From: Daejeonella sp.
Lineage (GTDB): Bacteria > Bacteroidota > Bacteroidia > Sphingobacteriales > Sphingobacteriaceae
Direction: 5' to 3'
Length of the DNA stretch: 64,000 nt
Assembly: GCF_030695525.1 (NCBI RefSeq)
Contig: NZ_JAUYSS010000012.1
Coordinates: 1 to 64,000, forward strand
The notes beneath the pieces are model-generated. The model was not told where the DNA came from, made no database searches, and saw only the letters and a list, made by a program, of their open reading frames with translations. The translations under genes and the position numbers were made by a program. Below are positions 1-64,000 of this stretch, piece after piece (the first letter of the stretch is position 1; the number at the start of each line of letters is the position of its first letter).

Positions 1-2390
1 TCTCTCCAGTAAAATAAAACCCGGGTCGCCGCAGCCCTGATATTGGCATCTCTTGCCTTTAATAAATTATTTAAAAGAATTTCGTTTGTTTGATGTAATC
101 TCTGGTACATCCATAAAGCCTCCAACTGAAATTGCTCATAACTCTTATCCGACTTATTTAGTTCTAGAAGCCAATTTGGCAAGGCGGCTAAAACTTCCTT
201 CTCAGGAAACTCTGTCAGTTGAATTCTGGCCCTGTATCTTGTTCTGTCTTCGTATTCTTTTAATTGATCCAGTAACTGATTGATCTTAAGACGGCTCATA
301 TCTACAGGTTTCAGTAATGCTTTGCCGGAATAAGTTATCCGCCAGATCCTGCCATGGGTTTTATCGCGATCAGGATCACGCAAAGCCCTTTCCCCATGAT
401 TGATTACCAGATTGAACCAATCTGCCAAATAAAGGGCTCCATCCGGCCCGAACTGCAGATCTACAGGTCTGAACTGAGAATCTTTGGATTGCAGGATCGG
501 TTCCTGCTCCTTCCCTAACAGACCACTTCCTGATTCAGACAAAGAATGATTTGTGATTCCCTGAAACCCGAGAAATGTATTAAAAAGCACATTACCCTGA
601 TAATTATCCGGAAAATTTCTGCTTGAAACAATTTCCATCCCGCAAGTCTTGGGTTTAATCTTGAGTGTTAGCATATCCTTCATTTCGACATGCTTTATTG
701 GATAATCAGTCGCTACCGTGAGTGGCGGAGCAAAATAATTCATTCCTGTAGAGGTATCTCCAATCAGATGAGTACCATTCCTGGTAAAGACATTCCCCCA
801 GGGGTTAGCATAAGGGTAGGAAACATATGGCTCCAGTTTCATCGTGATCGGATCGTATCGCCAGGTTTCACCATAAGCAGATCGCTGCGGGCCATAAGGT
901 GTTTCTACCTGAGTATGAAGAAAAGTGCCCATCTGCATATACAATGCACCATCCTGACCCCAGGTAAGAGCAGAAATTGAATGATGTACATCTTCTGTAC
1001 CAAAACCATGAAGAATAATTTCTTTCACATCAGCTTTACCGTCGCCATTGGTATCCTTTAAGAACATCAGGTTTGGCGGCTGAGAAACATACACTCCACC
1101 ATTACCCAATTCAAATCCAAGAGGCATATAGAGGCTATCTGCAAAAACGGTATGCTTATCCGCCTTCCCATCATTATTAGTATCTTCGAGAATAATAATT
1201 TTATCATTTGGCGGACTTCCGGGATAATACTGAAGATATGATGGAAGAGTTGATACCCATAAACGCCCTTTGGGATCGAAGGTGATCTTAACCGGTTTTT
1301 CAATTGGGAAATCCTTTTCAGAAGCAAAGAGTTCTACTTTAAAACCCTCCTGTACAACAAATTGCTCTTCCAATGGTGCATTCTGGGGCTTATTAACAAC
1401 TATCTCCTGCTTATCGTTAATTAAATGTCTGACTTTCCTGGTATCAATCCCAGTACTGCTTTTAGTCCCGGTCCAGACGATGCTGTCAAGGCTTAAAACC
1501 AGCTGATCTAATTTCAATAATTCCGTTGGGAATGAAATAGGTCCACCTGCCGGTTGTACCCAGGGTTCTTTCCTGCTTCCATTGATATATTCTGCATTTA
1601 CAGCTCTGAATTTGTAAAAGAACTGCTGATTTTTATGATCAATTGCCCATTTTAACTGCTTAAAATCAGGTTCATCTTTCCATTCTGCGAATTTGAAATT
1701 TAGCTTTTTGGCCATTAACTCACTAACTGCCCGATAACCTTTATCATTGAGATGGATCCCATTTATGGTGATTGAATCGGCAGCATTTGCCAGGGCATGG
1801 CTAGGCTTGTAAAGATCAATAAATGGAATTTCCATCTGTTTTGCAACTTCGGCCATACCCGCTGTATATAATTCCAGATTGGCATTATGCTCTTTCGGAT
1901 CCGGTAGATTACCACCCAGATTTTCATGGGCAATTGGAGAAACAAGAATAATTTCAGGTGCTGAGATTGAATTGTATTTCTGTTCTTTGAGATGCAAAAG
2001 GAATCCTGAAAGGCGATGTTTAAAATTTGCAAGACTATCAGGTCCCTTAAAAGCCTCATTCAATCCGAAACATGCAAAAATAATATCTGCCTTTTGTAAT
2101 GTCAGATGCTCATCCTGTGTACCGAAATTATATGGCCTTGGTTGAAGGCCAACTTCATCGGCACTCCAGCCCATATTCCGAACAGTAAGATTTAAATCAG
2201 GAAAGCTCTTATATAAAAGTGCTTCGAAATAGTTGAAATTTTGGAGGCGTTCGGCAAATGTATTTCCAATAATCACAATTCGCTGACCTTTTTTAGGTTT
2301 AAAATCTATACTCTTATAGCTGCAAGCCACAATCAGAGTGCTTGCTATAAGTGGTAAAAATATTAAAAGGAGGAATCTATAATGTTTCAT
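1..2390 (-). CDS. SGNH-like hydrolase fused to PVC-type CxxCH (membrane-bound dehydrogenase-like) protein, 3' end outside window
   Basis: The frame is open from an ATG at 2390 to the left edge (about 796 codons seen), so the C-terminus is missing. It starts with a lipoprotein signal (MKHYRFLLL, then a Cys in IVACS). Residues about 40-240 are an SGNH/GDSL-like domain with blocks IVIIGNTFAER, FGLNEAF and GIHLNDKGY. The usual GDS serine position reads GNT, as in many proteins of this fusion family, so esterase activity is uncertain. From about residue 320 a beta-propeller follows (EGFKVELFASE, FDPKGRLWV, DTNNDGKAD, DGALYLADWFN), typical of the PVC-type heme-binding proteins, which end in a cytochrome-c-like CxxCH domain. 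That domain would lie beyond base 1. A periplasmic or surface role in carbohydrate oxidation is inferred from the family. Confidence 0.85.
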   Translation of the reverse strand, partial: MKHYRFLLLIFLPLIASTLIVACSYKSIDFKPKKGQRIVIIGNTFAERLQNFNYFEALLYKSFPDLNLTVRNMGWSADEVGLQPRPYNFGTQDEHLTLQKADIIFACFGLNEAFKGPDSLANFKHRLSGFLLHLKEQKYNSISAPEIILVSPIAHENLGGNLPDPKEHNANLELYTAGMAEVAKQMEIPFIDLYKPSHALANAADSITINGIHLNDKGYRAVSELMAKKLNFKFAEWKDEPDFKQLKWAIDHKNQQFFYKFRAVNAEYINGSRKEPWVQPAGGPISFPTELLKLDQLVLSLDSIVWTGTKSSTGIDTRKVRHLINDKQEIVVNKPQNAPLEEQFVVQEGFKVELFASEKDFPIEKPVKITFDPKGRLWVSTLPSYLQYYPGSPPNDKIIILEDTNNDGKADKHTVFADSLYMPLGFELGNGGVYVSQPPNLMFLKDTNGDGKADVKEIILHGFGTEDVHHSISALTWGQDGALYMQMGTFLHTQVETPYGPQRSAYGETWRYDPITMKLEPYVSYPYANPWGNVFTRNGTHLIGDTSTGMNYFAPPLTVATDYPIKHVEMKDMLTLKIKPKTCGMEIVSSRNFPDNYQGNVLFNTFLGFQGITNHSLSESGSGLLGKEQEPILQSKDSQFRPVDLQFGPDGALYLADWFNLVINHGERALRDPDRDKTHGRIWRITYSGKALLKPVDMSRLKINQLLDQLKEYEDRTRYRARIQLTEFPEKEVLAALPNWLLELNKSDKSYEQFQLEALWMYQRLHQTNEILLNNLLKARDANIRAAATRVLFYWR

Positions 2391-2431
2391 CTTTACATGC
2401 TTATCAAAAATTTCTAATCTTGCCATTTAAT

Positions 2432-2502
2432 GTCCTTAATCTTTGTTCCTTATTCCTTGATCCTTATTCCTTGTTCCTTGATCCTTGATCCTTGTTCCTT
2501 AT
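2432..2502. repeat. Degenerate CCTTG(A/T)T tandem repeat
   Basis: About ten imperfect copies of a 6-8 base unit (tccttatt, ccttgatc, ccttgttc) fill the gap between the 5' end of the SGNH/CxxCH gene and the esterase stop codon. The repeat runs into the last bases of the esterase frame. It is a simple-sequence tract of the kind that varies by slippage. Confidence 0.7.
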
Positions 2503-3416
2503 TCAATTAAGTGCCTATCCCTCATCCAGTTAATAGCCCTCCCGAACCATTCCTCAAAAACTGGCTTCTTTAAGAAACCATGTTCCCCTTCAGAATAAAC
2601 ATGAAGTTCTGCATTGACCTTATACTTACGCAAAGCATAATAAAACCTCAAACTATTTTCAGGAGAAACTACAGTATCATCAGCCGTATGCACCAAAAAA
2701 GTTTGGGGAGTCGATTGGTTCACATGAAGTTCATTGGAAAAAAAGTTGATCTTTTCTGCAGAAGGTGTCTTTCCTAAAAGATTATTACGGCTGCCGGCAT
2801 GACCAATTTCATCCGAAAAGCTGATAACAGGATTAACAAGTACCATAAAATTGGGTCTAAGGTCTGTCTTTTCAGGATTTTCAATGATTCTGGCATCATA
2901 ATGAGTACCTGCGCTTGAAGCGAGGTGTCCACCCGCAGAGAATCCCATAATACCTATTTTTTTAAGATCAATATTCCATTTGCCTGCGTTCTGACGAACT
3001 GTTTTTAAAGCTTGCAGCGCATCCTGTAATGGCCCGATGGATTTATCTTCCATAATTACATCATCCGGAAGACGGTATTTAAGCACAAAAGCAGTGACTC
3101 CCAGTTTTGCAAAGGCCCTGGCCACATCACTCCCCTCACGTTTGGTGAGTAAACCGCCATATCCTCCTCCCGGACAAATTATGACCGCTGTTCCATTAGA
3201 TTGATTTTTTGGAGGAAGAAAAATGCTTAAAGTTGGGACAGATACTTTTCTTGTTACTGTATCGACTAATGCATTTGCTGTTTTCTGCTCCTCATTGGCA
3301 CTTAATTTGGAGTTGGGGATTTTTGCGGGATAAAGTGGGATGGTTTGTTGGGCGTTGGAAAGCTGAAATGTTGCAAGCAGAAACACTGTAAGTATTAGCG
3401 ATTTCTTATAATTCAT
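2499..3416 (-). CDS. Secreted alpha/beta hydrolase (acetyl-xylan-esterase-like, BD-FAE type)
   Basis: The protein has 305 residues with a clear N-terminal signal peptide ending near ...QLSNAQ, so it is exported. The alpha/beta hydrolase features are in the usual order: oxyanion-hole loop CPGGGYGGL (about residue 80), nucleophile elbow GFSAGGH (Ser about 159), acid in TADDTVV (about 244) and His in GEHGF (about 277). This set is typical of small esterases that remove acetyl or feruloyl groups from plant polysaccharides. It lies downstream of the SGNH/CxxCH gene on the same strand, which would suit a shared role in sugar-polymer use. The substrate cannot be read from the sequence. Confidence 0.85.
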   Translation of the reverse strand: MNYKKSLILTVFLLATFQLSNAQQTIPLYPAKIPNSKLSANEEQKTANALVDTVTRKVSVPTLSIFLPPKNQSNGTAVIICPGGGYGGLLTKREGSDVARAFAKLGVTAFVLKYRLPDDVIMEDKSIGPLQDALQALKTVRQNAGKWNIDLKKIGIMGFSAGGHLASSAGTHYDARIIENPEKTDLRPNFMVLVNPVISFSDEIGHAGSRNNLLGKTPSAEKINFFSNELHVNQSTPQTFLVHTADDTVVSPENSLRFYYALRKYKVNAELHVYSEGEHGFLKKPVFEEWFGRAINWMRDRHLIE

Positions 3417-3537
3417 TATTGATCAATTAATTGTAGCTGTTTATCAATTTTAATCAAATACATTTTAGGAACAAAATATATTATCCAGAGCGAGCCGGTA
3501 AATTTCCATCCAACTCCCGACCCATCACCCATAATTT

Positions 3538-4035
3538 TCACCTCCTCCCACCCCATAAGCACCATCCCACTAAAATAAGCACAAGCACTATAATTAATAC
3601 ATTCACCAGATGCCAGCCCTTCTTTTCCAAAACTCTGGAGTTTGATACCTCCGACTTCTTGCTTTCATACTGTTCTTCATAATTCATGTCTCTTTGCTTT
3701 TCTGCCAGAAGCACTGCACTATCAATCCGGCTTATTACCCTTCTCAGCTTTCCGGAAAGTTCAATCCTTTCGGCACTGCCTTTGAACCCATGTTGGGCTG
3801 AAAAGCTGAAGGTGTCGGCAGGGAAAATAATGACTGAATATTGCTCATTGGTAGTGTCGGTCAGAAGGATCTTCCGTTTAGCTTCAAGCTTATCATTCAT
3901 CAAATCCTGCATCCGAATTTCCGATTGTGCTGAGACCGAACTTTCAAATTTTTGCCTATTCAGCTTCCGGGTGCTGCATGAGCTGAAATTGATCAGGATC
4001 AGCAGCGCCAGAAGTTTAATTACAATTGCTTTCAT
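3538..4035 (-). CDS. Lipoprotein with C-terminal TM helix; u-spanin-like
   Basis: The protein has 165 residues. It begins with a lipoprotein signal whose lipobox cysteine is in NFSSCSTRK (about residue 20). The middle is charged, about 110 residues, with a beta-like part (YSVIIFPADTFSF) and a helical part (LRRVISRIDSAVLLAEKQRD). It ends with one strong TM helix (LVNVLIIVLVLILVGWCLW) and basic residues. An outer-membrane lipid anchor at one end and an inner-membrane helix at the other is the architecture of unimolecular spanins, which fuse the two membranes in phage lysis. It is the last gene of a five-gene operon, 11 bases after the CHAP endolysin-like gene, where a spanin would be expected. 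I know no homologue by name, so the role is inferred. Confidence 0.6.
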   Translation of the reverse strand: MKAIVIKLLALLILINFSSCSTRKLNRQKFESSVSAQSEIRMQDLMNDKLEAKRKILLTDTTNEQYSVIIFPADTFSFSAQHGFKGSAERIELSGKLRRVISRIDSAVLLAEKQRDMNYEEQYESKKSEVSNSRVLEKKGWHLVNVLIIVLVLILVGWCLWGGRR

Positions 4036-4046
4036 GATCTTGTTTT

Positions 4047-4958
4047 TTAAGGCTGCCGGATATACCGCGCAACCTGGTAAATAGATTTGACGGGCCGCCG
4101 CTTGCGGTACACCCCGTCCCCCTCCCTGCCACCTGAAACATTCGTATTTCCCTCAACCGTAATCAACCAGGTTCCATCCCATTGATCAATAAAACCGACA
4201 TGGGCAATGCGCTTTTTGTCAGAGAAGTAGATACCGAAAACGTCACCGATGGTGGGTTGCCAGTTATCTGTTGCCTGTTGCCTGCTATCAGTAGTCCGTT
4301 GCCTGTTACCTGTTGTCTGTCTGATCGGATAGGTGTATGCTATGCGTGAGTGTCTTGACCCGATAGCTATCGGGTCCTGGCTCCCTGCCTGACCGGCAGG
4401 CAGGTTGGCTCCTGGCTCATATGCCCTGCTTTCAACTTTCAGCTTTCTGCTTTCAGCTCTTGTCCATATTACTTTACTAGACTTAAACAGATCCGGGGAC
4501 CAGCCCGTTCTGGGGTTATCGACATTGTCCTGCCCGTAAACCCAGCAGATAAAAGCCGCGCACCAGGGCTGACCCTTTTTCAGGTTCACATAGTGCAGAT
4601 ATTCTTCAACCTGCGGACCTGAATTAATCCCCTTCTCACGAATACCAATTTGGGAATCGTAGATTTTTTTGGTTGTTACCCGGCCATCGGATTGCCGGAA
4701 TCTGAGGTCAGTTGTCTGAAAGACAGATTTCACTCCAGGTAAAACTCCTTCCTGATACTCTTTATGTATTGGGCCCTGAGTGATGGCCGTTGAGCCTTGA
4801 GTGGTTTGTTTCGAAAATTCCGCTTCACCCTTTCTGCTTTCATCTTTCAGCTTTATGCTTTCCCCTTGCCGGGAAACTAAATAATCCCTGCCAGCGTAGC
4901 CACAAATGAATAGAGCAGCAGCAGATAGAATCCCAAATAGATAATTACTTTTTGCCAT
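4047..4958 (-). CDS. CHAP-domain peptidoglycan hydrolase (endolysin-like) with repeat-derived insert
   Basis: The protein has 303 residues. The N-terminus (residues 5-22) is one hydrophobic segment, a signal or signal-anchor. The CHAP catalytic Cys133 is in PWCAAFICWVYGQ and His253 in RIAHVGFIDQW, followed by an EGNTN...EGDGVYRK block common in Bacteroidota phage lysins. CHAP enzymes cut peptide or amide bonds of peptidoglycan. Between Cys and His, residues about 167-235 are an unusual insert made of repeat DNA: a palindrome-coded LPAGQAG, a 20-base palindrome, and a run rich in Q, T and R from a short tandem repeat. A related unit also lies near residues 34-46. The 5' end overlaps the holin-like gene by 82 bases. 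The start at 4958 was chosen because it gives the complete hydrophobic N-terminus. Confidence 0.8.
   Translation of the reverse strand: MAKSNYLFGILSAAALFICGYAGRDYLVSRQGESIKLKDESRKGEAEFSKQTTQGSTAITQGPIHKEYQEGVLPGVKSVFQTTDLRFRQSDGRVTTKKIYDSQIGIREKGINSGPQVEEYLHYVNLKKGQPWCAAFICWVYGQDNVDNPRTGWSPDLFKSSKVIWTRAESRKLKVESRAYEPGANLPAGQAGSQDPIAIGSRHSRIAYTYPIRQTTGNRQRTTDSRQQATDNWQPTIGDVFGIYFSDKKRIAHVGFIDQWDGTWLITVEGNTNVSGGREGDGVYRKRRPVKSIYQVARYIRQP
4257..4325. repeat. Short tandem repeat (tgttgcctgt-like units) inside the CHAP gene
   Basis: At least five imperfect copies of a unit like (c/t)tgttgcctg or ttacctgttg occur in tandem. They are translated in the antisense direction as a T/R/Q/D-rich run in the CHAP protein. 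The tract keeps the reading frame open. Confidence 0.7.
4357..4404. repeat. Two adjacent palindromes inserted in the CHAP coding region
   Basis: The first is a perfect 20-base palindrome (gacccgatagctatcgggtc, 4357-4376). The second is an inverted repeat cctgcc...ggcagg (4384-4404), the kind translated as LPAGQAG in many Bacteroidota proteins. A short direct repeat, tcctggctc, flanks the second one. Both are dispersed repeat types seen between genes in this phylum; here they sit in frame within a gene. Confidence 0.75.
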
Positions 4959-5242
4959 GATTGTAAGGATTTAAAATTCCGTTCAAAATGTTCTTTGGAG
5001 TATTCAGCAAATACCGGCCAGATGATATTGATGAGCCACCAGGTCACTGCCTTAAAAGCAAGCAGTGACAGAATAGCCATGATCACCGCACTCAATGCGC
5101 CGGGATCGATTGGAGCCGACGTTATGTCGATCCACCTGGATAAGCCTGGAAAATACAGGAACAGAAAGAAGGCTGAAAAAATAAGCAGATGTTCCTTTTT
5201 TAAAATGTTTTGCGGTATACGCAAATTGATGAGCTGGTTCAT
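4877..5242 (-). CDS. Three-TM small membrane protein, holin-like
   Basis: The protein has 121 residues with three predicted TM helices: about 19-35 (HLLIFSAFFLFLYF), 48-74 (ending TWWLINIIW) and 97-120 (VIIYLGFYLLLLYSF). A short charged loop lies between helices two and three. This size and topology match class I holins, which let an endolysin reach the wall or trigger lysis timing. The ATG overlaps the stop of the upstream gene by four bases and its 3' end overlaps the CHAP gene by 82 bases, so it is translated as part of that operon. Holin sequences are too diverse for recognition by sequence alone, so the assignment rests on topology and neighbours. Confidence 0.55.
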   Translation of the reverse strand: MNQLINLRIPQNILKKEHLLIFSAFFLFLYFPGLSRWIDITSAPIDPGALSAVIMAILSLLAFKAVTWWLINIIWPVFAEYSKEHFERNFKSLQSWQKVIIYLGFYLLLLYSFVATLAGII

Positions 5243-5652
5243 AATTGTTCTTCTTTAGGTTTAACAAATTCCCTTGTACCCGGGTCTGTTTCTTGCTCCC
5301 TTTCAGGTATAAATGCTCCTGATGTATTAATCATCAGGCTTTTAAACAGTCTGATCAGCAGCTGGGTCACTTCCATGATTTGTTCCTGCCCAACTCCCCG
5401 GCTTTTAAGTTTCTTTAGTGAAAATGCGGTCCTGAGTCCCTGAAATAAATGGTTGAACTCAGCTACTGACAGAAAACGAAAAATCAAAGCTATATGCCAA
5501 CCCCTCAGGCAGGTCTGTTTCTTTTGAAGGAATTGGTTAATCGCAGCCTTGCCGGCTCTGCTGTGTCCGGGAAGCTTTTCGATTAGGATCTGTGCGGCCT
5601 GGCGTTTAAACTCCGGCAGCATTTTACTATAATTTATGATTTGATTATCCAT
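5239..5652 (-). CDS. Uncharacterised 137-aa protein of the lysis-like operon
   Basis: I do not recognise the family. The protein is soluble and mostly helical, without signal peptide or TM segment. The N-terminal half is basic (FKRQAAQILIEKL, KAAINQFLQKKQ) and the C-terminal tail is acidic and proline-containing (EREQETDPGTREFVKPKEEQ). It lies between a 189-aa unknown protein and the holin-like gene, with a four-base stop/start overlap to the latter, so it is very probably co-translated with the lysis-like genes. Confidence 0.7.
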   Translation of the reverse strand: MDNQIINYSKMLPEFKRQAAQILIEKLPGHSRAGKAAINQFLQKKQTCLRGWHIALIFRFLSVAEFNHLFQGLRTAFSLKKLKSRGVGQEQIMEVTQLLIRLFKSLMINTSGAFIPEREQETDPGTREFVKPKEEQL

Positions 5653-5752
5653 GATAATTGTTTTTAAAGTCCCGCATGTGCGGAATAAATTTGAATGAAT
5701 GTTAGTTTAAAGAACCGCCGCGTATTCGCGACGGTTCTAATCAACGTGATAC

Positions 5753-6322
5753 TTAGTCGATCACTTTCTCCAGCACAGTTTGGTTGCCGGGCAGGTCAGT
5801 GGCTGTAAAAATGATTTTACTGCCGTTAGCCGCTGCATTAACCGCTGTACAGGTGTAGATCCAGTCCAGGCCATTATCCGACTGTACCGCATCTCCCTCT
5901 TCCAGTAGACTTAAATCTGCGTTTATGATCTTAACTTTTACTCCGATAACCTGGAAGTCGTCAATCACACTTACGCTGATTTCATCGCCAATCGCCCCGG
6001 TATAGGTTGAAAGGTTTACGTCCTCATCAAACTCAGGAGCCAGTTGGTAATCCTTGAAAGCCCTGTTATAGGCACTTTGACCCAGGCGTGCTACAGCCTG
6101 ATAGCCCGCCTTTAACAAGGGGTCAAGAATTGCCTTTTTGGCATACTGAGCTGCTTTTTTAAAGCGTCTTTGTATGCCCAGTTGTAAGTCTGTAGGCGGT
6201 GTACTGAATGGTTTTGGCCGGTCGGCCACAATGGTTTTATTCGCTCTCTGGCGAAAAACCAGCAGATCACCGATCAGGCCGCTCAGCCCATGGGTGATCA
6301 CATTGTTTTTAGATTTTGCCAT
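5753..6322 (-). CDS. Uncharacterised 189-aa protein, first gene of the lysis-like operon
   Basis: I cannot name the family with certainty. The protein starts MAKSKNNVITHGLSGLIGDLLVFRQR, a Gly-rich opening that resembles a group of Bacteroidota proteins of unknown function (the DUF6266 style), but this is a weak resemblance. Residues about 35-85 are a basic helical stretch (RRFKKAAQYAKKAILDPLLK). The C-terminal half is beta-rich (ISVSVIDDFQVIGVKVKII, SKIIFTATDL) and could be an Ig-like or phage tail-type fold. There is no signal peptide. The gene is the first of a minus-strand operon; about 100 bases separate it from the next gene. Confidence 0.65.
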   Translation of the reverse strand: MAKSKNNVITHGLSGLIGDLLVFRQRANKTIVADRPKPFSTPPTDLQLGIQRRFKKAAQYAKKAILDPLLKAGYQAVARLGQSAYNRAFKDYQLAPEFDEDVNLSTYTGAIGDEISVSVIDDFQVIGVKVKIINADLSLLEEGDAVQSDNGLDWIYTCTAVNAAANGSKIIFTATDLPGNQTVLEKVID

Positions 6323-6747
6323 AATTGAAAAAATTTAAAATGATTAATAATAAAAATTAAGCCTCCTCATCTGTACCGGTACGCGGTGCTTGAGGTCAAA
6401 CCTAAAGCGGTATTTGTTAAATTCCTAGTAATCAGGTGGTCATGATCTCATTTGAATCCATCTGGTCTCATTTGACACCATAAGACTTCTGTTAAAGGAG
6501 AAGAAATGGAGAGCTTCAGGCCCGATAGATCATGACAGATTTTACTGCATGCATTTCTATAGTTAAAATAGTATTAGAATAGTGTTAAGGTATAGTGAGA
6601 GTTTTCGGATAAAGAGAAGGAAGGAGTGAAGAGTCGAGAATGGAGAGTCCACTGTACCAGGGCAGGTTAAGAAAATATTCTAAGATGTCACCACTTTCAT
6701 TTTGACAAGCAAGTAAATTAGACTGTATTACTATTAAAATTATTGTT
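6323..6747. other. Non-coding gap between lysis-like operon and tetR-like gene
   Basis: The gap is 425 bases and no gene is seen. It must hold the divergent promoters of the operon starting at 6322 and the regulator starting at 6748. A 10-base direct repeat (tctcatttga, near 6447 and 6470) is the only pattern noticed. Confidence 0.5.
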
Positions 6748-7398
6748 ATGAACAAAGAAATCCTAGACCATAAACGGAATTCACCATCAGTTAGCAGGCA
6801 AAAAAAGGAGAATTTAATTAAAACAAAGCTCATCCACACTATGGGTGAAATCATCAGGAAAAATGGTTATTCCGGGCTGAATATTAGCAGAATAGCTCGC
6901 ATAGCACATATACCTATAAAGGTTGTCTACCGGCATTTTGGATCATTTGACAAGCTTATTGAAGCTTATGTATTACAAAAAGATTACTGCAAAGACTCTT
7001 CATCGGATACTCAAAACCATACCTCAGTTGACCTGGAAGCAGATATCTATAGCATCCTGGAAAATGAATTCGATTTATTTTTTAATAAACCTGAAATGCA
7101 ACAACTCATTATAGGGGAATTATGCGGCTGTAAGGCAATGAAAAATATTTCCATTACCAGGGAGAGGGGAAACGAAAAACTCCTAAAACAAACGGATGAT
7201 TATTCTGAGGGTAGTGATTTTAATCTCAGGGCGTTAAGTGCGCTATTGTCTGCCGGATTACATTACCTTATGTTACAAGGACCGGAAAAGTGTTTATATG
7301 GGGTCAATATCTGGGATCCAAATGATCGGGAAGAAGTTAAAAGAACTATTAGACTACTCATTAAAACTGCATTTCGTATGGTTAAATCAAAGAAATAA
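6748..7398 (+). CDS. TetR/AcrR-family transcriptional regulator
   Basis: The protein has 216 residues. The N-terminal DNA-binding domain is typical of TetR: a helix (LIHTMGEIIRKNGYSGLNI), then the HTH with ISRIARIAHIPIKVVYRHFGSFDKLI (residues about 47-75). The C-terminal 130 residues form the variable ligand and dimer domain and give no clue to the ligand. It is divergent from the lysis-like operon (425-base gap), so that operon is a possible target besides its own promoter; this is inference. Confidence 0.85.
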   Translation: MNKEILDHKRNSPSVSRQKKENLIKTKLIHTMGEIIRKNGYSGLNISRIARIAHIPIKVVYRHFGSFDKLIEAYVLQKDYCKDSSSDTQNHTSVDLEADIYSILENEFDLFFNKPEMQQLIIGELCGCKAMKNISITRERGNEKLLKQTDDYSEGSDFNLRALSALLSAGLHYLMLQGPEKCLYGVNIWDPNDREEVKRTIRLLIKTAFRMVKSKK

Positions 7399-7406
7399 AA
7401 ATGCAG

Positions 7407-7700
7407 TTATTTCCGAACCCCTTTAATTTCCGAATCTGCCAATGCCTTTATCATCATTGCTTTTTCCACATCTACCCTTTTGTACAGATCTTTCTTGCCC
7501 AGTTTTACAGGAATGAGGATTTCATCTTTTTTTAAGCGGTATAATGTTGATTTACTGATATGGAACATTTCCTTCATATCACAGGTGTCAAGCCATTTTT
7601 TGGGCCCGCCCCGTTCAAGCAGTGCATCCAGTGCTCGCTGTATGCGCTTTTGCCCCTTTTCAAGCTCCATTAGTTTCTGAAATATCTGCCCCTGGTCCAT
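7407..7700 (-). CDS. Small HTH (excisionase/MerR-like) DNA-binding protein
   Basis: The start was set at the ATG at 7700 (MDQGQIFQKL), because earlier codons overlap the upstream gene and the truncated duplicate at 9654 begins at the same codon with conserved sequence. The product is about 97 residues. The N-terminal half is a coiled helix (LMELEKGQKRIQRALDALLERGG); the C-terminal half is a winged HTH of the excisionase type (MKEMFHISKSTLYRLKKDEIL, then KKDLYKRVDVEKAM). Such proteins are common beside integrated elements and regulatory loci in Bacteroidota. It follows the 107-aa gene by 10 bases, so the two form an operon. Confidence 0.8.
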   Translation of the reverse strand: MDQGQIFQKLMELEKGQKRIQRALDALLERGGPKKWLDTCDMKEMFHISKSTLYRLKKDEILIPVKLGKKDLYKRVDVEKAMMIKALADSEIKGVRK

Positions 7701-7710
7701 AATCACACCA

Positions 7711-8034
7711 TTAACAGTTAATTCTATGAGCGTACACCACAAACTTGTGGAATAGGATGGCTTTTGCCAATATCGATTCTCCCGGAATGTCCCGTTTTAG
7801 AAGATCCGGAAAATAGTAATAGGAACGCCCTCCGAGCCCGGTGCAAGTGACCAATACCTTTTGTCGGTAATAGCATAAGCTACGAAGGCTAATTTTCAGG
7901 TTCTCTTCCGGTAGTCCCCAGTCCTGCAGGTTGAATCCAGCGACAGACTGTTCACAGGCTGACCTGTTTAGAGCCGATTGCTGGTTCCTGACAATTCGTT
8001 CAAGGAGTTCTATGATGCGTTCCAGTTCTGACAT
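7711..8034 (-). CDS. Uncharacterised 107-aa protein upstream of the HTH gene
   Basis: I do not recognise the family. It starts with a short coiled helix (LERIIELLERIVRNQQ), like the start of its partner, followed by a compact mixed domain with YYRQKVLVTCTGLGGRSYYYFPDLL. There is no signal peptide or TM helix. It is the first gene of a two-gene operon with the HTH protein, and its start faces the region with four operator-like palindromes, so it may be controlled by them. Confidence 0.65.
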   Translation of the reverse strand: MSELERIIELLERIVRNQQSALNRSACEQSVAGFNLQDWGLPEENLKISLRSLCYYRQKVLVTCTGLGGRSYYYFPDLLKRDIPGESILAKAILFHKFVVYAHRINC

Positions 8035-8080
8035 GGCATGCTATTCACTCCACAAAAATGTCTAATACCCCGCTAAAATC

Positions 8081-8273
8081 TTATTCACAGCATGAATAAG
8101 TTATTCAAACCGATGAATAAGTTATTCATGGGCAAAAATTGTCTCTTAAAAACAAGCGGAAATCCGTCCAGAAAAATAGAATAAATTTTTGCTTTCAGAT
8201 CAGGCATTTTCATCGGTTTGTAATGGCAGATGTTGGATATGAATAATTTATTCATGCATGAATAAATTATTCA
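8081..8273. promoter_or_regulatory. Four TGAATAA-N-TTATTCA operator-like palindromes
   Basis: Four 15-base palindromes of the form 7-1-7 lie at 8093-8107, 8114-8128, 8240-8254 and 8259-8273. Only the central base varies (G, G, T, A). Starts within each pair are 21 and 19 bases apart, about two helical turns. A further half-site TTATTCA is at 8081-8087. They lie in the 414-base gap between the divergent genes at 8034 (minus) and 8449 (plus), the place for an operator shared by both promoters. Binding by the XRE protein encoded at 8449 is plausible but not shown. Confidence 0.75.
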
Positions 8274-8448
8274 CGCAGGACTAAAAAGTTGGTTTGGAGG
8301 CTACAAAAGGCATATTTAAGCCATTTGATCGTAAAGGCCTCTTTATGAGGGTATTGACAGAGAATATTTGAATGTTTAAATTCATATAAAACAAACGCTC
8401 TATGTAAAAGAAATCAATTCATTAATCATCTACCTAAATGTCCCCAAC

Positions 8449-8919
8449 ATGAAAAATTTCAACTTTGGAGAAAACCTCCGAATGCTGCGCATTTACAAAA
8501 ATGTTTGTCAGGAAGGTATGGCCGCTGGGCTTAACATCTCACAAGCTTCCTATTCAAGAATCGAAACATGCCCTGATGTTCCGCAGGTTCAGGTAATAAA
8601 CAAACTCGCCGATACCCTTGGTGTCGCGCCTAAAGATTTAGTATCAGCGAACTGGTACGCCAAAGCAGTGAACAGTGGTTACGGTAAAAATAAACGTTCA
8701 GTATTCTTAATCAGCAAAAATGGGCAGAAAGCCTATGGCTTCCTTCTGGCCGTCGCAGCCTGGGATTCAACTTTGGGTACAGCAGATGGTGCGAAAATAG
8801 AATCTATGGATTTCAGACTTTTTCTAGGATCTATCTTCTTTCTTGTAGCATTCTTTATTTATTATTTTACAGTGAAGCAAACAGATGTGAATCTTGAAGA
8901 CGATACCCCGCTGTTGTGA
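8449..8919 (+). CDS. XRE-family HTH protein with C-terminal TM helix
   Basis: The protein has 156 residues. Residues 1-65 are a Cro/C1-type HTH (LRMLRIYKNVCQEGMAAGLNISQASYSRIE, then INKLADTLGV). A linker follows, and one TM helix near the C-terminus (FLGSIFFLVAFFIYYF, about 124-142) ends in an acidic tail. A DNA-binding domain tethered to the inner membrane suggests a membrane-linked switch, as in other one-component membrane regulators. Four palindromic sites lie in its upstream gap. The target genes are not known. Confidence 0.75.
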   Translation: MKNFNFGENLRMLRIYKNVCQEGMAAGLNISQASYSRIETCPDVPQVQVINKLADTLGVAPKDLVSANWYAKAVNSGYGKNKRSVFLISKNGQKAYGFLLAVAAWDSTLGTADGAKIESMDFRLFLGSIFFLVAFFIYYFTVKQTDVNLEDDTPLL

Positions 8920-9276
8920 CTTGAAAGGACAACCATTTTGTTAGTGTGTATCGGAGAATTTATATAAACACTGTCCGACAGCGTTAGGGATAGTCCTTCG
9001 GATCCCGTACATATGAAATGATATTCATTCTTCTATCCCCCCATTGTAATCCTTACACAATGATTTTGCATCCACGCAAGTGAATTTAGCTGAATAAAAA
9101 ATATTCATCAAGCATGAGGTTCTGTTCATCAAGCAAAACCCGGTGTTGGTGTAATAAATTTCCTGTACCCCAAAATAAGCATGAAATTTTTATAGGAAAG
9201 AGCAAAATTCTCTCAAAGATGAATTCCCGGAATAGTACAAACAGGTGCTCTTTACCCAATAAACTAAATAATATAG
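8920..9276. other. Non-coding gap with short repeated motifs
   Basis: No gene is seen in 357 bases. The gap holds an 18-base motif ACTGTCCGACAGCGTTAG (8970-8987), matched 16/18 at 23438-23455; a degenerate palindrome TGAATA-N5-TATTCA (9091-9107) related to the sites at 8.1-8.3 kb; and the 14-base motif GTTGGTGTAATAAA (9145-9158), which recurs at 31500 and 41944. Confidence 0.55.
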
Positions 9277-9531
9277 ATGAGCTCTTACCGTACTCATAAA
9301 CAAAACCTCCGCAGTATGCTGGAAATGCTTAAAAAAGGGAAACTGATCTCAAGAAGCCAGGTGGCTCAGCTTTTGGGCACATCAGAGCAAACTGTTACAG
9401 CCCGGATAAAAGAACTGAGGTATCTGGGTCACAAGATTCAGTATTCGCGATCATTACATAAATATATACTCATAAAAAAGAGAAGAAATTATTTAAAGAA
9501 AGGAGGCCTTACGTGGAATAAAAAAGAATAA
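9277..9531 (+). CDS. Small winged-HTH protein (HTH_11-like)
   Basis: The protein has 84 residues. The core is a winged HTH: LRSMLEMLKKGKLISRSQVAQLLGTSEQTVTARIKELRYLGH, then a wing KIQYSRSLHKYILI. This resembles the N-terminal domain of BirA/DeoR-type regulators. The last residues run into the breakpoint beside the truncated HTH gene copy on the other strand (overlap 9493-9531), so the C-terminal tail (RNYLKKGGLTWNKKE) may be created by the rearrangement. Confidence 0.65.
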   Translation: MSSYRTHKQNLRSMLEMLKKGKLISRSQVAQLLGTSEQTVTARIKELRYLGHKIQYSRSLHKYILIKKRRNYLKKGGLTWNKKE

Positions 9532-9654
9532 GGCTGAGGAATCCAACCATTTCTTCGGTCCGCCCCGTTCAAGCAGCATATCCAGCGAGCGCTGCATACG
9601 TTTTTGTGCCCTTTCAAGCTCAATGAGCTTTTGAAATATCTGCTCCTGGTCCAT
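9493..9654 (-). pseudogene. Truncated duplicate of the HTH gene at 7407-7700
   Basis: From ATG at 9654 the frame reads MDQEQIFQKLIELERAQKR and on to LLERGGPKKWLDSS, nearly identical to the first 40 residues of the gene at 7700 (MDQGQIFQKLMELEKGQKR...LLERGGPKKWLDT). It then loses all similarity and stops at codon 54. The HTH half is missing. The bases just upstream of both ATGs are also similar (ttaacagt...attctatg). This is a partial duplication cut near 9535. Confidence 0.85.
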
Positions 9655-9807
9655 AAAAACCCTGTTAACAGTTTCAATTCTATGGGGCTAAAATGTTGAG
9701 AACGCATTTATCCATTCAAAGAAAATAGTTCATGATGACAAAATGTGTCTGCATAACAAAAGAAATTTGCTAAAAGAAACCAGGCCGCGTATCATGGAGA
9801 CCGTTTT

Positions 9808-10368
9808 ATGGAAAGCTCCCTTCTATTTCAAACCCTTGCTTCGTACTGTTCTCCCAGCATGGAGGAAAAAGAATTGCTGAAGTCTTTTTTGAAGGAAGAA
9901 GAATTTCCGGCTGGTAAACTTTTACAGCGCCAGGGACACCCACCGAACAAGATTTGGTTCATTTCAGAAGGATTTGTCATTGGAAATTACCTGGAACAGG
10001 GCGAACAGCACACCTCTCTGTTTTGCCCCCCGGGTGAATTTGCTGTTTCCCTGCCTGCTTTCATTCAGCAGGGAATATCTCCTGAAAACCTGATTACCCG
10101 GCAGGACAGTCTCCTACTCTCACTCAGCTATGAAAATCTCAGGGAACTCCGGAATATACCCTCACTGTCCAGAGCGTACAAAGGGATCATTGCCCACTAC
10201 CAGGAAGAAAGCCTGCAGCGTATGCGCTCTTTATTATATGACAGCCCCGCTGTTCGTCTGCAAAAACTGCTTGACCGATACCCCGGTCTATTAAAGTCTG
10301 CTTATCCGGAAGAAGTAGCCTCCTATCTCGGTATTAGCCGCCGTACGCTTTACAGGATGCTTTTATAA
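9808..10368 (+). CDS. Crp/Fnr-like transcriptional regulator
   Basis: The protein has 186 residues. An N-terminal cNMP-binding-like beta-barrel spans about residues 20-115 (FPAGKLLQRQGHPPNKIWFISEGFVIGNYL); the Arg and Glu contacts of true cAMP binders are not evident, as in most Bacteroidota paralogues. A short C-terminal HTH follows (YPEEVASYLGISRRTLYRMLL). It is 58 bases upstream of the MauE-like gene on the same strand, so it may control the MauE/small peptide pair. The ligand is unknown. Confidence 0.8.
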   Translation: MESSLLFQTLASYCSPSMEEKELLKSFLKEEEFPAGKLLQRQGHPPNKIWFISEGFVIGNYLEQGEQHTSLFCPPGEFAVSLPAFIQQGISPENLITRQDSLLLSLSYENLRELRNIPSLSRAYKGIIAHYQEESLQRMRSLLYDSPAVRLQKLLDRYPGLLKSAYPEEVASYLGISRRTLYRMLL

Positions 10369-10426
10369 AAATCCATTTGTGCCATTTGGCACAGAATCAG
10401 GCCTGATTGCAGCCGAACTTAGATCT

Positions 10427-10906
10427 ATGCAAACATCAGACAACATACAAACCTCATTTAAGCCATCCTCCAAACCTGGAAACATCGTTCAGGTAATTTC
10501 TTATCTGCTTATCCTATTATGGGTATATGCTGCAGCGAGCAAGCTGATCGATTATGATACAAGCAGGGCCCAAATGCTGAATCAGATATTTTCAAAAAGT
10601 ATCGCAAATGTTCTTGTTTGGGCTGTGCCCTTTACTGAATTGCTTGCAGGCAGTTTACTGATCTTCCTTAAAACCAGACTGGCCGGCTTATACGCCTCGC
10701 TCCTCCTGCTCATCAGTTTTACAATATATATCGGCCTGGTAATGAATAATGTTTTTGGCCGAATTCCCTGTTCCTGCGGGGGTGTATTAAATAAAATGAC
10801 CTGGGAGCAACACCTGACATTCAATCTGGCCTTTATGCTGTTAACCTCTACTGCAATTCTTTTTTCTGCTCATTTAAAGGAAGGAGGGTTTATGGGGAAG
10901 GAGTAG
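10427..10906 (+). CDS. MauE/DoxX-like inner-membrane redox protein
   Basis: The ATG at 10427 (MQTSDNIQ) is preferred; an in-frame upstream ATG at 10379 adds 16 atypical residues. The product has about 159 residues with four TM helices (for example ISYLLILLWVYAAASKLIDY and LYASLLLLISFTIYIGLVMN). The family's marker is present: a loop with RIPCSCGGVL (Cys-Ser-Cys-Gly-Gly). MauE-type proteins pass electrons for disulfide formation in periplasmic proteins. The next gene encodes a small secreted protein with two cysteines, a possible substrate. A TlpA-like thiol protein is convergent just beyond. Confidence 0.75.
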   Translation: MQTSDNIQTSFKPSSKPGNIVQVISYLLILLWVYAAASKLIDYDTSRAQMLNQIFSKSIANVLVWAVPFTELLAGSLLIFLKTRLAGLYASLLLLISFTIYIGLVMNNVFGRIPCSCGGVLNKMTWEQHLTFNLAFMLLTSTAILFSAHLKEGGFMGKE

Positions 10907-11013
10907 AATAATAAAGGTATCTGGTAAAGTATTTAATAAAAACTAACCGGAATTAAAAGAAGGACAGGCCGAAAACCTTTAATAGAGTAGGCATAATTAA
11001 AAACACTACAATA

Positions 11014-11274
11014 ATGGAAAAATTAAAAAACAGGCTCGGCATCTTTTTCGCATTTATAGCTCTGATGCTTGCCTTTGCCTTTAAACCGGCATATGAAACA
11101 CTTTATGTTCAAACCTCTCCGGGAATATTTCAAACTGAAACCGCTGCAGGCGGATCCTGTATCGTTGAGCAAAGTGAAGTATGTAAATATACCTTAAGAC
11201 CTGATAGCGATCCACAGGATCCTAACAGTTACGATCCTGCACCTGGATATACTAATCAGATGTGGGTTCCCTGA
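11014..11274 (+). CDS. Small secreted two-Cys peptide (DUF6520-like)
   Basis: The product has 86 residues. A signal peptide covers about residues 1-24 (GIFFAFIALMLAFAFKPA). The mature part is short and polar, has two cysteines nine residues apart (GGSCIVEQSEVCKY), and ends in an Asp/Pro-rich tail (DSDPQDPNSYDPAPGY). Small exported proteins of this style are common in Bacteroidota next to MauE-like genes and SusC/D loci. The placement directly after the MauE-like gene suggests its disulfide is made by MauE. The function is unknown. Confidence 0.65.
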   Translation: MEKLKNRLGIFFAFIALMLAFAFKPAYETLYVQTSPGIFQTETAAGGSCIVEQSEVCKYTLRPDSDPQDPNSYDPAPGYTNQMWVP

Positions 11275-11280
11275 TATCAA

Positions 11281-11310
11281 TTACAGGCAGGCGATCCAGC
11301 CTGCCTGTAA
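11281..11310. terminator. Bidirectional hairpin terminator
   Basis: A perfect 11-base stem (TTACAGGCAGG at 11281-11291 with CCTGCCTGTAA at 11300-11310) has an eight-base loop. It lies between the 3' ends of the plus-strand peptide gene (11274) and the minus-strand TlpA-like gene (11316), so it can end both transcripts. Confidence 0.8.
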
Positions 11311-11315
11311 TTATA

Positions 11316-12788
11316 TTATAAACTAATTGCTCTATCGATCAACTCTTTCAAATACCGCCCCTCTGCATTCGGATTTGCAGCAAATACAAAACCATTCTTT
11401 AAAATCAGCAGCTTTGGACATGCCTGAATGTTGTAGAATTTAATCATCGGGTGATCAAACGCCAGGCCTTCGGTAAAAAGGTTCACCGCTCCGGAAACTG
11501 TATACTTGCCTCCTGAAAGAGCCTTCAGCCAGGTATCCTTATTCCTGTCAAGATTTATACTTATAAACTTAATCCTTTCATTGTCCTTGAAATAAGGTAT
11601 AACGTGGGTCTCAATATCTTTTGCTGCCAGAATACAGCCTGAACAACCGTTGAACCAAAAATCAATAACGAGGATCTTATCCTGCAGATCAGCAAGCCTG
11701 TAATGTTTCCCTTCCGGATCAGGAAGATCAAATGGAAAGGCTGGTGCTTTTTCTGCAAATGCATGATATTGACTTTGGAGCAGATTTCGACTTGAGGGGT
11801 GTTTTACATAGCTCAATGCGTCTTTAAGTGTCATCTCAAATTCGCCATATTCCCCAGTTGGATTGCTAAGCAAAAAAGCGGTTACTACTTTGTCACGTAA
11901 CAACCCGGAGAGTGAACCCTTTAATTGCTGATAAAGGTTGGTTAATGATCTTTTTCCATGTTTGAAATAAATTTCAGCGGTAGCTTTCTGGATGAGGGCG
12001 GCAAGATAATTTTTAGATTGCCAGGCAATACTGTCCTTCACCTGGTAAACCGAAGGTAATGGTAATGACTTAAAAAGCTGATGAATTTCATTTCTCAAGC
12101 TATCATTAACACTGCTGGCCGTATACCATGTATTGAAATACTTTCTTTCCATCCGATATGCATTTATATCCGCATTGAACAGTTCGTACATTTGCAAACT
12201 CATAGAACTTTTATAGGTATCAAGAAGGGAGAGTTGTCTTTGGGCAATATAATCCAGCCGCCGATATATCAGCTCAATATGTTCAATGCCAGGCTTCAAT
12301 ATCATAAAACGAAGGTCAGGTATTTTCTGCATTTCATTAACCCCCCTCTTCTGCAAGTTTTCAAGCTCAAGTTTGCACGTAAATTTGACCGAGCCTTTTC
12401 CGGTGAATACCTGTTTCCCGGAACCACTCAGATCATAGGATATAAAAACGCTATCCCCGGGTTCAATATAATAAGCGTCCATCAATGAAGATTTAGAATT
12501 ATTAAGGTGAAAAGCTATCCTCCCCGGAGCCTCAAGCGCTGGAAGCGTGAACCGGAATATTCCTTTTTCATCAGCAGAGGTACTAATAGCTTCCCTACCT
12601 AAGTAATTAAAAGAATATTCCCTTATCAGGTATAAAGTGAGGGTATCTGTTTTAATTCCTCCTGGCAGGCTGAATTCTATATATGCACCTAATTGTTCAA
12701 AAACAGGCTTAGCACCAAATACCGCGGTAAGGGGGCTAAACAGCAAGATGATAAAGGCTACAGTAATTTTAATTCTTAATGTTCTCAT
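11316..12788 (-). CDS. TlpA-family thioredoxin-like exported protein
   Basis: The product has 490 residues with a signal peptide (FIILLFSPLTAVFGA). The N-terminal 330 residues form a beta-rich then helical region typical of Bacteroidota DUF4369-like/TlpA proteins. The C-terminal thioredoxin domain (about 350-490) has the active site GCSGC (Cys381, Cys384) after ILVIDFWFN, followed by KFISINLDRNKDTW. It reduces or exchanges disulfides in the periplasm. It is the third gene after SusC and SusD (one base from SusD), and convergent with a small Cys-containing secreted protein. Confidence 0.85.
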   Translation of the reverse strand: MRTLRIKITVAFIILLFSPLTAVFGAKPVFEQLGAYIEFSLPGGIKTDTLTLYLIREYSFNYLGREAISTSADEKGIFRFTLPALEAPGRIAFHLNNSKSSLMDAYYIEPGDSVFISYDLSGSGKQVFTGKGSVKFTCKLELENLQKRGVNEMQKIPDLRFMILKPGIEHIELIYRRLDYIAQRQLSLLDTYKSSMSLQMYELFNADINAYRMERKYFNTWYTASSVNDSLRNEIHQLFKSLPLPSVYQVKDSIAWQSKNYLAALIQKATAEIYFKHGKRSLTNLYQQLKGSLSGLLRDKVVTAFLLSNPTGEYGEFEMTLKDALSYVKHPSSRNLLQSQYHAFAEKAPAFPFDLPDPEGKHYRLADLQDKILVIDFWFNGCSGCILAAKDIETHVIPYFKDNERIKFISINLDRNKDTWLKALSGGKYTVSGAVNLFTEGLAFDHPMIKFYNIQACPKLLILKNGFVFAANPNAEGRYLKELIDRAISL

Positions 12789-12789
12789 A

Positions 12790-14154
12790 TTATCTTGGAT
12801 TTTGTTCTATGCCTCCCAACCTGATTTCATCATCGGCAATGGGCATGACATATCGTTTATCACCAGGACTTAAGCTATAGCTTTGGCCGTTAACAGTACG
12901 CGTTAAGGTTTTTGCAAAAAGCGGGTCCTTATTTAATCGTCTAAGATCTTCCCACCTCAGATTAGAAAATGGAAATTCCTTCTCTCGTTCTTTCAGTATA
13001 AGCAGGAGCACCTCATCCGCAGAAGCAGCCTTTAAAGGCGTAAAAGTTCCGCTTTTCCATCGCTTAACTAAAAGGCTATTCAGATCAGCAAGAGCCGGGT
13101 CTTTCATACCTTTTCGGGCCTGGCATTCAGCCCTGACCAGGTACAGCTCATTGTTAGAAACACCTGCAAAAAATGTCCCGTTAATCCCCGTATAATAACC
13201 CCTGTAAGCAATACCATTTGTGCCATTGTCTTTATAACACAGGCTTCTGCGGAGATCATTAGCCGTGTAGGACTGGTACAGAGAGGGTTCAACCAGGATC
13301 CGGCTGGTTAAAAAGATTCCATAGCTGAGTGAAGTCGCATGGAAAAGGACTTCAGTATTGCCAGCCTGAAAGGTGGGAAAAGGGAAGGTGGCTTGGGGAT
13401 TAAGCGTATTAAGGTCCAGGAGCTCCTTATGGATGTTTAAAGCTTCGTTGCTGAATTGCAAGGCAGCAGTATAGTTATCCATCTGGAGGTATACCCGTGC
13501 CAGCAACCCGAGCGCAGCAGATTTGGATGGTCTGGTCTTAACTTCAGGAACCAGGGGCAGCAAATCTCTGGCCAGCAGCAAGTCCGTCAGGATTTGTTCA
13601 TAGGTTACAGCCAGGTTTTTCCTCTGCGGACGCTCATTAACATCCGTTCCCAATTTCAGAGGCAGGCCAATTTCAGACGTAGCGGTAGAAGCTTTATAGG
13701 GTGCGCAGAATAACTGTGCCAGATTGTAATAGGCATTTGCCCTAAAAAAGAGCGCGCTTCCCCGGATAATATCAGTTTTCGCCCCTGGGGCCAATGCCAT
13801 CGTATTTAAAACTTCCAGTACAATGTTCGCCTGTACGATCCTGGCATAGGCGTAGTTCCAGTCGTATGAAGTTTGTCCTTCAAAAATATCTTTATTCCAG
13901 ATATGAGCATTCCGCTCCGTATTCGTACCGGCTGCCTGCCAGATCGCTGAACTGAGCAGGTAATGGTCTGCATTGATAATGCCCAATGACGGGTAATTGG
14001 AATTCATTACCAAATCATTATTTAGCAATGCTTCGAGATCTTTTATTGACGAAGGCACTGCATCACTTTTGTTTGATTTTACATCCAGCCATTCATCCTG
14101 TTTGCTGCAGGATAATGCACTAAGAATGTAAACGAGGAAAATTATCTTTTTCAT
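12790..14154 (-). CDS. SusD/RagB-family outer-membrane lipoprotein
   Basis: The protein has 454 residues with a lipoprotein signal (lipobox Cys in LSALSCSKQ). The SusD-like TPR fold is visible in typical segments: YNLAQLFCAPYK, ALGLLARVYLQMDNYTAALQFSNEAL, ELYLVRAECQARKG and the C-terminal EREKEFPFSNLRWEDLRRLNK. SusD proteins form the lid of the SusC transporter and bind the substrate. The gene directly follows SusC (14 bases) and precedes a TlpA-like gene. No glycoside hydrolase is beside it, so the cargo may be a peptide rather than a glycan; that is inference. Confidence 0.93.
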   Translation of the reverse strand: MKKIIFLVYILSALSCSKQDEWLDVKSNKSDAVPSSIKDLEALLNNDLVMNSNYPSLGIINADHYLLSSAIWQAAGTNTERNAHIWNKDIFEGQTSYDWNYAYARIVQANIVLEVLNTMALAPGAKTDIIRGSALFFRANAYYNLAQLFCAPYKASTATSEIGLPLKLGTDVNERPQRKNLAVTYEQILTDLLLARDLLPLVPEVKTRPSKSAALGLLARVYLQMDNYTAALQFSNEALNIHKELLDLNTLNPQATFPFPTFQAGNTEVLFHATSLSYGIFLTSRILVEPSLYQSYTANDLRRSLCYKDNGTNGIAYRGYYTGINGTFFAGVSNNELYLVRAECQARKGMKDPALADLNSLLVKRWKSGTFTPLKAASADEVLLLILKEREKEFPFSNLRWEDLRRLNKDPLFAKTLTRTVNGQSYSLSPGDKRYVMPIADDEIRLGGIEQNPR

Positions 14155-14168
14155 GATCTTCTTTTTGT

Positions 14169-17100
14169 TTAATAAATTGCTTTAAGGCCGAAGGCCCAGG
14201 TTTGAGGATTGGGGAATACATTCCTACCGTAATAATCGGGGTCAATTCCTGAACGGGAAGCCTTCCACAGAATACCCAGGTTATTGCCGTACACGTAAAG
14301 TTGCATCTGGGCCACAGGTAGCTTCGGGAAATGTTTTTTATCCAGAGTATAGGCCACCCGGGTATCCTGCAGACGTACATGATCTCCTTTGTCAACAAGC
14401 ACTTCAGAGGCGCGATAAAAATTACTTCGATTCGTGTTTGCAGGATATACCGGCGAAGGGACATCTGTAGTAACCTCATCCCCGGGTTTTTGCCAGCGGC
14501 TGAGGTAATCTTTGTGCATGCCGTTATTATTCAGCAGGTCTTGATAATTCAGGCTGATGCTGCGTCTTCGGAAATAATAGCCCAGCTTATAGGTAATATT
14601 CAGAGAAGCCGAAATACCTTTCCAGGTAAATGTATTTCGCAGGCTGCCGAATACGGTGGGCCTCGCCGGTCCATTATAAATGATATTTTCAGGAGTAGCG
14701 TTCCGAAGGATATTGAGGTAGTCTTTACTTTGCTGCCCGTCTATATAACCTATAGGATCTCCAGTTTGAGGGTCAATCCCTCCCCACCGATAACTGTATA
14801 TTCCGAATAATGGTCTTCCGGGTACTGCAAATAACCCGGCAGATTCAGGCGTTCCGGCAGCGGCCACGGTACCTACAAGCTGGTTAATCAGATATTCCTT
14901 ATCAAAGCTGATGATCCTGTCCCTGACCATGCTGATCAAAAAGCTGCTTTCCCAGGAAAGCAGGCCCCTCAGGTTTTGACTGTTCAAATTAATATCAATA
15001 CCATTCGTTCGTATTTCTGCCGCATTACCCCTAAATGATGTAAAACCACTTGAGGGAGGTAGTGGTGCCTCCTCAATCAGGTCCAGTCCTTCTTTTCGAT
15101 AAACTTCAATAGTGCCGGAGAGCAGTTTATCTTTCAGGCTAAAATCAAGGCCCAGATTTATATTACGAACCCGCTCCCAGCGAAGATCGGGGTTAGGAGG
15201 ACGGGTTATAAAGGCATAGGGCAAGCCGGTTAGACTGCTGCTGAAATATTTTGCTGTGAGGTAGGCCGAGGCATTATATACGTTACCGTTATAACCATAG
15301 GCTGCCCGCAGCCTTGCCTGGGGCAGCCAGTCCAGACTGTAAAAGCTTTCGCTGCCAAGATTCCAGGCCAGGCCGGCCGACCAGAGTGGAGTGACCCGGT
15401 CATTGGTCTTTACTCCAAAGATATTAGCTCCGTCTTTTCGCCCGCTCAGAGAAAGTGTATAGCGTCTATCATAGGTATAAGCGGCATTCAAAAAATAAGA
15501 AATGTACCTGTTCTCTGTTCCGTTTATACTGCCTGCCGGACTTGCAATGGTTCCTGTTCCAGAGGGATTGCGTGGCAGGGATGCACTGTAATTCAGGTTT
15601 GCAATGGCGGTGCCTAATTCATCATCATAGCCGTAAGCCGTACGGGAATAGCCTCCGCCGCTTACACTTCGAACTTCAGCCCCTGCCATGGCGCTGAACT
15701 GGTTCATACCGAAACCTCTGTACCAGTTCAGCTGTGAGCGCAGATTATGCGCTTTAAGCTCATTCAATCCATTATCAAGGATACCTCCCAAGGGAAAGGC
15801 GTAATTAAAAGTTCCTGTAGCTGGATTGCGCTGTGCGTATTGATTAACCAGGTTTCGGGCATAATAGGTGTTTAAACTGCGGTAGTTACGGCTGTTGCTT
15901 TGCTGGTTTTCAAACTGGTAGTTGATTTCCGCGTTTAGATGCTCACTAAAGGAATACTTAAGAGATGGTTTCAGGATAATTTCATTTATAGCTGCAGTAT
16001 GGTCTGCCAGTTTTATTTCTTCAAGGGGCCGGTACTGCCAGTCTAAAAAGCCAAGGGCTTCTGTGCTTTCAATATAAGACAGCCGGTAATCCTTTGGTAC
16101 CGGCAGGGGATCTCCCGAATCATCAGCCAGGCGATTATAGGGCAGCATGGTATATTTAAATCCGCCGGTATTCACTGCGCCATAAGCACTGATATTCGCA
16201 TTGTTCAGAGCAGTGCTCTGTGTCCAGTTAATCCCCGTACGAAGTTCCAGCTTTTTACCAAGTCGGTAAGTTTGCAGCCCGCTCAGGCTAATGCGGCTGT
16301 ACCCATTTCGCATCATGCTTTCAGTATTGCCGTCATATGCCGCAGAAATGCGGTATGCAATAGATTGCCCACCACCTCGCAGGTTCAGGGCAAACTGCCT
16401 GTTTGTACTGCCCCTGTAAACATAACGGTTAAAATCATTACGTATATCAAACATTGCAAGGGCATCGAGCTTTGCACCCACATCGGCAGCGCCTAGCTTT
16501 CCGGAACGTTGCAGAGCCATAATCTCTACCGCCGGTGAAACAGGCGGTCTGCCACTGGTATTACTCAGGTCACTGTCAAAATATCCCTTAGCAAAAAGGA
16601 ACTGTTCGATACCAATAAAATCTGCAGAGGGAATATAATCAGGTGAATACCTGACATCGGGTTTATTTCCCAAGCTAAGATTACCATTAAACTCCATTTG
16701 CATGGGCCTGTTATAGGCGCCTTTTTTGGAGGTAATGACAATTACACCGTTTCCGGCCTTTGCCCCCCAGATGGAGGCAGCCGCAGCATCTTTCAGCACA
16801 GTGATACTTTCAACATCATTAGGATTAATATTGGCAATATCACCTTCATAAGGAAAGTTGTCCAGTACGATCAGCGGATCGGCATTCACATTCGCATCGA
16901 TGGTACTTCGTCCGCGGATACTGATGCCCAGTTTCTCATTACTTGTTAATGGGGTACGGTTAAATATCAGGCCGGGAGTGATCCCTTCAATTCGCTCAAG
17001 TATATGGGTGCTTACCCGGCGGTTGATCAGCTCATTATCCAGATGTACAAAAGAACCCGTAGCCCGCCCGGCCGGCAACTCCTGGTAACCGGTGCTAACT

Positions 17101-17444
17101 ATTACCTCATCCAGCTGTCTTGAATCCGGCTGCAGCATGATGTTAAATTCCCTTCCGCTGCCGTCTGCCGCAATTTGTTGCGGCAGGTAACCGATAAAGC
17201 TCACGGTGAGAACTGCATCTGCGGGTACCTGCGTTAGCCTGAAACGCCCTTCCGCATCCGTTAAGCTAGCAATTTTACTGTCCTTCACTTTGACAGAAGC
17301 GCCCGGCAAGCCCTCCCCTTTCTCATCTGTTACTTTTCCGGAAAGTGTAATCAGGGACTTTGCCACAGCCGGGATATCCTGAGCAAAGCTGCTCATTAAA
17401 GGCCATAGCATGGCCAGTACAATATGTAGTATCGTTTTTTTCAT
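14169..17444 (-). CDS. SusC/RagA-family TonB-dependent transporter
   Basis: The protein has 1091 residues. A signal peptide is followed by a carboxypeptidase-regulatory-like domain ([21 protein letters not shown], about 35-110), then the plug with the family signature ([69 protein letters not shown]). The rest is a 22-strand-type beta-barrel ending in an aromatic-rich strand ([10 protein letters not shown]). There is no STN domain, so signalling to an anti-sigma factor is unlikely, which fits the absence of a FecR/sigma pair nearby. It imports a substrate captured by the neighbouring SusD. Confidence 0.95.
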   Translation of the reverse strand: [1091 protein letters not shown]

Positions 17445-17510
17445 GTTGTATGATTTTAAATGTTTAAGAAATAACCGCCCGTATGCGGTTGTTGGAAGGA
17501 ATTAAAAAAA

Positions 17511-17831
17511 TCATTCCGGATGCCTCTTAAACTTAGCATACATGTCCTTCGCCGATACCTCATCCCTGTACGTACCCTCATCCCCTATCGGCTTGTCCAG
17601 ATGTTCCAGCAATTCATACAGGGCTGGCATCAGATCTTCCAAAGCCATAAAGTAATCGAACAGCTCTGCTTTTTCTGAATAAGTCAAACCCGAATAATTA
17701 CCGCTGATGATTGTGCTGAGTGCACGGTTGAGCTGAATATTGCAGGAACGGAAGCTATAAGCAGCACAGAAGTTTTGAATACTGTGAAGGACAGTTTCGG
17801 AGGTTTTGGATGGATAGTTTAGTGCACTCAT
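17511..17831 (-). CDS. Small helical protein, paralogue of 18531-18770
   Basis: The protein has 106 residues and is unrecognised. It is all-helical with no signal peptide. The diagnostic segment is SEKAELFDYFMALEDLMPALYELLEHLDKP, which matches KEELLDFLEGLDELLPAVYELHEKRSKP in the protein at 18531 and a broken copy at 23680. The C-terminal extension (about 25 residues) is unique to this copy. It is 66 bases upstream of SusC but its relation to that operon is unclear. Confidence 0.7.
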   Translation of the reverse strand: MSALNYPSKTSETVLHSIQNFCAAYSFRSCNIQLNRALSTIISGNYSGLTYSEKAELFDYFMALEDLMPALYELLEHLDKPIGDEGTYRDEVSAKDMYAKFKRHPE

Positions 17832-17885
17832 TTGATATATTTATCAATATGAGTCTCAAATAGCAAGAGCCAAAGTATTAAAATA

Positions 17886-18080
17886 GGATTGGACTTCACC
17901 GCTTTTGCGCAAGGTACCGCCAGGAACCCCTCCAGCCCTATTCAAGAGCCTGAGTTGACCACAAAAGACTTAAGTGAAGCCCAATCCTAGGATATAATAT
18001 CCATTGCAAGATAGAAAATATCTTGCGAGGTTGGGCTTTCACTTGTCTTCCCGTGGTCATACTGGCGGTTTTTGCACGAG
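17886..18080. other. Large imperfect inverted-repeat element, candidate structured RNA or MITE
   Basis: Three arms of about 15 bases are present: A at 17886-17900 (aggattggacttcac), B at 17974-17988 (gtgaagcccaatcct) and C at 18029-18042 (ggttgggctttcac). B can pair with A (14 of 15) or with C. The B-C hairpin is extended by GACCAC/GTGGTC and ACCGCCAG/CTGGCGGT, and is closed by a perfect 8-base stem (18006-18013 with 18019-18026). No coding frame is seen across it. It could be a regulatory RNA, or the remains of a small mobile element. Confidence 0.45.
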
Positions 18081-18237
18081 ACTCTTAAGCGAAAATTAGT
18101 ACATATTAAAAATCGCTTTAATTAACTATTCAGCTTCATTTTTTATTGCAATACGAATATAATAAAAATATTTAAAATGTGGCAATACTACCACAAATAT
18201 TTTTCCAAAATCCATCCATATTAACTCCTAAGTAAGT

Positions 18238-18465
18238 ATGAAGGAAAAGCACCAAAAATATTTTCAAGAGTTGGGAAGAAACCTGCGAAAATTAAGAAAA
18301 CAAAAAGGATATAGCCAACAACAGCTAGCAAATCGCTGTGATGTTGATAGGGCCAAAATCAGTACTATTGAGACAGGGAAGGAAGATTTTGTTTTTACTA
18401 CTCTTTTAGAAATTGCTGGAGCTTTAGAGATTGATCCCAAAGAAATCTTAGAGGTTAAAAACTAA
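18238..18465 (+). CDS. XRE-family HTH regulator, 75 aa
   Basis: The whole protein is one Cro/C1-type HTH domain: LGRNLRKLRKQKGYSQQQLANRCDVDRAKISTIETGKEDF, then LLEIAGALEIDPKEIL. Such stand-alone proteins act as repressors or as the antitoxin-like part of mobile and defence loci. A small hairpin (TGTGG...CCACA, near 18179-18196) lies upstream. The genes around it (helical paralogues, Shedu) make a role in the accessory island likely, but no target can be named. Confidence 0.85.
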   Translation: MKEKHQKYFQELGRNLRKLRKQKGYSQQQLANRCDVDRAKISTIETGKEDFVFTTLLEIAGALEIDPKEILEVKN

Positions 18466-18530
18466 GGCCACTTGTATACTGTATTAGCAAAGGGTTTAAT
18501 AATTCACGCAAAAACAGAATTAACTCAATT

Positions 18531-18770
18531 CTACCTCTCTCCACTTTCAGGCTTTGATCGCTTTTCGTGAAGTTCATAAACTGCTGGCAGCAATTCATCA
18601 AGCCCTTCTAAAAAATCCAACAATTCCTCTTTATGGCTCTTGTCCAGAGCAGCATAATGAATCCCCTTGGTTACATGGTCAGATATCTGATTGAGTAGTT
18701 GTGAACTTTCTGGGAGAGTATAGGATGACAGAAAGTTATTTAGGTGGCGAGTGGCTTGTTCATTTTTCAT
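18531..18770 (-). CDS. Small helical protein, paralogue of 17511-17831
   Basis: The protein has 79 residues and is unrecognised, all-helical and cytoplasmic. The segment YAALDKSHKEELLDFLEGLDELLPAVYELHEK is shared with the 17511 protein and with the broken copy at 23680 (YAALDDKGKEQMLDF...). Its 3' end faces the XRE gene. Three such genes in 6.4 kb suggest local duplication. Confidence 0.65.
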   Translation of the reverse strand: MKNEQATRHLNNFLSSYTLPESSQLLNQISDHVTKGIHYAALDKSHKEELLDFLEGLDELLPAVYELHEKRSKPESGER

Positions 18771-18841
18771 GGTTTTAGGTATTTGAATTCATAGCTTATT
18801 CAATTATAAACATTGGAAAGGAAAGGAGGATAAAAGAATGA

Positions 18842-19063
18842 GGGAACGGTAGGTTAATTTTTATACCATTTTATTTTGATAATCAACCGGATGATGAAAT
18901 TCACTTTTTAGTTGAGCATATTATCCTTTTAAATGACGAAGTAGCATATAGTATAGATGAACAGCAGTTTTCCTTGTACGAAATATTCATCCGGATGTTA
19001 ATCTGCTATTTATCAAATATTTACTACAAAATTTTTTTCTTTGCAGGAAATTTTTATTCCTAG
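18842..19063 (+). pseudogene. Open frame without a usable start codon, possible gene remnant
   Basis: The frame is open for about 73 codons and reads like protein (IPFYFDNQPDDEIHFLVEH, then SLYEIFIRMLICYL), ending at TAG 19061-19063. There is no ATG, GTG or TTG near its start; a TGA precedes it. A strong ribosome-binding-like aggagg and ATG lie just upstream (18838-18840), but that ATG is one base out of frame and stops after four codons. One base change would join them. It may be a frameshifted gene; the family is unknown. Confidence 0.35.
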
Positions 19064-19203
19064 ATTTAAAAATATAAATCTCCAAACTTGACTAAGAGTA
19101 AAATATTATCAATCCAGATTAAACAACGTTAACAGAGATAATGTCAGAATTAATAGGCAGTATTTAGTAACCCACATGCTCACCCATACAATAGTAACAC
19201 ATT

Positions 19204-20457
19204 ATGAACCCTAACAATCAAAAATTCTCGCCGAATCAAGAAAACAGGATAGGTGATGCTTTAGAGGTAGAAAGGTATTCCTATTGCGACGAGAGTGGCA
19301 TTCCTGTATTCTTAGCTAAAGAAATTTACAAAAAGGATAAAAAATTTATATTTTACCCTTATTCAGTTAACCCAACCGACGGGTCTGTTAAACCTAAAAG
19401 AATCCATAAAATTGAATTAGTAGGGTGGAACGATCTAGAGGAAGTACCTAAGGATTTTAAAGTAAATAACAGATATGGTTTAAAAACACTACGTGCGAAG
19501 GCCTTCTTTAATGCTTTATATAATAAGTTCAAGAGCGTCTATCACTACACTGTTGGCATTAATCTGAAAAATAGCTTCCAATCTGATCACATCACCCTGA
19601 ACTGGTCCGACTTAAAAGTCATCCTTAATGACATATATCGTGAAAAGAATTTTTATGATAGAGAGAAGGCGATTTTGATTGCAAAAAATTTGTCAGTTAT
19701 TAATAGTTCGATACCTAGACCATTGAGGTACCTTCCTGGAGGAGATTTGCAAAGATTCCTCCACAAATATAGCTCTTACGAAAAGGTGAATTCCGACGAT
19801 TTAGATGCTCTTTCAGGAGTACTTGAAGTGATCCCACCAAGTATAATAAACACCACTTCAAACTTTATAAACAGTAAAGAGCAGATAAATAAAGTTTACA
19901 TCGAAGATATAATTCTCAAATTTGAAAAGCTTATCTCTTCGTCTAAAGACAATGAAAAACAATGGCAAGTTTTCTTTGAAAAAAACTCATGGATACTCTC
20001 ACATCTATTCCCTTATGAAGTAATCTTAAGAGAAAAAGAAGCGTACGTTGGAGGCAAGACTATTGGCAATGATAATGGGAGAATAATTGATTTTCTATTT
20101 CAAAATGGGTTCAATGATAACTACGCATTGCTAGAAACTAAAACGCATAAAAAAGAGCTTCTGAAGAAACAGGTATATCGGAAACCATCTGTATTTTCGA
20201 TGTCTGATGAATTGTCTGGAGGGATTAGTCAGTGCTTAGATCAAAAAGACACTTTCTTAAAACATTATGGCAAGGAGAATCCGTCGTTTGATCCCAAGTG
20301 TATTTTAATTATAGGAATGAAAAGTTCACTAAACATTGAGCAGAAGCATTGTTTTGAATTATTAAGATCGAGCCAGAAAAACATAGAAATCGTAACTTTT
20401 GATGAGATTCTAATGAAGTTAAAAGGTTTGATTAAAGTGTTGAATTATACTGATTGA
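19204..20457 (+). CDS. sduA: Shedu-family (SduA) anti-phage nuclease
   Basis: The protein has 417 residues. The C-terminal half is the Shedu/DUF4263 domain: EKQWQVFFEKNSWILSHLFP, then RIIDFLFQNG with the metal Asp and ALLETKTHKKELL with the E-x-K of a PD-(D/E)XK nuclease (about residues 290-320), and the end VTFDEILMKLKGL. Shedu is a single-gene defence system acting on nucleic acid. The N-terminal 200 residues are a variable sensor region. The stop codon TGA (20455-20457) consists of the first bases of the IS21 terminal repeat, so the natural C-terminus may be slightly longer. It lies in an island with a toxin-antitoxin pair. Confidence 0.85.
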   Translation: MNPNNQKFSPNQENRIGDALEVERYSYCDESGIPVFLAKEIYKKDKKFIFYPYSVNPTDGSVKPKRIHKIELVGWNDLEEVPKDFKVNNRYGLKTLRAKAFFNALYNKFKSVYHYTVGINLKNSFQSDHITLNWSDLKVILNDIYREKNFYDREKAILIAKNLSVINSSIPRPLRYLPGGDLQRFLHKYSSYEKVNSDDLDALSGVLEVIPPSIINTTSNFINSKEQINKVYIEDIILKFEKLISSSKDNEKQWQVFFEKNSWILSHLFPYEVILREKEAYVGGKTIGNDNGRIIDFLFQNGFNDNYALLETKTHKKELLKKQVYRKPSVFSMSDELSGGISQCLDQKDTFLKHYGKENPSFDPKCILIIGMKSSLNIEQKHCFELLRSSQKNIEIVTFDEILMKLKGLIKVLNYTD

Positions 20458-20462
20458 CTGGA

Positions 20463-20579
20463 AAAAACGGAGTAAACTGACCACCTAAACCGGAGTAAAC
20501 TGACCACCTTCCCCGGTTGAAATTGACCACCCCATCCCGGAGCAAATTGACCAGGGTAAACCGGAGCAAATTGACCACC
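20463..20579. repeat. IS21 left-end multiple repeats
   Basis: Five copies of a unit like GG(A/T)(G/T)(T/C)AAA(C/T)TGACCACC are at 20469-20485, 20492-20508, 20515-20531, 20539-20553 and 20563-20579. These are transposase binding sites of IS21-type elements. Confidence 0.9.
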
Positions 20580-20652
20580 CCAGAAGATAGATAGTTCGTG
20601 CTGATTTAATGGTTTCAAAAAGGAGTTTTGCGGATTAAATCCACTACTCCCG

Positions 20653-22203
20653 ATGGCCAATAAATCAATAAGCATGAGTAAGATCAGACAGATTCTACGG
20701 TTACACAGTCAGGGCGAGAGCAACCTGGCTATTTACCGGTTGACGGGTGTTTCCCGCAATACGCTTAAAAAGTACATTAGAGACTACAATACCCTCAATC
20801 TAAACATGATTGAGATAGAGGATCTCTCAGACCACGATCTGGAAGAACTCTTTACCCAGTTCAAGCCCCATCAGCAGAAGCGAAGCGATAAGGCTCAGGA
20901 TCTGTATGCCTTGTTCCCTGAGATTGACAAGCAGCTAAAGCGTAAAGGGATTACCCAGCAACTGATGTGGGAAGAGTATTATGCCCGTCATCCAGACGGA
21001 CTTAAGCTTAGCCAGTTTGGTTATCACTATGCCTTGTGGAAACAGCAGGTGAGTCCTACGATGCACATGGACCATAAAGCAGGTGATAAGCTCTATGTGG
21101 ATTATGCCGGGGAGAAGCTTCATCTTGTGGATCCTGATACCGGAGAACTGCAGGCGGTGGAGGTTTTTGTAGCTATTCTGGGATGTAGCCAGCTGACTTA
21201 TGTAGAGGCAAGTTATAGCCAGCAAAAGGAAGATTTGATCGATAGCTGTGAACGCACGCTTCATTACATTGGCGGTGTCCCTAATGCCTTAGTGACGGAT
21301 AACCTGAAGTCTGCGGTAACCAAGTCCAGTAAATACGAACCAGTTATTAATGAGTACTTCGCTGATTTTGCTGACCATTACAGTATAAGCGTACTTCCGA
21401 CAAGAGCATATAAGCCCAGGGATAAGTCATTGGTTGAGGGTGCTGTCAAGATTATCTACACCCGCATATACGCTAAGCTCCGTGGCAGAACCTTCCACAC
21501 CTTAACTGATCTGAATCAGGCCATCTGGGCGGCTCTGGAGGAGCATAACAACACCTTGTTGCGTGGAAGGCATTATAGCCGCAGAATGCAGTTTACCGAA
21601 GTTGAAATGCCCGTGCTGAATGCGCTGCCTCCGCTTAAATATGAACATAAGAAGCAGGTATTCGCAACCGTTATGAAGAATGGGCATGTCTGCCTTGGCC
21701 CGGATAAACACTATTACAGCGTTCCCTACCAGAACATCGGAAAGAAGGTAAAGCTCCTGTATACCAATCATCGGGTGGAAGTGTACTACAATTATGAGCG
21801 TATTGCGTCTCACGACCGTATGCGTAGTCCTTACGGATATACCACCCTGACCGAGCATCTGGCCTCTACCCATCAGTTCGTTGGTGGATGGACTCCGGAA
21901 AAGTTCCTGTCCTGGGCTGAATCTATTGATACGACAGTCAGGCAGTACATCTATGTCATTCTAAACAAGAAACAGCACGTAGAGCAGGCTTATAAATCAT
22001 GTGTGGGCATACTGGCCCTGAACAAGAAATACGGGAGTCAGCGACTGATCAATGCCTGTAAACGCGGAATAGAGTACGACATGTACAACTACAAAAGTAT
22101 CGAGATGATCCTTAAACGCGGACTGGATCACCCCGAAGAACAGGAAACTCTTCCTCTGATGCCCCTGCATAAAAATATTCGCGGAGAACATTATTACAAC
22201 TAA
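20653..22203 (+). CDS. istA: IS21 transposase IstA
   Basis: The protein has 516 residues. The N-terminus has an HTH (KIRQILRLHSQGESNLAIYRLTGVSRNTLKKYI). The central DDE integrase core (about 140-300) is seen in LYVDYAGEKLHLVD, ALVTDNLKSAV and the region around PRDKSLVEGAVKIIY; the C-terminal part is the usual IstA beta-barrel (GPDKHYYSVPYQNIGKKVKLLY). It cuts and joins the element's ends. The istB gene follows by 18 bases. The frame is intact, so the element may still be active. Confidence 0.95.
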   Translation: MANKSISMSKIRQILRLHSQGESNLAIYRLTGVSRNTLKKYIRDYNTLNLNMIEIEDLSDHDLEELFTQFKPHQQKRSDKAQDLYALFPEIDKQLKRKGITQQLMWEEYYARHPDGLKLSQFGYHYALWKQQVSPTMHMDHKAGDKLYVDYAGEKLHLVDPDTGELQAVEVFVAILGCSQLTYVEASYSQQKEDLIDSCERTLHYIGGVPNALVTDNLKSAVTKSSKYEPVINEYFADFADHYSISVLPTRAYKPRDKSLVEGAVKIIYTRIYAKLRGRTFHTLTDLNQAIWAALEEHNNTLLRGRHYSRRMQFTEVEMPVLNALPPLKYEHKKQVFATVMKNGHVCLGPDKHYYSVPYQNIGKKVKLLYTNHRVEVYYNYERIASHDRMRSPYGYTTLTEHLASTHQFVGGWTPEKFLSWAESIDTTVRQYIYVILNKKQHVEQAYKSCVGILALNKKYGSQRLINACKRGIEYDMYNYKSIEMILKRGLDHPEEQETLPLMPLHKNIRGEHYYN

Positions 22204-22221
22204 ACCTTAACACTAAAACAA

Positions 22222-22956
22222 ATGAATACAGAAACGTTAGAAAAAATGCGTAAAATGAAGTTTTATGGAATGGCAAGAGCCATGAAGATGAGTCTGGAAG
22301 CCGGTAAAGATGAACCGTTCACGGCAGACGAACTCGTATCTCATCTCATTGATGCAGAATGGGACGACCGGCATAATCGGAGTATTGAACGGCACATCAG
22401 TAATGCCCGCTTCAGGTATAAAGCTGCTGTGGAGCAGATCGTTTATGACGGAGAACGAACGCTAGATCAGAATCAAGTGATGAGGCTTGCTGAATGCGAT
22501 TTTATTAATCGGAAGGAGAATGTTCTGATCACCGGCAGTACCGGTATCGGAAAGTCATTCCTTGCCTCAGCTCTGGGACATCAGGCCTGTCTGATGGGTT
22601 ACCGGACGATGTACTGCAATGCGACTAAACTCTTTTCTCACTTAAAGATGGCCAAAGGTGATGGGTCTTATAACAAGGAGATTGCTAAAATTGAAAGGCA
22701 GCATCTTCTGATCATTGATGACTTTGGAATACAGCCCCTTGATGGTCATAACCGCTCAGCGCTCATGGAAATTATCGAGGACAGGCATGCTAAAGCCTCT
22801 CTGATCATCACTGCACAGGTACCTGTAACGATGTGGCACGAGATAATTGGGGAACGGACTATCGCTGATGCGATCCTTGATCGCATTGTACACGGATCTC
22901 ACCGGGTGGATTTGATCGGAGAATCCATGAGGAAAAGAAAGTCGTTGCTGAACTGA
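22222..22956 (+). CDS. istB: IS21 helper ATPase IstB
   Basis: The protein has 244 residues. The AAA+ ATPase motifs are Walker A GSTGIGKSFLA (about 105-112) and Walker B LLIIDDFGIQPL; a DnaA/DnaC-like C-terminal part follows (RTIADAILDRIVHGSHRVDL). IstB selects target DNA and stimulates IstA. The frame is intact and complete in length for the family. Confidence 0.95.
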   Translation: MNTETLEKMRKMKFYGMARAMKMSLEAGKDEPFTADELVSHLIDAEWDDRHNRSIERHISNARFRYKAAVEQIVYDGERTLDQNQVMRLAECDFINRKENVLITGSTGIGKSFLASALGHQACLMGYRTMYCNATKLFSHLKMAKGDGSYNKEIAKIERQHLLIIDDFGIQPLDGHNRSALMEIIEDRHAKASLIITAQVPVTMWHEIIGERTIADAILDRIVHGSHRVDLIGESMRKRKSLLN

Positions 22957-22975
22957 ACAAATAAATCTATTTTTA

Positions 22976-23227
22976 TCACACAAGATCAGCACTGAACTGA
23001 AAATCTTCGCCAGCAAAATTGGGAAGTCTACGCCAGCCTTTTAGGTGGTCAGTTTGCTCCGGTTTAGGGTGGTCAGTTTCACCGGTATTTCCAGCCAGTG
23101 AGCTGATTCCTTCGCTTGTGTCGGCCTTAGTATTGGCTGTCTCTGTTGCGAAACTTTCACCTTCAACAGATGTAGTATTTGGTACAGATTCTACTTCAGG
23201 TGATATAGGTTGTGGAGCGTTATCCAT
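22976..23227 (-). pseudogene. Small acidic protein whose 3' end is replaced by the IS21 end
   Basis: From ATG 23227 the frame encodes an acidic, Ser/Thr/Glu-rich stretch (MDNAPQPISPEVESVP ... KADTSEGISSLAG) of about 43 residues outside the IS. From 23097 inward the frame continues into the IS21 right end (NTGETDHPKPEQTDHL...) until a stop at 22976. The natural C-terminus has therefore been lost or changed. There is no signal peptide. A second small acidic peptide is at 25594. Confidence 0.5.
23044..23097. repeat. IS21 right-end repeats
   Basis: Two inverted copies of the left-end unit (GGTGGTCAGTTTGCTCC at 23044-23060 and GGTGGTCAGTTTCACC at 23069-23084) are followed by the outer inverted repeat ending CCAGCCA at 23097. 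Confidence 0.9.
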
Positions 23228-23679
23228 AAAAAATATTTGGTTATTACTTAACATGTATAAGCAATAACCTAAGATACTAAAAAAACCAGGAGCTACTGTT
23301 TGGGGAAATTGTTACTACCTGTGAAAATGCCGTACAATAAATGTTAATTAGAGTGGGCATTAAATCCGATTGTTTTTGACTATACTAAATTCGATCCGGA
23401 ATGGCTATTAGCAGTTGATCACGATTATATTTTAACCACTGTCCGATAGAGTTAGCGCAGCGCTCTACGGATTATTCAATGGAAAAGAGTCTTCAGACTC
23501 GTTAAAATAATACCGGTAATCCGTCCGCTAAGACCGTTTGCTAAGAATGATTCAAATAATTCATATTACCCGGTATATTCCTTGCGATCAAACGATTTGG
23601 TTCAAAAGAGGGATACAGGCAAAATTGGTAATATGTCAGAAAGAGGGTTTCAGTATCTCCGGAATCTCCAAGAAGCAAT
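23228..23679. other. Gap with eroded sequence after the acidic gene
   Basis: No intact gene is seen. A 35-codon plus-strand frame without a start (LEWALNPIVFDYTKFDPEW...LTTVR, stop at about 23449) looks coding-like and may be a gene fragment. The 18-base motif ACTGTCCGATAGAGTTAG (23438-23455) matches one at 8970. A small hairpin (gagtcttcagactc) is near 23487. Confidence 0.4.
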
Positions 23680-23887
23680 TTATTTATGTTTTGCATGAAG
23701 TTCATATATAGATTGAAGTAATTCTTCGAGGGTATCTAAAAAAATCAAGCATTTGTTCTTTGCCCTTATCATCTAAGGCCGCATAATATACATGTAACTC
23801 TCCCACTTTCGAACAGACACATAAACATCGAATATCATTAATACAACTTATAAGTTTATTATATTGAATAAATTTAAAAGTATCCAA
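23680..23887 (-). pseudogene. Frameshifted third copy of the small helical protein
   Basis: The frame from 23887 includes YYAALDDKGKEQMLDFF and then goes out of frame at a run of seven A on the plus strand (around 23738-23744). Reading with one T fewer in the coding strand restores LDFLDTLEELLQSIYELHAKHK and a stop at 23680-23682, matching the paralogues at 17511 and 18531. Either a real one-base slip or a homopolymer sequencing error. Confidence 0.7.
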
Positions 23888-23914
23888 CTTTAAGGTTTAA
23901 ACTAAATAATTTAT

Positions 23915-23922
23915 TACCTTTG
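23915..23922 (+). promoter_or_regulatory. Bacteroidota-type -7 box of the toxin-antitoxin operon
   Basis: TACCTTTG fits the TAnnTTTG consensus and lies nine bases before the toxin ATG, so the leader would be nearly absent. A weak TTTA about 19 bases upstream may be the -33 part. Confidence 0.45.
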
Positions 23923-23930
23923 TACCACCA

Positions 23931-24281
23931 ATGCAAGACATAGAAACGCAAGTGGCATTATTCTTACAAGACTTCAAAGAAAAGATGAAGTTCTGGGATG
24001 TGCTCTTTCGCGATGATAGAGGTAAAAATTCACAAACGCTGATAGATTTAGAGCTTCGCCCAATCGAACGAAAAGTAGTTCTGGAAACCCTCGAAACAAA
24101 AGATTACAGCGAAGGGCCTCTGAAAGAAAAATTATACGGAGGTTCTGACATGTGGGTATTTGGCAAAACCGTTAAGAATAAAGAAGTCTACATTAAGATC
24201 GCAATGGGTATGGCCAATAACAGCGTGATCTGTATTTCATTTCATCTTGCAGAACACAAAATGCGTTATCCTTTAAAATAA
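23931..24281 (+). CDS. MqsR-like toxin (type II toxin-antitoxin)
   Basis: The protein has 116 residues in a compact RelE-like layout. The segment LETLETKDYSEGPLKEKLYGGSDMWVFGKTVKNKEVYIKIAM...VICISFHLAEH parallels the MqsR core (SESDFYKS...HTIWQDVYRPR...QVYLKI...VSFKEK). MqsR toxins are mRNA interferases. The order toxin then antitoxin, with six bases between, also fits mqsRA. The similarity is a pattern read by eye, so another RelE-superfamily toxin is possible. Confidence 0.65.
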   Translation: MQDIETQVALFLQDFKEKMKFWDVLFRDDRGKNSQTLIDLELRPIERKVVLETLETKDYSEGPLKEKLYGGSDMWVFGKTVKNKEVYIKIAMGMANNSVICISFHLAEHKMRYPLK

Positions 24282-24287
24282 AACCAT

Positions 24288-25292
24288 ATGAAAAGTCCAA
24301 TTACAGGAAAAGAAATGATTTTGATCAAGGAGAAAAGATCATTTGATTTCAGGAAGGAAACATTTGACATTGTATACCATTATTACAAATGCCAGGATAG
24401 CAAAGAACAATTCACCACCACAACATTGGATGAAGTGAATATGAATCAGGTATATAACCAATATCGGGATAAACTCAATATCCCTTTCCCGGATGAAATC
24501 TTTAAAATCCGCGAGAAATATGGATTGCCAGCAAGCAAAATGTCGTCCATACTGGGATTTGGCACCAATAGTTATCGTCAATATGAATCAGGAGAAATGC
24601 CTAGTGTTTCAAATGCGCGTTTAATTCAAATGATAGACGATCCTGCGAAATTTATTGAAATGGTAGAATTATGTGATTGTCTGGATGATAAAACCAGAGC
24701 AAAATACATTCTGAGGGCTCGCGAATTGATGGAAGAAAAGAACCGCAGTATGTTCAATTTCAATTTAAAATATTATTTACTGGGTAATCATCTTGCAGAT
24801 ATTTATTCAGGATACAGAAACCCGAACCTTGATAAGTTTAGCGAAATGGTAGTATACTTTTCAACACAAGTTCAGCCTTACAAAACCAAAATGAACAAGC
24901 TGTTATTTTATGCTGATTTCTTAATGTTCAAACAGAGCTGCTTTTCAATTAGCGGAATGAGGTACAAGGCAATTGATATGGGTCCAGTTCCCAATAATTT
25001 TCAAAGTATATTTGAAAATTTAGCCACCAATAATATAATAGATATATTTTTTACATCGTTTCCCAAGGGATATATAGGCGAGCAATTTAAAGTAAGGAAA
25101 GACAGGCCGTTTAATGCAAGTTTATTTTCAGAAGCAGAGTTGGAAGTTTTAAATAAAGTTGCAAAAGTATTTAAATCTACAAAAACTAATGCCATGGTCG
25201 AATTGAGCCATCTGGAAGAAGCCTGGAAAAAAAATGAAAAAGATAAAAATGCAATTAGTTATGAATATGCTTTTGAGTTGACTCAAATTTAG
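24288..25292 (+). CDS. Antitoxin: degenerate Zn-finger, HTH and Panacea (DUF4065/SocA-like) domain
   Basis: The protein has 334 residues. The N-terminal 60 residues resemble the zinc-binding part of MqsA/YgiT antitoxins (SPITGKEM...YHYYKCQDSKEQFTT), but most cysteines are gone. Residues about 72-125 are an HTH (FKIREKYGLPASKMSSILGFGTNSYRQYESGEMPS). Residues about 185-330 are a Panacea/DUF4065 domain (KTKMNKLLFYADFLMF, YKAIDMGPVPNNF, LSEAELEVLNKV). Panacea is known as a universal antitoxin domain that neutralises unrelated toxins. Here it is joined to a MqsA-like DNA-binding module, so the protein probably both represses the operon and holds the toxin. Confidence 0.8.
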   Translation: MKSPITGKEMILIKEKRSFDFRKETFDIVYHYYKCQDSKEQFTTTTLDEVNMNQVYNQYRDKLNIPFPDEIFKIREKYGLPASKMSSILGFGTNSYRQYESGEMPSVSNARLIQMIDDPAKFIEMVELCDCLDDKTRAKYILRARELMEEKNRSMFNFNLKYYLLGNHLADIYSGYRNPNLDKFSEMVVYFSTQVQPYKTKMNKLLFYADFLMFKQSCFSISGMRYKAIDMGPVPNNFQSIFENLATNNIIDIFFTSFPKGYIGEQFKVRKDRPFNASLFSEAELEVLNKVAKVFKSTKTNAMVELSHLEEAWKKNEKDKNAISYEYAFELTQI

Positions 25293-25521
25293 TTTTTTAT
25301 ACCGTCTGAAGGAGTTTTCAAATAGAGTTCAAAGAATTCTGCAACCTTTCTAAAAGAAAATTAGTTCTTCTTAAAATTAATTAACTCAAGTTGCTAGTTA
25401 GGTATTAATATATTTAGTGTAAAAGCGAAGACCCACTGTTCGTAGTCTTTTAGATCCCCACATTTCTAATTGTGGAATATCGCCTCTTTTCTCCACCGCC
25501 TACTTATGTTTAAAAATGTGA

Positions 25522-25542
25522 CCTTCCCAAGGCTTGGGAAGG
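25522..25542. repeat. Perfect palindrome CCTTCCCAAG-G-CTTGGGAAGG
   Basis: A 10-1-10 inverted repeat in the gap after the antitoxin gene. It may terminate transcription or be a dispersed repeat; no T run follows it on the plus strand. Confidence 0.6.
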
Positions 25543-25593
25543 CCACAATCAGTATTTTACATAATCACCGACAAATGAAAGAAATGATAGCTT

Positions 25594-25704
25594 TTACTCA
25601 TCATTCCTGATTTGATCAGAGGATTCACCTTTTTCAACTCTATCCGTAGGGAACTGAGGAACTTGAGGTTGTTCTGGTGCTTCGTCTTCGTCTGGTAAGT
25701 TCAT
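25594..25704 (-). CDS. Possible 36-aa acidic peptide
   Basis: A short frame from ATG 25704 encodes MNLPDEDEAPEQPQVPQF...SDQIRNDE. It is rich in Asp, Glu and Pro and hydrophilic throughout, with no signal peptide. Its composition resembles the acidic protein broken by the IS at 23097. It could be a real small protein; length alone gives weak support. Confidence 0.3.
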   Translation of the reverse strand: MNLPDEDEAPEQPQVPQFPTDRVEKGESSDQIRNDE

Positions 25705-25805
25705 AATTGTATGTATTGTGACACTGTTTGAATGAAATTTAACGCAGTTAAAATAAGAGCTATTCCAAGACAAGCTCTACAGCGATATAAATCCACCTTC
25801 CCGTT

Positions 25806-25832
25806 GAACTACTCGAAAAATTCGAGTAGTTC
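25806..25832. repeat. Perfect 12-base stem hairpin
   Basis: GAACTACTCGAA and TTCGAGTAGTTC are separated by three A. It sits exactly at the break of the RhuM-like pseudogene, so it may mark an insertion or deletion point. Confidence 0.6.
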
Positions 25833-26035
25833 ATTCCTCTGCTGTAGTTCACCACTTTGAAAAATTTCTTTAATATGGAAAGTAATGGTATCACTTTCTA
25901 CACCCAAAGCTCACCAATTCGCTTTTGTATAAGCCAAAAAGTCTCGTCTTTAAAAATGACTTCTTCTTTTACATCTCCTCCAGGGAAACTGTAGAAAATT
26001 ATATCAGAATATTCGGGAGAATTATCACTATCCAT
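25809..26035 (-). pseudogene. RhuM-family protein remnant (frameshifted and truncated)
   Basis: From ATG 26035 the frame reads DIIFYSFPGGDVKEEVIFKD, ETFWLIQKRIGEL and stops at 25898-25900. With one base restored near 25905 it continues ELLGVESDTITFHIKEIFQSGELQQ. Together this is the N-terminus of RhuM/virulence-type proteins (IIFY...VKIEV...DETIWLTQKRMAELFGV...HLKEI...GEL). The remaining roughly 250 residues of the family are missing and the frame ends in a hairpin at 25806-25832. Confidence 0.75.
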
Positions 26036-26335
26036 GGTTTATTGCAAATAAAAATTCCTTTAAACTACCTACACCGTCTTAACCGGCATCCCTCTGTAGG
26101 GTTTCCATCGATTACCAAAATGATTTATAAGCACAACTTTATTAGCTGTTGTAAACTTTAAGCGAAGCCTTTCTACCTGATTATTAGATTAAGAGTCTTC
26201 TGACCCACCTCTGCTCCCGCTTCCATTATTTCCAACAAGCCTGCCGCCACCAAAAAAAATCCAACCTTAAATCTCAATAATTAATTTTGGTGTTATTGGA
26301 CCTTCCAAAAGATTATACTCCACTGCTGCATCGTA

Positions 26336-26797
26336 TCAGAAGCTATATCTAATCCCTATGCCAAATCTGGCAGGCTCGATCTCGTTCACGCCGTCATATA
26401 AAAACAGTGTTGGCCGCCAGTCAAAATTAAATGTAAGGGAAGTTTCTTTAAGCTTGTGTTCTAAACCAGTCATTGGCCTGAGCAAAACTGTGGATCCGTA
26501 CCCATACAATTCAATCCCTGGTCCGCCCCCCACATAAAAGTTTAAGTTTGAAGCTTCTTTTACAGGGAAATGATGCTGATAGAATGCCTGAATGAGAGTT
26601 GAATTCCCTCCGAATAATACATCGCCCTGAATTGCCGCATTCTTATTAAAAAAGTGCTTTACTGAAGGTCCGACCCAGGCGGGGCCGGTACCAAAGTCGA
26701 TTCCCAATCCCAGTGACGTTTTGTAGTCCTGCGCATGTATTTTAGTGCTCAGCGAAAATAAGATTACCAGAACAACTAAATTTAAAGCTGATTTCAT
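26336..26797 (-). CDS. Small outer-membrane beta-barrel-like protein
   Basis: The protein has 153 residues with a signal peptide (LVILFSLSTKIHAQ). The mature part alternates polar and hydrophobic residues, typical of an eight-strand barrel (YKTSLGLGIDFGTGPAWVG, NLNFYVGGGPGIELYG, RFGIGIRYSF with a C-terminal aromatic). I know no specific function. The 299-base gap upstream of the RhuM remnant holds no gene. Confidence 0.7.
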   Translation of the reverse strand: MKSALNLVVLVILFSLSTKIHAQDYKTSLGLGIDFGTGPAWVGPSVKHFFNKNAAIQGDVLFGGNSTLIQAFYQHHFPVKEASNLNFYVGGGPGIELYGYGSTVLLRPMTGLEHKLKETSLTFNFDWRPTLFLYDGVNEIEPARFGIGIRYSF

Positions 26798-26944
26798 GTT
26801 TTTTTAAATTTTAGATAAATGGCATTATCCTGAATTTCGGCTTGCTCTTCAAAGGATGTCGAATTTCAGATGATGCGGGTTTAAACCGGCTTATATCAGT
26901 AACATAAAATAGGTAGATTAATATTCCAAACAGAATACAGTTAC

Positions 26945-27343
26945 CTAAAATCTCTTTTTAATATTCTTATGAAAAGGCAGAAACGGCTGATCCTGAACAA
27001 CATGATAATGCCATTTCTCTAAAACAGCAACAAAAATTGAAATATAAACCAATATACTTTGAAGTGTAAACCTCTCTGCAGAAATATTATAATATTCATC
27101 AGCCTTATATGCCCCATATGAGGCGAACAGATAGGTTGCAAAAACAAGTAAACTAAAGAAAAAGAATAAATTTCTGGTATTGGTAGCTATTGTTAGAACG
27201 AACATACCAAAAGCCATATTTACTGTTTTAATCGGTACTGGCTCTTTGTATAAAACCGCAATTAAAAATGGAAAGGCCAATGAAACGAAAATAAAAAGGA
27301 CGCTGCACAGCCAATTTGTAATTCTATAGTCAAGCATATACAA
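26945..27343 (-). CDS. Uncharacterised four-TM membrane protein
   Basis: The protein has 132 residues and four TM helices (WLCSVLFIFVSLAFPFLIAVLY, MAFGMFVLTIATN, NLFFFFSLLVFATYLF and ILVYISIFVAVLEKW). Charged ends are short. I do not recognise the family. It is the downstream member of a run of small minus-strand genes of an accessory island. Confidence 0.6.
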   Translation of the reverse strand: MYMLDYRITNWLCSVLFIFVSLAFPFLIAVLYKEPVPIKTVNMAFGMFVLTIATNTRNLFFFFSLLVFATYLFASYGAYKADEYYNISAERFTLQSILVYISIFVAVLEKWHYHVVQDQPFLPFHKNIKKRF

Positions 27344-27387
27344 TTATTCCAAGGAAATCGTGTTAGTTACATCTTTCTTATTTGCGA

Positions 27388-27675
27388 TCAAATACATTCA
27401 GGCAAACTCAATAAATTATCAGGCTGATCACCATCATTCTCTGTTTTAATATATTTATTACCCTGAGCACTTTTGGCTACGATTACATTAACCACATGGC
27501 CATTCTTGCTGACATAAAATGACCATTTGCCGGATTCAATACCCGATATTGCCTCTTGCTGTGTAAGATGCCACTTTGTTCCATTACCATTTATACCACC
27601 TATTCTTTCGATTCTTTCGTACGCACTGCTCCTGTTAGTTTTGTTAATACATTTAATTTCATGTCTGCTTGCCAT
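27388..27675 (-). CDS. DUF3892-domain protein
   Basis: The protein has 95 residues. It matches the small DUF3892 layout: [10 protein letters not shown]...[50 protein letters not shown]. These proteins are soluble, of unknown function, and often lie near restriction or other accessory genes. It overlaps the 3' end of the 71-aa frame upstream by 76 bases. Confidence 0.75.
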
Positions 27676-27815
27676 ACTTGTTTTATTAAATTTTTATTTT
27701 TTTTTCTACACTCCTCAATTTCTCTTTGAATAAACTTTTTATCCGCATCAGGAATTTCTGCGAATTTTTTCTTGCCGCTAAAAAAAGTCGACACAGGGTT
27801 TACGATTATTTTCAT
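27600..27815 (-). CDS. Small basic protein overlapping the DUF3892 gene
   Basis: The frame is 71 residues, cytoplasmic and basic, with [34 protein letters not shown]. The part before the DUF3892 start looks coding (charged amphipathic helix). The last 25 residues lie in the overlap and may be fortuitous, or the frame may once have been fused or ended earlier. Function unknown. Confidence 0.45.
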
Positions 27816-27934
27816 CCACTAGAATAGCACAGTAAGACCGGGCATCACACAGGAAAATCCATTTCACATCTGCTTTTGTCGGCTTTTCTACTCTAGACGA
27901 GAATTGTAATACTAAACCTTTAAAAACCATACGT

Positions 27935-28228
27935 TTAATCGGAAAATTCTTTTATAAGCCGTTTTGCAATATATTCTTCATGTATTACTTCACCAGATAT
28001 CAGCACCATTTCGGGTCTTTGTGTAATTGGATTCAAATAGCACATATATCCCCCACGGCAATTTCTGTAACGATACTGAATTGCCTTTAAACCAGCTATA
28101 AAACCTAATTCAAGTGTCTGATCATATACATAATGAGAACAGCTTGTTTTAAAAATGCACTGCCTTCGCCTATTTGAGGAGATTATGCTCCAGTACATTC
28201 TGATGATCAATAAAATCAACCATCTCAT
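27935..28228 (-). CDS. YidD-like membrane-insertion efficiency factor, orphan copy
   Basis: The start at 28228 (MRWLILLIIRMYWSII) shares an ATGA overlap with the DUF4177-like gene; this was chosen over an upstream ATG in another gene's frame. The product has about 97 residues. It matches the YidD core: LIIRMYW, then CIFKTSCSHYVYDQTLELGFIAGLKAIQYRYRNCRGGY, compared with the usual CRFxPSCSxYxxxAxxxHGxxxGxxxxxxRxxRCHPxxxGG. YidD is normally beside rnpA and yidC. This copy is next to small unknown genes, so it may be a paralogue with a private role. Confidence 0.75.
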   Translation of the reverse strand: MRWLILLIIRMYWSIISSNRRRQCIFKTSCSHYVYDQTLELGFIAGLKAIQYRYRNCRGGYMCYLNPITQRPEMVLISGEVIHEEYIAKRLIKEFSD

Positions 28229-28455
28229 TTTCTGAATACGATCACCTGATTTGTAGTAGTGTACCCGGGTCTGGCTCCAAAGCCGAAACAACCATTATCA
28301 GGCTGCACAAAGGTTGTTACTCCTTCCAATCGTAAATAGATCCAACCTTGTTCAGTATACTTGTCAATTTTATTCTGTAATTGCTCTGCAACCTGGCTTG
28401 CGCTTCCAGTTTTAGGGTTGATAGATGCTACAAATGGTACTACTTTATATTCCAT
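28225..28455 (-). CDS. DUF4177-like small protein
   Basis: The protein has 76 residues: MEYKVVPFVASINPKTGSASQVAEQLQNKIDKYTEQGWIYLRLEGV...TNQVIVFRK. The YKVVPF start and the EQGW(I/E)...LEG segment fit the DUF4177 family of small soluble proteins. It is translationally coupled to the YidD-like gene (ATGA), so the two probably work together. Confidence 0.7.
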   Translation of the reverse strand: MEYKVVPFVASINPKTGSASQVAEQLQNKIDKYTEQGWIYLRLEGVTTFVQPDNGCFGFGARPGYTTTNQVIVFRK

Positions 28456-28601
28456 AATTTTGCTTGATTATTTATGTCTAGTAAAATCATTATCATAATT
28501 TCAACAATAACTTAGTAAATGTGTTCAACTATAAAGTCCTATGTCTACCGTAATTCAGAACGTTCCTCAGGCACAGTATATAGCCGTTTCTTGATTAACT
28601 G

Positions 28602-28667
28602 TTAATTCATCTTTTGACATGCCATAGTAAGACTTAATACGACTAAGAGTAAGATAAACTTCTTCAT
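28602..28667 (-). pseudogene. Remnant lipoprotein signal peptide, 21 codons
   Basis: ATG 28667 encodes a lipoprotein signal (MKKFILLLVVLSLTMACQKMN) and stops two residues later. It follows the stop of the next broken gene by three bases. Likely the start of a deleted lipoprotein gene, or a very small lipopeptide. Confidence 0.35.
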
Positions 28668-28670
28668 AGC

Positions 28671-28871
28671 CTAAGCGGTATGGCATTTATTACTGCACCA
28701 GTAGCATCCGTTTGATTGCTTATAGGTTTTCTTTGCCTCATTCACAGCATCTTTACAATTTGAAAAATCACCAAGCTATTTCTTATCGATGGGCATATAA
28801 TAACATCCCGCTTCATGTACTTCATGGTCACCATTAGTCTGTGCCCTATTATTCAAATAGTATAAGCTCAT
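28671..28871 (-). pseudogene. Cys-rich small protein gene with one in-frame TAG
   Basis: From ATG 28871 the frame reads MSLYYLNNRAQTNGDHEVHEAGCYYMPIDKK, a TAG at codon 32 (28776-28778), then LGDFSNCKDAVNEAKKTYKQSNGCYWCSNKCHTA and a stop at 28671. It matches a known small family with VHxxGC...LG.F.NC.DAV..A......GC..C...CH. Only the single stop breaks it; both halves are well preserved. Confidence 0.7.
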
Positions 28872-28995
28872 ATTTAAAAATTTAATAGGTTTCAAAATCA
28901 GATTCCCTAAAAAGAGAGATCAGTTGATCTCTCCCTTTGTTCAGGTTATCCACAGGCAGCCCATTCTTTAGTTTATTAATTGGTTATTCTTTTCT

Positions 28996-29238
28996 TTAGG
29001 GTTTACACCTTGAGCAAGCACCATAACCTGCCGCAGCAGCTTTCTTTTTCGAAATACTGATCTTGCTTCGGCTGAGATAACTGCAATCACCACGATGGTA
29101 CTTTTCTCCTGTTTTAGTGACATACACGGTTACATCCTGCCGGAAATGATAAGGCTGTGATTTCGGAAGCTTTTAAGAGCTGGGGGGGCTGCCAAACAGG
29201 GCAAGACCCGTAAGCACGAGGATCACTAATTTGTTCAT
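28996..29238 (-). pseudogene. Secreted Ada-like Cys protein gene with one in-frame TAA
   Basis: From ATG 29238 a signal peptide-like start (MNKLVILVLTGLALFGSPPSS) is followed by TAA at codon 22 and then KLPKSQPYHFRQ, VYVTKTGEKYHRGDCSYLSRSKISISKKKAAAAGYGACSRCKP, stop at 28996. The second part matches the small Cys-x2-Cys domain often found after secreted nuclease domains (VYVTKTGxKYHxxxCxYLxxS). One stop separates signal peptide and domain. Confidence 0.7.
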
Positions 29239-29549
29239 AACTGGGGATTAGGTTATTAAACTTAAAGAAAATAATTATCCCATCCAAAAAATAAATTTCA
29301 TAATATATTGATTTTCAATACATTAAGTATACACAAAAAGCTTGTTTATATATAAAATACTACTATTCAACTATAGCATAAGATGGTTAGTGTAATAAAT
29401 GAAAAAAGAGTTTTTTCTGCTGTAAATCTTGGGTAAATTCATAATGACCTTAAGAGTTCGTTTTAAAATTCCGAAAATAGAATCAGATCAACATATTAGG
29501 AATAACCCTGATCTTTCTTTTGATCATAAAACATAAAAACTTCTAATCT
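29239..29549. other. AT-rich gap without a gene
   Basis: The gap is 311 bases and AT-rich. No coding frame or hairpin was found. It should hold the promoter of the plus-strand gene at 29550. Confidence 0.5.
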
Positions 29550-29972
29550 ATGGCAACTGTTAGTCCCATACACTTAAATTCTCAGGCAGTGCAATTTGTC
29601 TATGAAATATCTGCCGAACATAGAGAAAGCTTGCTAAGCTTAAGCATTGAAATTATACTGACCCAGGAGGGATGGGCATACCGGGCAAACAGCCAGGTCT
29701 TTTTGAATGCAAAAGATCTTTTACCGGCAGGGAAGCCCTTACCCAATAAATTGGAACTTGGCTCAGGTGAAAGTCTGTCGGATCAATCGCTTCTCATCAG
29801 GACCAAAGTATCCCGTATAAAAACTCAAAGTGGAACTAGTAATGAGGTACCCATGGTGAAATATATAATAAGAATTGGAACAGGAACTGAGGAACTTTCT
29901 TCATTCGAAAAAGAAAGCAGCAAGGAAAACCCTTCTGTATTTAATGCAACTCTTCTATTTAAACAATTATGA
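29550..29972 (+). CDS. Uncharacterised 140-aa protein paired with the 30039 gene
   Basis: I do not recognise the family. It is a soluble beta-rich protein without signal peptide: LNSQAVQFVYEISAEHRESLLSLSIEIILTQEGW, then VPMVKYIIRIGTG. It is 66 bases upstream of an exported barrel-like protein on the same strand, so the two may form an operon. Confidence 0.6.
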   Translation: MATVSPIHLNSQAVQFVYEISAEHRESLLSLSIEIILTQEGWAYRANSQVFLNAKDLLPAGKPLPNKLELGSGESLSDQSLLIRTKVSRIKTQSGTSNEVPMVKYIIRIGTGTEELSSFEKESSKENPSVFNATLLFKQL

Positions 29973-30038
29973 ACCCGCCAAGATTAAAATAATCATCAAG
30001 GCTCCATCCAACAAGTGCTGGATAAAAACAAGAAACAG

Positions 30039-31346
30039 ATGAAAACCAAGCTATTTACCCTCGCTCTGATTTACCTGTTGCAATGGCAATACCTCAGAGC
30101 GCAATCAGTACCACCAAAATTCGAAAGTCTAAAGCTTAATTCATCACCTGCTTTTGTTATGCTGGGTACAGAGCCGGATAATATACAACGACCATCTACT
30201 CCAACACAATTTGTTGCTGGAATGAATAATGCGATGGTTGACGGAAAACTTCAACCGAATGTGGCTTTTGAGTTCAGTCCTTATTACCTGGCAAATCCTA
30301 AAAAGGATTCCAAGCAATTTAATCCTTCATATTACCTCCTCGATAAGCAAAACTTGATTAAAACGATGAAGCGCACATTCTCCGTTTCGATGGGGACCTC
30401 TTCTACAGATAAGCAGGTATTCGGAAATCTGAAACCTGGTACAGGAATCGGTTTGGGTTTAAACTTTCTTCTTCTCGACGGGAAACCATCTCCTCAGCTA
30501 AAAAAGTGGAATGATGCTTACATCAAACAAGCCTTCTACGACAAATTTGCTGCTATGGCCAGAGTATATGCCGGCAAAGATTTTGATATCAGCCTGATTA
30601 TGAACCAGGCATTTTATACACTGGAAAACGACATATTACCGGCAGAGGAATTCAATACATTATCTCAAAAAGAACTGAAAAATTTTATCGAAACAGTCAG
30701 TAAAACAGTGCTATATGATTTAAAAGCAGCGGGGATCGAAAAAGATAAAGATGCGACGGTTAAATTTCTTGATAATTTAGCTACCGATGCCTTAAAAGTG
30801 GAGAGCATTGAACTGGACCTATTAAACAAACAAAGTAATCCTTTAAGCAAACAAGGTTTTATGATTGAGTTTTCTGCAGGACAGGCTTATGTATTCGAGG
30901 ATAATAATTTCAGTGAGTTATCACTTGCAAAATCAGCTTTCTGGTTAACTCCCTCGTATCGCTGGGATGTTTCTAGTGAAAATAGTCAGTCGATCTCCTT
31001 GCTGGATCTGATGGCAGTAATTCGCTATACCTCTAATAATTCGGAAGCAGGTGTTGATTTAGGGAATTATCTTGATACAGGCACCAAAATGGCTTTCACT
31101 CAGAATAAATGGACCGGGAGCTTAGAATTTGTTTACCGCCATGCATCTGAAACACCCCCTAACGTGAATAAAAACTATACCTACAGACTGACAAGCGGTA
31201 TTGATTACAAGATTTCAGATTTACTCACTTTCAAATTTAATTTCGGAACCGGCTTTGACGGAAATACATCCACCTATACTGATCCTAAAAAAATATTTGC
31301 GATAGGGGGCTTGAACTTCGGTTTGATGGGTTTAAAGCTTAAATAG
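30039..31346 (+). CDS. Exported outer-membrane barrel-like protein, unknown
   Basis: The ATG at 30039 (MKTKLFTLALIYLL) gives a signal peptide; an upstream in-frame start adds eight polar residues and was rejected. The product has about 435 residues. A conserved-looking N-terminal block (PAFVMLGTEPDNIQRPSTPTQF, VAFEFSPYYLANPK) is followed by alternating strands and a C-terminal barrel-like end (YRLTSGIDYKISDLLTFKFNFGTGFDG). I know no specific function. Confidence 0.6.
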   Translation: MKTKLFTLALIYLLQWQYLRAQSVPPKFESLKLNSSPAFVMLGTEPDNIQRPSTPTQFVAGMNNAMVDGKLQPNVAFEFSPYYLANPKKDSKQFNPSYYLLDKQNLIKTMKRTFSVSMGTSSTDKQVFGNLKPGTGIGLGLNFLLLDGKPSPQLKKWNDAYIKQAFYDKFAAMARVYAGKDFDISLIMNQAFYTLENDILPAEEFNTLSQKELKNFIETVSKTVLYDLKAAGIEKDKDATVKFLDNLATDALKVESIELDLLNKQSNPLSKQGFMIEFSAGQAYVFEDNNFSELSLAKSAFWLTPSYRWDVSSENSQSISLLDLMAVIRYTSNNSEAGVDLGNYLDTGTKMAFTQNKWTGSLEFVYRHASETPPNVNKNYTYRLTSGIDYKISDLLTFKFNFGTGFDGNTSTYTDPKKIFAIGGLNFGLMGLKLK

Positions 31347-31847
31347 AGTGTTTTATTTGAACTGCATATTTGAAAGCTACCCGGAGGCTTATCCTCTAAA
31401 AAAATGAACTTAATAATTCCTGAATTTATATCGTGTCTACAAAAATTATAAATTGTTACTTGTACATACAATCTATATGTATGTAATAGGAATAGCAGTG
31501 TTGGTGTAATAAACCATTGCCAGGCTTTCATAAACGTTCAACTTTTGCTAAGTTCAATCATGGAAACTTTGTTTCGGATGAGATGATGTTCTTTTCTTAT
31601 TTTTTCAAAAGACCTAAGCTTATGAAAAACCTTTCTGCCTTTATCAATTTCAATTCTTATTATATTTTCAGTCTTCTATGTTCCGGACGACATTTATCGA
31701 AACCGGCTGAAAATGATATTTTTCTAATTCTAAGAGAATTAGTGATGTATTCTTCAGATACTATAATTCATCATTTTAAACTGCACTTTCTACACATCAA
31801 AACAATATATCCAGTTAAAGCAGCCTGGTCTTCAAATCCATCAACAA
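31347..31847. other. Gap before the LytTR gene
   Basis: AT-rich, 501 bases. It contains the motif GTTGGTGTAATAAA (31500-31513), shared with 9145 and 41944. A plus-strand frame from 31517 is open but has no recognisable protein features, so no gene is called. Confidence 0.45.
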
Positions 31848-32225
31848 ATGATCAATAAAATAGTAATACATTCTCAGGATCATCTGCGTTTTATTAGCGA
31901 GGATGATATCCTATTCTGTAAATCTGACAATTGCTATACTTATATTATTCTTTGTACTTCTGAAGAATTATTGATTTCTAAATCATTGTCAAAATTTTCG
32001 AAGGAATTAAACGAGAATAATTTTATACGGGTTAATCAATCTTACTTAGTTAATAAACAATATATAAGGTCCATTGATAAAAAAAAGAAGCTTTTGTATT
32101 TGACTAACATGTCTCAAATACCGTTTACAAGCACATTGAAAGACCTCCTTACAAGACTTGAGCGAGTTGCCAGTGTTATTACGTACCTAATATTATATAA
32201 TTGTCTGGCCATAAATTACTTTTAA
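31848..32225 (+). CDS. Solo LytTR DNA-binding protein
   Basis: The protein has 125 residues and consists of a LytTR domain: HLRFISEDDILFCKSDNCYTYIILCTSEELLISKSLSKFSKEL, FIRVNQSYLVNKQYIRSIDK and IPFTSTLKDLLTRL. There is no receiver domain, so it is not a usual response regulator. The gene lies 25 bases before the MG2-type protein and may control it. The C-terminal 15 residues are hydrophobic (VITYLILYNCLAIN), unusual for the family. Confidence 0.8.
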   Translation: MINKIVIHSQDHLRFISEDDILFCKSDNCYTYIILCTSEELLISKSLSKFSKELNENNFIRVNQSYLVNKQYIRSIDKKKKLLYLTNMSQIPFTSTLKDLLTRLERVASVITYLILYNCLAINYF

Positions 32226-32250
32226 ACACACATTTAGAAATTTAACCACG

Positions 32251-34680
32251 ATGCGAATTGCTTTAGCATGCTTACTTGGTTTTGTACTATTTAAAACTGT
32301 CAATGCACAAACCTCTTTAACGGATTCTTTAATCGTCGAGAAGTTTGAATATCATTCCAGGTCAAATCCTTCTAACATTCTGTTCGTTCATACGGATAAG
32401 ACGCTATATACTAATAACGAAACTATTTGGTTCAGTGCTTATCTGATGAAAAGTGGCGTTTTTTATTCCAAAGCACATACTATCTTATCAGTTGCGCTGG
32501 TCAGGGAAGATAGCAGGAAGGTTCTTTTGGAGAATCAATACCTATTGAAGGATGGGCTGAGCTTTGGGAGCATGACACTACCCGATTCCATTCCTCCGGG
32601 CAATTACCGGTTCATTGCCTCTACCAATGTATTGGACAATAAGGGACAGCCTCTGACTGTTTTTACCCAAGCGTTGACTATCAAAAGTATTACCTTGAAT
32701 ACCTTCAATGCAACCTTAAGTTTATTGGATAGTGCAGTGACTGATGGTGCTGTCCGTGCAAATATTACGGTAACCCTGAAAGATCCTGACCCCAAGTCGA
32801 AAATAAGACTGGGTATTAGCTATAGCGTAGCGAAGGGGGAGAAGAAAACGTTGATATTAAAACAAAATGAGAGCAGTTACACGATGACGATTCCGGCCGC
32901 ACAATTAAGTCAGGCTAACCCGGTTCTGCTCATTGCTGTGAGTTATAATAAAGAAGTGCAGTACCTGAGTGTAAAGCTTCCGGAAGTAATTGTAGGGGGA
33001 ATAAATGTTCGCTTTTTCCCCGAAGGTGGAAACCTTGTAAATGGAATTTCGGCTCTTATTGGGTGGGAGGCAAAAAACAGTCAGGATGTACCCATTGCAT
33101 TACTGGGTATTCTCTACCGTGATAATCTCCCGCTTGATACCATCAGCACCAGCAACTGTGGTATTGGCTCATTTAAGCTAAAGCCTGATTCAGGAAGCAT
33201 CTATACTTTAAAAGTATCTGCAAACACATACCTCGAAAAAGACACAATATACACCTTACCCCAAGCCATAAAGGAAGGAATTATATTACACCTCACTAAT
33301 GCCGTTGTAAATGACACCTTGGAAATCAGCCTGCATAGCAAATATCCAAGAAATGTTCAGGTACTAATCCATAACTACCAAAAAGCCTTCGTCTCGGTTA
33401 TGATACCAACTAATCCATCAGGGATTAAATTGAGCATTGCACTCCCTGCCTTACCAAAAGGTGTTTCTACAGTAACTGTACTAGACGAAACTGGAAGACC
33501 CCTAGCCGAACGCTTATTTTTTGCACACTATCATCAGAAAATAATAGCAGCAATACGAACCGATAAGACCACTTATAACAGGAAAGAGATGGTCAGTGTG
33601 AAAATAAAACTAACCGACCAAACCGGCAAACCTGAACAAGGCTTTATGTCTGTTGCAGCCGTTCAGGATAACCGAATTGAAAGCAGCAAACAGCAGGATA
33701 TTGAAAGTTATGTCTATTTAATTCATGATCTGGGAAACTTACCAAGAGATCCGGCGGGAAGAGGTTACGATAACAAAGATTATCTGGAAGCTATTATGTT
33801 GGTAAAAGGATGGAGAAGGTTCACCTGGCAAAACCTGATTCAGACAACAAAACAAGACACTCTTGCTATACAAACCCTACAAATGAGTGGAAGAGTTAAA
33901 TATAATAATAAGCTTTTAAAAAAACCAGTACAATTCAGTGTGATTAGAGATACTATATTTGAATTGTTAACTACTGATGATAATGGTGCTTTCATTATAA
34001 ATGAGACCCAATTACTAACTGCAGAAGGCCGGAATGTGCTTGCATCCGTAAATCAGAAAAACAAGATCGGGTACACTATTGAGACAGACAACCCGTTTAT
34101 GGAGATAAATCAGGGACTTGCTGATCAGTTTGAGATACAAAATTCTCAAGTAGCTCTGCTTATTCAAAATAGTTCTGATCAACAACTAAAAGGAATGGAA
34201 AGAATGATCGCTTTGCAGGAAGTAGTGGTTGATGGAAATAAAAATGAAAATGACAACTCTTTGTACGGTATGAAAGGGGCAGGTCCAAATGCTTGTGGAG
34301 ATTATGTGTGTAGCTTTGGTATTCTGAATTGTTCTAACCATGTTGGCGGTAGGGCACCTATAAAAGGTGTAAGATATGGAAATTTCGTATATCCAGGCTG
34401 TATTTTGGAGGAATCATCAAATGAAAATAGGACAATTTTTAAATTTAATCCTGTTTTCACTTCAAGAGAGTTTTACGGAGTAAATACAGATCCGGTTAGT
34501 TTACTTGAACCACAGTTCCTTTCCACTCTTTTCTGGCAACCGGGCTTAATGACTAATAAGAAAGGGGAGGCAGAGTTCAGCTTTATAACCAGCGATATCA
34601 CCGGTAAATTCAGAATAATTGTTCAGGGTGCTGGTATCACTGATACGGTATTTGGAGAAAGCTATTTTATTGTTAAGTGA
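32251..34680 (+). CDS. MG2-type giant exported protein, paralogue of 48006-50831
   Basis: The protein has 809 residues and a signal peptide (LLGFVLFKTVNAQ). An MG2-like macroglobulin region starts near residue 45 (HTDKTLYTNNETIWFSAYLM). The mid-region has FFPEGGNLVNG (about 254), then repeated beta-sandwich segments. The end FSFITSDITGKFRIIVQG is shared with the 941-aa paralogue (ISFYAADLPGYYSIVLEG). These proteins are surface-exposed or periplasmic in Bacteroidota, and their function is unknown; some carry TonB plug-like segments (here LQEVVVDGN, about 655). Confidence 0.75.
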   Translation: MRIALACLLGFVLFKTVNAQTSLTDSLIVEKFEYHSRSNPSNILFVHTDKTLYTNNETIWFSAYLMKSGVFYSKAHTILSVALVREDSRKVLLENQYLLKDGLSFGSMTLPDSIPPGNYRFIASTNVLDNKGQPLTVFTQALTIKSITLNTFNATLSLLDSAVTDGAVRANITVTLKDPDPKSKIRLGISYSVAKGEKKTLILKQNESSYTMTIPAAQLSQANPVLLIAVSYNKEVQYLSVKLPEVIVGGINVRFFPEGGNLVNGISALIGWEAKNSQDVPIALLGILYRDNLPLDTISTSNCGIGSFKLKPDSGSIYTLKVSANTYLEKDTIYTLPQAIKEGIILHLTNAVVNDTLEISLHSKYPRNVQVLIHNYQKAFVSVMIPTNPSGIKLSIALPALPKGVSTVTVLDETGRPLAERLFFAHYHQKIIAAIRTDKTTYNRKEMVSVKIKLTDQTGKPEQGFMSVAAVQDNRIESSKQQDIESYVYLIHDLGNLPRDPAGRGYDNKDYLEAIMLVKGWRRFTWQNLIQTTKQDTLAIQTLQMSGRVKYNNKLLKKPVQFSVIRDTIFELLTTDDNGAFIINETQLLTAEGRNVLASVNQKNKIGYTIETDNPFMEINQGLADQFEIQNSQVALLIQNSSDQQLKGMERMIALQEVVVDGNKNENDNSLYGMKGAGPNACGDYVCSFGILNCSNHVGGRAPIKGVRYGNFVYPGCILEESSNENRTIFKFNPVFTSREFYGVNTDPVSLLEPQFLSTLFWQPGLMTNKKGEAEFSFITSDITGKFRIIVQGAGITDTVFGESYFIVK

Positions 34681-35011
34681 TAGTATTCCTTTTTTACTAC
34701 CGGCGATGACCTAGTCGAACATATTTGTAACTCAATTGATCTTAAATTCCACTCATAGGACAATAACCCCATATAGATAGGATTAATTTTCAAAAGTTAT
34801 TCGATAATTGGTACTATTCAAGTTAATCATTACATATATTTCTATCCTTTATTACTCTTTCGATAGGTGATAACAATAAAATTCATAGATAGACTTATCA
34901 GATCCTGAACAGTTGCCTTAATATTCTTAATGAATTCATTTGCAGCGTGTTTCTAATAATTCAAATGCGGATATTCATATAAAAATTTCAAACCATTTAA
35001 TTTTTCACATT
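34681..35011. other. AT-rich gap upstream of the small peptide gene
   Basis: 331 bases, AT-rich, with no coding frame. A TTCATTTG near 34935 weakly resembles a -7 box but lies well upstream of the peptide start. Confidence 0.4.
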
Positions 35012-35254
35012 ATGAAAACAAAAAATGCATTTAAAACATTGGCTATAGCAGCTGTGTTCGGATTATCCTATGTAGGTTTTACTTTCTCAAATGCAACGGA
35101 ACGAATTGCCGGGGTAGAAACAACTGTAACTATGATTTCTCTCAGCACACAAGCTAAAGCATGTACAGAAGTATGGGAGGGTTGGGGAATTGGTTATTGT
35201 AATAATTTTGACAGATGTGCTTATACTATGGGACCAGGCAACTGTTACTTCTAA
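35012..35254 (+). CDS. Small secreted Cys-rich peptide (NVEALA-like style)
   Basis: The ATG at 35012 (MKTKNAFKTLAIAAVFGLSYVGFTF) is preferred because it begins a signal sequence; 24 upstream codons in frame look non-coding. The product has 80 residues. The C-terminal 32 residues contain four Cys (AKACTEVWEG, IGYCNNFDRCAYTMGPGNCYF), enough for two disulfides, and are rich in Gly, Asn and aromatics. Small peptides of this style in Bacteroidota (NVEALA family) lie beside DUF4221 or six-bladed propeller lipoproteins, as here. A strong terminator follows it, so it is probably expressed far above the downstream genes. Function unknown. Confidence 0.65.
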   Translation: MKTKNAFKTLAIAAVFGLSYVGFTFSNATERIAGVETTVTMISLSTQAKACTEVWEGWGIGYCNNFDRCAYTMGPGNCYF

Positions 35255-35280
35255 GCCTAAATTAAAAATAACATTCAAGT

Positions 35281-35327
35281 CAAAAGCCTCTCATCAAATA
35301 ACTGTTTGTGATTGATAGAGGCTTTTG
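35281..35327 (+). terminator. Hairpin terminator after the Cys-rich peptide gene
   Basis: An 11-base stem CAAAAGCCTCT (35281-35291) pairs with AGAGGCTTTTG (35317-35327); the loop can form a further short stem (ATCA with TGAT). Downstream genes start at 35391, so read-through would be needed to express them from the peptide promoter. Confidence 0.7.
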
Positions 35328-35390
35328 CATTTATTAGATTCTTCGAAAATTAAGATTTTTTTAAAAACATTAACCCCTAATAATTAAACC

Positions 35391-35888
35391 ATGGGCAGAC
35401 GTATTTTCTTCTTTCTATCTGCTATTTTCCTTATGAGCTGTACTAATAATACAGAATCAGCAATGGGTAAAATAGAAGAACAATTTAAACTAAGTTTAAA
35501 AGCTTTGACAAATAGTCAAAATATTAATTCAGATATATATATGGTTATTCCCAGAGCAGGCTGTAGTGCCTGTATATCAACAGCAGAAAAGTATATGATG
35601 GACAAACTTAAAAACCCGATAAAAAATCCGTCTGTTAAGTTCATTCTGACAGATTTTGATTCGCAAAAAATGCTAAGAGCTAGGTTTGGGAACCTATTTA
35701 AAAGTGAGCAACTCATTATTGACCCTGAGAATATCTTTAAATCAAATAAAAGCTTGAAATCTCTCTATCCTACTATCTACTTCTTTGACAAAAGTTCAAG
35801 ATTAATCCAGGTTAGTGAAGTGTCCCCTGGCAAGGATGGTATAGCCGATATAGCTATATATTCAAATAATAAGCTTGTTTTAAAATAA
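35391..35888 (+). CDS. Thioredoxin-like lipoprotein
   Basis: The protein has 165 residues and a lipoprotein signal (FFFLSAIFLMSCTNN). A thioredoxin-like motif is present in IPRAGCSACISTAEKY (CxxC), followed by VKFILTDFD and PTIYFFDKSSRLIQVSEVSPG. It is likely anchored in the outer or inner membrane and may reduce or isomerise disulfides. It lies in a run with the Cys-rich peptide and the O-antigen-ligase-like gene (eight bases upstream of the latter). Confidence 0.7.
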   Translation: MGRRIFFFLSAIFLMSCTNNTESAMGKIEEQFKLSLKALTNSQNINSDIYMVIPRAGCSACISTAEKYMMDKLKNPIKNPSVKFILTDFDSQKMLRARFGNLFKSEQLIIDPENIFKSNKSLKSLYPTIYFFDKSSRLIQVSEVSPGKDGIADIAIYSNNKLVLK

Positions 35889-35895
35889 CGGTAAT

Positions 35896-37704
35896 ATGAC
35901 CGCTAAATTACCTCAAAAAATTCGTTTACTAGTATCTTTCTGTATCTTCATCTTTAGTCTTCTTTTTGTAAATGTTCTGTTTAGGGATATTTTCACTGGC
36001 TCGATTTCCTTTGATTATAAAGTACTTTATTTTAATACAATAGCTTGTATTAGTGTTGTTTTATCCGTCTTAGCCTTACAAATTAACCGCCTGGAAGTTG
36101 ATAAAATTGATATCCTACTATTAATCTTTGTCAGTTATTTAGTTGCAAACTATCTTTTCAAGGTAAATTCATTTAATAATTCTCTTTATGCAGTAGTTCT
36201 GTCAGCCTTATCTGCTCTATTGATTAAACGAGTTATAATAATCTACCGGAATTCCTTTCCATTCTATTTAATATTCACTACTTCATTTTTACTTGTAGGC
36301 ATTATAGAGACTTTGATAGGCTTATCCCAACTATTTAATTTTACAGCTAAAACCGAACAATACATAAACGGGTCGTTTTATAATTCAGGAATTTTTGCGA
36401 TTTATACGGCATCAACTTTGATGTTTTCAATAGCATACTACTTTAGCATTGATGAATCTGGTACGAAGAATCGGATAATTGAATTTCTTTGTTTGACCAA
36501 TATCTTATTAGCCATAATCGCTTTACCTGCTACTCATTCGAGATCGAGCTGGATGGGGATATTATTAACCTCATCAGCTTTTTTTGCTATTAGATACAAA
36601 ATATGGACACTCCCTGATAGGTTGAATAGGTATAAACATTCATTCATAATATCCCTTATAAGTATCGCAAGTATGGCATTTGTTATGTTATACTATTATA
36701 AAAAAGATTCGGCAGATGGTCGCATAGTGATATGGAAAACAAGTTTGATCGCTATTCAGGGAAATTTCTTGACAGGATTAGGGTTTGATGAGATTCAACA
36801 CAAATTTGGAGATTATCAAACACTCTATTTTAATAAAAACCCAGATGATGGAGTCAAATTTTCTGATAAAATTGAATATGCATTTAATGACTTTCTACAC
36901 ATTTTTGTTGAAAACGGTTTGATTGGGTTACTTCTTTTTTTATTATTCTTATACATTATTTATAAGGAAGTACTCAAACAAAAGAATACCAATTCTTATT
37001 TGGCAGGTGCAATTAGCGGTTCTGTTTTCATTTTAATAAGCAGTCTGTTTTCTTATCCTTTCGAAATGATTTCTATACGTTTCCTGTTTTTTTTCTTTCT
37101 TATTATTATAATGAGTTCTATTTGTGTAAACAACAATTCATATAAATTAAACTATTCATTTACTTTATTAGCTACCATACTTATAACCGGTCTATGCACA
37201 TATATTCTATGGCAACAATACAATGTGTTTTCATCAAAGAAACACTTAATAATCGCTCAGAATAGTGTTTATGACGGCGGCTTTGAGAATGCAAGATTTC
37301 ATTATCAAACTGCTCTAAAATATACCCCAAGTCAAATCAGTGTTTTACCTGCTTATGGTATGACTTTACTGATGCTCAAAGAATATCATAAAAGTGCTGC
37401 CATTCTTTCATATGCAAATAAGCATCTTTCAGATCCATTTTTGTCATGCAACTTAGGCTTGGCTTATAGTAATATTAAAGAATATGATAAGGCTGAAATT
37501 GCTTTTTTAAGGGCAATATATATGTTGCCCAACAGGATGTACTCCAGATTCTTATTGGCAAATATGTATAATGAAAGTGGCTTTAGAGATAAGGCAATTG
37601 CAATGGCCAAAGAAATTTTGACAATGCCCGTAAAAGTAGAATCGGATGCAACTATGGAGATGAAATCGAAAATGCGAAGCTTACTTAATAAAGAAACCAA
37701 TTAA
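35896..37704 (+). CDS. O-antigen ligase/polymerase-fold membrane protein with C-terminal TPR
   Basis: The protein has 602 residues and about 11 TM helices in its first 430. The WaaL/Wzy-type signature is seen around ATHSRSSWMGILL and GRIVIWKTSLIAIQGNFLTGLGFD, with the loop EYAFNDFLHIFVENGLIGLL. The C-terminal part has TPR-like repeats (NARFHYQTALKYTPSQ, YDKAEIAFLRAIYMLPNRMY). Proteins of this fold transfer or polymerise glycans; some (PglL-type) glycosylate proteins. Standing between the thioredoxin-like lipoprotein and the DUF4221-like gene, it may act on the Cys-rich peptide or other exported cargo. No glycosyltransferases are near. Confidence 0.75.
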   Translation: MTAKLPQKIRLLVSFCIFIFSLLFVNVLFRDIFTGSISFDYKVLYFNTIACISVVLSVLALQINRLEVDKIDILLLIFVSYLVANYLFKVNSFNNSLYAVVLSALSALLIKRVIIIYRNSFPFYLIFTTSFLLVGIIETLIGLSQLFNFTAKTEQYINGSFYNSGIFAIYTASTLMFSIAYYFSIDESGTKNRIIEFLCLTNILLAIIALPATHSRSSWMGILLTSSAFFAIRYKIWTLPDRLNRYKHSFIISLISIASMAFVMLYYYKKDSADGRIVIWKTSLIAIQGNFLTGLGFDEIQHKFGDYQTLYFNKNPDDGVKFSDKIEYAFNDFLHIFVENGLIGLLLFLLFLYIIYKEVLKQKNTNSYLAGAISGSVFILISSLFSYPFEMISIRFLFFFFLIIIMSSICVNNNSYKLNYSFTLLATILITGLCTYILWQQYNVFSSKKHLIIAQNSVYDGGFENARFHYQTALKYTPSQISVLPAYGMTLLMLKEYHKSAAILSYANKHLSDPFLSCNLGLAYSNIKEYDKAEIAFLRAIYMLPNRMYSRFLLANMYNESGFRDKAIAMAKEILTMPVKVESDATMEMKSKMRSLLNKETN

Positions 37705-37716
37705 TATATCCAACTC

Positions 37717-38919
37717 ATGAAACATATCCACTTCTCCTTACTTGTTATAGTTATCGTAAGCGTGTTCGCCTCATGCAATTCCGCAAACAAAAAAATTGAA
37801 ATTCAAACTAAACAGACATTCAACGATAGTATTACTGTTATTAAGTCGGGTATTGCCAGGTTTGAACTTGATTCGATCACATCACCTCATATCCAGGCTC
37901 TTCAGTCGTATAATAACGGAGACGATAGCTTTTTAATTTATTTAAATGAAGAAACCGGCGCGCTATACATAAATGATATAGTCACTAAAAAAGTTATCAA
38001 ATCAATTAATGTGATGGATGGTGCAGAGCATCACAATAAAACCTACCAGGGCTTTTATTATCATAATAAGGATTCTATTTTTATGTACTCATTTAAACCC
38101 AAGGTAACACTCATCAACGAAATGGGAGAAGTTAAACAAGAGTATATACTAACTAGCAACAGCAGTGATAAAAATGAAAGGCAATCATATTTGGGGATTT
38201 GGTCCTCTACAACAACACCTTCATCACATCTATATAGTGATACGTTGTATATTAATTCTGTAATTGTTGGTGGTAACAGAGCCAATAGAAAAGTACAAAT
38301 CCTATTAAATGTCAATACAGGACAAACCAGATTAAGCAATACTTTGTTTCCTGAACAATATGAAAAATATAATTTCGGTGATATTAATTATGATATCTAT
38401 TCTAACTGTGTCAATTCAAGCAAAAACATGTTGGTATATAGTTTTCCAGGCTATGAAAAAGTTATCATAAACCAATTAAACGGTAACAAAGTTTACGAAA
38501 AATCTGCACAGAGTAAGTATATTTCCTATTTTACAGAGTATAATAAAAGTGATTATTCTGACGCAATCTCCAGTCCTACTTTAGAATATTTCATGACTTC
38601 CCCTTTGTACGGGGGAGTATATTATGATAAATTCAGGGATCTGTATTATAGACTGGCTTTATTGCCGATAGAACAAAGAAATTTAAACTATGAAGAAAAG
38701 GACTCACCGTTAAAACAAATCTCAGTGATTGTATTCGATAAGGACTTTAATTATCTTGGAGAACAGAAATTAGAGCCGAATAAGTATCTTATGTTTAGTG
38801 CATTTGTATCCGAAGATGGGTTCAATATTCAAAACAGAAATAATTCAGATGAAACATTTGATTTTACAACGTTTATAGTTAAACCCAAACAAGATAAGAA
38901 GACACTCGCAAAGAAATAA
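37717..38919 (+). CDS. DUF4221-like propeller lipoprotein
   Basis: The protein has 400 residues with a lipoprotein signal (IVSVFASCNSANKK). The rest is beta-rich and reads like a propeller (FLIYLNEETGALYINDIVTKKVIK, GFYYHNKDSIFMYSFKPKVTLIN, KDFNYLGEQKL). It resembles the DUF4221 family known next to small NVEALA peptides. It is 12 bases after the ligase-fold gene and ends the run. Substrate unknown. Confidence 0.6.
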   Translation: MKHIHFSLLVIVIVSVFASCNSANKKIEIQTKQTFNDSITVIKSGIARFELDSITSPHIQALQSYNNGDDSFLIYLNEETGALYINDIVTKKVIKSINVMDGAEHHNKTYQGFYYHNKDSIFMYSFKPKVTLINEMGEVKQEYILTSNSSDKNERQSYLGIWSSTTTPSSHLYSDTLYINSVIVGGNRANRKVQILLNVNTGQTRLSNTLFPEQYEKYNFGDINYDIYSNCVNSSKNMLVYSFPGYEKVIINQLNGNKVYEKSAQSKYISYFTEYNKSDYSDAISSPTLEYFMTSPLYGGVYYDKFRDLYYRLALLPIEQRNLNYEEKDSPLKQISVIVFDKDFNYLGEQKLEPNKYLMFSAFVSEDGFNIQNRNNSDETFDFTTFIVKPKQDKKTLAKK

Positions 38920-39017
38920 CGCCAATTATAATTCAAGCCTTAACTCGATGTAAATTTGAAAAGTCATAATGATACACAAAGAAATTAATGAAGCAGTTTA
39001 GCTTCTCAGTTTCTAGT

Positions 39018-40682
39018 TTAATAATGCTGACAGAAGAAGTTAGCTAAATATTGCATTGCATTCTTGAGATTATTCGACTTCCTGAACCAATGTCCTTCAG
39101 CATCATAACTTACAATTTTAATATTGTCATTGTTTATTTGTTCTTTTCTCAACTTATTCAATAGATCCGAATATCCTACTATAGGGTCATTCCTGCCAAG
39201 AAAATATATAGTTGGAATTGATGAATTATATTCAGAAGATGAGGATATGCCGAAAAAAGAAGCTGAAGCAAGGATATTTTTATTATCTTCTATTAAGGTA
39301 TGTTCCATAAGAATATTTCCTGAACTGGTGGACAAATAATAAATAGGATGCTCCTTATAATAATCTCTTATAAAATTCTTCCATTTCGCTATATCTGTAA
39401 CTGCATCAGAAAAATTAGCATTATAAAATGATTTCCCAAAACCGGCAGACATCGGATAATTGGGAGCTAAGATCACATAACCGTTATTACATAAGTTGCT
39501 CAATAAGGGATCCCATCTTGGCGAAAAATCTGAATGCAATCCTGGATGAAAAAACAATATAACCCCCTTTATCTTTACTTCATTAGGTGGAGAATATAGA
39601 TAAGCTGGTGATCTTTCAGTAGTTTGTTCTATGAATTTATATGAAATATTAAGCTTAAGGCTATTTCCTGTAAGATTATTGAATGAGTTGTCTGATATAT
39701 TATAACTGATTATTGATTTAGGGGTATCAAAATCTGTGAAAGTGAAAATAATATCCTTAGTATCATAGAATTCATAATTATAGATAACCCCATTATTTGT
39801 AATTTTATAAATAGTCCCTGAATTGAGGTCCATCTTTCTTAATAGATATTCACTGTTTATAACTTCAATGTAAAATAAGCTCTCACCATTATATTTAGGC
39901 ATTTTTACATCGTGTGCAGATTGTAAAAGTTGTTCTGGAACCCCGGGTTTATCTTCAATATTTACCCGATAAATACTGTAATATTCAGAATCAATATTAT
40001 TTGAAAAATAAATCTCCTTACCGTAAATAAATGGATTCATTTTCTCTCCTTCTGAATTTGAGGAAATCTCAATCCTTTGCTTATTATCATTTAGCTTTAT
40101 ACATAATAACTTATTGTCATAATTTGCTACCATAAAATTATATTCTTCAGAGTACTGCACATTATGAAGGTTTTTTACATTGCTAATCAGTATTCTTTTT
40201 GTCTGTTTCAATACATCAACAATATATATGTCATTATCATCTATTAATTGAACAATTAATAGCAACCCTTTTTTAAAGGAAAAAACTGACCTGATGTAAT
40301 TGCTTCCGAAATAGCTATTAAAATTCGAATCAGTAGATCGAAATTTTTCGTTACCGTCCTGATCTGTTAAACCTGCAACTCTTCCTTTAAAAAGAAAAGG
40401 ATACATAACGTTTGGAATCGAGTCATATACACTAAGCTTGCTATTTTTATATTTATAAAGTGAAAATAAATCTGATTTGTTTCCTGAAATGATTATTTCA
40501 CCATTAGGATGTATTAAAAATGAAGGTTCAACTTCCATGCCTGACTCAATAAACGATATGGTCTCGGCGACACATTTTTTATTTTGAGTACTCAGATAGA
40601 AATAAAAATAACCAGATATAGCTAATATAACCAGAACAAAAGACAAAATTAAGAAGGTATACCTATACCGTTTTAGCTGCAT
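39018..40682 (-). CDS. Membrane-anchored S9/prolyl-oligopeptidase-like alpha/beta hydrolase
   Basis: The ATG at 40682 (MQLKRYRYTFLIL) gives an N-terminal membrane anchor; the upstream in-frame TTG adds four residues. The product has about 554 residues: a propeller-like N-terminal region (SDLFSLYKYKNSKLSVYD, IYRVNIED), then an alpha/beta hydrolase (VKGVILFFHPG, STSSGN as nucleophile motif at about 452, GRNDPIV at about 495, GHWF at about 529). The nucleophile motif reads S-x-S-x-G rather than G-x-S-x-G. It follows the GH18-like gene by 18 bases and is divergent from the peptide locus. Confidence 0.7.
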   Translation of the reverse strand: MQLKRYRYTFLILSFVLVILAISGYFYFYLSTQNKKCVAETISFIESGMEVEPSFLIHPNGEIIISGNKSDLFSLYKYKNSKLSVYDSIPNVMYPFLFKGRVAGLTDQDGNEKFRSTDSNFNSYFGSNYIRSVFSFKKGLLLIVQLIDDNDIYIVDVLKQTKRILISNVKNLHNVQYSEEYNFMVANYDNKLLCIKLNDNKQRIEISSNSEGEKMNPFIYGKEIYFSNNIDSEYYSIYRVNIEDKPGVPEQLLQSAHDVKMPKYNGESLFYIEVINSEYLLRKMDLNSGTIYKITNNGVIYNYEFYDTKDIIFTFTDFDTPKSIISYNISDNSFNNLTGNSLKLNISYKFIEQTTERSPAYLYSPPNEVKIKGVILFFHPGLHSDFSPRWDPLLSNLCNNGYVILAPNYPMSAGFGKSFYNANFSDAVTDIAKWKNFIRDYYKEHPIYYLSTSSGNILMEHTLIEDNKNILASASFFGISSSSEYNSSIPTIYFLGRNDPIVGYSDLLNKLRKEQINNDNIKIVSYDAEGHWFRKSNNLKNAMQYLANFFCQHY

Positions 40683-40700
40683 GACGAAATACAATTATCA

Positions 40701-41726
40701 TTATTTAACCCAATTATCATAAAACTGATCCCATTCAAGCTCATCTGTTTCCCAATCGCAAAAAAGGGATATTCCATTTACTATTTGCTTTGTGGAATCT
40801 ACGAGAGAAGCTTTATTTTTAATAGTCTGTAAGGAACTAGGAATATTTTCAATTTCAAGATTTCTATATTTATGAAGTTCAGGCCTATTTATAAAAGTAC
40901 CGATTGCTATAAGGTATTGAATATCTCTTGAATTTTTTAACATTCGAATGTCCTGAATCAGTTCAGCACAGTTATCTTCAAAAATCTTTTTGTCATTAAT
41001 TTGGGTATCATAGTATAGAAAAGACAACTGATCAATATGTTTGACTAACTCATTCAATTCAGACATACTTGTTTTTCTTTTCCATGGCTTGGTATCCTTT
41101 GAGGTTGCTACTACTACTGATGAAATAAATGCGTCAGGAATTATCTGCCGAAGTTTTTTGTGAAATGAATTAACATTATCTGCATAGATCTCATAATCGC
41201 CCGGTCTGGTCTTATTTATCTCAGTATCCAAAAAAGGGTCACCCGGAAGTATAAACTCCAGATCTACATGTACTCCGGGTACATTGAGTGTATTGAATAA
41301 TTTTTTAGTATCAACTAAAGCATTATTAACCCATAAAGAGTCATTAAGATACACTGTCTTATTTTGCACACCTCCAACCCATGGTAAAATGACAATTTCG
41401 GGATAATAAGCCTTCAGGGTTTTTACAGAATTGATGGCAGTTTCAGAAAAAGCATAATCGGGGAGGTGACCATCTTCACCATAAGGTCCGGCAAATAGAT
41501 ATGCATATTTGATCTTATTCTTCTTCAGTGTTTCTGCATATTCTCTAATATGTCTATTACTTAATTTTTCCTCTGTACTAGGCTTATATCCTCTTAAATA
41601 AATACTCTCGGTCCAGACAGCATTTTGCTGACCGTACAAATGTTTTAATTTATCTACTTTGGATTTGCATTGTATTAATACAATTAGAATCAATGGAAAT
41701 AACAGGTTTGTCAATTTTAATTTCAT
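40701..41726 (-). CDS. GH18-like TIM-barrel lipoprotein
   Basis: The protein has 341 residues with a lipoprotein signal (LFPLILIVLIQCKSK). It reads like a glycoside-hydrolase-18-type barrel: KYAYLFAGPYGEDGHL, IVILPWVGGV, then VPGVHVDLEFI (about 147-158), in the place of the DxxDxDxE motif, and a later strand GISLFCDWET. The catalytic motif is incomplete, so it may bind rather than cut glycan. It is co-oriented with the S9-type hydrolase. Confidence 0.55.
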   Translation of the reverse strand: MKLKLTNLLFPLILIVLIQCKSKVDKLKHLYGQQNAVWTESIYLRGYKPSTEEKLSNRHIREYAETLKKNKIKYAYLFAGPYGEDGHLPDYAFSETAINSVKTLKAYYPEIVILPWVGGVQNKTVYLNDSLWVNNALVDTKKLFNTLNVPGVHVDLEFILPGDPFLDTEINKTRPGDYEIYADNVNSFHKKLRQIIPDAFISSVVVATSKDTKPWKRKTSMSELNELVKHIDQLSFLYYDTQINDKKIFEDNCAELIQDIRMLKNSRDIQYLIAIGTFINRPELHKYRNLEIENIPSSLQTIKNKASLVDSTKQIVNGISLFCDWETDELEWDQFYDNWVK

Positions 41727-42322
41727 AAATCATTCATCTGTCTATCTTGGTGTTACCACTAAGAAAAATTTAGTTTACTGTCATAATACTATTGCATTAT
41801 TGTTGTTTATTTAGCTAAACCTAGATAGAAGAATAATAGTAAACAAATATTTTATGACATAATTACATGATTTACAATTAGTTACAAATTACAATATCGA
41901 CATTAGTATAGGTGAAACCGGATTCAATATAGAGGATTTTAGAGTTGGTGTAATAAACTGGCAAATATTTTATTTCTCTGAGTGTACAATTATTTTGATA
42001 CAGGCCAATATACATTCAAGGTTTTTATGGGCATCAATAACCTATTGTTACCCGTTTTGGGGTTGGAAACAGGGCTGTTAGAAACACCACTAAAAATTTT
42101 ACTTATTAAAGCTTCTACAAATTTACAGACGATTTCTTCAGCCGTTCATAATTTGAAGAATGCTCATACCACATTACTATCTAGTTTCTACAGGGCGTTA
42201 CGAGATTGAGATTATTTAGCCAGGTTTTACTCCAGCTTAATAGAATATAATGTTAACAACCGTTACAGTAATATAATACCATTATATAGCTGGTTTACTC
42301 TTTAGTTATTAGAACTTATTTA
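41727..42322. other. Gap between the GH18-like gene and anmK
   Basis: 596 bases, AT-rich. The motif GTTGGTGTAATAAA is at 41944-41957. The plus-strand frame 41982-42209 has no recognisable features and is not called. Confidence 0.45.
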
Positions 42323-43516
42323 TCAATTTGGAAAACTGATCTTCCCCATTGAAATGGAAGGCACCCCGGGATGTTTACCAAAGTCAGTTTTTCCGCCAGA
42401 TACCGCTTCATTGGCGAGCAAAGCAAACAGAACGGCTTCCTTTGCATCGGGCTCAATACCAAGATCAGAAGTGAATTTAAGTTTTTTACCAAGCATCTCC
42501 TCAATAATACCAGTTAGCTGAGGATTATGCATCCCGCCTCCGCTGATATAAATTTCATAAGCTCCTTTGCCTTCAACACAAAAATTAACTGCCTTTACTA
42601 TCGCTTTGGCCGTAAATGCAGCCAGAGTAGCCATAATGTCTTCATTTGAGAGTCCTTGAAGATCCGACTTTTGAATAGTATCATTCAAATAAGACAAACT
42701 AAAAAGTTCGGGACCCGTAGTTTTAAGGTAAGCCGATCTGAAAAAATCATGATCAAACAAAGCATCCAATAATTGATGATTAACTTTTCCGGATGATGCA
42801 ATCGATGCATCCTGATCGAAATACTTTCCGGGATAGTAGCGCTGTACAAACTGATCCATCAGGGTATTACCCGGACCAACATCTGAAGAGAAAAATTCTG
42901 TTGAATAGGCAGATGGCAGGAAAGTGAAATTGGAGATGCCTCCGATATTGAGCATAATCCTGTTTTCATTGGGATTCGAAAAAAGCAAATAATCACCATA
43001 AACTGATAAAGGAGCTCCTTCACAACCTGCTGCGACATGTTTCTGTCTGAAATCACTGATGGTGATAATACCGGACCTCATGGCGAGATGATCCCCATCC
43101 CCAATCTGAAGTGTGGCGTTGGAATAAAGATCTGCTTTCCTTTGTTGTTTTGGGGCATGATAAATTGTCTGCCCATGACTGGCAATCAGGTCAATATCCG
43201 CTGGAGATATATCCCATTCTTTTAAACTTTCGAGAATAAGTTCGGCATAATAGTTACCTATAAAAGCGTTTAAAAGGGTTAGCTTCTCAAGATCAACAGT
43301 CCGCTTCGCAAAAACAGATTTAAGATCCTCTTTAAATGCAGGCAAATAGGCTTTACTTACAAAATTTATGAGCTTAGCTTTGGTCTCTAACCCACTTCCA
43401 CAAAACTCGCACAAAGCGATATCCAGACCATCAAATGAAGTTCCGGACATCAGGCCAATAATTTTCCGGACCGGTTTATTGGCAATTTTATATAGTGACT
43501 CAATATTACTATTCAT
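42323..43516 (-). CDS. anmK: Anhydro-N-acetylmuramic acid kinase
   Basis: The protein has 397 residues with the AnmK signatures: KIIGLMSGTSFDGLDIALCEF at the N-terminus, DLIASHGQTIYHAP, NIGGISNFTFLP, DVGPGNTLMD and EIYISGGGMHNPQLTG. The enzyme hydrolyses the anhydro ring of anhMurNAc and phosphorylates it during recycling of cell-wall fragments. Full family length, single start. Confidence 0.95.
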   Translation of the reverse strand: MNSNIESLYKIANKPVRKIIGLMSGTSFDGLDIALCEFCGSGLETKAKLINFVSKAYLPAFKEDLKSVFAKRTVDLEKLTLLNAFIGNYYAELILESLKEWDISPADIDLIASHGQTIYHAPKQQRKADLYSNATLQIGDGDHLAMRSGIITISDFRQKHVAAGCEGAPLSVYGDYLLFSNPNENRIMLNIGGISNFTFLPSAYSTEFFSSDVGPGNTLMDQFVQRYYPGKYFDQDASIASSGKVNHQLLDALFDHDFFRSAYLKTTGPELFSLSYLNDTIQKSDLQGLSNEDIMATLAAFTAKAIVKAVNFCVEGKGAYEIYISGGGMHNPQLTGIIEEMLGKKLKFTSDLGIEPDAKEAVLFALLANEAVSGGKTDFGKHPGVPSISMGKISFPN

Positions 43517-44425
43517 GCAAATTAAAAGCTATCGGGTAAACCACCTAACGTATTATAAAAATACATGCTTAAATCTAACTATTAAAAAATCATAGCACCA
43601 GGTAAAAGATTTTGTCTGTTGGCTTCATTAGCCCGGAAATGTATAATAATATCATATGATGCTGGTAATTACGATACAAAATGTATCGCATGTAGCTGGA
43701 TCTTAGGCATGACGCAATTGCAAGAACTTTAATATGTGTTTTTTTGCGGCATTGGACAGGGCGGTAAATACAACAGATGCCATAGCATAGGCTTTCATAG
43801 CCCTGTACGCAGCCGTTGATGTAAGGACAGCCCTAACGCTCCAACGTAAATCTAAGTACCCTTCAAATTTCAATAAAGGGAATTAATATGATTGAATAAG
43901 GCTTTCCCAAGCGTCGGGAGGACAAAACGGCGGGCAGGGAGTATGGCATCTAGTGGTGGGAGCTTCGTTTTGTCTTGATTTTTTGTTCACTTTTTCATCA
44001 AGGAAAAAGTGAATAGGCCTCCGCGGCCATGAGCGGTATAAAGGGATATTTGCACGAACATGATCAGAAGGGCTGAACAGACAAATCTAACTGGACACTA
44101 GCGAATAAAAATATCCTCATGGAAACCTTGTGCAAGAACAAAGGGTGGAAAAAACAGAAATAATCTTGGAAATTTTGCACAATATAATTTTAGCCTGATC
44201 AAAACCATATTCATCTATCGAAAAAGTCTGTTGGTATAATATAACAAGATTTAACATTTTACCCTGAACATTTATAATAAAAAATATCCATTTTCGGGTA
44301 TAGTAATTTGCTTATCAAGCAGTTAAATTACGGATCAAATACAAGGGGATGATAAGCAAATGAGTACTCCTGAAGCGTTTCATGGGGGCTTAATTGTAAA
44401 CTTTTAAAATTAATTCCGATCCAAT
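43517..44425. other. Non-coding gap with dispersed repeat elements
   Basis: 909 bases without a supported gene. A CGATACA-AAA-TGTATCG hairpin is at 43672-43688. From about 43900 to 44030 the sequence is a repeat type I have seen between genes of this group (gggaggacaaaacggcgggcag, then a perfect 11-base inverted repeat ttcactttttc...gaaaaagtgaa at 43986-44013). The last 400 bases are AT-rich and should contain the promoter of the plus-strand operon at 44426. A GTTGGTATAATA near 44231 resembles the motif at 31500. Confidence 0.5.
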
Positions 44426-47215
44426 ATGAAGCTAGTGGTTCTTGCCTCAGTCATACTTCTCCTAAGTTGTAAGCCCCTTTTCTCTCAAAATAATTATTCC
44501 ATAAAAGGAAGCGTTCTTGATACCGCATCGGGTACTGGCCTGCAAAATGCAAGTATCACTGTGCTGAATTCTAAAGATTCAACCCTGGTCAGATTTACCC
44601 GGGCCGATGCAAACGGAAACTTTTCATTGAATAATCTGAGGGAAGGAAATTTCATCTTACTGCTGACTTATCCTGATTTTGCTGATTATGTTGAAAGATT
44701 TTCACTAAATCCAGACAAACCATCAAAAGATTTTGGGAAGTTAAAAATGATACTCAAAGCGCGTCTGCTTGAAGAGGTAATCGTAAAAGGTACCGCAGCG
44801 CAAATGACCATAAAAGGCGATACAACTGAATTTAATGCCGCTGCCTTTAATATAGAGGCAAATTCAAAGGTTGAAGATCTCCTCAAACAACTGCCTGGCA
44901 TACAGGTGGATCAAGACGGGAAGATAACTGCACATGGGCAGGCGGTAAACAAGGTTCTGGTAGATGGTGAAGAATTCTTTGGGGATGACCCAACTCTGGT
45001 TACCAAGAATATAAGGGGTGATATGGTAGACAAAGTGCAACTCTATGATAAGAAAAGCGATCAGGCTACTTTTACCGGTATTGATGATGGAGAACGGACT
45101 AAAACAATCAATATTAAATTAAAGGAAGATAAAAAGCAGGGTTATTTTGGAAAACTTGACGCCGGAGCAGGCAATGATGATTTTTACCAGGGGCAGGGGA
45201 TGTTTAATCTCTTTAAAGGAAAAAAGAAGTTTTCTGCTTATGGCACAATTGCAAATACAGCTAAAACGGGTTTGGGTTGGGAAGATAACAACAAGTTTGG
45301 TACTTCGAACATCCAGATTATTGAAGGAGGTATAATGATCTCGGGAGGGGGAGGTAGTGATCTGGATTCTTACGATGGGAGGTTTAACGGAGAGGGAATA
45401 CCGTTTACACGAAGTGGCGGTGTTCATTATGATAATAAATGGAAGGATGATAAATATTCGATAAACCTTAACTATAAGGTAGGTTCTATTAACGTTACAG
45501 GAAATAAAAACTCTTTGAATCAGAACAACTTACCAAATGGCTTTATCAACACCAATACTGATCAGATCTTCGATAATTTTATGTTCAGACAAAAAGTCGA
45601 TGGGACATTCCTGGTTAAACTAGACACCACCTCCGACTTGAAAATTATGCTTGATGGAACATTGAAAAACAGTGAAAGCAATAGCAATTTTCTGACTTCA
45701 AGTTTAAGAGGCACTGGTGTTTCACTTAACGGCAGTTCACGGAATCTAAGCAATAATGGAGATCAGAAGACTTTTAACGCAAGTGCTTTATGGACTAAAA
45801 AACTAAAGAAAAAAGGCCGCACATTATCACTAACCCTTGCACATCAATTTGATGAGGATGATGCAACCGGCTTTCTGAATTCGGAGAATAGTTTTTATAA
45901 TAACCAGGGAGTAATTGACAGCATCCGCATCATTGACCAGTATAAGACCAACCTGATTAGAAGCTCAGGCCTTAATTCGAATCTGGCCTATACCGAGCCT
46001 CTCTCCAAGACCTTTTCAGTCATTCTCAATTATGGTTTAAACCTGAGCAATAGTATCGCAGAACGTGAGTCCTACAATAAATCAGGAACCGGAAAATATG
46101 ATCTGTTTGATAATGAATTCAGCAATGACTTTGAACTCGATCAAACCTCTAATCAGGCTGGAGCTATTTTCAATTACAGGAAAGATAAAAATGTCATCAA
46201 TTTTGGAACCCGCATAAACGCGGTTGATTTTAAACAAACCGACCGATATACCGGTAATGTTTACAAAAGAGATTTTCTTAACTGGTTACCTCAGGCCTCT
46301 TTCCGGCATAATTTTTCACAATGGAAACTTTTTGAGATTCGCTACAATGGTAACACGACCCAGCCTACTCTTAACCAGATTCAACCGGTTAAAGTCAATA
46401 CCGATCCGCTAAATATTATTTTAGGCAACCCGGATCTGAAACCTTCCTTCCGTAGTAATTTTACTTTGTTCTACAATTCATACAAAGTTCTGACTGACAA
46501 ATCAATCTATTTCAGAGGAAACTATTCCACTACGCATAATGCCATTGTGCACAATACCATTACTGATGCAGCAGGAAAGAGCACCTTCCAATCTATTAAT
46601 CTGACGGATAAAAATCCGTTAAACTTAACTATCTATAGTGGTTATGGCCAGAAGTTACCAGGTACAGAGCTCAGACTTGGAATTAATATAAATACCAATG
46701 CCAATACCTATTTCAACATGATTAATAGTGTGCTCAATGAAACACGTTCCAACAGCTACAACACTCAATTGTCTGTTTCAAGGCATAAGCAGAAGAAAAT
46801 TGAGTTTTACTGGGCTATTGGTCCGGAATACATAACCAATCAATCATCTTTACAAAAACAAATCAATAATAATGGTTGGGGAGCCAATTCCTGGTTCGAA
46901 TTCTCGATTTATCTGCCTAATAAAGTTAAGATTCAATCCCATGCAAATTACAGGTATCAGGAAAAGATCCAGAGCTTTGCTGAAGACTTTAACCGTCTGA
47001 TCTGGAATACCACCCTTACCAAAAGCTTCATGAAAGAAGAGAGCCTTAAATTCTCACTTACGGGAAATGACCTGTTAAACCAAAACACTGGTTTTAACAG
47101 AATGGCAACAAGTAATATGATTAGCCAGAATAGCTTTACAACGATTAAAAGATATTTTATGTTTTCTCTTTCATACGACCTGAATCATATGGGTGGAGGC
47201 CCTCCAAAAAAATAA
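44426..47215 (+). CDS. Outer-membrane beta-barrel protein with carboxypeptidase-like domain and plug (TonB-receptor type)
   Basis: The protein has 929 residues with a signal peptide. A carboxypeptidase-regulatory-like domain (SIKGSVLDTASGTGLQNASIT) is followed by a plug-like region (LLEEVIVKGTAAQMTIKGDTTEFNAAAF, VEDLLKQLPGIQVDQDGKITAHGQAVNKVLVDGEEFFGDD) and a long barrel of the OMP_b-brl_3 type. It ends with KRYFMFSLSYDLNHMGGGPPKK. The next gene, a GLPGLI protein, follows by four bases; this pair is common in Bacteroidota. Substrate unknown. Confidence 0.85.
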   Translation: MKLVVLASVILLLSCKPLFSQNNYSIKGSVLDTASGTGLQNASITVLNSKDSTLVRFTRADANGNFSLNNLREGNFILLLTYPDFADYVERFSLNPDKPSKDFGKLKMILKARLLEEVIVKGTAAQMTIKGDTTEFNAAAFNIEANSKVEDLLKQLPGIQVDQDGKITAHGQAVNKVLVDGEEFFGDDPTLVTKNIRGDMVDKVQLYDKKSDQATFTGIDDGERTKTINIKLKEDKKQGYFGKLDAGAGNDDFYQGQGMFNLFKGKKKFSAYGTIANTAKTGLGWEDNNKFGTSNIQIIEGGIMISGGGGSDLDSYDGRFNGEGIPFTRSGGVHYDNKWKDDKYSINLNYKVGSINVTGNKNSLNQNNLPNGFINTNTDQIFDNFMFRQKVDGTFLVKLDTTSDLKIMLDGTLKNSESNSNFLTSSLRGTGVSLNGSSRNLSNNGDQKTFNASALWTKKLKKKGRTLSLTLAHQFDEDDATGFLNSENSFYNNQGVIDSIRIIDQYKTNLIRSSGLNSNLAYTEPLSKTFSVILNYGLNLSNSIAERESYNKSGTGKYDLFDNEFSNDFELDQTSNQAGAIFNYRKDKNVINFGTRINAVDFKQTDRYTGNVYKRDFLNWLPQASFRHNFSQWKLFEIRYNGNTTQPTLNQIQPVKVNTDPLNIILGNPDLKPSFRSNFTLFYNSYKVLTDKSIYFRGNYSTTHNAIVHNTITDAAGKSTFQSINLTDKNPLNLTIYSGYGQKLPGTELRLGININTNANTYFNMINSVLNETRSNSYNTQLSVSRHKQKKIEFYWAIGPEYITNQSSLQKQINNNGWGANSWFEFSIYLPNKVKIQSHANYRYQEKIQSFAEDFNRLIWNTTLTKSFMKEESLKFSLTGNDLLNQNTGFNRMATSNMISQNSFTTIKRYFMFSLSYDLNHMGGGPPKK

Positions 47216-47219
47216 GCTT

Positions 47220-47999
47220 ATGAAACGAATTATACTGCTTTCAGCATTATTGCTGCTCATTTTATCAATTAAACCCGCTTTTGCCCAGCATGCCCGCTTT
47301 GCGACAGAAGGAATTATTGAATTTGAAAAAAGCGTGAATATGCATGCCCAGATCAAAAAGTATATTAATAAGGATAATGAAGCCTATTATATCCCGGCAT
47401 TTGATCAATACAAAAAGACAAAACCTCAGTTCAGGGTATTAAAAAGTACTTTAACATTCAGCAAAGATAAAACCTTATTCAGTCCGGCCCCTGCAGATGA
47501 ATCCGACCGTGGCTGGTTCAGTGATATTCCTGCAACAACCCAGAATAATATTATTTATACAGATCTTTCGGCTAATACCAGTATTGTCCAAAAGACTGTC
47601 TTTGAAGAAACCTTTCTGGTCAGAGACAGTACCCGCAAGATCAACTGGAAGATAACCTCAGAAACACGCGACATTGCGGGCTATTTATGCCGAAGGGCGA
47701 ATGCCATCATCATGGATTCGATTTATGTGGTTGCATTTTATACTGATGAAATTCCTGTATCAGGAGGTCCAGAATCTTTTACTGGCTTACCGGGAATGAT
47801 CCTGGGAGTTGCCTTGCCTCATGAGAATATGAGCTGGTTTGCGAAACTGGTAACAGATAAGTCCCTGCCCTCAGGAACTTTGGTAGCGCCCAAAAAGGGG
47901 AAAGCCACAGACAATAAAGGTTTACTTGACACTCTGATGAAGGTTATGAAAAATTGGGGAACTTATGCTCAGCACTCATTAAAATCTTTCTTGATGTAA
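47220..47999 (+). CDS. GLPGLI-family exported protein
   Basis: The ATG at 47220 (MKRIILLSALLL) begins a signal peptide; the upstream in-frame start overlaps the previous gene. The product has about 259 residues. The family marker is present as GLPGMIL (about 202), preceded by YLCRRANAIIMDSIYVVAFYTDEIPVSGGP. GLPGLI proteins are periplasmic or surface-located, and occur next to barrel proteins such as the one just upstream. Confidence 0.9.
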   Translation: MKRIILLSALLLLILSIKPAFAQHARFATEGIIEFEKSVNMHAQIKKYINKDNEAYYIPAFDQYKKTKPQFRVLKSTLTFSKDKTLFSPAPADESDRGWFSDIPATTQNNIIYTDLSANTSIVQKTVFEETFLVRDSTRKINWKITSETRDIAGYLCRRANAIIMDSIYVVAFYTDEIPVSGGPESFTGLPGMILGVALPHENMSWFAKLVTDKSLPSGTLVAPKKGKATDNKGLLDTLMKVMKNWGTYAQHSLKSFLM

Positions 48000-48005
48000 T
48001 CTTTC

Positions 48006-50831
48006 ATGCAAAGAATCAATAACTATAAAAATCATTACTTAGGGCTTAGGAAACAAGCCGGGCTATTGATCATTCTCAGCCTGCTTTTCCTTAGCGGACC
48101 AGGTCAGGCTCAAAACTCCTCGCATACTGAATTAAGCAGGTTGGTTGATTCAGTAAAAACCTTTTACGAAAGCCGTTCCATTGAAAAACTCTACCTGCAG
48201 CTCAACAAACCAGAATATGTTAGTAATGATACGATCTGGTTCAAGGCTTATCTTCTTGATGCTATACTACTTAAAAACGCTCAAAAAAGTGGTTTAATGT
48301 ACATTGAGATCGCTTCAGACAGCAATAAAGTAGTCAGCCGCATCATGGTCCCGCTTGTGAATGGTATTAGCTGGGGCAATATTGCATTGAATGCCAAAGA
48401 ATTTCCGGAAGGATCCTATACGTTGAGAGCTTATACAAACTGGATGAGAAACTTTGGAGAAGAACATGTATACCTCCAGCACTTCAAGGTAAGTTCTGCA
48501 ACAAACCAAAGTTGGCTGGTTAATTCGAACATGCAAATTTCTAAAGTGAACGGAAAAGACAACATAAATATATTTATGCAATTCCAGGATCTGAAAGGCA
48601 CGGCGATGGGCTTGCGCAATATGCAGTTCAGATTAACTAATGGAAAAAGAACCTTGTTCAAAGAGGAAAAGGAAAGTTCCCTTTATGGTGAAGTGGAGCT
48701 AAGTTTTGAACTTCCCGAAAAGGCTGGTGCAGAGAGCATACGACTTATCGCTGAAAATCGGCGTAAAAATGAAATTAGTACAAAACTTCTTATTCCACTT
48801 CCAATCAGGCGTCCCGAAAATACAGATCTTCAATTTATGCCCGAAGGAGGGCATCTTGTGCCAGGACATTTGGCAAATATTGCATTCAAAGCGATTGCTG
48901 AAGATGGAAAAGGAACAGCAGTTTCCGGACTGATACTCGACCAAAATCAAAAAGAACTAACTTCCTTTAGTTCCTCATATAGAGGAATGGGAAAGTTTCG
49001 CCTAATGCCCCGACAGGGAGAATCCTACACGGCAAGAATCAAACTTCCCGATGGTAATACGAAAGACTATCCCTTACCTCTTATAAAAGATAGCGGCACA
49101 ACATTAAAAGTGATCAATCGCAGAGAAAGTGATTCGCTGGAAGTTCAGATTTTATACAGCTCAGATCCGCAACTGAGTGAAGACCATTTCTTTATTACTG
49201 CACAGACAAACGGGCTGCCATATTATGGAGCTGCTGTGGTACTGAAACAGGGCTTGAACCGCATCATTATTGATAAAAATCATTTCCCTTCCGGCATTTG
49301 CCGGATCTCTTTATTAAATGGCAAACGCAATCCATTAAACGAGCGCCTGGTTTTTATTGATCATCAGGAGGAACTCAGAATAAAACTAATCAGCGATAAA
49401 ACTTCTTATAAACCAAGAGACAGTATTTCATTGGCAATACTCGTTCAGGATAAACAAGGCAGGCCCGTTCAAGGTAGCTTTTCACTTTCGGTGACGGATG
49501 ATAACCATGTAAAACGTGATAGCATAAACGAAAAGAATATATTGAATACTTTGCTCCTCGATGCGGACCTCAATGGGAATATTGAGGCTCCCGGATATTA
49601 TTTTCTATCAGACCAGAAGGATAAAGCATGGGCTGATCTGGATAATCTCCTTCTAACCCAGGGTTGGACAGGCTTTAGCTGGCCTGAGACACTTAACCAG
49701 CAAAAACCATTGCTGTTTCCTGCTGAAAGTGAATTCAGTATCAGTGGTACAGTAACAAATATTTTTAACAAACCTGTTGCAAACAGCGAAGTCCTGCTGC
49801 TTTCAAAAAAGCCTTTTCTGTTTATGGACACCCTCAGCAATAAAGAAGGGAGGTTTACATTCAGGAATTTCCCGCTGGCGGATACTGCGGTTTACATGAT
49901 ACAGTCGAGAAACAAAAGAGGTAAAAGTTTCAACGTAGGTATTGAAGTCGACGAGTTTATACCCCCTGTCTTCACGGCTTCAAATGAACCTTATATACCA
50001 TGGTATATCAATACTGATACGCTTTTAATAAAGAGTACCCGGAATACCATTCATGAACAACACCGCTGGGATGCTCCGGCAGGAATAAATGTACTCGAAG
50101 AGGTGGTGGTTACCGCAAAGAAGTTCATCAAAGATTCCAGGAACAGAAATGGCCCGGGGAATGCCGATTACATTCTGGATGAGCAGGATATGCTGAAAGC
50201 AAAGAAGAAAACCTTGTATGAGATGCTGGAAGAACGTTTCCCAGGGTTCAGAAGTGGCAAGGGTATGTCTGTTAAAGATTTTAACTCAACAGACACGATG
50301 AGATATGTCCTGATGCAATCTTATGTAAATCTTGTTATTGATGGGGTAAATATCAGCTCCATAGGAGCAACCGAGGAGATTTATATGGATTATCTGACCG
50401 CAGAAGATATAACCGGTATAGAAATCTTAAAAACACCAAAATATGCTTCGGTCTATGATCCATTAATCGCAAGAAAAATGATAGGCTGCATGAGATGTCC
50501 CCCGCCACCAATATTTCTTGAAATAACCACCCGTTCAGGTAATGGAGCATTTTTGAAAAAAACACCCGGCGTATATTTATATAAACCTATTCCTTACAGT
50601 TTTCCTGCAGAGTTTTACCAGCCAAAATATCCGCTGAAAAAGATTGAAAGCATTGCCGACCTTCGCTCAGCCATTCACTGGGAACCAAATATCATCACAG
50701 ATGTTGAAGGAAAAGCAACGATTTCCTTTTATGCCGCGGATTTACCCGGATATTATTCAATTGTTCTGGAAGGAACAGACATGAATGGGGGAATAGGAAT
50801 GGGGAGAAAAAAGATAGAAGTAAGGAAGTGA
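48006..50831 (+). CDS. MG2/TonB-plug-type giant exported protein
   Basis: The protein has 941 residues. After a signal peptide the MG2-like domain starts near residue 58 (KLYLQLNKPEYVSNDTIWFKAYLLD). FMPEGGHLVPG (about 277) is the motif shared with the 809-aa paralogue. From about 690 a plug-like segment follows (LEEVVVTAKKFI, VNLVIDGVNISS, DITGIEILKTPKYASVYDP), then a closing sandwich (ATISFYAADLPGYYSIVLEG). It is six bases after the GLPGLI gene, so the three genes are one operon. A role in surface assembly is inferred. Confidence 0.8.
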   Translation: MQRINNYKNHYLGLRKQAGLLIILSLLFLSGPGQAQNSSHTELSRLVDSVKTFYESRSIEKLYLQLNKPEYVSNDTIWFKAYLLDAILLKNAQKSGLMYIEIASDSNKVVSRIMVPLVNGISWGNIALNAKEFPEGSYTLRAYTNWMRNFGEEHVYLQHFKVSSATNQSWLVNSNMQISKVNGKDNINIFMQFQDLKGTAMGLRNMQFRLTNGKRTLFKEEKESSLYGEVELSFELPEKAGAESIRLIAENRRKNEISTKLLIPLPIRRPENTDLQFMPEGGHLVPGHLANIAFKAIAEDGKGTAVSGLILDQNQKELTSFSSSYRGMGKFRLMPRQGESYTARIKLPDGNTKDYPLPLIKDSGTTLKVINRRESDSLEVQILYSSDPQLSEDHFFITAQTNGLPYYGAAVVLKQGLNRIIIDKNHFPSGICRISLLNGKRNPLNERLVFIDHQEELRIKLISDKTSYKPRDSISLAILVQDKQGRPVQGSFSLSVTDDNHVKRDSINEKNILNTLLLDADLNGNIEAPGYYFLSDQKDKAWADLDNLLLTQGWTGFSWPETLNQQKPLLFPAESEFSISGTVTNIFNKPVANSEVLLLSKKPFLFMDTLSNKEGRFTFRNFPLADTAVYMIQSRNKRGKSFNVGIEVDEFIPPVFTASNEPYIPWYINTDTLLIKSTRNTIHEQHRWDAPAGINVLEEVVVTAKKFIKDSRNRNGPGNADYILDEQDMLKAKKKTLYEMLEERFPGFRSGKGMSVKDFNSTDTMRYVLMQSYVNLVIDGVNISSIGATEEIYMDYLTAEDITGIEILKTPKYASVYDPLIARKMIGCMRCPPPPIFLEITTRSGNGAFLKKTPGVYLYKPIPYSFPAEFYQPKYPLKKIESIADLRSAIHWEPNIITDVEGKATISFYAADLPGYYSIVLEGTDMNGGIGMGRKKIEVRK

Positions 50832-50834
50832 TAT

Positions 50835-51362
50835 TTATGCGTTCAAATACAGATCAATCAATCCTTCAGGAAGATCTACCTTCAGAACTCCATTCTCCTC
50901 ATCAATCTCCACAATCAGATCATCATTCAGTGGAAACATGATCTCTTTGAATTTATAAGGAACAACGGCAACGAATTGTTGCGGATATTCATGAATTTCA
51001 ATAATCTCACCTAATTCTCCTGCGGTTTCATCATGCACAATAAATCCCTTAAGGTCGGTGATCAGAAATTCATCATCTTCCCGCTCCGGTTTTAAATTAT
51101 TTGGCAGATAGAGTTTTTTTCGAACCAGGGCCTCTGCCTTTTCGATCGTATCAATATCATCAAAATAAAAATTTCCGGTCTGGTTGTTCTGAAGCTTAAA
51201 GGTAGAAATGAAAAAGGGAACCAGTTTACCATTAATCTCTGCAAAAACAGAGTCGAGCGGCAGTTCGCTGGGATCTTCATACTCAAAATAGATCTGCACC
51301 TCACCCTTTAAACCTTTGGTTTTGGTGATATAGCCGATATAAAAACAGTCTTCGATCTTCAT
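50835..51362 (-). CDS. rimM: Ribosome maturation factor RimM
   Basis: The protein has 175 residues. It shows the RimM start (FYIGYITKTKGLKGEVQIYFEYEDP) and the PRC-barrel part (DEFLITDLKGFIVHDETAGELGEIIEIHEYPQQ, VPYKFKEIMFPLNDDLI). It assists assembly of the 30S head. The gene follows rpsP, the usual rpsP-rimM order, with a gap of about 114 bases. Confidence 0.95.
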   Translation of the reverse strand: MKIEDCFYIGYITKTKGLKGEVQIYFEYEDPSELPLDSVFAEINGKLVPFFISTFKLQNNQTGNFYFDDIDTIEKAEALVRKKLYLPNNLKPEREDDEFLITDLKGFIVHDETAGELGEIIEIHEYPQQFVAVVPYKFKEIMFPLNDDLIVEIDEENGVLKVDLPEGLIDLYLNA

Positions 51363-51476
51363 TGCTGTGAAAATAAAAACGTCATTGCGAATATGTCTTC
51401 GGTTTGCTCATAAATGAGTCCATGCCGATTAAACATTTGCAATGACGTTAATTAAATTTAAAGCCTAAAAAGCTGA

Positions 51477-52208
51477 TTATGCTTTTTCTTCAGATTCAGG
51501 AGCTTCTTCTGCTGCTTCAGGAGCAGGAGTTTCAGCAACTTCTTCTGCTGCAGGTGCTTCCTCAGCAACTGAAGCTTCTTCAACTACTTCTGTTGCAGAA
51601 GCCTCTTCAGCAACAGGTGCTTCTTCAACTACTTCTGCTGCAGGAGCTGCTTCAGCAACCGGTGCTTCTTCAACTTCTTCTACTGCTGCTTCAACTTCCG
51701 TAGCTTCTGCAGTTTCTTCAGAAACTTCTTCTTCAACTACTTCAGGAGCAGGTGTATTTTTTGCAGTAATTGCAGCGGCAATTTCTTCCTTCTTCTTAGC
51801 CTCGGCTGCTAATGCTGCTTTCTTAACTTCATCTTTCGATTTAGTCAGGCTTTCTTTCTTACCCTCAATCTTGCCTTCTTTGCCTTGTAACCACTCAGCA
51901 AATTTTGTTTCTGCCTGTTCTGCAGTTAATGCGCCTTTTTTAACACCACCTTCAAGATGTTTCTTGTACATAACTCCTTTGTATGAAAGGATTGCACGAC
52001 AAGTATCTGTAGGCTGAGCTCCTTTGTTTACCCAATCCAATGCTTTTTCGAAATTGATCTCGATAGTAGCAGGATTTGTGTTTGGATTGTAAGAACCTAA
52101 TCTTTCGATGAATTTACCATCTCTTGGAGCACGAGCGTCTGCTACCACTACGTGATAAAAAGGTTTTCCCTTTTTACCGAATCTTTGCAATCTGATTTTA
52201 GTTGCCAT
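51477..52208 (-). CDS. rpsP: 30S ribosomal protein S16 with long acidic C-terminal extension
   Basis: The S16 core is in residues 1-80 ([51 protein letters not shown]). A further 160 residues follow: a basic helix ([23 protein letters not shown]) and a repeat tract of Ala/Glu/Val/Pro units ([14 protein letters not shown]). A long acidic tail on S16 is typical of Bacteroidota. The repeats are nearly identical at the DNA level (gcttcttcaacta units), so they may vary in number. Confidence 0.95.
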
Positions 52209-52260
52209 TTTTCAATATTTATGTATTCAACATATTCCCGGAGTCTATTCTGCGGGGTTG

Positions 52261-52268
52261 CAAAGATA
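52261..52268 (-). promoter_or_regulatory. Candidate -7 box of rpsP
   Basis: On the minus strand TATCTTTG fits TAnnTTTG, about 53 bases before the rpsP start. No clear TTTG -33 element was found. The region also serves the divergent nucleotidase gene. Confidence 0.4.
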
Positions 52269-52313
52269 TTAAAAAAATAACATTTAAAAAATGGAAATCC
52301 CTATTTTTGAAGC

Positions 52314-52847
52314 ATGTCTGAAAGAAAACCCCGAATTGCAGTGGATATGGACGAAGTTATTGCCGATCCGCTATCCAAATTTATAAAACTTTATAACCGT
52401 GATTACGGTGTCCCTCTCGATCTTCAAATACTCCCCGGAAACGAAGTTTATCATCATGTTCCCGAACATGCCAAAATGAAATTGTACGAATACATCAATG
52501 AAAAGGGCTTTTTTCGTGATCTTGCCGTGTTACCAGATAGTGTTGAAGTGCTGAAACAACTTCAGGATAAATACGATATTTTCATAGTTTCTGCTGCGAT
52601 GGAATTTCCTAATTCACTGCAGGATAAATTAGAATGGCTGGCAGAATATTTTCCATTTATCGGATGGCAAAATATTATTTTCTGCGGACATAAGATCGTT
52701 AATGTGGACATCCTCATCGACGACCGCATCAAGAACTTCAAAGATTTTGAGGGCAGAAAACTATTGTTCTCTTCCCCGCATAATCTGTTGTTAACTGATT
52801 ATGAAAGGGTTAATAATTGGAAGGAAGTAGGAGAAAAATTGTTGTAG
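52314..52847 (+). CDS. 5'(3')-deoxyribonucleotidase
   Basis: The protein has 177 residues. It matches the NT5C family of HAD phosphatases: RIAVDMDEVIADPLSKFIKLYNRDY (Asp nucleophile in DMDEV), GFFRDLAVLPDSVEVLKQL, FIVSAAMEFP and VDILIDDRIKNFKDFEG. It dephosphorylates deoxynucleoside monophosphates and helps balance nucleotide pools. It is divergent from rpsP. Confidence 0.9.
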   Translation: MSERKPRIAVDMDEVIADPLSKFIKLYNRDYGVPLDLQILPGNEVYHHVPEHAKMKLYEYINEKGFFRDLAVLPDSVEVLKQLQDKYDIFIVSAAMEFPNSLQDKLEWLAEYFPFIGWQNIIFCGHKIVNVDILIDDRIKNFKDFEGRKLLFSSPHNLLLTDYERVNNWKEVGEKLL

Positions 52848-53845
52848 GGAGAGAGTTTGTTAAATAACGCTTGTTGATAAAATTAACCGGGCTTTTTTTA
52901 TTGTTTTGTTTTAAGGGGATTTTAATGATTTGAAAAGCTAGGCCTGTTGCTCTTCGGCTGTTTCAGTCGCGTGCTTCGCAATAGTTTTGGCAATAAATTG
53001 TTGAATAAGATCATATTCATTCTGCCAAAAGCTACAGCGCCCGCCCGGCTGAAGATACCAATCATCAATGGCTCTGCTTTCCTGAAGATTAAAATAGCAT
53101 TTTATTATTCTCATCATCAATGTCCTTTAACAAATTCATAATTATTCAGCATTTAGGCGCTAAAGCACCGGTATTTGTTCCGTTTTGGAAGCTGAAGTTT
53201 TGGGCTGAAGCCCGGAATAAAACCGGATCTTTACCCGGAGCTAAAGCACCGGGCTATTCGGCGATATGACCATACTAAGGTTCATTATTTTTTTTTCAAT
53301 CATAACATCATTACGGTCGCTCAATAGGCCCCAGCTTTAGCTGGGGTTAAGGAGTTTGTCCGGTTTCGGGCTTCAGCCCAAAATTCAGCAATAGGTAAGG
53401 ACAAATAGATTGGGCTTCAGCCCGATGGACAGAACATTAAATCTTCGAATGTTTTTTAACAAAAGCAGGATCCTGACCTGGAGTTAAAGCACCGGGCTAT
53501 TCAGCAATATGGCAAACATGAATAGCAGCATAATCCCAGCAATCTAAACGGGATCGAAGCGGCAGCCTTTTGCCCAAATCTAATTTATTTTATAATCCAA
53601 ATTCCCATGGCAAAAGCTACAGCGCAGAGCCCGACTGAAGATCCCGACAAGCATAGGCTTTGCTTTCCAAATTAACATCCTATATAAACTTATCATGTGA
53701 AGGATCTTATTTACACCAAACGAATCCTCCAGGCCCTTGTCTCAAACACAAATACGACAACTTCGGATTTTGAATATCAAATCTATTTCAAACTTTTACC
53801 TGTAACTTTTTGTTTCACTAACAATCTAATCACAAAAAACTTAGC
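52848..53845. repeat. Repeat-rich intergenic region with dispersed palindromes
   Basis: No gene is called. Palindromic units are seen repeatedly: gggctgaagccc and gggcttcagccc (near 53200, 53368 and 53412), ccccagctttagctgggg (53320-53337), and taaagcaccgggctattc(g/a)gc at 53244 and 53486. A degenerate copy of about 75 bases (caaaagctacagcgc ... gactgaagat ... tttgctttcc) occurs at about 53027-53105 and 53612-53686. A minus-strand frame 52938-53120 is open but made of this repeat and is rejected. Confidence 0.6.
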
Positions 53846-54175
53846 ATGATAGTAGTAACCACAAATGAACTCGAAGGAAAACGTGTCGTAAAATATATTG
53901 GTATTGTAACTGGCGAAGCCATTATTGGTGCAAACATTGTCAAAGATTTCTTCGCAGGAATCAGGGATATCGTCGGCGGAAGATCAGGATCATATGAAGA
54001 AGGGCTTCGTGAAGCAAAGGATATCGCTTTGCGTGAAATGCAGGAACAGGCATCCCGCTTAGGCGCAAATGCGGTTTTAGGTGTTGACCTTGACTATGAA
54101 ACTCTGGGAAGTAATGGAAGTATGCTTATGGTTAGTTCTTCGGGAACGGCCGTAGTAGTAGAGGATAAAATTTAA
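53846..54175 (+). CDS. YbjQ-family protein (UPF0145)
   Basis: The protein has 109 residues: [51 protein letters not shown], then [28 protein letters not shown]. This is the complete YbjQ/UPF0145 pattern. The family forms ring-shaped oligomers and may bind metal; its role is not settled. It is convergent with gmhA across a shared palindrome. Confidence 0.93.
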
Positions 54176-54180
54176 TTGTC

Positions 54181-54213
54181 AACCCTGTCAGCGTTTAAAA
54201 CGCTGACAGGGTT
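54181..54213. terminator. 33-base perfect palindrome between convergent genes
   Basis: AACCCTGTCAGCGTTT and AAACGCTGACAGGGTT flank a single A. It lies between the 3' ends of the YbjQ-like and gmhA genes, so it can end both transcripts. The cctgtcag-type palindrome is a dispersed repeat of this bacterial group. Confidence 0.8.
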
Positions 54214-54784
54214 ACACTGACAGGCTTACTTCTACATAATCAATCAGTGAATGTATCACCTTAATATGAATTTCCTGCGCCCGGTCGGCATATTCTGAAC
54301 GGGGAGCACGGATTTCAACATCACATAAACCTGCCATTTTACCCCCATTCTTACCCGTCAAACCAATAACCTTCATTCCTTTCTTTCGGGCAGCTTCTAT
54401 TGCGTTCAAAATATTTTCAGAATTTCCGCTGGTACTGATTGCAAAAAGTACATCTCCCTCTTTTCCAATGGCTTCAAGCATCCTCGAAAACACAAAGGCA
54501 TAACCATAATCATTGGCTACACAAGACAAATGACCAGGGTCTGAAATTGCAAGAGCAGGGTAAGCAGGGCGGTCGTTGCGGTATCTTCCCGAAAGTTCCT
54601 CAGCAAAATGCATTGCATCACTCATCGAACCCCCATTTCCACATGAAATCACCTTGCCACCACTTTTAATCGCATTTACAAGAATTTCGCCTGCTTTTTC
54701 AATATTGAGGAAATTCTGAGGATCTGAAATAAAGCGGTCGAGAACTTCCTTTGCTTCAATAAAGTGGCTCTTTATATTTTCCAT
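54212..54784 (-). CDS. gmhA: Sedoheptulose-7-phosphate isomerase
   Basis: The protein has 190 residues with a SIS domain: [74 protein letters not shown], and [19 protein letters not shown] with the catalytic His. It makes D-glycero-D-manno-heptose 7-phosphate, the first step to LPS heptose. The ATG overlaps the stop of the sugar dehydrogenase by one base. Confidence 0.93.
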
Positions 54785-55995
54785 CAGGGATTTATCAGTT
54801 TATAAATGGCTCCTTTGGTATCCTTCGGGCCAACGTCCTGGTTAGTAAGGACATACAGCTCTGCATTATTATCTTCAGCGAAACTGAGTATTTTCAAATC
54901 TCCCGACGGTTTAGCTACAAGATTGACCGTTCCACGATTCCAGGATTCGCCATTCTTTTCAAGGTAAAATACCGGCCCTGTCCAGTCGGCAAAAATATAC
55001 TTATCAGAGAGTGCGGCCAGTTCTTTTCCATGATACACAAATCCACCGGTTATACTAATCCCCTCTTCATGTTCATACTCGGCTATTGGTAAGATTAATC
55101 CTTCGGTCTTACAATTCTCCTCCGGATCAAAACAATGACTTGCCTCCATAATCTTCCAGCCATAGTTTCCACCTTTTTGGATGATATTGACCTCCTCAAA
55201 TTTATTCTGACCTACATCTGCTGCAAAGAGTTGCCCGGAATTTTTATCGAATGAAAACCGCCATGGATTGCGCAAACCATAGGCCCATATTTCCGGCTTT
55301 GCTTCCTTGCCGACAAATGGGTTATCATCCGGAATTCGATAGTTTTGTTCAGCATTTACATCAATTCGTAGAATTTTCCCAAGAAGGTTATTCAAATTTT
55401 GTCCGTTACCTGTTTCTCCATGCCTATCCCCGGCGCCACCACCATCCCCAACTCCAATATATAAATAACCATCGGGCCCAAACTTCAGATCACCTCCATT
55501 ATGATTACTCTCGGGCTGTTGGATGCTTAATAAGATTCTCTCACTGGCCGCATCGGCAAGCATCGGATTCGATGAAACCCTATATTCAGCAATAACAGAC
55601 ATATGATCGCTGCCCTTCTCTGTGGAAGGGGCACTGTAATAAACATAGAATTTTTTATTGCTCGCATAGTCAGGATGAAGGGCGATTCCGAGTAAACCCC
55701 GTTCATCATAAGCGCCACTCAATTTAATAAGCTTACTTTCCAGATTCAAAAAGGGTTTTTCAACCAGTTTATTATTCTCCAGAACCCTGACTTGCCCGGT
55801 TTGCTCGCATACCAGCATTAAACCTTCCGGACTAAAAGCCGCGGCAACCGGAGAGTGTAAGCCTTCGGCTATTTTTTCAAGTTTTAGGGAAATGTGTGGC
55901 GCTAAACTCTTTTCAGTGGTACTTTTTTTTACCGGCTCACTACAGGCTGCCAGAAAAGCAATCCATGCAAAGAAGAAAAATGCTGAATTTTTCAT
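54784..55995 (-). CDS. PQQ-dependent aldose sugar dehydrogenase (lipoprotein)
   Basis: The protein has 403 residues with a lipoprotein signal ([16 protein letters not shown]). The six-bladed propeller of the Asd/GDH-B type is seen in [77 protein letters not shown] and [20 protein letters not shown]. It oxidises aldoses in the periplasm with PQQ. PQQ synthesis genes are not in the window. Confidence 0.9.
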
Positions 55996-56011
55996 GTCTT
56001 ACAATTTAGTT

Positions 56012-57004
56012 TTATAGGGAGAGGATTTCAACAATCTTTAAAAGTTCAGGATTCACCTCCGGATTATGTTTTATCGCATTGCTAAATGGCGTAAAATGAA
56101 TTTTACCATTTACAATCCCGATCATTTCCCGGTTTCTGCCTGCCATGAGTGATTCTACGGCAGCCACACCCAGTCTGCTGGCTAATACCCTATCCATACA
56201 GGATGGCGGACCACCCCGCTGAATATGACCAAGGATAGAAACCCTTGTATCAGTTCCGGGAAACTTTTTTTTCACCACCTTGGCTATTTCAAATGCACCT
56301 CCGGCATCATCTCCTTCTGCTACAATGATTATCTTGGAAGATTTATCTTTACGGCTTGTTTCCAGACGGTGAAGCAAGGCATTAATATCTGTTTTTGTCT
56401 CGGGAATCAAAATAGCTTCTGCACCCGTTCCAATACCACTTCTAAGAGCAATCAATCCGGAGTCGCGACCCATAACTTCCACAATAAATAATCGATCATG
56501 CGACTCTGCAGTATCCCGGATCTTATCAACCGCATCAATAACTGTATTAATCGCTGTATCATAACCGATAGTAAAATCTGTCCCGATAAGGTCATTATCG
56601 ATCGTTCCGGGAAGCCCGATTACTGGTATTTTATACTCATCATAAAATATGTTCGCACCAGTAAAGGTTCCATCGCCTCCAATCGCAACAATGGCATCAA
56701 TATTATGCTTTTTTAATTGTTCATATGCTTTTTTTCTACCCTCTGAAGTGCGAAATTCTTCACTTCTTGCAGTTTTGAGTATTGTCCCTCCACGTTGTAT
56801 AATATTCGCTACTGATTTACGCTCCATGGTTTTATATTCACCGCTAATCATCCCATCAAAACCACGCAGAATACCCGTTACTTTAATGTCATAAAACAAG
56901 CCGGTACGCACTACCGCACGAATCGCTGCATTCATCCCGGGTGAATCACCTCCGGATGTAAAAACCCCAATATTTTTTATGTTCGCTTTATTCATTTCTA
57001 TCAT
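56012..57004 (-). CDS. pfkA: ATP-dependent 6-phosphofructokinase
   Basis: The protein has 330 residues with the classic PfkA motifs: GVFTSGGDSPGMNAAIRAVVR, GGDGTFTGA, PGTIDNDLIGTDFTIGYDTA with the catalytic Asp, VEVMGRDSGLIAL, and ILGHIQRGG. It catalyses the committed step of glycolysis. The ATG at 57004 overlaps the dsbD stop by four bases; a second in-frame ATG is three codons later. Confidence 0.95.
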   Translation of the reverse strand: MIEMNKANIKNIGVFTSGGDSPGMNAAIRAVVRTGLFYDIKVTGILRGFDGMISGEYKTMERKSVANIIQRGGTILKTARSEEFRTSEGRKKAYEQLKKHNIDAIVAIGGDGTFTGANIFYDEYKIPVIGLPGTIDNDLIGTDFTIGYDTAINTVIDAVDKIRDTAESHDRLFIVEVMGRDSGLIALRSGIGTGAEAILIPETKTDINALLHRLETSRKDKSSKIIIVAEGDDAGGAFEIAKVVKKKFPGTDTRVSILGHIQRGGPPSCMDRVLASRLGVAAVESLMAGRNREMIGIVNGKIHFTPFSNAIKHNPEVNPELLKIVEILSL

Positions 57005-59040
57005 TTTTGCCCGAAAGCGATTTTACCACTGTCTAAAAAATTAACGTAATTACTGATATCCAGATTGTATGCCTGAGGCTGAACCAGGACTTTGCCTTCA
57101 TGATCTGCTATAACATAATATGGCTGAGAGTTGGTTCCAAATCTGGATGCCTGAAAATCGCTCCACTTTTGTCCGATAGTATTTACTTTTTTGCCGCTAA
57201 AACTTGAAACATACTTTTCATTTGCTGAAAGTTCGGTCTTATCATCTACATACAAAGATATTAAAACATAATCTTCTCTAAGCCGACGGAGAACTTCCTT
57301 ATCAGGCCATACACTTGCCTCCATTTTACGGCAGTTGGTACAACTCCATCCTGTGAAATCTATCAGGATTGGTTTATTCACACTTTTAGCGTATGCAAGA
57401 CCCTCTTCGTAATCATAGAATGCATCAAGACCATGAGGAGCATGAAACAGTCCGGCATACTTCTTTCCTGATGCACCCGCTTCTGTCGCCGGGCTGATGC
57501 TCCTGTTTGAGTACAAATCAAATTCCTGGGTTACCTGTGGTGGTAGCCAGGCACTGATCGCTTTCAAAGGTGCCCCCCATAGTCCGGGAACCATGTATAA
57601 AGTAAAACCAAGAATCAGCATCGAGAAAAACAGTCTTGGTAATGAGAGAAAATTAATCTCATGATCATGCGACAAACGAATCTTTCCGAGAAGATACAAT
57701 GCCCATAATCCAAAAACAACGATCCAGATAATCAGAAAAACATCCCGGTTCAGAATACCCCAATGATATGCTAAATCTACATTAGACAGGAATTTAAATG
57801 CGAGCGCTATCTCCAGGAAACCTAATGAAACCTTTACCGTATTGAGCCAGCCACCTGATTTTGGCATTTCTTTGAGCCAAGACGGAAATATTGCAAAAAG
57901 TGTAAAGGGTATAGCTAATGCGGAAGAAAATCCAAGCATACCAATCGCCGGGCCAAGATAAGAGCCTTTTGAAACTGCATCAACCAGTAGAGTTCCAATT
58001 ATCGGTCCGGTACATGAAAAAGAAACCAAAGCCAGCGTAAAGGCCATAAAGAAAAGGCCAACGAATCCGCTCTGATTCGATTTTTCATCCATCTTATTCA
58101 CCAAAGAAGATGGAAGTGTAATTTCAAAAGCACCTAGAAAGGAGATTCCAAAGATGATTAGGACCACAAAGAAAAGTAAGTTGAATGTGGCACTGCTGGC
58201 AGCTTCATTCAAGGCAGAGGCCCCGAAAATCAATGTGATAAGCATGCCAAGTGCTACATATATGATTATAATGGATAGCCCGTAAATTATTGCACTTTGA
58301 ATTCCCTTAGCCCTTGAGCCTGATTTCTTGGTAAAAAAAGAAACTGTCAGCGGAATCATCGGGTAAATGCATGGCATAAAAAATGCTGCAAGTCCGCCAA
58401 TAAACCCAGCTATAAATATGCCCCATAATGAGCCGCCGGAAGAGTTAGAAACAGGCTGTATTGGAGCAATTCCGGGTGTCAGCACGCTTGTGGATGTTGA
58501 ATCAGATGAATTTGCAGTTGAAATACTATCTGATTCCGGCATGGCAGCTATTGTTCCGCCTGGTGCCTTACCGGCCTCTAATGTGATAGTGAATTCAACT
58601 TCTGAAGGGGGTAAGCAACGCTCATCATTACAAACCATAAATTCGAGTGTTCCGGCAATACTTGTTTTTGGAACAAGCAAACTGACCTTCTGTTTAAATA
58701 TTACCTCATCTTTATGCCATGCAATTTGCATGTTGAAATTTTTATCGAATGCGGTGACAGCTTTGGGGCTTTCAGTCACCTTATCTACTAATTTATAGTC
58801 TGAAGAAGGTTTAAATTTAAAGGATGTCGGAATCGGCCCCCCTTCTTCGATGAATTGAGAATACACATGCCAACCTTTCTCAATTTTGGCAGTAATGATC
58901 AGATTGTATTCCTTATCATTTAATTTCTCGGAAGAGAAGCTCCATTTTACCGGATCATAAATCTTCGCATTAGGATCAGGGAACTGTGCATAAGATACAA
59001 CAGCCAAAAACAGAAAAATTAGCCCCAATAGTTTTTTCAT
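57001..59040 (-). CDS. dsbD: Thiol:disulfide interchange protein DsbD
   Basis: The protein has 679 residues. A signal peptide and an N-terminal DsbD-alpha-like domain (WHVYSQFIEEGGPIPTSFKF, CNDERCLPPSEVEF with two Cys) are followed by eight TM helices of the DsbD/CcdA type (FMPCIYPMIPLTVSFF, SCTGPIIGTLLVDA) and a C-terminal thioredoxin-like domain (GWSCTNCRKMEASVW, about 564-569). It carries electrons from cytoplasmic thioredoxin to the periplasm. It may supply the TlpA-like proteins in this genome. Confidence 0.93.
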   Translation of the reverse strand: MKKLLGLIFLFLAVVSYAQFPDPNAKIYDPVKWSFSSEKLNDKEYNLIITAKIEKGWHVYSQFIEEGGPIPTSFKFKPSSDYKLVDKVTESPKAVTAFDKNFNMQIAWHKDEVIFKQKVSLLVPKTSIAGTLEFMVCNDERCLPPSEVEFTITLEAGKAPGGTIAAMPESDSISTANSSDSTSTSVLTPGIAPIQPVSNSSGGSLWGIFIAGFIGGLAAFFMPCIYPMIPLTVSFFTKKSGSRAKGIQSAIIYGLSIIIIYVALGMLITLIFGASALNEAASSATFNLLFFVVLIIFGISFLGAFEITLPSSLVNKMDEKSNQSGFVGLFFMAFTLALVSFSCTGPIIGTLLVDAVSKGSYLGPAIGMLGFSSALAIPFTLFAIFPSWLKEMPKSGGWLNTVKVSLGFLEIALAFKFLSNVDLAYHWGILNRDVFLIIWIVVFGLWALYLLGKIRLSHDHEINFLSLPRLFFSMLILGFTLYMVPGLWGAPLKAISAWLPPQVTQEFDLYSNRSISPATEAGASGKKYAGLFHAPHGLDAFYDYEEGLAYAKSVNKPILIDFTGWSCTNCRKMEASVWPDKEVLRRLREDYVLISLYVDDKTELSANEKYVSSFSGKKVNTIGQKWSDFQASRFGTNSQPYYVIADHEGKVLVQPQAYNLDISNYVNFLDSGKIAFGQK

Positions 59041-59046
59041 ATGCCC

Positions 59047-59814
59047 TTAATTAATAAATTCTATTTCTTTGTTATTAAAGTATCGTAATCCATTGGCTGT
59101 TTCAAGAATAAGTTGCCCTATAGAGCTTAAACCCTGAATTTTACCGTTCTGGATCTCGTTGTCAAACCTAAACAGAGCCCATGTATCTTTTAAATATAAT
59201 TGGCTAAGGTACTCATCTCTAAGCTTTACAGTCTTCCCGGCTTTCAGTTGTAAATACCTGGATTCTATGATGCTGCAAATTTCGCCCAATAAATCCATTA
59301 AGTTGTAATCCTGATGTAAAGCTTGCTTCAAAGAAGTTACATTCATTAAATCTGCAGGGAAATTCTCCTGATTTACATTTAAACCTATCCCAATTATGGC
59401 ATGTTTGATGGTATTGCCATGAACAATATTTTCAATCAGTATTCCGCCTATCTTTTTTTTGCCAACATAGCTGTCATTCGGCCATTTTATGGATGCGGCT
59501 CCGGAGGTGTATTTATTTAAAAAATCGTTTAAGGCAAGGCTGATGGCCATATTCAAGTCAAATTGCCGTTCAATTGGTAGGAATCCGGGATTTAAAAGGA
59601 CGCTGAAAGTCAGATTTTTCCCTGCTTCACTTAGCCAAGAATTACTTGCCTGCCCTCTTCCCGAATACTGCCTGTCTGCCATTATAACAGTACCATCCAA
59701 AAATGGCTTAGATTTTGACAAAGCATCCTTGAGAAAGGTATTCGTTGAGTCTACCTCTTTTAGAGTAATTAAATTTCGACCGATAAATAGTCCTGAAAAA
59801 GTATTATTTTGCAA
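59047..59814 (-). CDS. birA: Biotin--[acetyl-CoA-carboxylase] ligase
   Basis: The protein has 255 residues, without the N-terminal DNA-binding domain of the E. coli enzyme. Motifs are EVDSTNTFLKDAL, MADRQYSGRGQASNSWLSEAGKNLTFSVLL (biotin-binding GRG), IKWPNDSYVGKKKIGGILIEN and IIGIGLNVNQ. It attaches biotin to carboxylase carriers. Regulation as a repressor is not possible in this form. Confidence 0.93.
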   Translation of the reverse strand: MQNNTFSGLFIGRNLITLKEVDSTNTFLKDALSKSKPFLDGTVIMADRQYSGRGQASNSWLSEAGKNLTFSVLLNPGFLPIERQFDLNMAISLALNDFLNKYTSGAASIKWPNDSYVGKKKIGGILIENIVHGNTIKHAIIGIGLNVNQENFPADLMNVTSLKQALHQDYNLMDLLGEICSIIESRYLQLKAGKTVKLRDEYLSQLYLKDTWALFRFDNEIQNGKIQGLSSIGQLILETANGLRYFNNKEIEFIN

Positions 59815-59856
59815 TTAAGATGCGTTAATATGATTCAACAAAACTAATTTTTTTTA

Positions 59857-60231
59857 ATGGTAAAAAATAAAACTGTACAAGAATCTACTTCAATCTCAGA
59901 AATAGTTGTTTTTGGAATACAAGAGAAAAAAGGAAATGAAATAGTCCGTCTGGATCTGAGAAACATCCATAGTTCAGTTGCCGATTATTTTGTTGTTTGC
60001 CATGCCGAATCCTCAACTCAGGTAAAAGCAATTGCCCAAAGTGTGGAAGATGAGGTTTTTAAGGCTTTGAAACTCGAACCCTGGAGAAAGGAAGGTTTAC
60101 AACAGTCTGACTGGATAATTCTTGACTATATCGATGTAGTTGTTCACATTTTTAAAACAGACAAAAGAGAATTTTACGGAATAGAGGATCTTTGGGGTGA
60201 TGCCGACATGAAATCATTCAAAAGTGCCTGA
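59857..60231 (+). CDS. rsfS: Ribosomal silencing factor RsfS
   Basis: The protein has 124 residues: VRLDLRNIHSSVADYFVVCHAESSTQVKAIAQSVEDEVFKALKLEPWRKEGLQQSDWIILDYIDVVVHIF, then REFYGIEDLWGDA. It binds L14 and blocks joining of the subunits. It is divergent from birA and upstream of ftsH. Confidence 0.95.
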   Translation: MVKNKTVQESTSISEIVVFGIQEKKGNEIVRLDLRNIHSSVADYFVVCHAESSTQVKAIAQSVEDEVFKALKLEPWRKEGLQQSDWIILDYIDVVVHIFKTDKREFYGIEDLWGDADMKSFKSA

Positions 60232-60277
60232 TATTCAGTATTTTAACTAAGAAAATTCCTACATACAAATACTTAAA

Positions 60278-62377
60278 ATGAAAGATAATAAAACGGATAA
60301 AAAATCTCCCATAAAAAAGATTCCAGGCAAAAAAATCGTTCCCAAAGCACCTAAGTTCAATATCATGTGGCTATATGCTGTCATCATTCTGGGCCTATTT
60401 GTGGTTCAGTACATGTTCAGTGGAAACAATGCCAAAATAATTAATTATCAGAAGTTTGAGAATGAGATGCTCAAACCCGGAGATGTTGAAAAGCTGGTCG
60501 CTTACAAAAATGGTGACCTTTATAATGTCGATGTTTACATAAAGAAAGATCGTTTAGATCAGAAGAAATATGATGATGTCCGTAATAAGAGCAGCTTCAA
60601 TGCGACTACCACTGGTCCGCAATACATATTCACTTCGGCAACCTATGAGAGTTTTGAATCAAAAGTGATTGCTGCAGAAAAGGATCTTCCTCCAAATCAG
60701 CGTACCCCGATTATTTCAGAATCCAGGGAAAGTCCATGGGCAGGATGGTTCATGTCATTTATTCTGCCCGTACTTCTATTGGTAGGTTTCTGGGTATTTA
60801 TTATGAAAAGAATGGGCGGAGGTGCAGGCGGGGGTGCCGGGGGTCAGATCTTTAATATCGGTAAATCTAAGGCAACACTTTTTGATAAAGAATCTCAGGT
60901 TACCATTACTTTTAATGATGTTGCCGGACTTGAAGAAGCCAAACAAGAGGTTATGGAGATCGTTGATTTCCTAAAAAATCCCAAAAAGTACACTAATCTG
61001 GGAGGTAAAATTCCAAAAGGGGCATTACTGATAGGTGCTCCGGGTACCGGTAAAACCCTGATGGCCAAAGCTGTTGCAGGTGAGGCTCAGGTTCCTTTCT
61101 TCTCGCTCTCAGGTTCAGACTTTGTAGAAATGTTTGTCGGGGTAGGTGCCTCCAGGGTACGTGACCTGTTTAAGCAGGCGAAAGAGAAAGCTCCATGTAT
61201 TATTTTTATTGATGAGATCGATGCAATCGGTCGTGCCCGCGGTAAAAACAATATTGTTGGCGGAAATGATGAACGCGAAAACACCCTGAACCAGTTACTG
61301 GTTGAGATGGATGGTTTTGGTACTGATAGCGGAATTATTATTCTTGCCGCAACCAACAGGCCGGATGTTCTGGATACTGCATTATTACGACCGGGTCGTT
61401 TTGACCGTCAGATCTCCATTGATAAACCGGATTTGGTTGGACGTGAGCAGATCTTTAAAGTTCACCTGAAGCCATTAAAACTTGCTGAAGGTGTTGATGC
61501 CAAGAAACTATCAGCACAAACTCCCGGATTTGCGGGTGCAGAAATCGCAAACGTATGTAATGAAGCTGCCCTGATTGCTGCGCGAAGGAATAAAGAAGCT
61601 GTAGACATGCAGGACTTCCAGGATGCTGTGGATCGTGTAATCGGTGGTTTAGAGAAAAAGAACAAAATTATCTCTCCTGAAGAGAAACGAATTGTTGCTT
61701 ATCATGAAGCAGGACACGCGATTGCAGGTTGGTTCCTTGAACATGCAGATCCATTGGTTAAGGTTTCAATCGTGCCCCGAGGTGTGGCAGCGCTTGGTTA
61801 TGCACAATACCTTCCAAAAGAGCAGTTTTTATATACAACAGAACAATTGCTTGACGGAATGTGTATGACCCTCGGAGGACGAGTTGCTGAGGACATTGTA
61901 TTTAATAAAATATCAACTGGTGCACAGAATGACCTGGAACGAATTACCAAATTATCTTATGCCATGGTAACAATCTATGGTATGAACGACAAAGTAGGTA
62001 ATGTTTCGTTCAATGATACTCAGGGTGAATACCAGTTCAACAAACCATATTCAGAAAAGACCTCCGAAATTATTGATATCGAAGTTCGCAATCAGATTGA
62101 CCGGGCTTATCAGCGGACCAAACAATTATTGACCGATAAACGTGAGGGCTTAGAGAAACTGGCTGAAAAATTACTCGAGAAAGAAATCCTGTTTCAATCG
62201 GATCTTGAAGAAATTTTGGGTAAGCGTCCATTTGACAACCGCACTACTTATGATGAGTTCGTAAATGGTACCAAAACAGAAATTACTGTAGAAGAACAAC
62301 CAAAAGAAAATCTGGAGCACGAAGGTGTGGTTGATCATAATATGGATCTTCCTGAAAACAGATCATCACAGGACTAA
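60278..62377 (+). CDS. ftsH: ATP-dependent zinc metalloprotease FtsH
   Basis: The protein has 699 residues. TM1 is about 29-47 and TM2 about 150-172, with a Gly-rich linker ([12 protein letters not shown]). The AAA domain has Walker A GAPGTGKT (about 254-261), Walker [17 protein letters not shown] and the second region of homology ([22 protein letters not shown]). The protease site is HEAGH (about 475-479) with a later zinc ligand. It degrades membrane and regulatory proteins at the inner membrane. The C-terminus is acidic and longer than usual. Confidence 0.97.
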
Positions 62378-62402
62378 ATTATCAATTCATAAAATTCCTT
62401 TT

Positions 62403-62437
62403 CCGAAAGAATGAACTTTAAGATTTCTTTCTTTCGG
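62403..62437 (+). terminator. Weak hairpin after ftsH
   Basis: CCGAAAGAA (62403-62411) pairs with TTCTTTCGG (62429-62437) and is followed by TTTAAAAA. It lies between ftsH and the next gene on the same strand. Confidence 0.5.
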
Positions 62438-62454
62438 TTTAAAAAGCGTTGTTC

Positions 62455-63090
62455 ATGAACGAGACAACTTCTAAAGAAAAAATGCTTAAGAAGATCCGAA
62501 GGGCTCTTCTCGAGAAGCGCGACAACCCGTATCCCAATTTAGAAGAAACGGCTCTTTATGAAGAGTACACCGGCCATCTGGATTCACTTTTTGCTGAACA
62601 ATTAACTGCTGTTTCAGGAAATTTTGTGTTCTGCGAAGACGAAATTGAACTTATCGAAAATCTTTTACACCTCTCAGAAGCGAAAAACTGGCGAAAGATG
62701 TATTGCTGGGAACCCAAATTACAAAAACTATTAAGTACCTACGAGTTTCCGTTCTATAGTACCGACACTGATTTTTTAAATGCCGATGTAGGGATCACAG
62801 CATGTGAGTCACTTATTGCCCGCAACGGAAGCATCATGGTTTCTAACGGGAACGCTGCCGGAAGAAGATTAAGCATTTACCCGCATGTACATATTGTTAT
62901 TGCCTATACCTCTCAACTGGTACTCGACCTGAAAGATGCTTTTAAACTTTTAAAGGCGAATTATCCGGAGAATCTGCCAAGTATGATATCCAATATTACC
63001 GGCCCCAGCCGAACAGCAGACATTGAGAAAACCCTTGTACTTGGAGCACATGGTCCAAAAGAACTTTATGTGTTTTTAATGGAAGGTTAA
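62455..63090 (+). CDS. LUD-domain (LutC-like) protein
   Basis: The ATG at 62455 (MNETTSKEKMLKK) is chosen over an upstream TTG. The product has about 211 residues with the LUD fold: FVFCEDEIELIENLLHL, VGITACESLIARNGSIMVSNGNAAGRRLSIYPHVHIVIAYTSQLV, and PSMISNITGPSRTADIEKTLVLGAHGPKELYVFL. LutC is part of L-lactate use, but lutA and lutB are absent here, so a stand-alone role is likely. Confidence 0.85.
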   Translation: MNETTSKEKMLKKIRRALLEKRDNPYPNLEETALYEEYTGHLDSLFAEQLTAVSGNFVFCEDEIELIENLLHLSEAKNWRKMYCWEPKLQKLLSTYEFPFYSTDTDFLNADVGITACESLIARNGSIMVSNGNAAGRRLSIYPHVHIVIAYTSQLVLDLKDAFKLLKANYPENLPSMISNITGPSRTADIEKTLVLGAHGPKELYVFLMEG

Positions 63091-63127
63091 GCAGAGGGTA
63101 ATTTCATTTTCCTTTCAGAGATTGATT

Positions 63128-63505
63128 CTACCCAATATTGCTCGTTAATTGAGCAAATATTTCCTGAGATCCTGACTCGTCGATGTAAATCAGAATGCTT
63201 TTGGCAATAAATCCCGGACAAATGATATCCAAATGATATCTTCCTGCAGGAAGGGATTTGATGCAAACCTTTCCTGATTGATCAGAAACAGCCGTTAAAC
63301 TTGCCGAATCAATACTTATTAATGCCTTATTTAAAGGCTTACCACTATCTGAAGTAACATATAGGTTTAGATCGGATTGAAACCTGTTTGCTGCAACGTT
63401 TAGGTTCTTAAATGATACCAGAACAGAGTTGGAAGGTGTTGGTAGTTCCTGCTCTATCAAGATATCGGAATCGTGATGAATCTTTTGCATTTTTATTAAT
63501 TGCAT
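63128..63505 (-). CDS. Carboxypeptidase-regulatory-like domain protein
   Basis: The protein has 125 residues without signal peptide. The domain is seen in LNLYVTSDSGKPLNKALISIDSASLTAVSDQSGKVCIKSLPAGRYHLDIICPGF, an Ig-like repeat with the usual PAGRY motif. These domains usually occur in secreted proteins. The N-terminal 30 residues are polar, so the true N-terminus or export route is unclear. Confidence 0.75.
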   Translation of the reverse strand: MQLIKMQKIHHDSDILIEQELPTPSNSVLVSFKNLNVAANRFQSDLNLYVTSDSGKPLNKALISIDSASLTAVSDQSGKVCIKSLPAGRYHLDIICPGFIAKSILIYIDESGSQEIFAQLTSNIG

Positions 63506-63595
63506 TAATTAAAAACAACATTAAATTCCTCATAGGTTGTTCTAGATATATAAATATACGTATTCTATTCTATGTTACAATTCTGTTACATTTTT

Positions 63596-63651
63596 TTGAT
63601 CAAATCATTGATTATTGCGCTGAAAAAATTCCATTGATCAAATCATTGATT
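63596..63651. repeat. Two 18-base direct repeats in a divergent promoter region
   Basis: TTGATCAAATCATTGATT occurs at 63596-63613 and 63634-63651, with starts 38 bases apart. Each copy holds two overlapping palindromes (TTGATCAA and AATCA-T-TGATT). They lie between the minus-strand gene at 63505 and the radical SAM gene, in the position of an operator. Confidence 0.65.
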
Positions 63652-63686
63652 TACTAATATTATTAGTGTTTTTGTATCTTCGATTC

Positions 63687-64000
63687 GTGACACATATTAA
63701 AAACAATGCATATTTTAAAGGGAGAGGAGCTCAGGTAAATACCCATAATAGGTTTTTAAAAACTAGCTATGTTACTGAACATGAAGAAGGTATAGACGAG
63801 TTTATGCTGGAAAACAGCGTCACACAATTATTTGAAGAGCATCCCAAAAATATCGTAAGCAATTCAAAAAGTCCGGACTTGCCTTTTTCACAATCTATGA
63901 ATCCATATCAGGGATGTGAACACGGCTGTCTCTATTGTTATGCACGGAATTCCCACGAATATTACGGATTTAGTGCCGGATTAGACTTTGAACGGAAAAT
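63687..64000 (+). CDS. PA0069-type radical SAM protein, 5' part
   Basis: The gene runs off the right edge; about 104 codons are seen. There is no ATG in frame near the start, so a GTG at 63687 (THIKNNAYFKGRGAQVNTHNRF) is proposed. The family signature is present: FKGRGAQ, YVTEHEEGIDEF, then the 4Fe-4S motif SMNPYQGCEHGCLYCYARNSHEYYGF (Cys-x3-Cys-x2-Cys). This family resembles spore photoproduct lyase and its role is unproven. Confidence 0.88.
   Translation, partial: MTHIKNNAYFKGRGAQVNTHNRFLKTSYVTEHEEGIDEFMLENSVTQLFEEHPKNIVSNSKSPDLPFSQSMNPYQGCEHGCLYCYARNSHEYYGFSAGLDFERK

Follow-up and report, generated by a model that had tools for sequence, protein, structure and literature searches.

The stretch of DNA analysed here, referred to as the window, comprises the first 64,000 nucleotides of contig NZ_JAUYSS010000012.1 of Daejeonella sp. 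(assembly GCF_030695525.1). Close to its start lie five consecutive genes, preceded by a group of small regulator-like genes and a palindrome array (Table 1). An earlier note, made from the letters alone, had described five tightly packed minus-strand genes with overlaps, and the open reading frames were all found where it had placed them. The genes for the 137-aa and 121-aa proteins overlap by 4 nt and those for the 121-aa and 303-aa proteins by 82 nt, the 303-aa and 165-aa frames are separated by 11 nt, and the sole loose join in the operon is a 100-nt gap between the P189 and P137 genes. Among the five, only the CHAP gene was confidently recognised by database profiles (as phage endolysin). 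The closest named relatives of the window genes are in Daejeonella and other Sphingobacteriaceae. P137 has relatives in only three other loci (L120, L132 and L146), a minority of the modules described below, and its dN/dS is 0.14.

Table 1. Coordinates of the operon and of the regulatory features upstream of it (positions in the window)
Feature	Position	Strand	Length	Description
LIP165	3538..4035	-	165 aa	unimolecular-spanin-like lipoprotein, C-terminal TM helix
CHAP	4047..4958	-	303 aa	CHAP-type peptidoglycan hydrolase (endolysin), N-terminal hydrophobic export segment
TM121/CHAP overlap	4877..4958	-	82 nt	out-of-frame gene overlap
TM121	4877..5242	-	121 aa	holin-like membrane protein
P137	5239..5652	-	137 aa	small soluble-looking protein
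P189	5753..6322	-	189 aa	DUF6266-type protein, divergent; candidate cargo
TetR gene	6748-7398	+		located between P189 and the two HTH genes
H111	7407..7742	-		HTH_17/excisionase-like regulator (HTH_17 E 1e-5, just under cut-off)
H107	7711..8034	-		second small regulator-like gene, overlaps H111; no Pfam match
TGAATAANTTATTCA palindromes	8091..8273			four exact palindromes, putative operator array between the divergent XRE and H107/H111 genes
XRE gene	8449..8919	+		XRE-type repressor-like gene (HTH_31 4e-8, RstR-like 3e-8)

The contig begins at the window start, which limits the downstream view of the module to 3.5 kb. This part holds an ordinary-looking host gene, an 808-aa open frame on the minus strand (3-2426) truncated by the contig start; an IS21 transposase with its IstB helper is encoded farther away, at 20653-22956. 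According to the earlier note, genes for phage heads, tails or integrases are missing from the vicinity, and this held: the 10 neighbouring proteins matched only regulator, excisionase and esterase PHROGs, and phage structural or integration genes, by which a prophage would be recognised, were not found near the module. A conjugation locus, which the note had named as a possible different role, was not seen among the neighbours either; conjugation or other machinery was rejected because neighbours of such kind are absent.

The CHAP protein matches PHROG endolysins (2e-13). The Cys133/His253 pair to which the note had pointed is invariant in 22 diverse aligned relatives, as are Glu269 and Asn271, and the catalytic Cys and His expected of a CHAP endolysin are thus present in the sequence. 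An N-terminal hydrophobic segment was detected in 163 of 190 CHAP relatives. SAR endolysins reach the wall without a holin, and by analogy this segment would allow the CHAP enzyme to reach the wall independently of TM121. The window gene also contains in-frame DNA repeats (4260-4470 and 4820-4862) of the CTGCTTTCAACTTTCAGCTTTC type, the CAACAGGCAACAG type and the palindrome TGCCTGACCGGCAGGCA. They occupy a variable loop and the N-terminal linker, leaving the active site intact, and similar peptides occur in other copies.

The note's description of the 121-aa product as a small protein with three TM segments is right for the family, since three hydrophobic segments were counted in 122 of 150 members, and slightly uncertain for the window copy, which at the same threshold scores four, two of them adjoining. 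Among 201 Sphingobacteriaceae genomes, 49, spread over 13 of 25 genera, encode TM121 relatives; this genome has five copies, and another has as many as nine. The idea that the TM121 family extends across the phylum was rejected: a sample of the phylum yielded just members of the family and one weak match. One further copy lies at a contig end (L116, G000:C58:1-8000) and is 98% identical to the window TM121; it is accompanied by a CHAP gene whose product is 76% identical to that of the window, LIP165 was not found there, and the copy is possibly a recent duplication.

The DNA of the TM121/CHAP overlap encodes both the last TM helix of TM121 and the export segment of CHAP. An overlap of exactly 82 nt was found in 17 of 29 DUF6266 modules and 13 of 15 FN3 modules (both defined below), in 5 of 12 prophage loci and in 13 of 42 viral loci, and most loci with overlaps of other lengths retain the same frame relation between the two genes. 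Host modules lacking the overlap often have a DUF6266 gene between TM121 and CHAP. When the overlap was recoded synonymously, 357 of 4154 stop-free versions were equally hydrophobic in the second frame. Second-frame hydrophobicity is thus partly expected from the first frame, and the evidence drawn from the overlap is therefore restricted to its exact length and frame.

For LIP165, the note had claimed a lipobox and a terminal TM helix. Both features are present in 77 of 118 relatives compared with 3 of 365 background ORFs, the lipobox Cys is invariant in 19 of 19 aligned relatives, and the C-terminal TM helix, the absence of which would have spoken against the claim, is conserved. Unimolecular spanins are further defined by the lack of periplasmic cysteines (PMC6139136). 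Ectodomain Cys was found in 7 of 110 LIP165 relatives compared with 154 of 257 background proteins, and the window protein has none, so that all three anatomical marks of a unimolecular spanin (N-terminal lipobox, C-terminal TM, no periplasmic cysteine) are in place. In these respects LIP165 resembles T1 gp11, which likewise adjoins genes for a holin-like protein and for an endolysin bearing an export segment; the likeness is one of anatomy rather than of demonstrated sequence relation. LIP165 thus appears to have the u-spanin design, from which a role in membrane fusion is predicted. It is missing from 10 of 36 DUF6266 modules.

In IMG/VR contigs, the CHAP profile detected at least 420 viral relatives, of which the best 80 loci were inspected. 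These contained 48 TM121 relatives, immediately upstream of CHAP, and 28 LIP165 relatives, likewise typically adjoining it; the gene order matches that of the host cassette, often including the 82-nt overlap, and the viral contigs that were checked carried terminase, portal, head and tail-type proteins near the cassette. By homology, TM121-CHAP-LIP165 is a genuine tailed-phage lysis cassette of the type found in Bacteroidota phages, and the note's reading of the three genes as holin, CHAP endolysin and u-spanin is borne out, as regards anatomy and origin, by the same trio in phage contigs and by the anatomy of the lipoprotein. Unlike the cassettes of these phages, the host copies lie apart from phage neighbours and contain or adjoin DUF6266 or FN3 genes.

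The recurrent neighbourhood has TM121, CHAP and LIP165 preceded by a regulator of the HTH_17 type and by a single DUF6266-type gene or a pair of them. Of 76 distinct chromosomal loci, 36 were paired with DUF6266 and 18 with an unrelated FN3 protein of about 210 aa; roughly a dozen FN3-type loci are in 'bacterium A37T11' alone. At least two phage-like neighbours in the examined flanks were found in none of the 54 DUF6266/FN3 loci as against 14 of the 22 others (Fisher p=5e-10), where neighbours were scored against the proteins of the 80 viral loci and phages unlike those could escape. An ordinary prophage was rejected on this ground. In the CHAP tree, phage and host labels were separated far better than in shuffles, and keeping the host-module CHAPs together raised the lnL by 38.9 over that of the free quick tree (AU p=0.91). 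A single origin of the host-module CHAPs as one clade is thus favoured by the sequences, if not proved. Comparison of the window with its nearest orthologous locus (L120) gave dN/dS values of 0.09-0.28 in four genes (P189, 0.09); over the module genes in general the values were mostly 0.08-0.3, with 0.41 and 0.61 in single TM121 and LIP165 comparisons. The module genes are under purifying selection. Pattern scans were precluded in two alignments (A1 and A6) by the diversity of their sequences. The suggestion that this could be a domesticated module of the host is upheld by the pairing of most host copies with DUF6266/FN3 genes and not with phage genes, and we consider it very probable that the operon contains a domesticated phage-type lysis cassette.

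Residues 2-96 of P189, its N-terminal domain, are homologous to DUF6266 (hhalign 97.9%). P189 itself gave no Pfam match at E<=1 and did not reach the gathering score for DUF6266 (PF19781), whereas the partners in other modules are full DUF6266 members by Pfam (up to 4e-64). The structural model of P189 (pLDDT 87.7) ends in an Ig-like beta-sandwich (Z about 8-10) differing from the C-terminal half of the canonical DUF6266 model (pLDDT 92.4), which has an FN3 fold (Z about 11). Canonical members fill the slot of P189 in most modules. By sequence comparison, the product of the first operon gene belongs to the DUF6266 type, with which the cassette is constantly associated; the note had overlooked this, as it had the putative regulator switch upstream and the many copies of the module across the family. 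DUF6266 genes are found at several different positions around the cassette, and they also stand alone in other families of Bacteroidota and in this genome, which points to a role or a mobility independent of lysis. Such genes of the DUF6266/P189 type, lacking the lysis cassette, lie elsewhere in this genome at L002-L005 and L356-L363. None of the best 80 viral loci contained DUF6266, and no relatives were detected when viral contigs, phage records and plasmids were searched with single proteins; the best viral fold match was a poor fit (rmsd 9.5) and was not used. The name DUF6266 is mentioned in none of the open-licence papers covered by the literature search, mostly as titles and abstracts.

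At loci L261-L321 (bacterium A37T11, Parapedobacter, Sinomicrobium), the protein of about 210 aa with a C-terminal FN3-like end replaces DUF6266 and sits between CHAP and LIP165. A sequence link between this protein and DUF6266 was not found by hhalign, and the two are therefore treated as analogous. N-terminal hydrophobic segments are rare in both partners (13 of 116 in the P189 family, 1 of 18 in the FN3 partner). That the partner proteins mostly have no such segment although their C-terminal domains are FN3/Ig-like was counted in favour of release; FN3 domains are known also from cytoplasmic and phage-tail proteins.

An HTH gene was found upstream in 21 of 36 DUF6266 modules as against 0 of 14 prophage loci, and a profile search placed relatives of H107 upstream of several modules. 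Relatives of the XRE gene lie near 11 of 36 DUF6266 modules, as against 0 of 15 prophage and 0 of 80 viral loci. The palindromes TGAATAANTTATTCA have no other exact copies in the genome; the same palindromes are present upstream of a related XRE gene in another Daejeonella locus (L245). They are the putative operators of the XRE gene product. Two observations count against such a switch: among the XRE loci, the palindrome was seen only in the window and in L245, hence is not universal, and a TetR gene separates the HTH genes from the operon. Farther upstream, a Crp-like regulator (9808-10368) and a MauE/DoxX-like membrane protein (10379-10906) are encoded, which occur near 13/36 and 9/36 DUF6266 loci, respectively, near 5/18 FN3 loci each, and near 0/15 prophage cassettes.

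In type 10 secretion systems (T10SS), a lysis cassette that is not part of a phage releases cargo proteins lacking signal sequences (PMC10847048). The module resembles those of Serratia, Yersinia entomophaga (YenLC) and Salmonella in that holin-like, endolysin and spanin-like genes lie outside a phage, beside regulators. Some of those systems encode cargo lacking signal sequences alongside; here the neighbouring gene encodes a candidate cargo of a kind that mostly has no N-terminal hydrophobic segment. By anatomy, though not by activity, it has the marks of such a system: a clustered trio, a location outside phage, and descent from phage lysis genes. It differs in belonging to another phylum, in having CHAP and a one-piece spanin instead of Rz/Rz1, in its candidate cargo (DUF6266/FN3), the release of which is a prediction, and in its many copies per genome. 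By this analogy, an XRE repressor bound to the TGAATAANTTATTCA array would keep the module off in most cells, and derepression would lead a few cells to produce the DUF6266-type protein. TM121 would then open the inner membrane or depolarise it, the wall would be cut by the CHAP enzyme after export via its own N-terminal segment, and LIP165 would fuse the inner and outer membranes. The burst cell would shed the DUF6266/FN3 protein, the Ig/FN3-type domain of which would act outside. We infer lysis, release and the cargo role of DUF6266/FN3, and give this whole mechanism, a captured phage lysis cassette serving self-lysis and release in the manner of type 10 secretion, nearly even chances of being correct. 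Against it count the DUF6266 modules that lack LIP165, the DUF6266 genes that stand alone, and the occurrence of FN3 domains in cytoplasmic and phage-tail proteins. Somewhat more tentative is the wider proposal of a Bacteroidota counterpart of the T10SS, with one old capture, up to about a dozen copies per genome, a phage-type repressor, and death of a subpopulation that releases modular DUF6266/FN3 proteins.

The trio could instead have been tamed for a use in cells that stay alive, either exporting the protein encoded beside it or remodelling the wall. Non-lytic secretion has been claimed for the Salmonella T10SS (PMC13284979), and the spanin-like gene is missing in the 10 DUF6266 modules mentioned above; yet most loci retain the full trio, with active-site and lipobox residues invariant, and the Yersinia and Serratia systems were observed to lyse (PMC10847048). 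We consider this use unlikely. We regard it as quite unlikely that the genes are the lysis cassette of a small selfish element or phage satellite, freeing its particles or DNA, with DUF6266 in a structural or maintenance role. The excisionase-like HTH and RstR-like XRE genes and the several copies per genome in differing contexts would fit such an element, but integrases or transposases are not recurrent among the neighbours, copies were found in none of the plasmids or viral contigs searched, and none of 19 loci had a tRNA nearby, on which ground tRNA-associated integration was rejected.

Alternatively, the module may kill the cell upon phage infection or induction of a competing prophage, with the DUF6266/FN3 protein as sensor, trigger or immunity factor and not as cargo. 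A phage-like repressor with its putative operator array and multiple diversified copies would be compatible with such altruistic death; against it, the Ig/FN3 architecture of the partners includes no recognised sensor domain, and identity as a defence system was rejected because the PADLOC matches were weak and none was convincing. This reading appears distinctly unlikely. That the loci are decayed prophages, the lysis genes of which survived by chance, is hardly credible: the cassette is phage-derived, but 54 loci repeatedly show the same non-phage partners and none of them has two or more viral neighbours, the genes are under purifying selection, and phage and host are well separated on the CHAP tree.

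Returning to self-lysis and release, protein release by lysis cassettes is described, in the surveyed literature, from enterobacteria, and the open-licence papers on lysis cassettes, spanins and T10SS in Bacteroidota, represented mostly by titles and abstracts, describe no such system. If the proposed mechanism is true, a conserved multicopy module of Sphingobacteriaceae would extend lysis-cassette release to another phylum and would provide the first functional lead for DUF6266. It would also be a natural example of a host capturing phage lysis genes and then retaining them in the long term.
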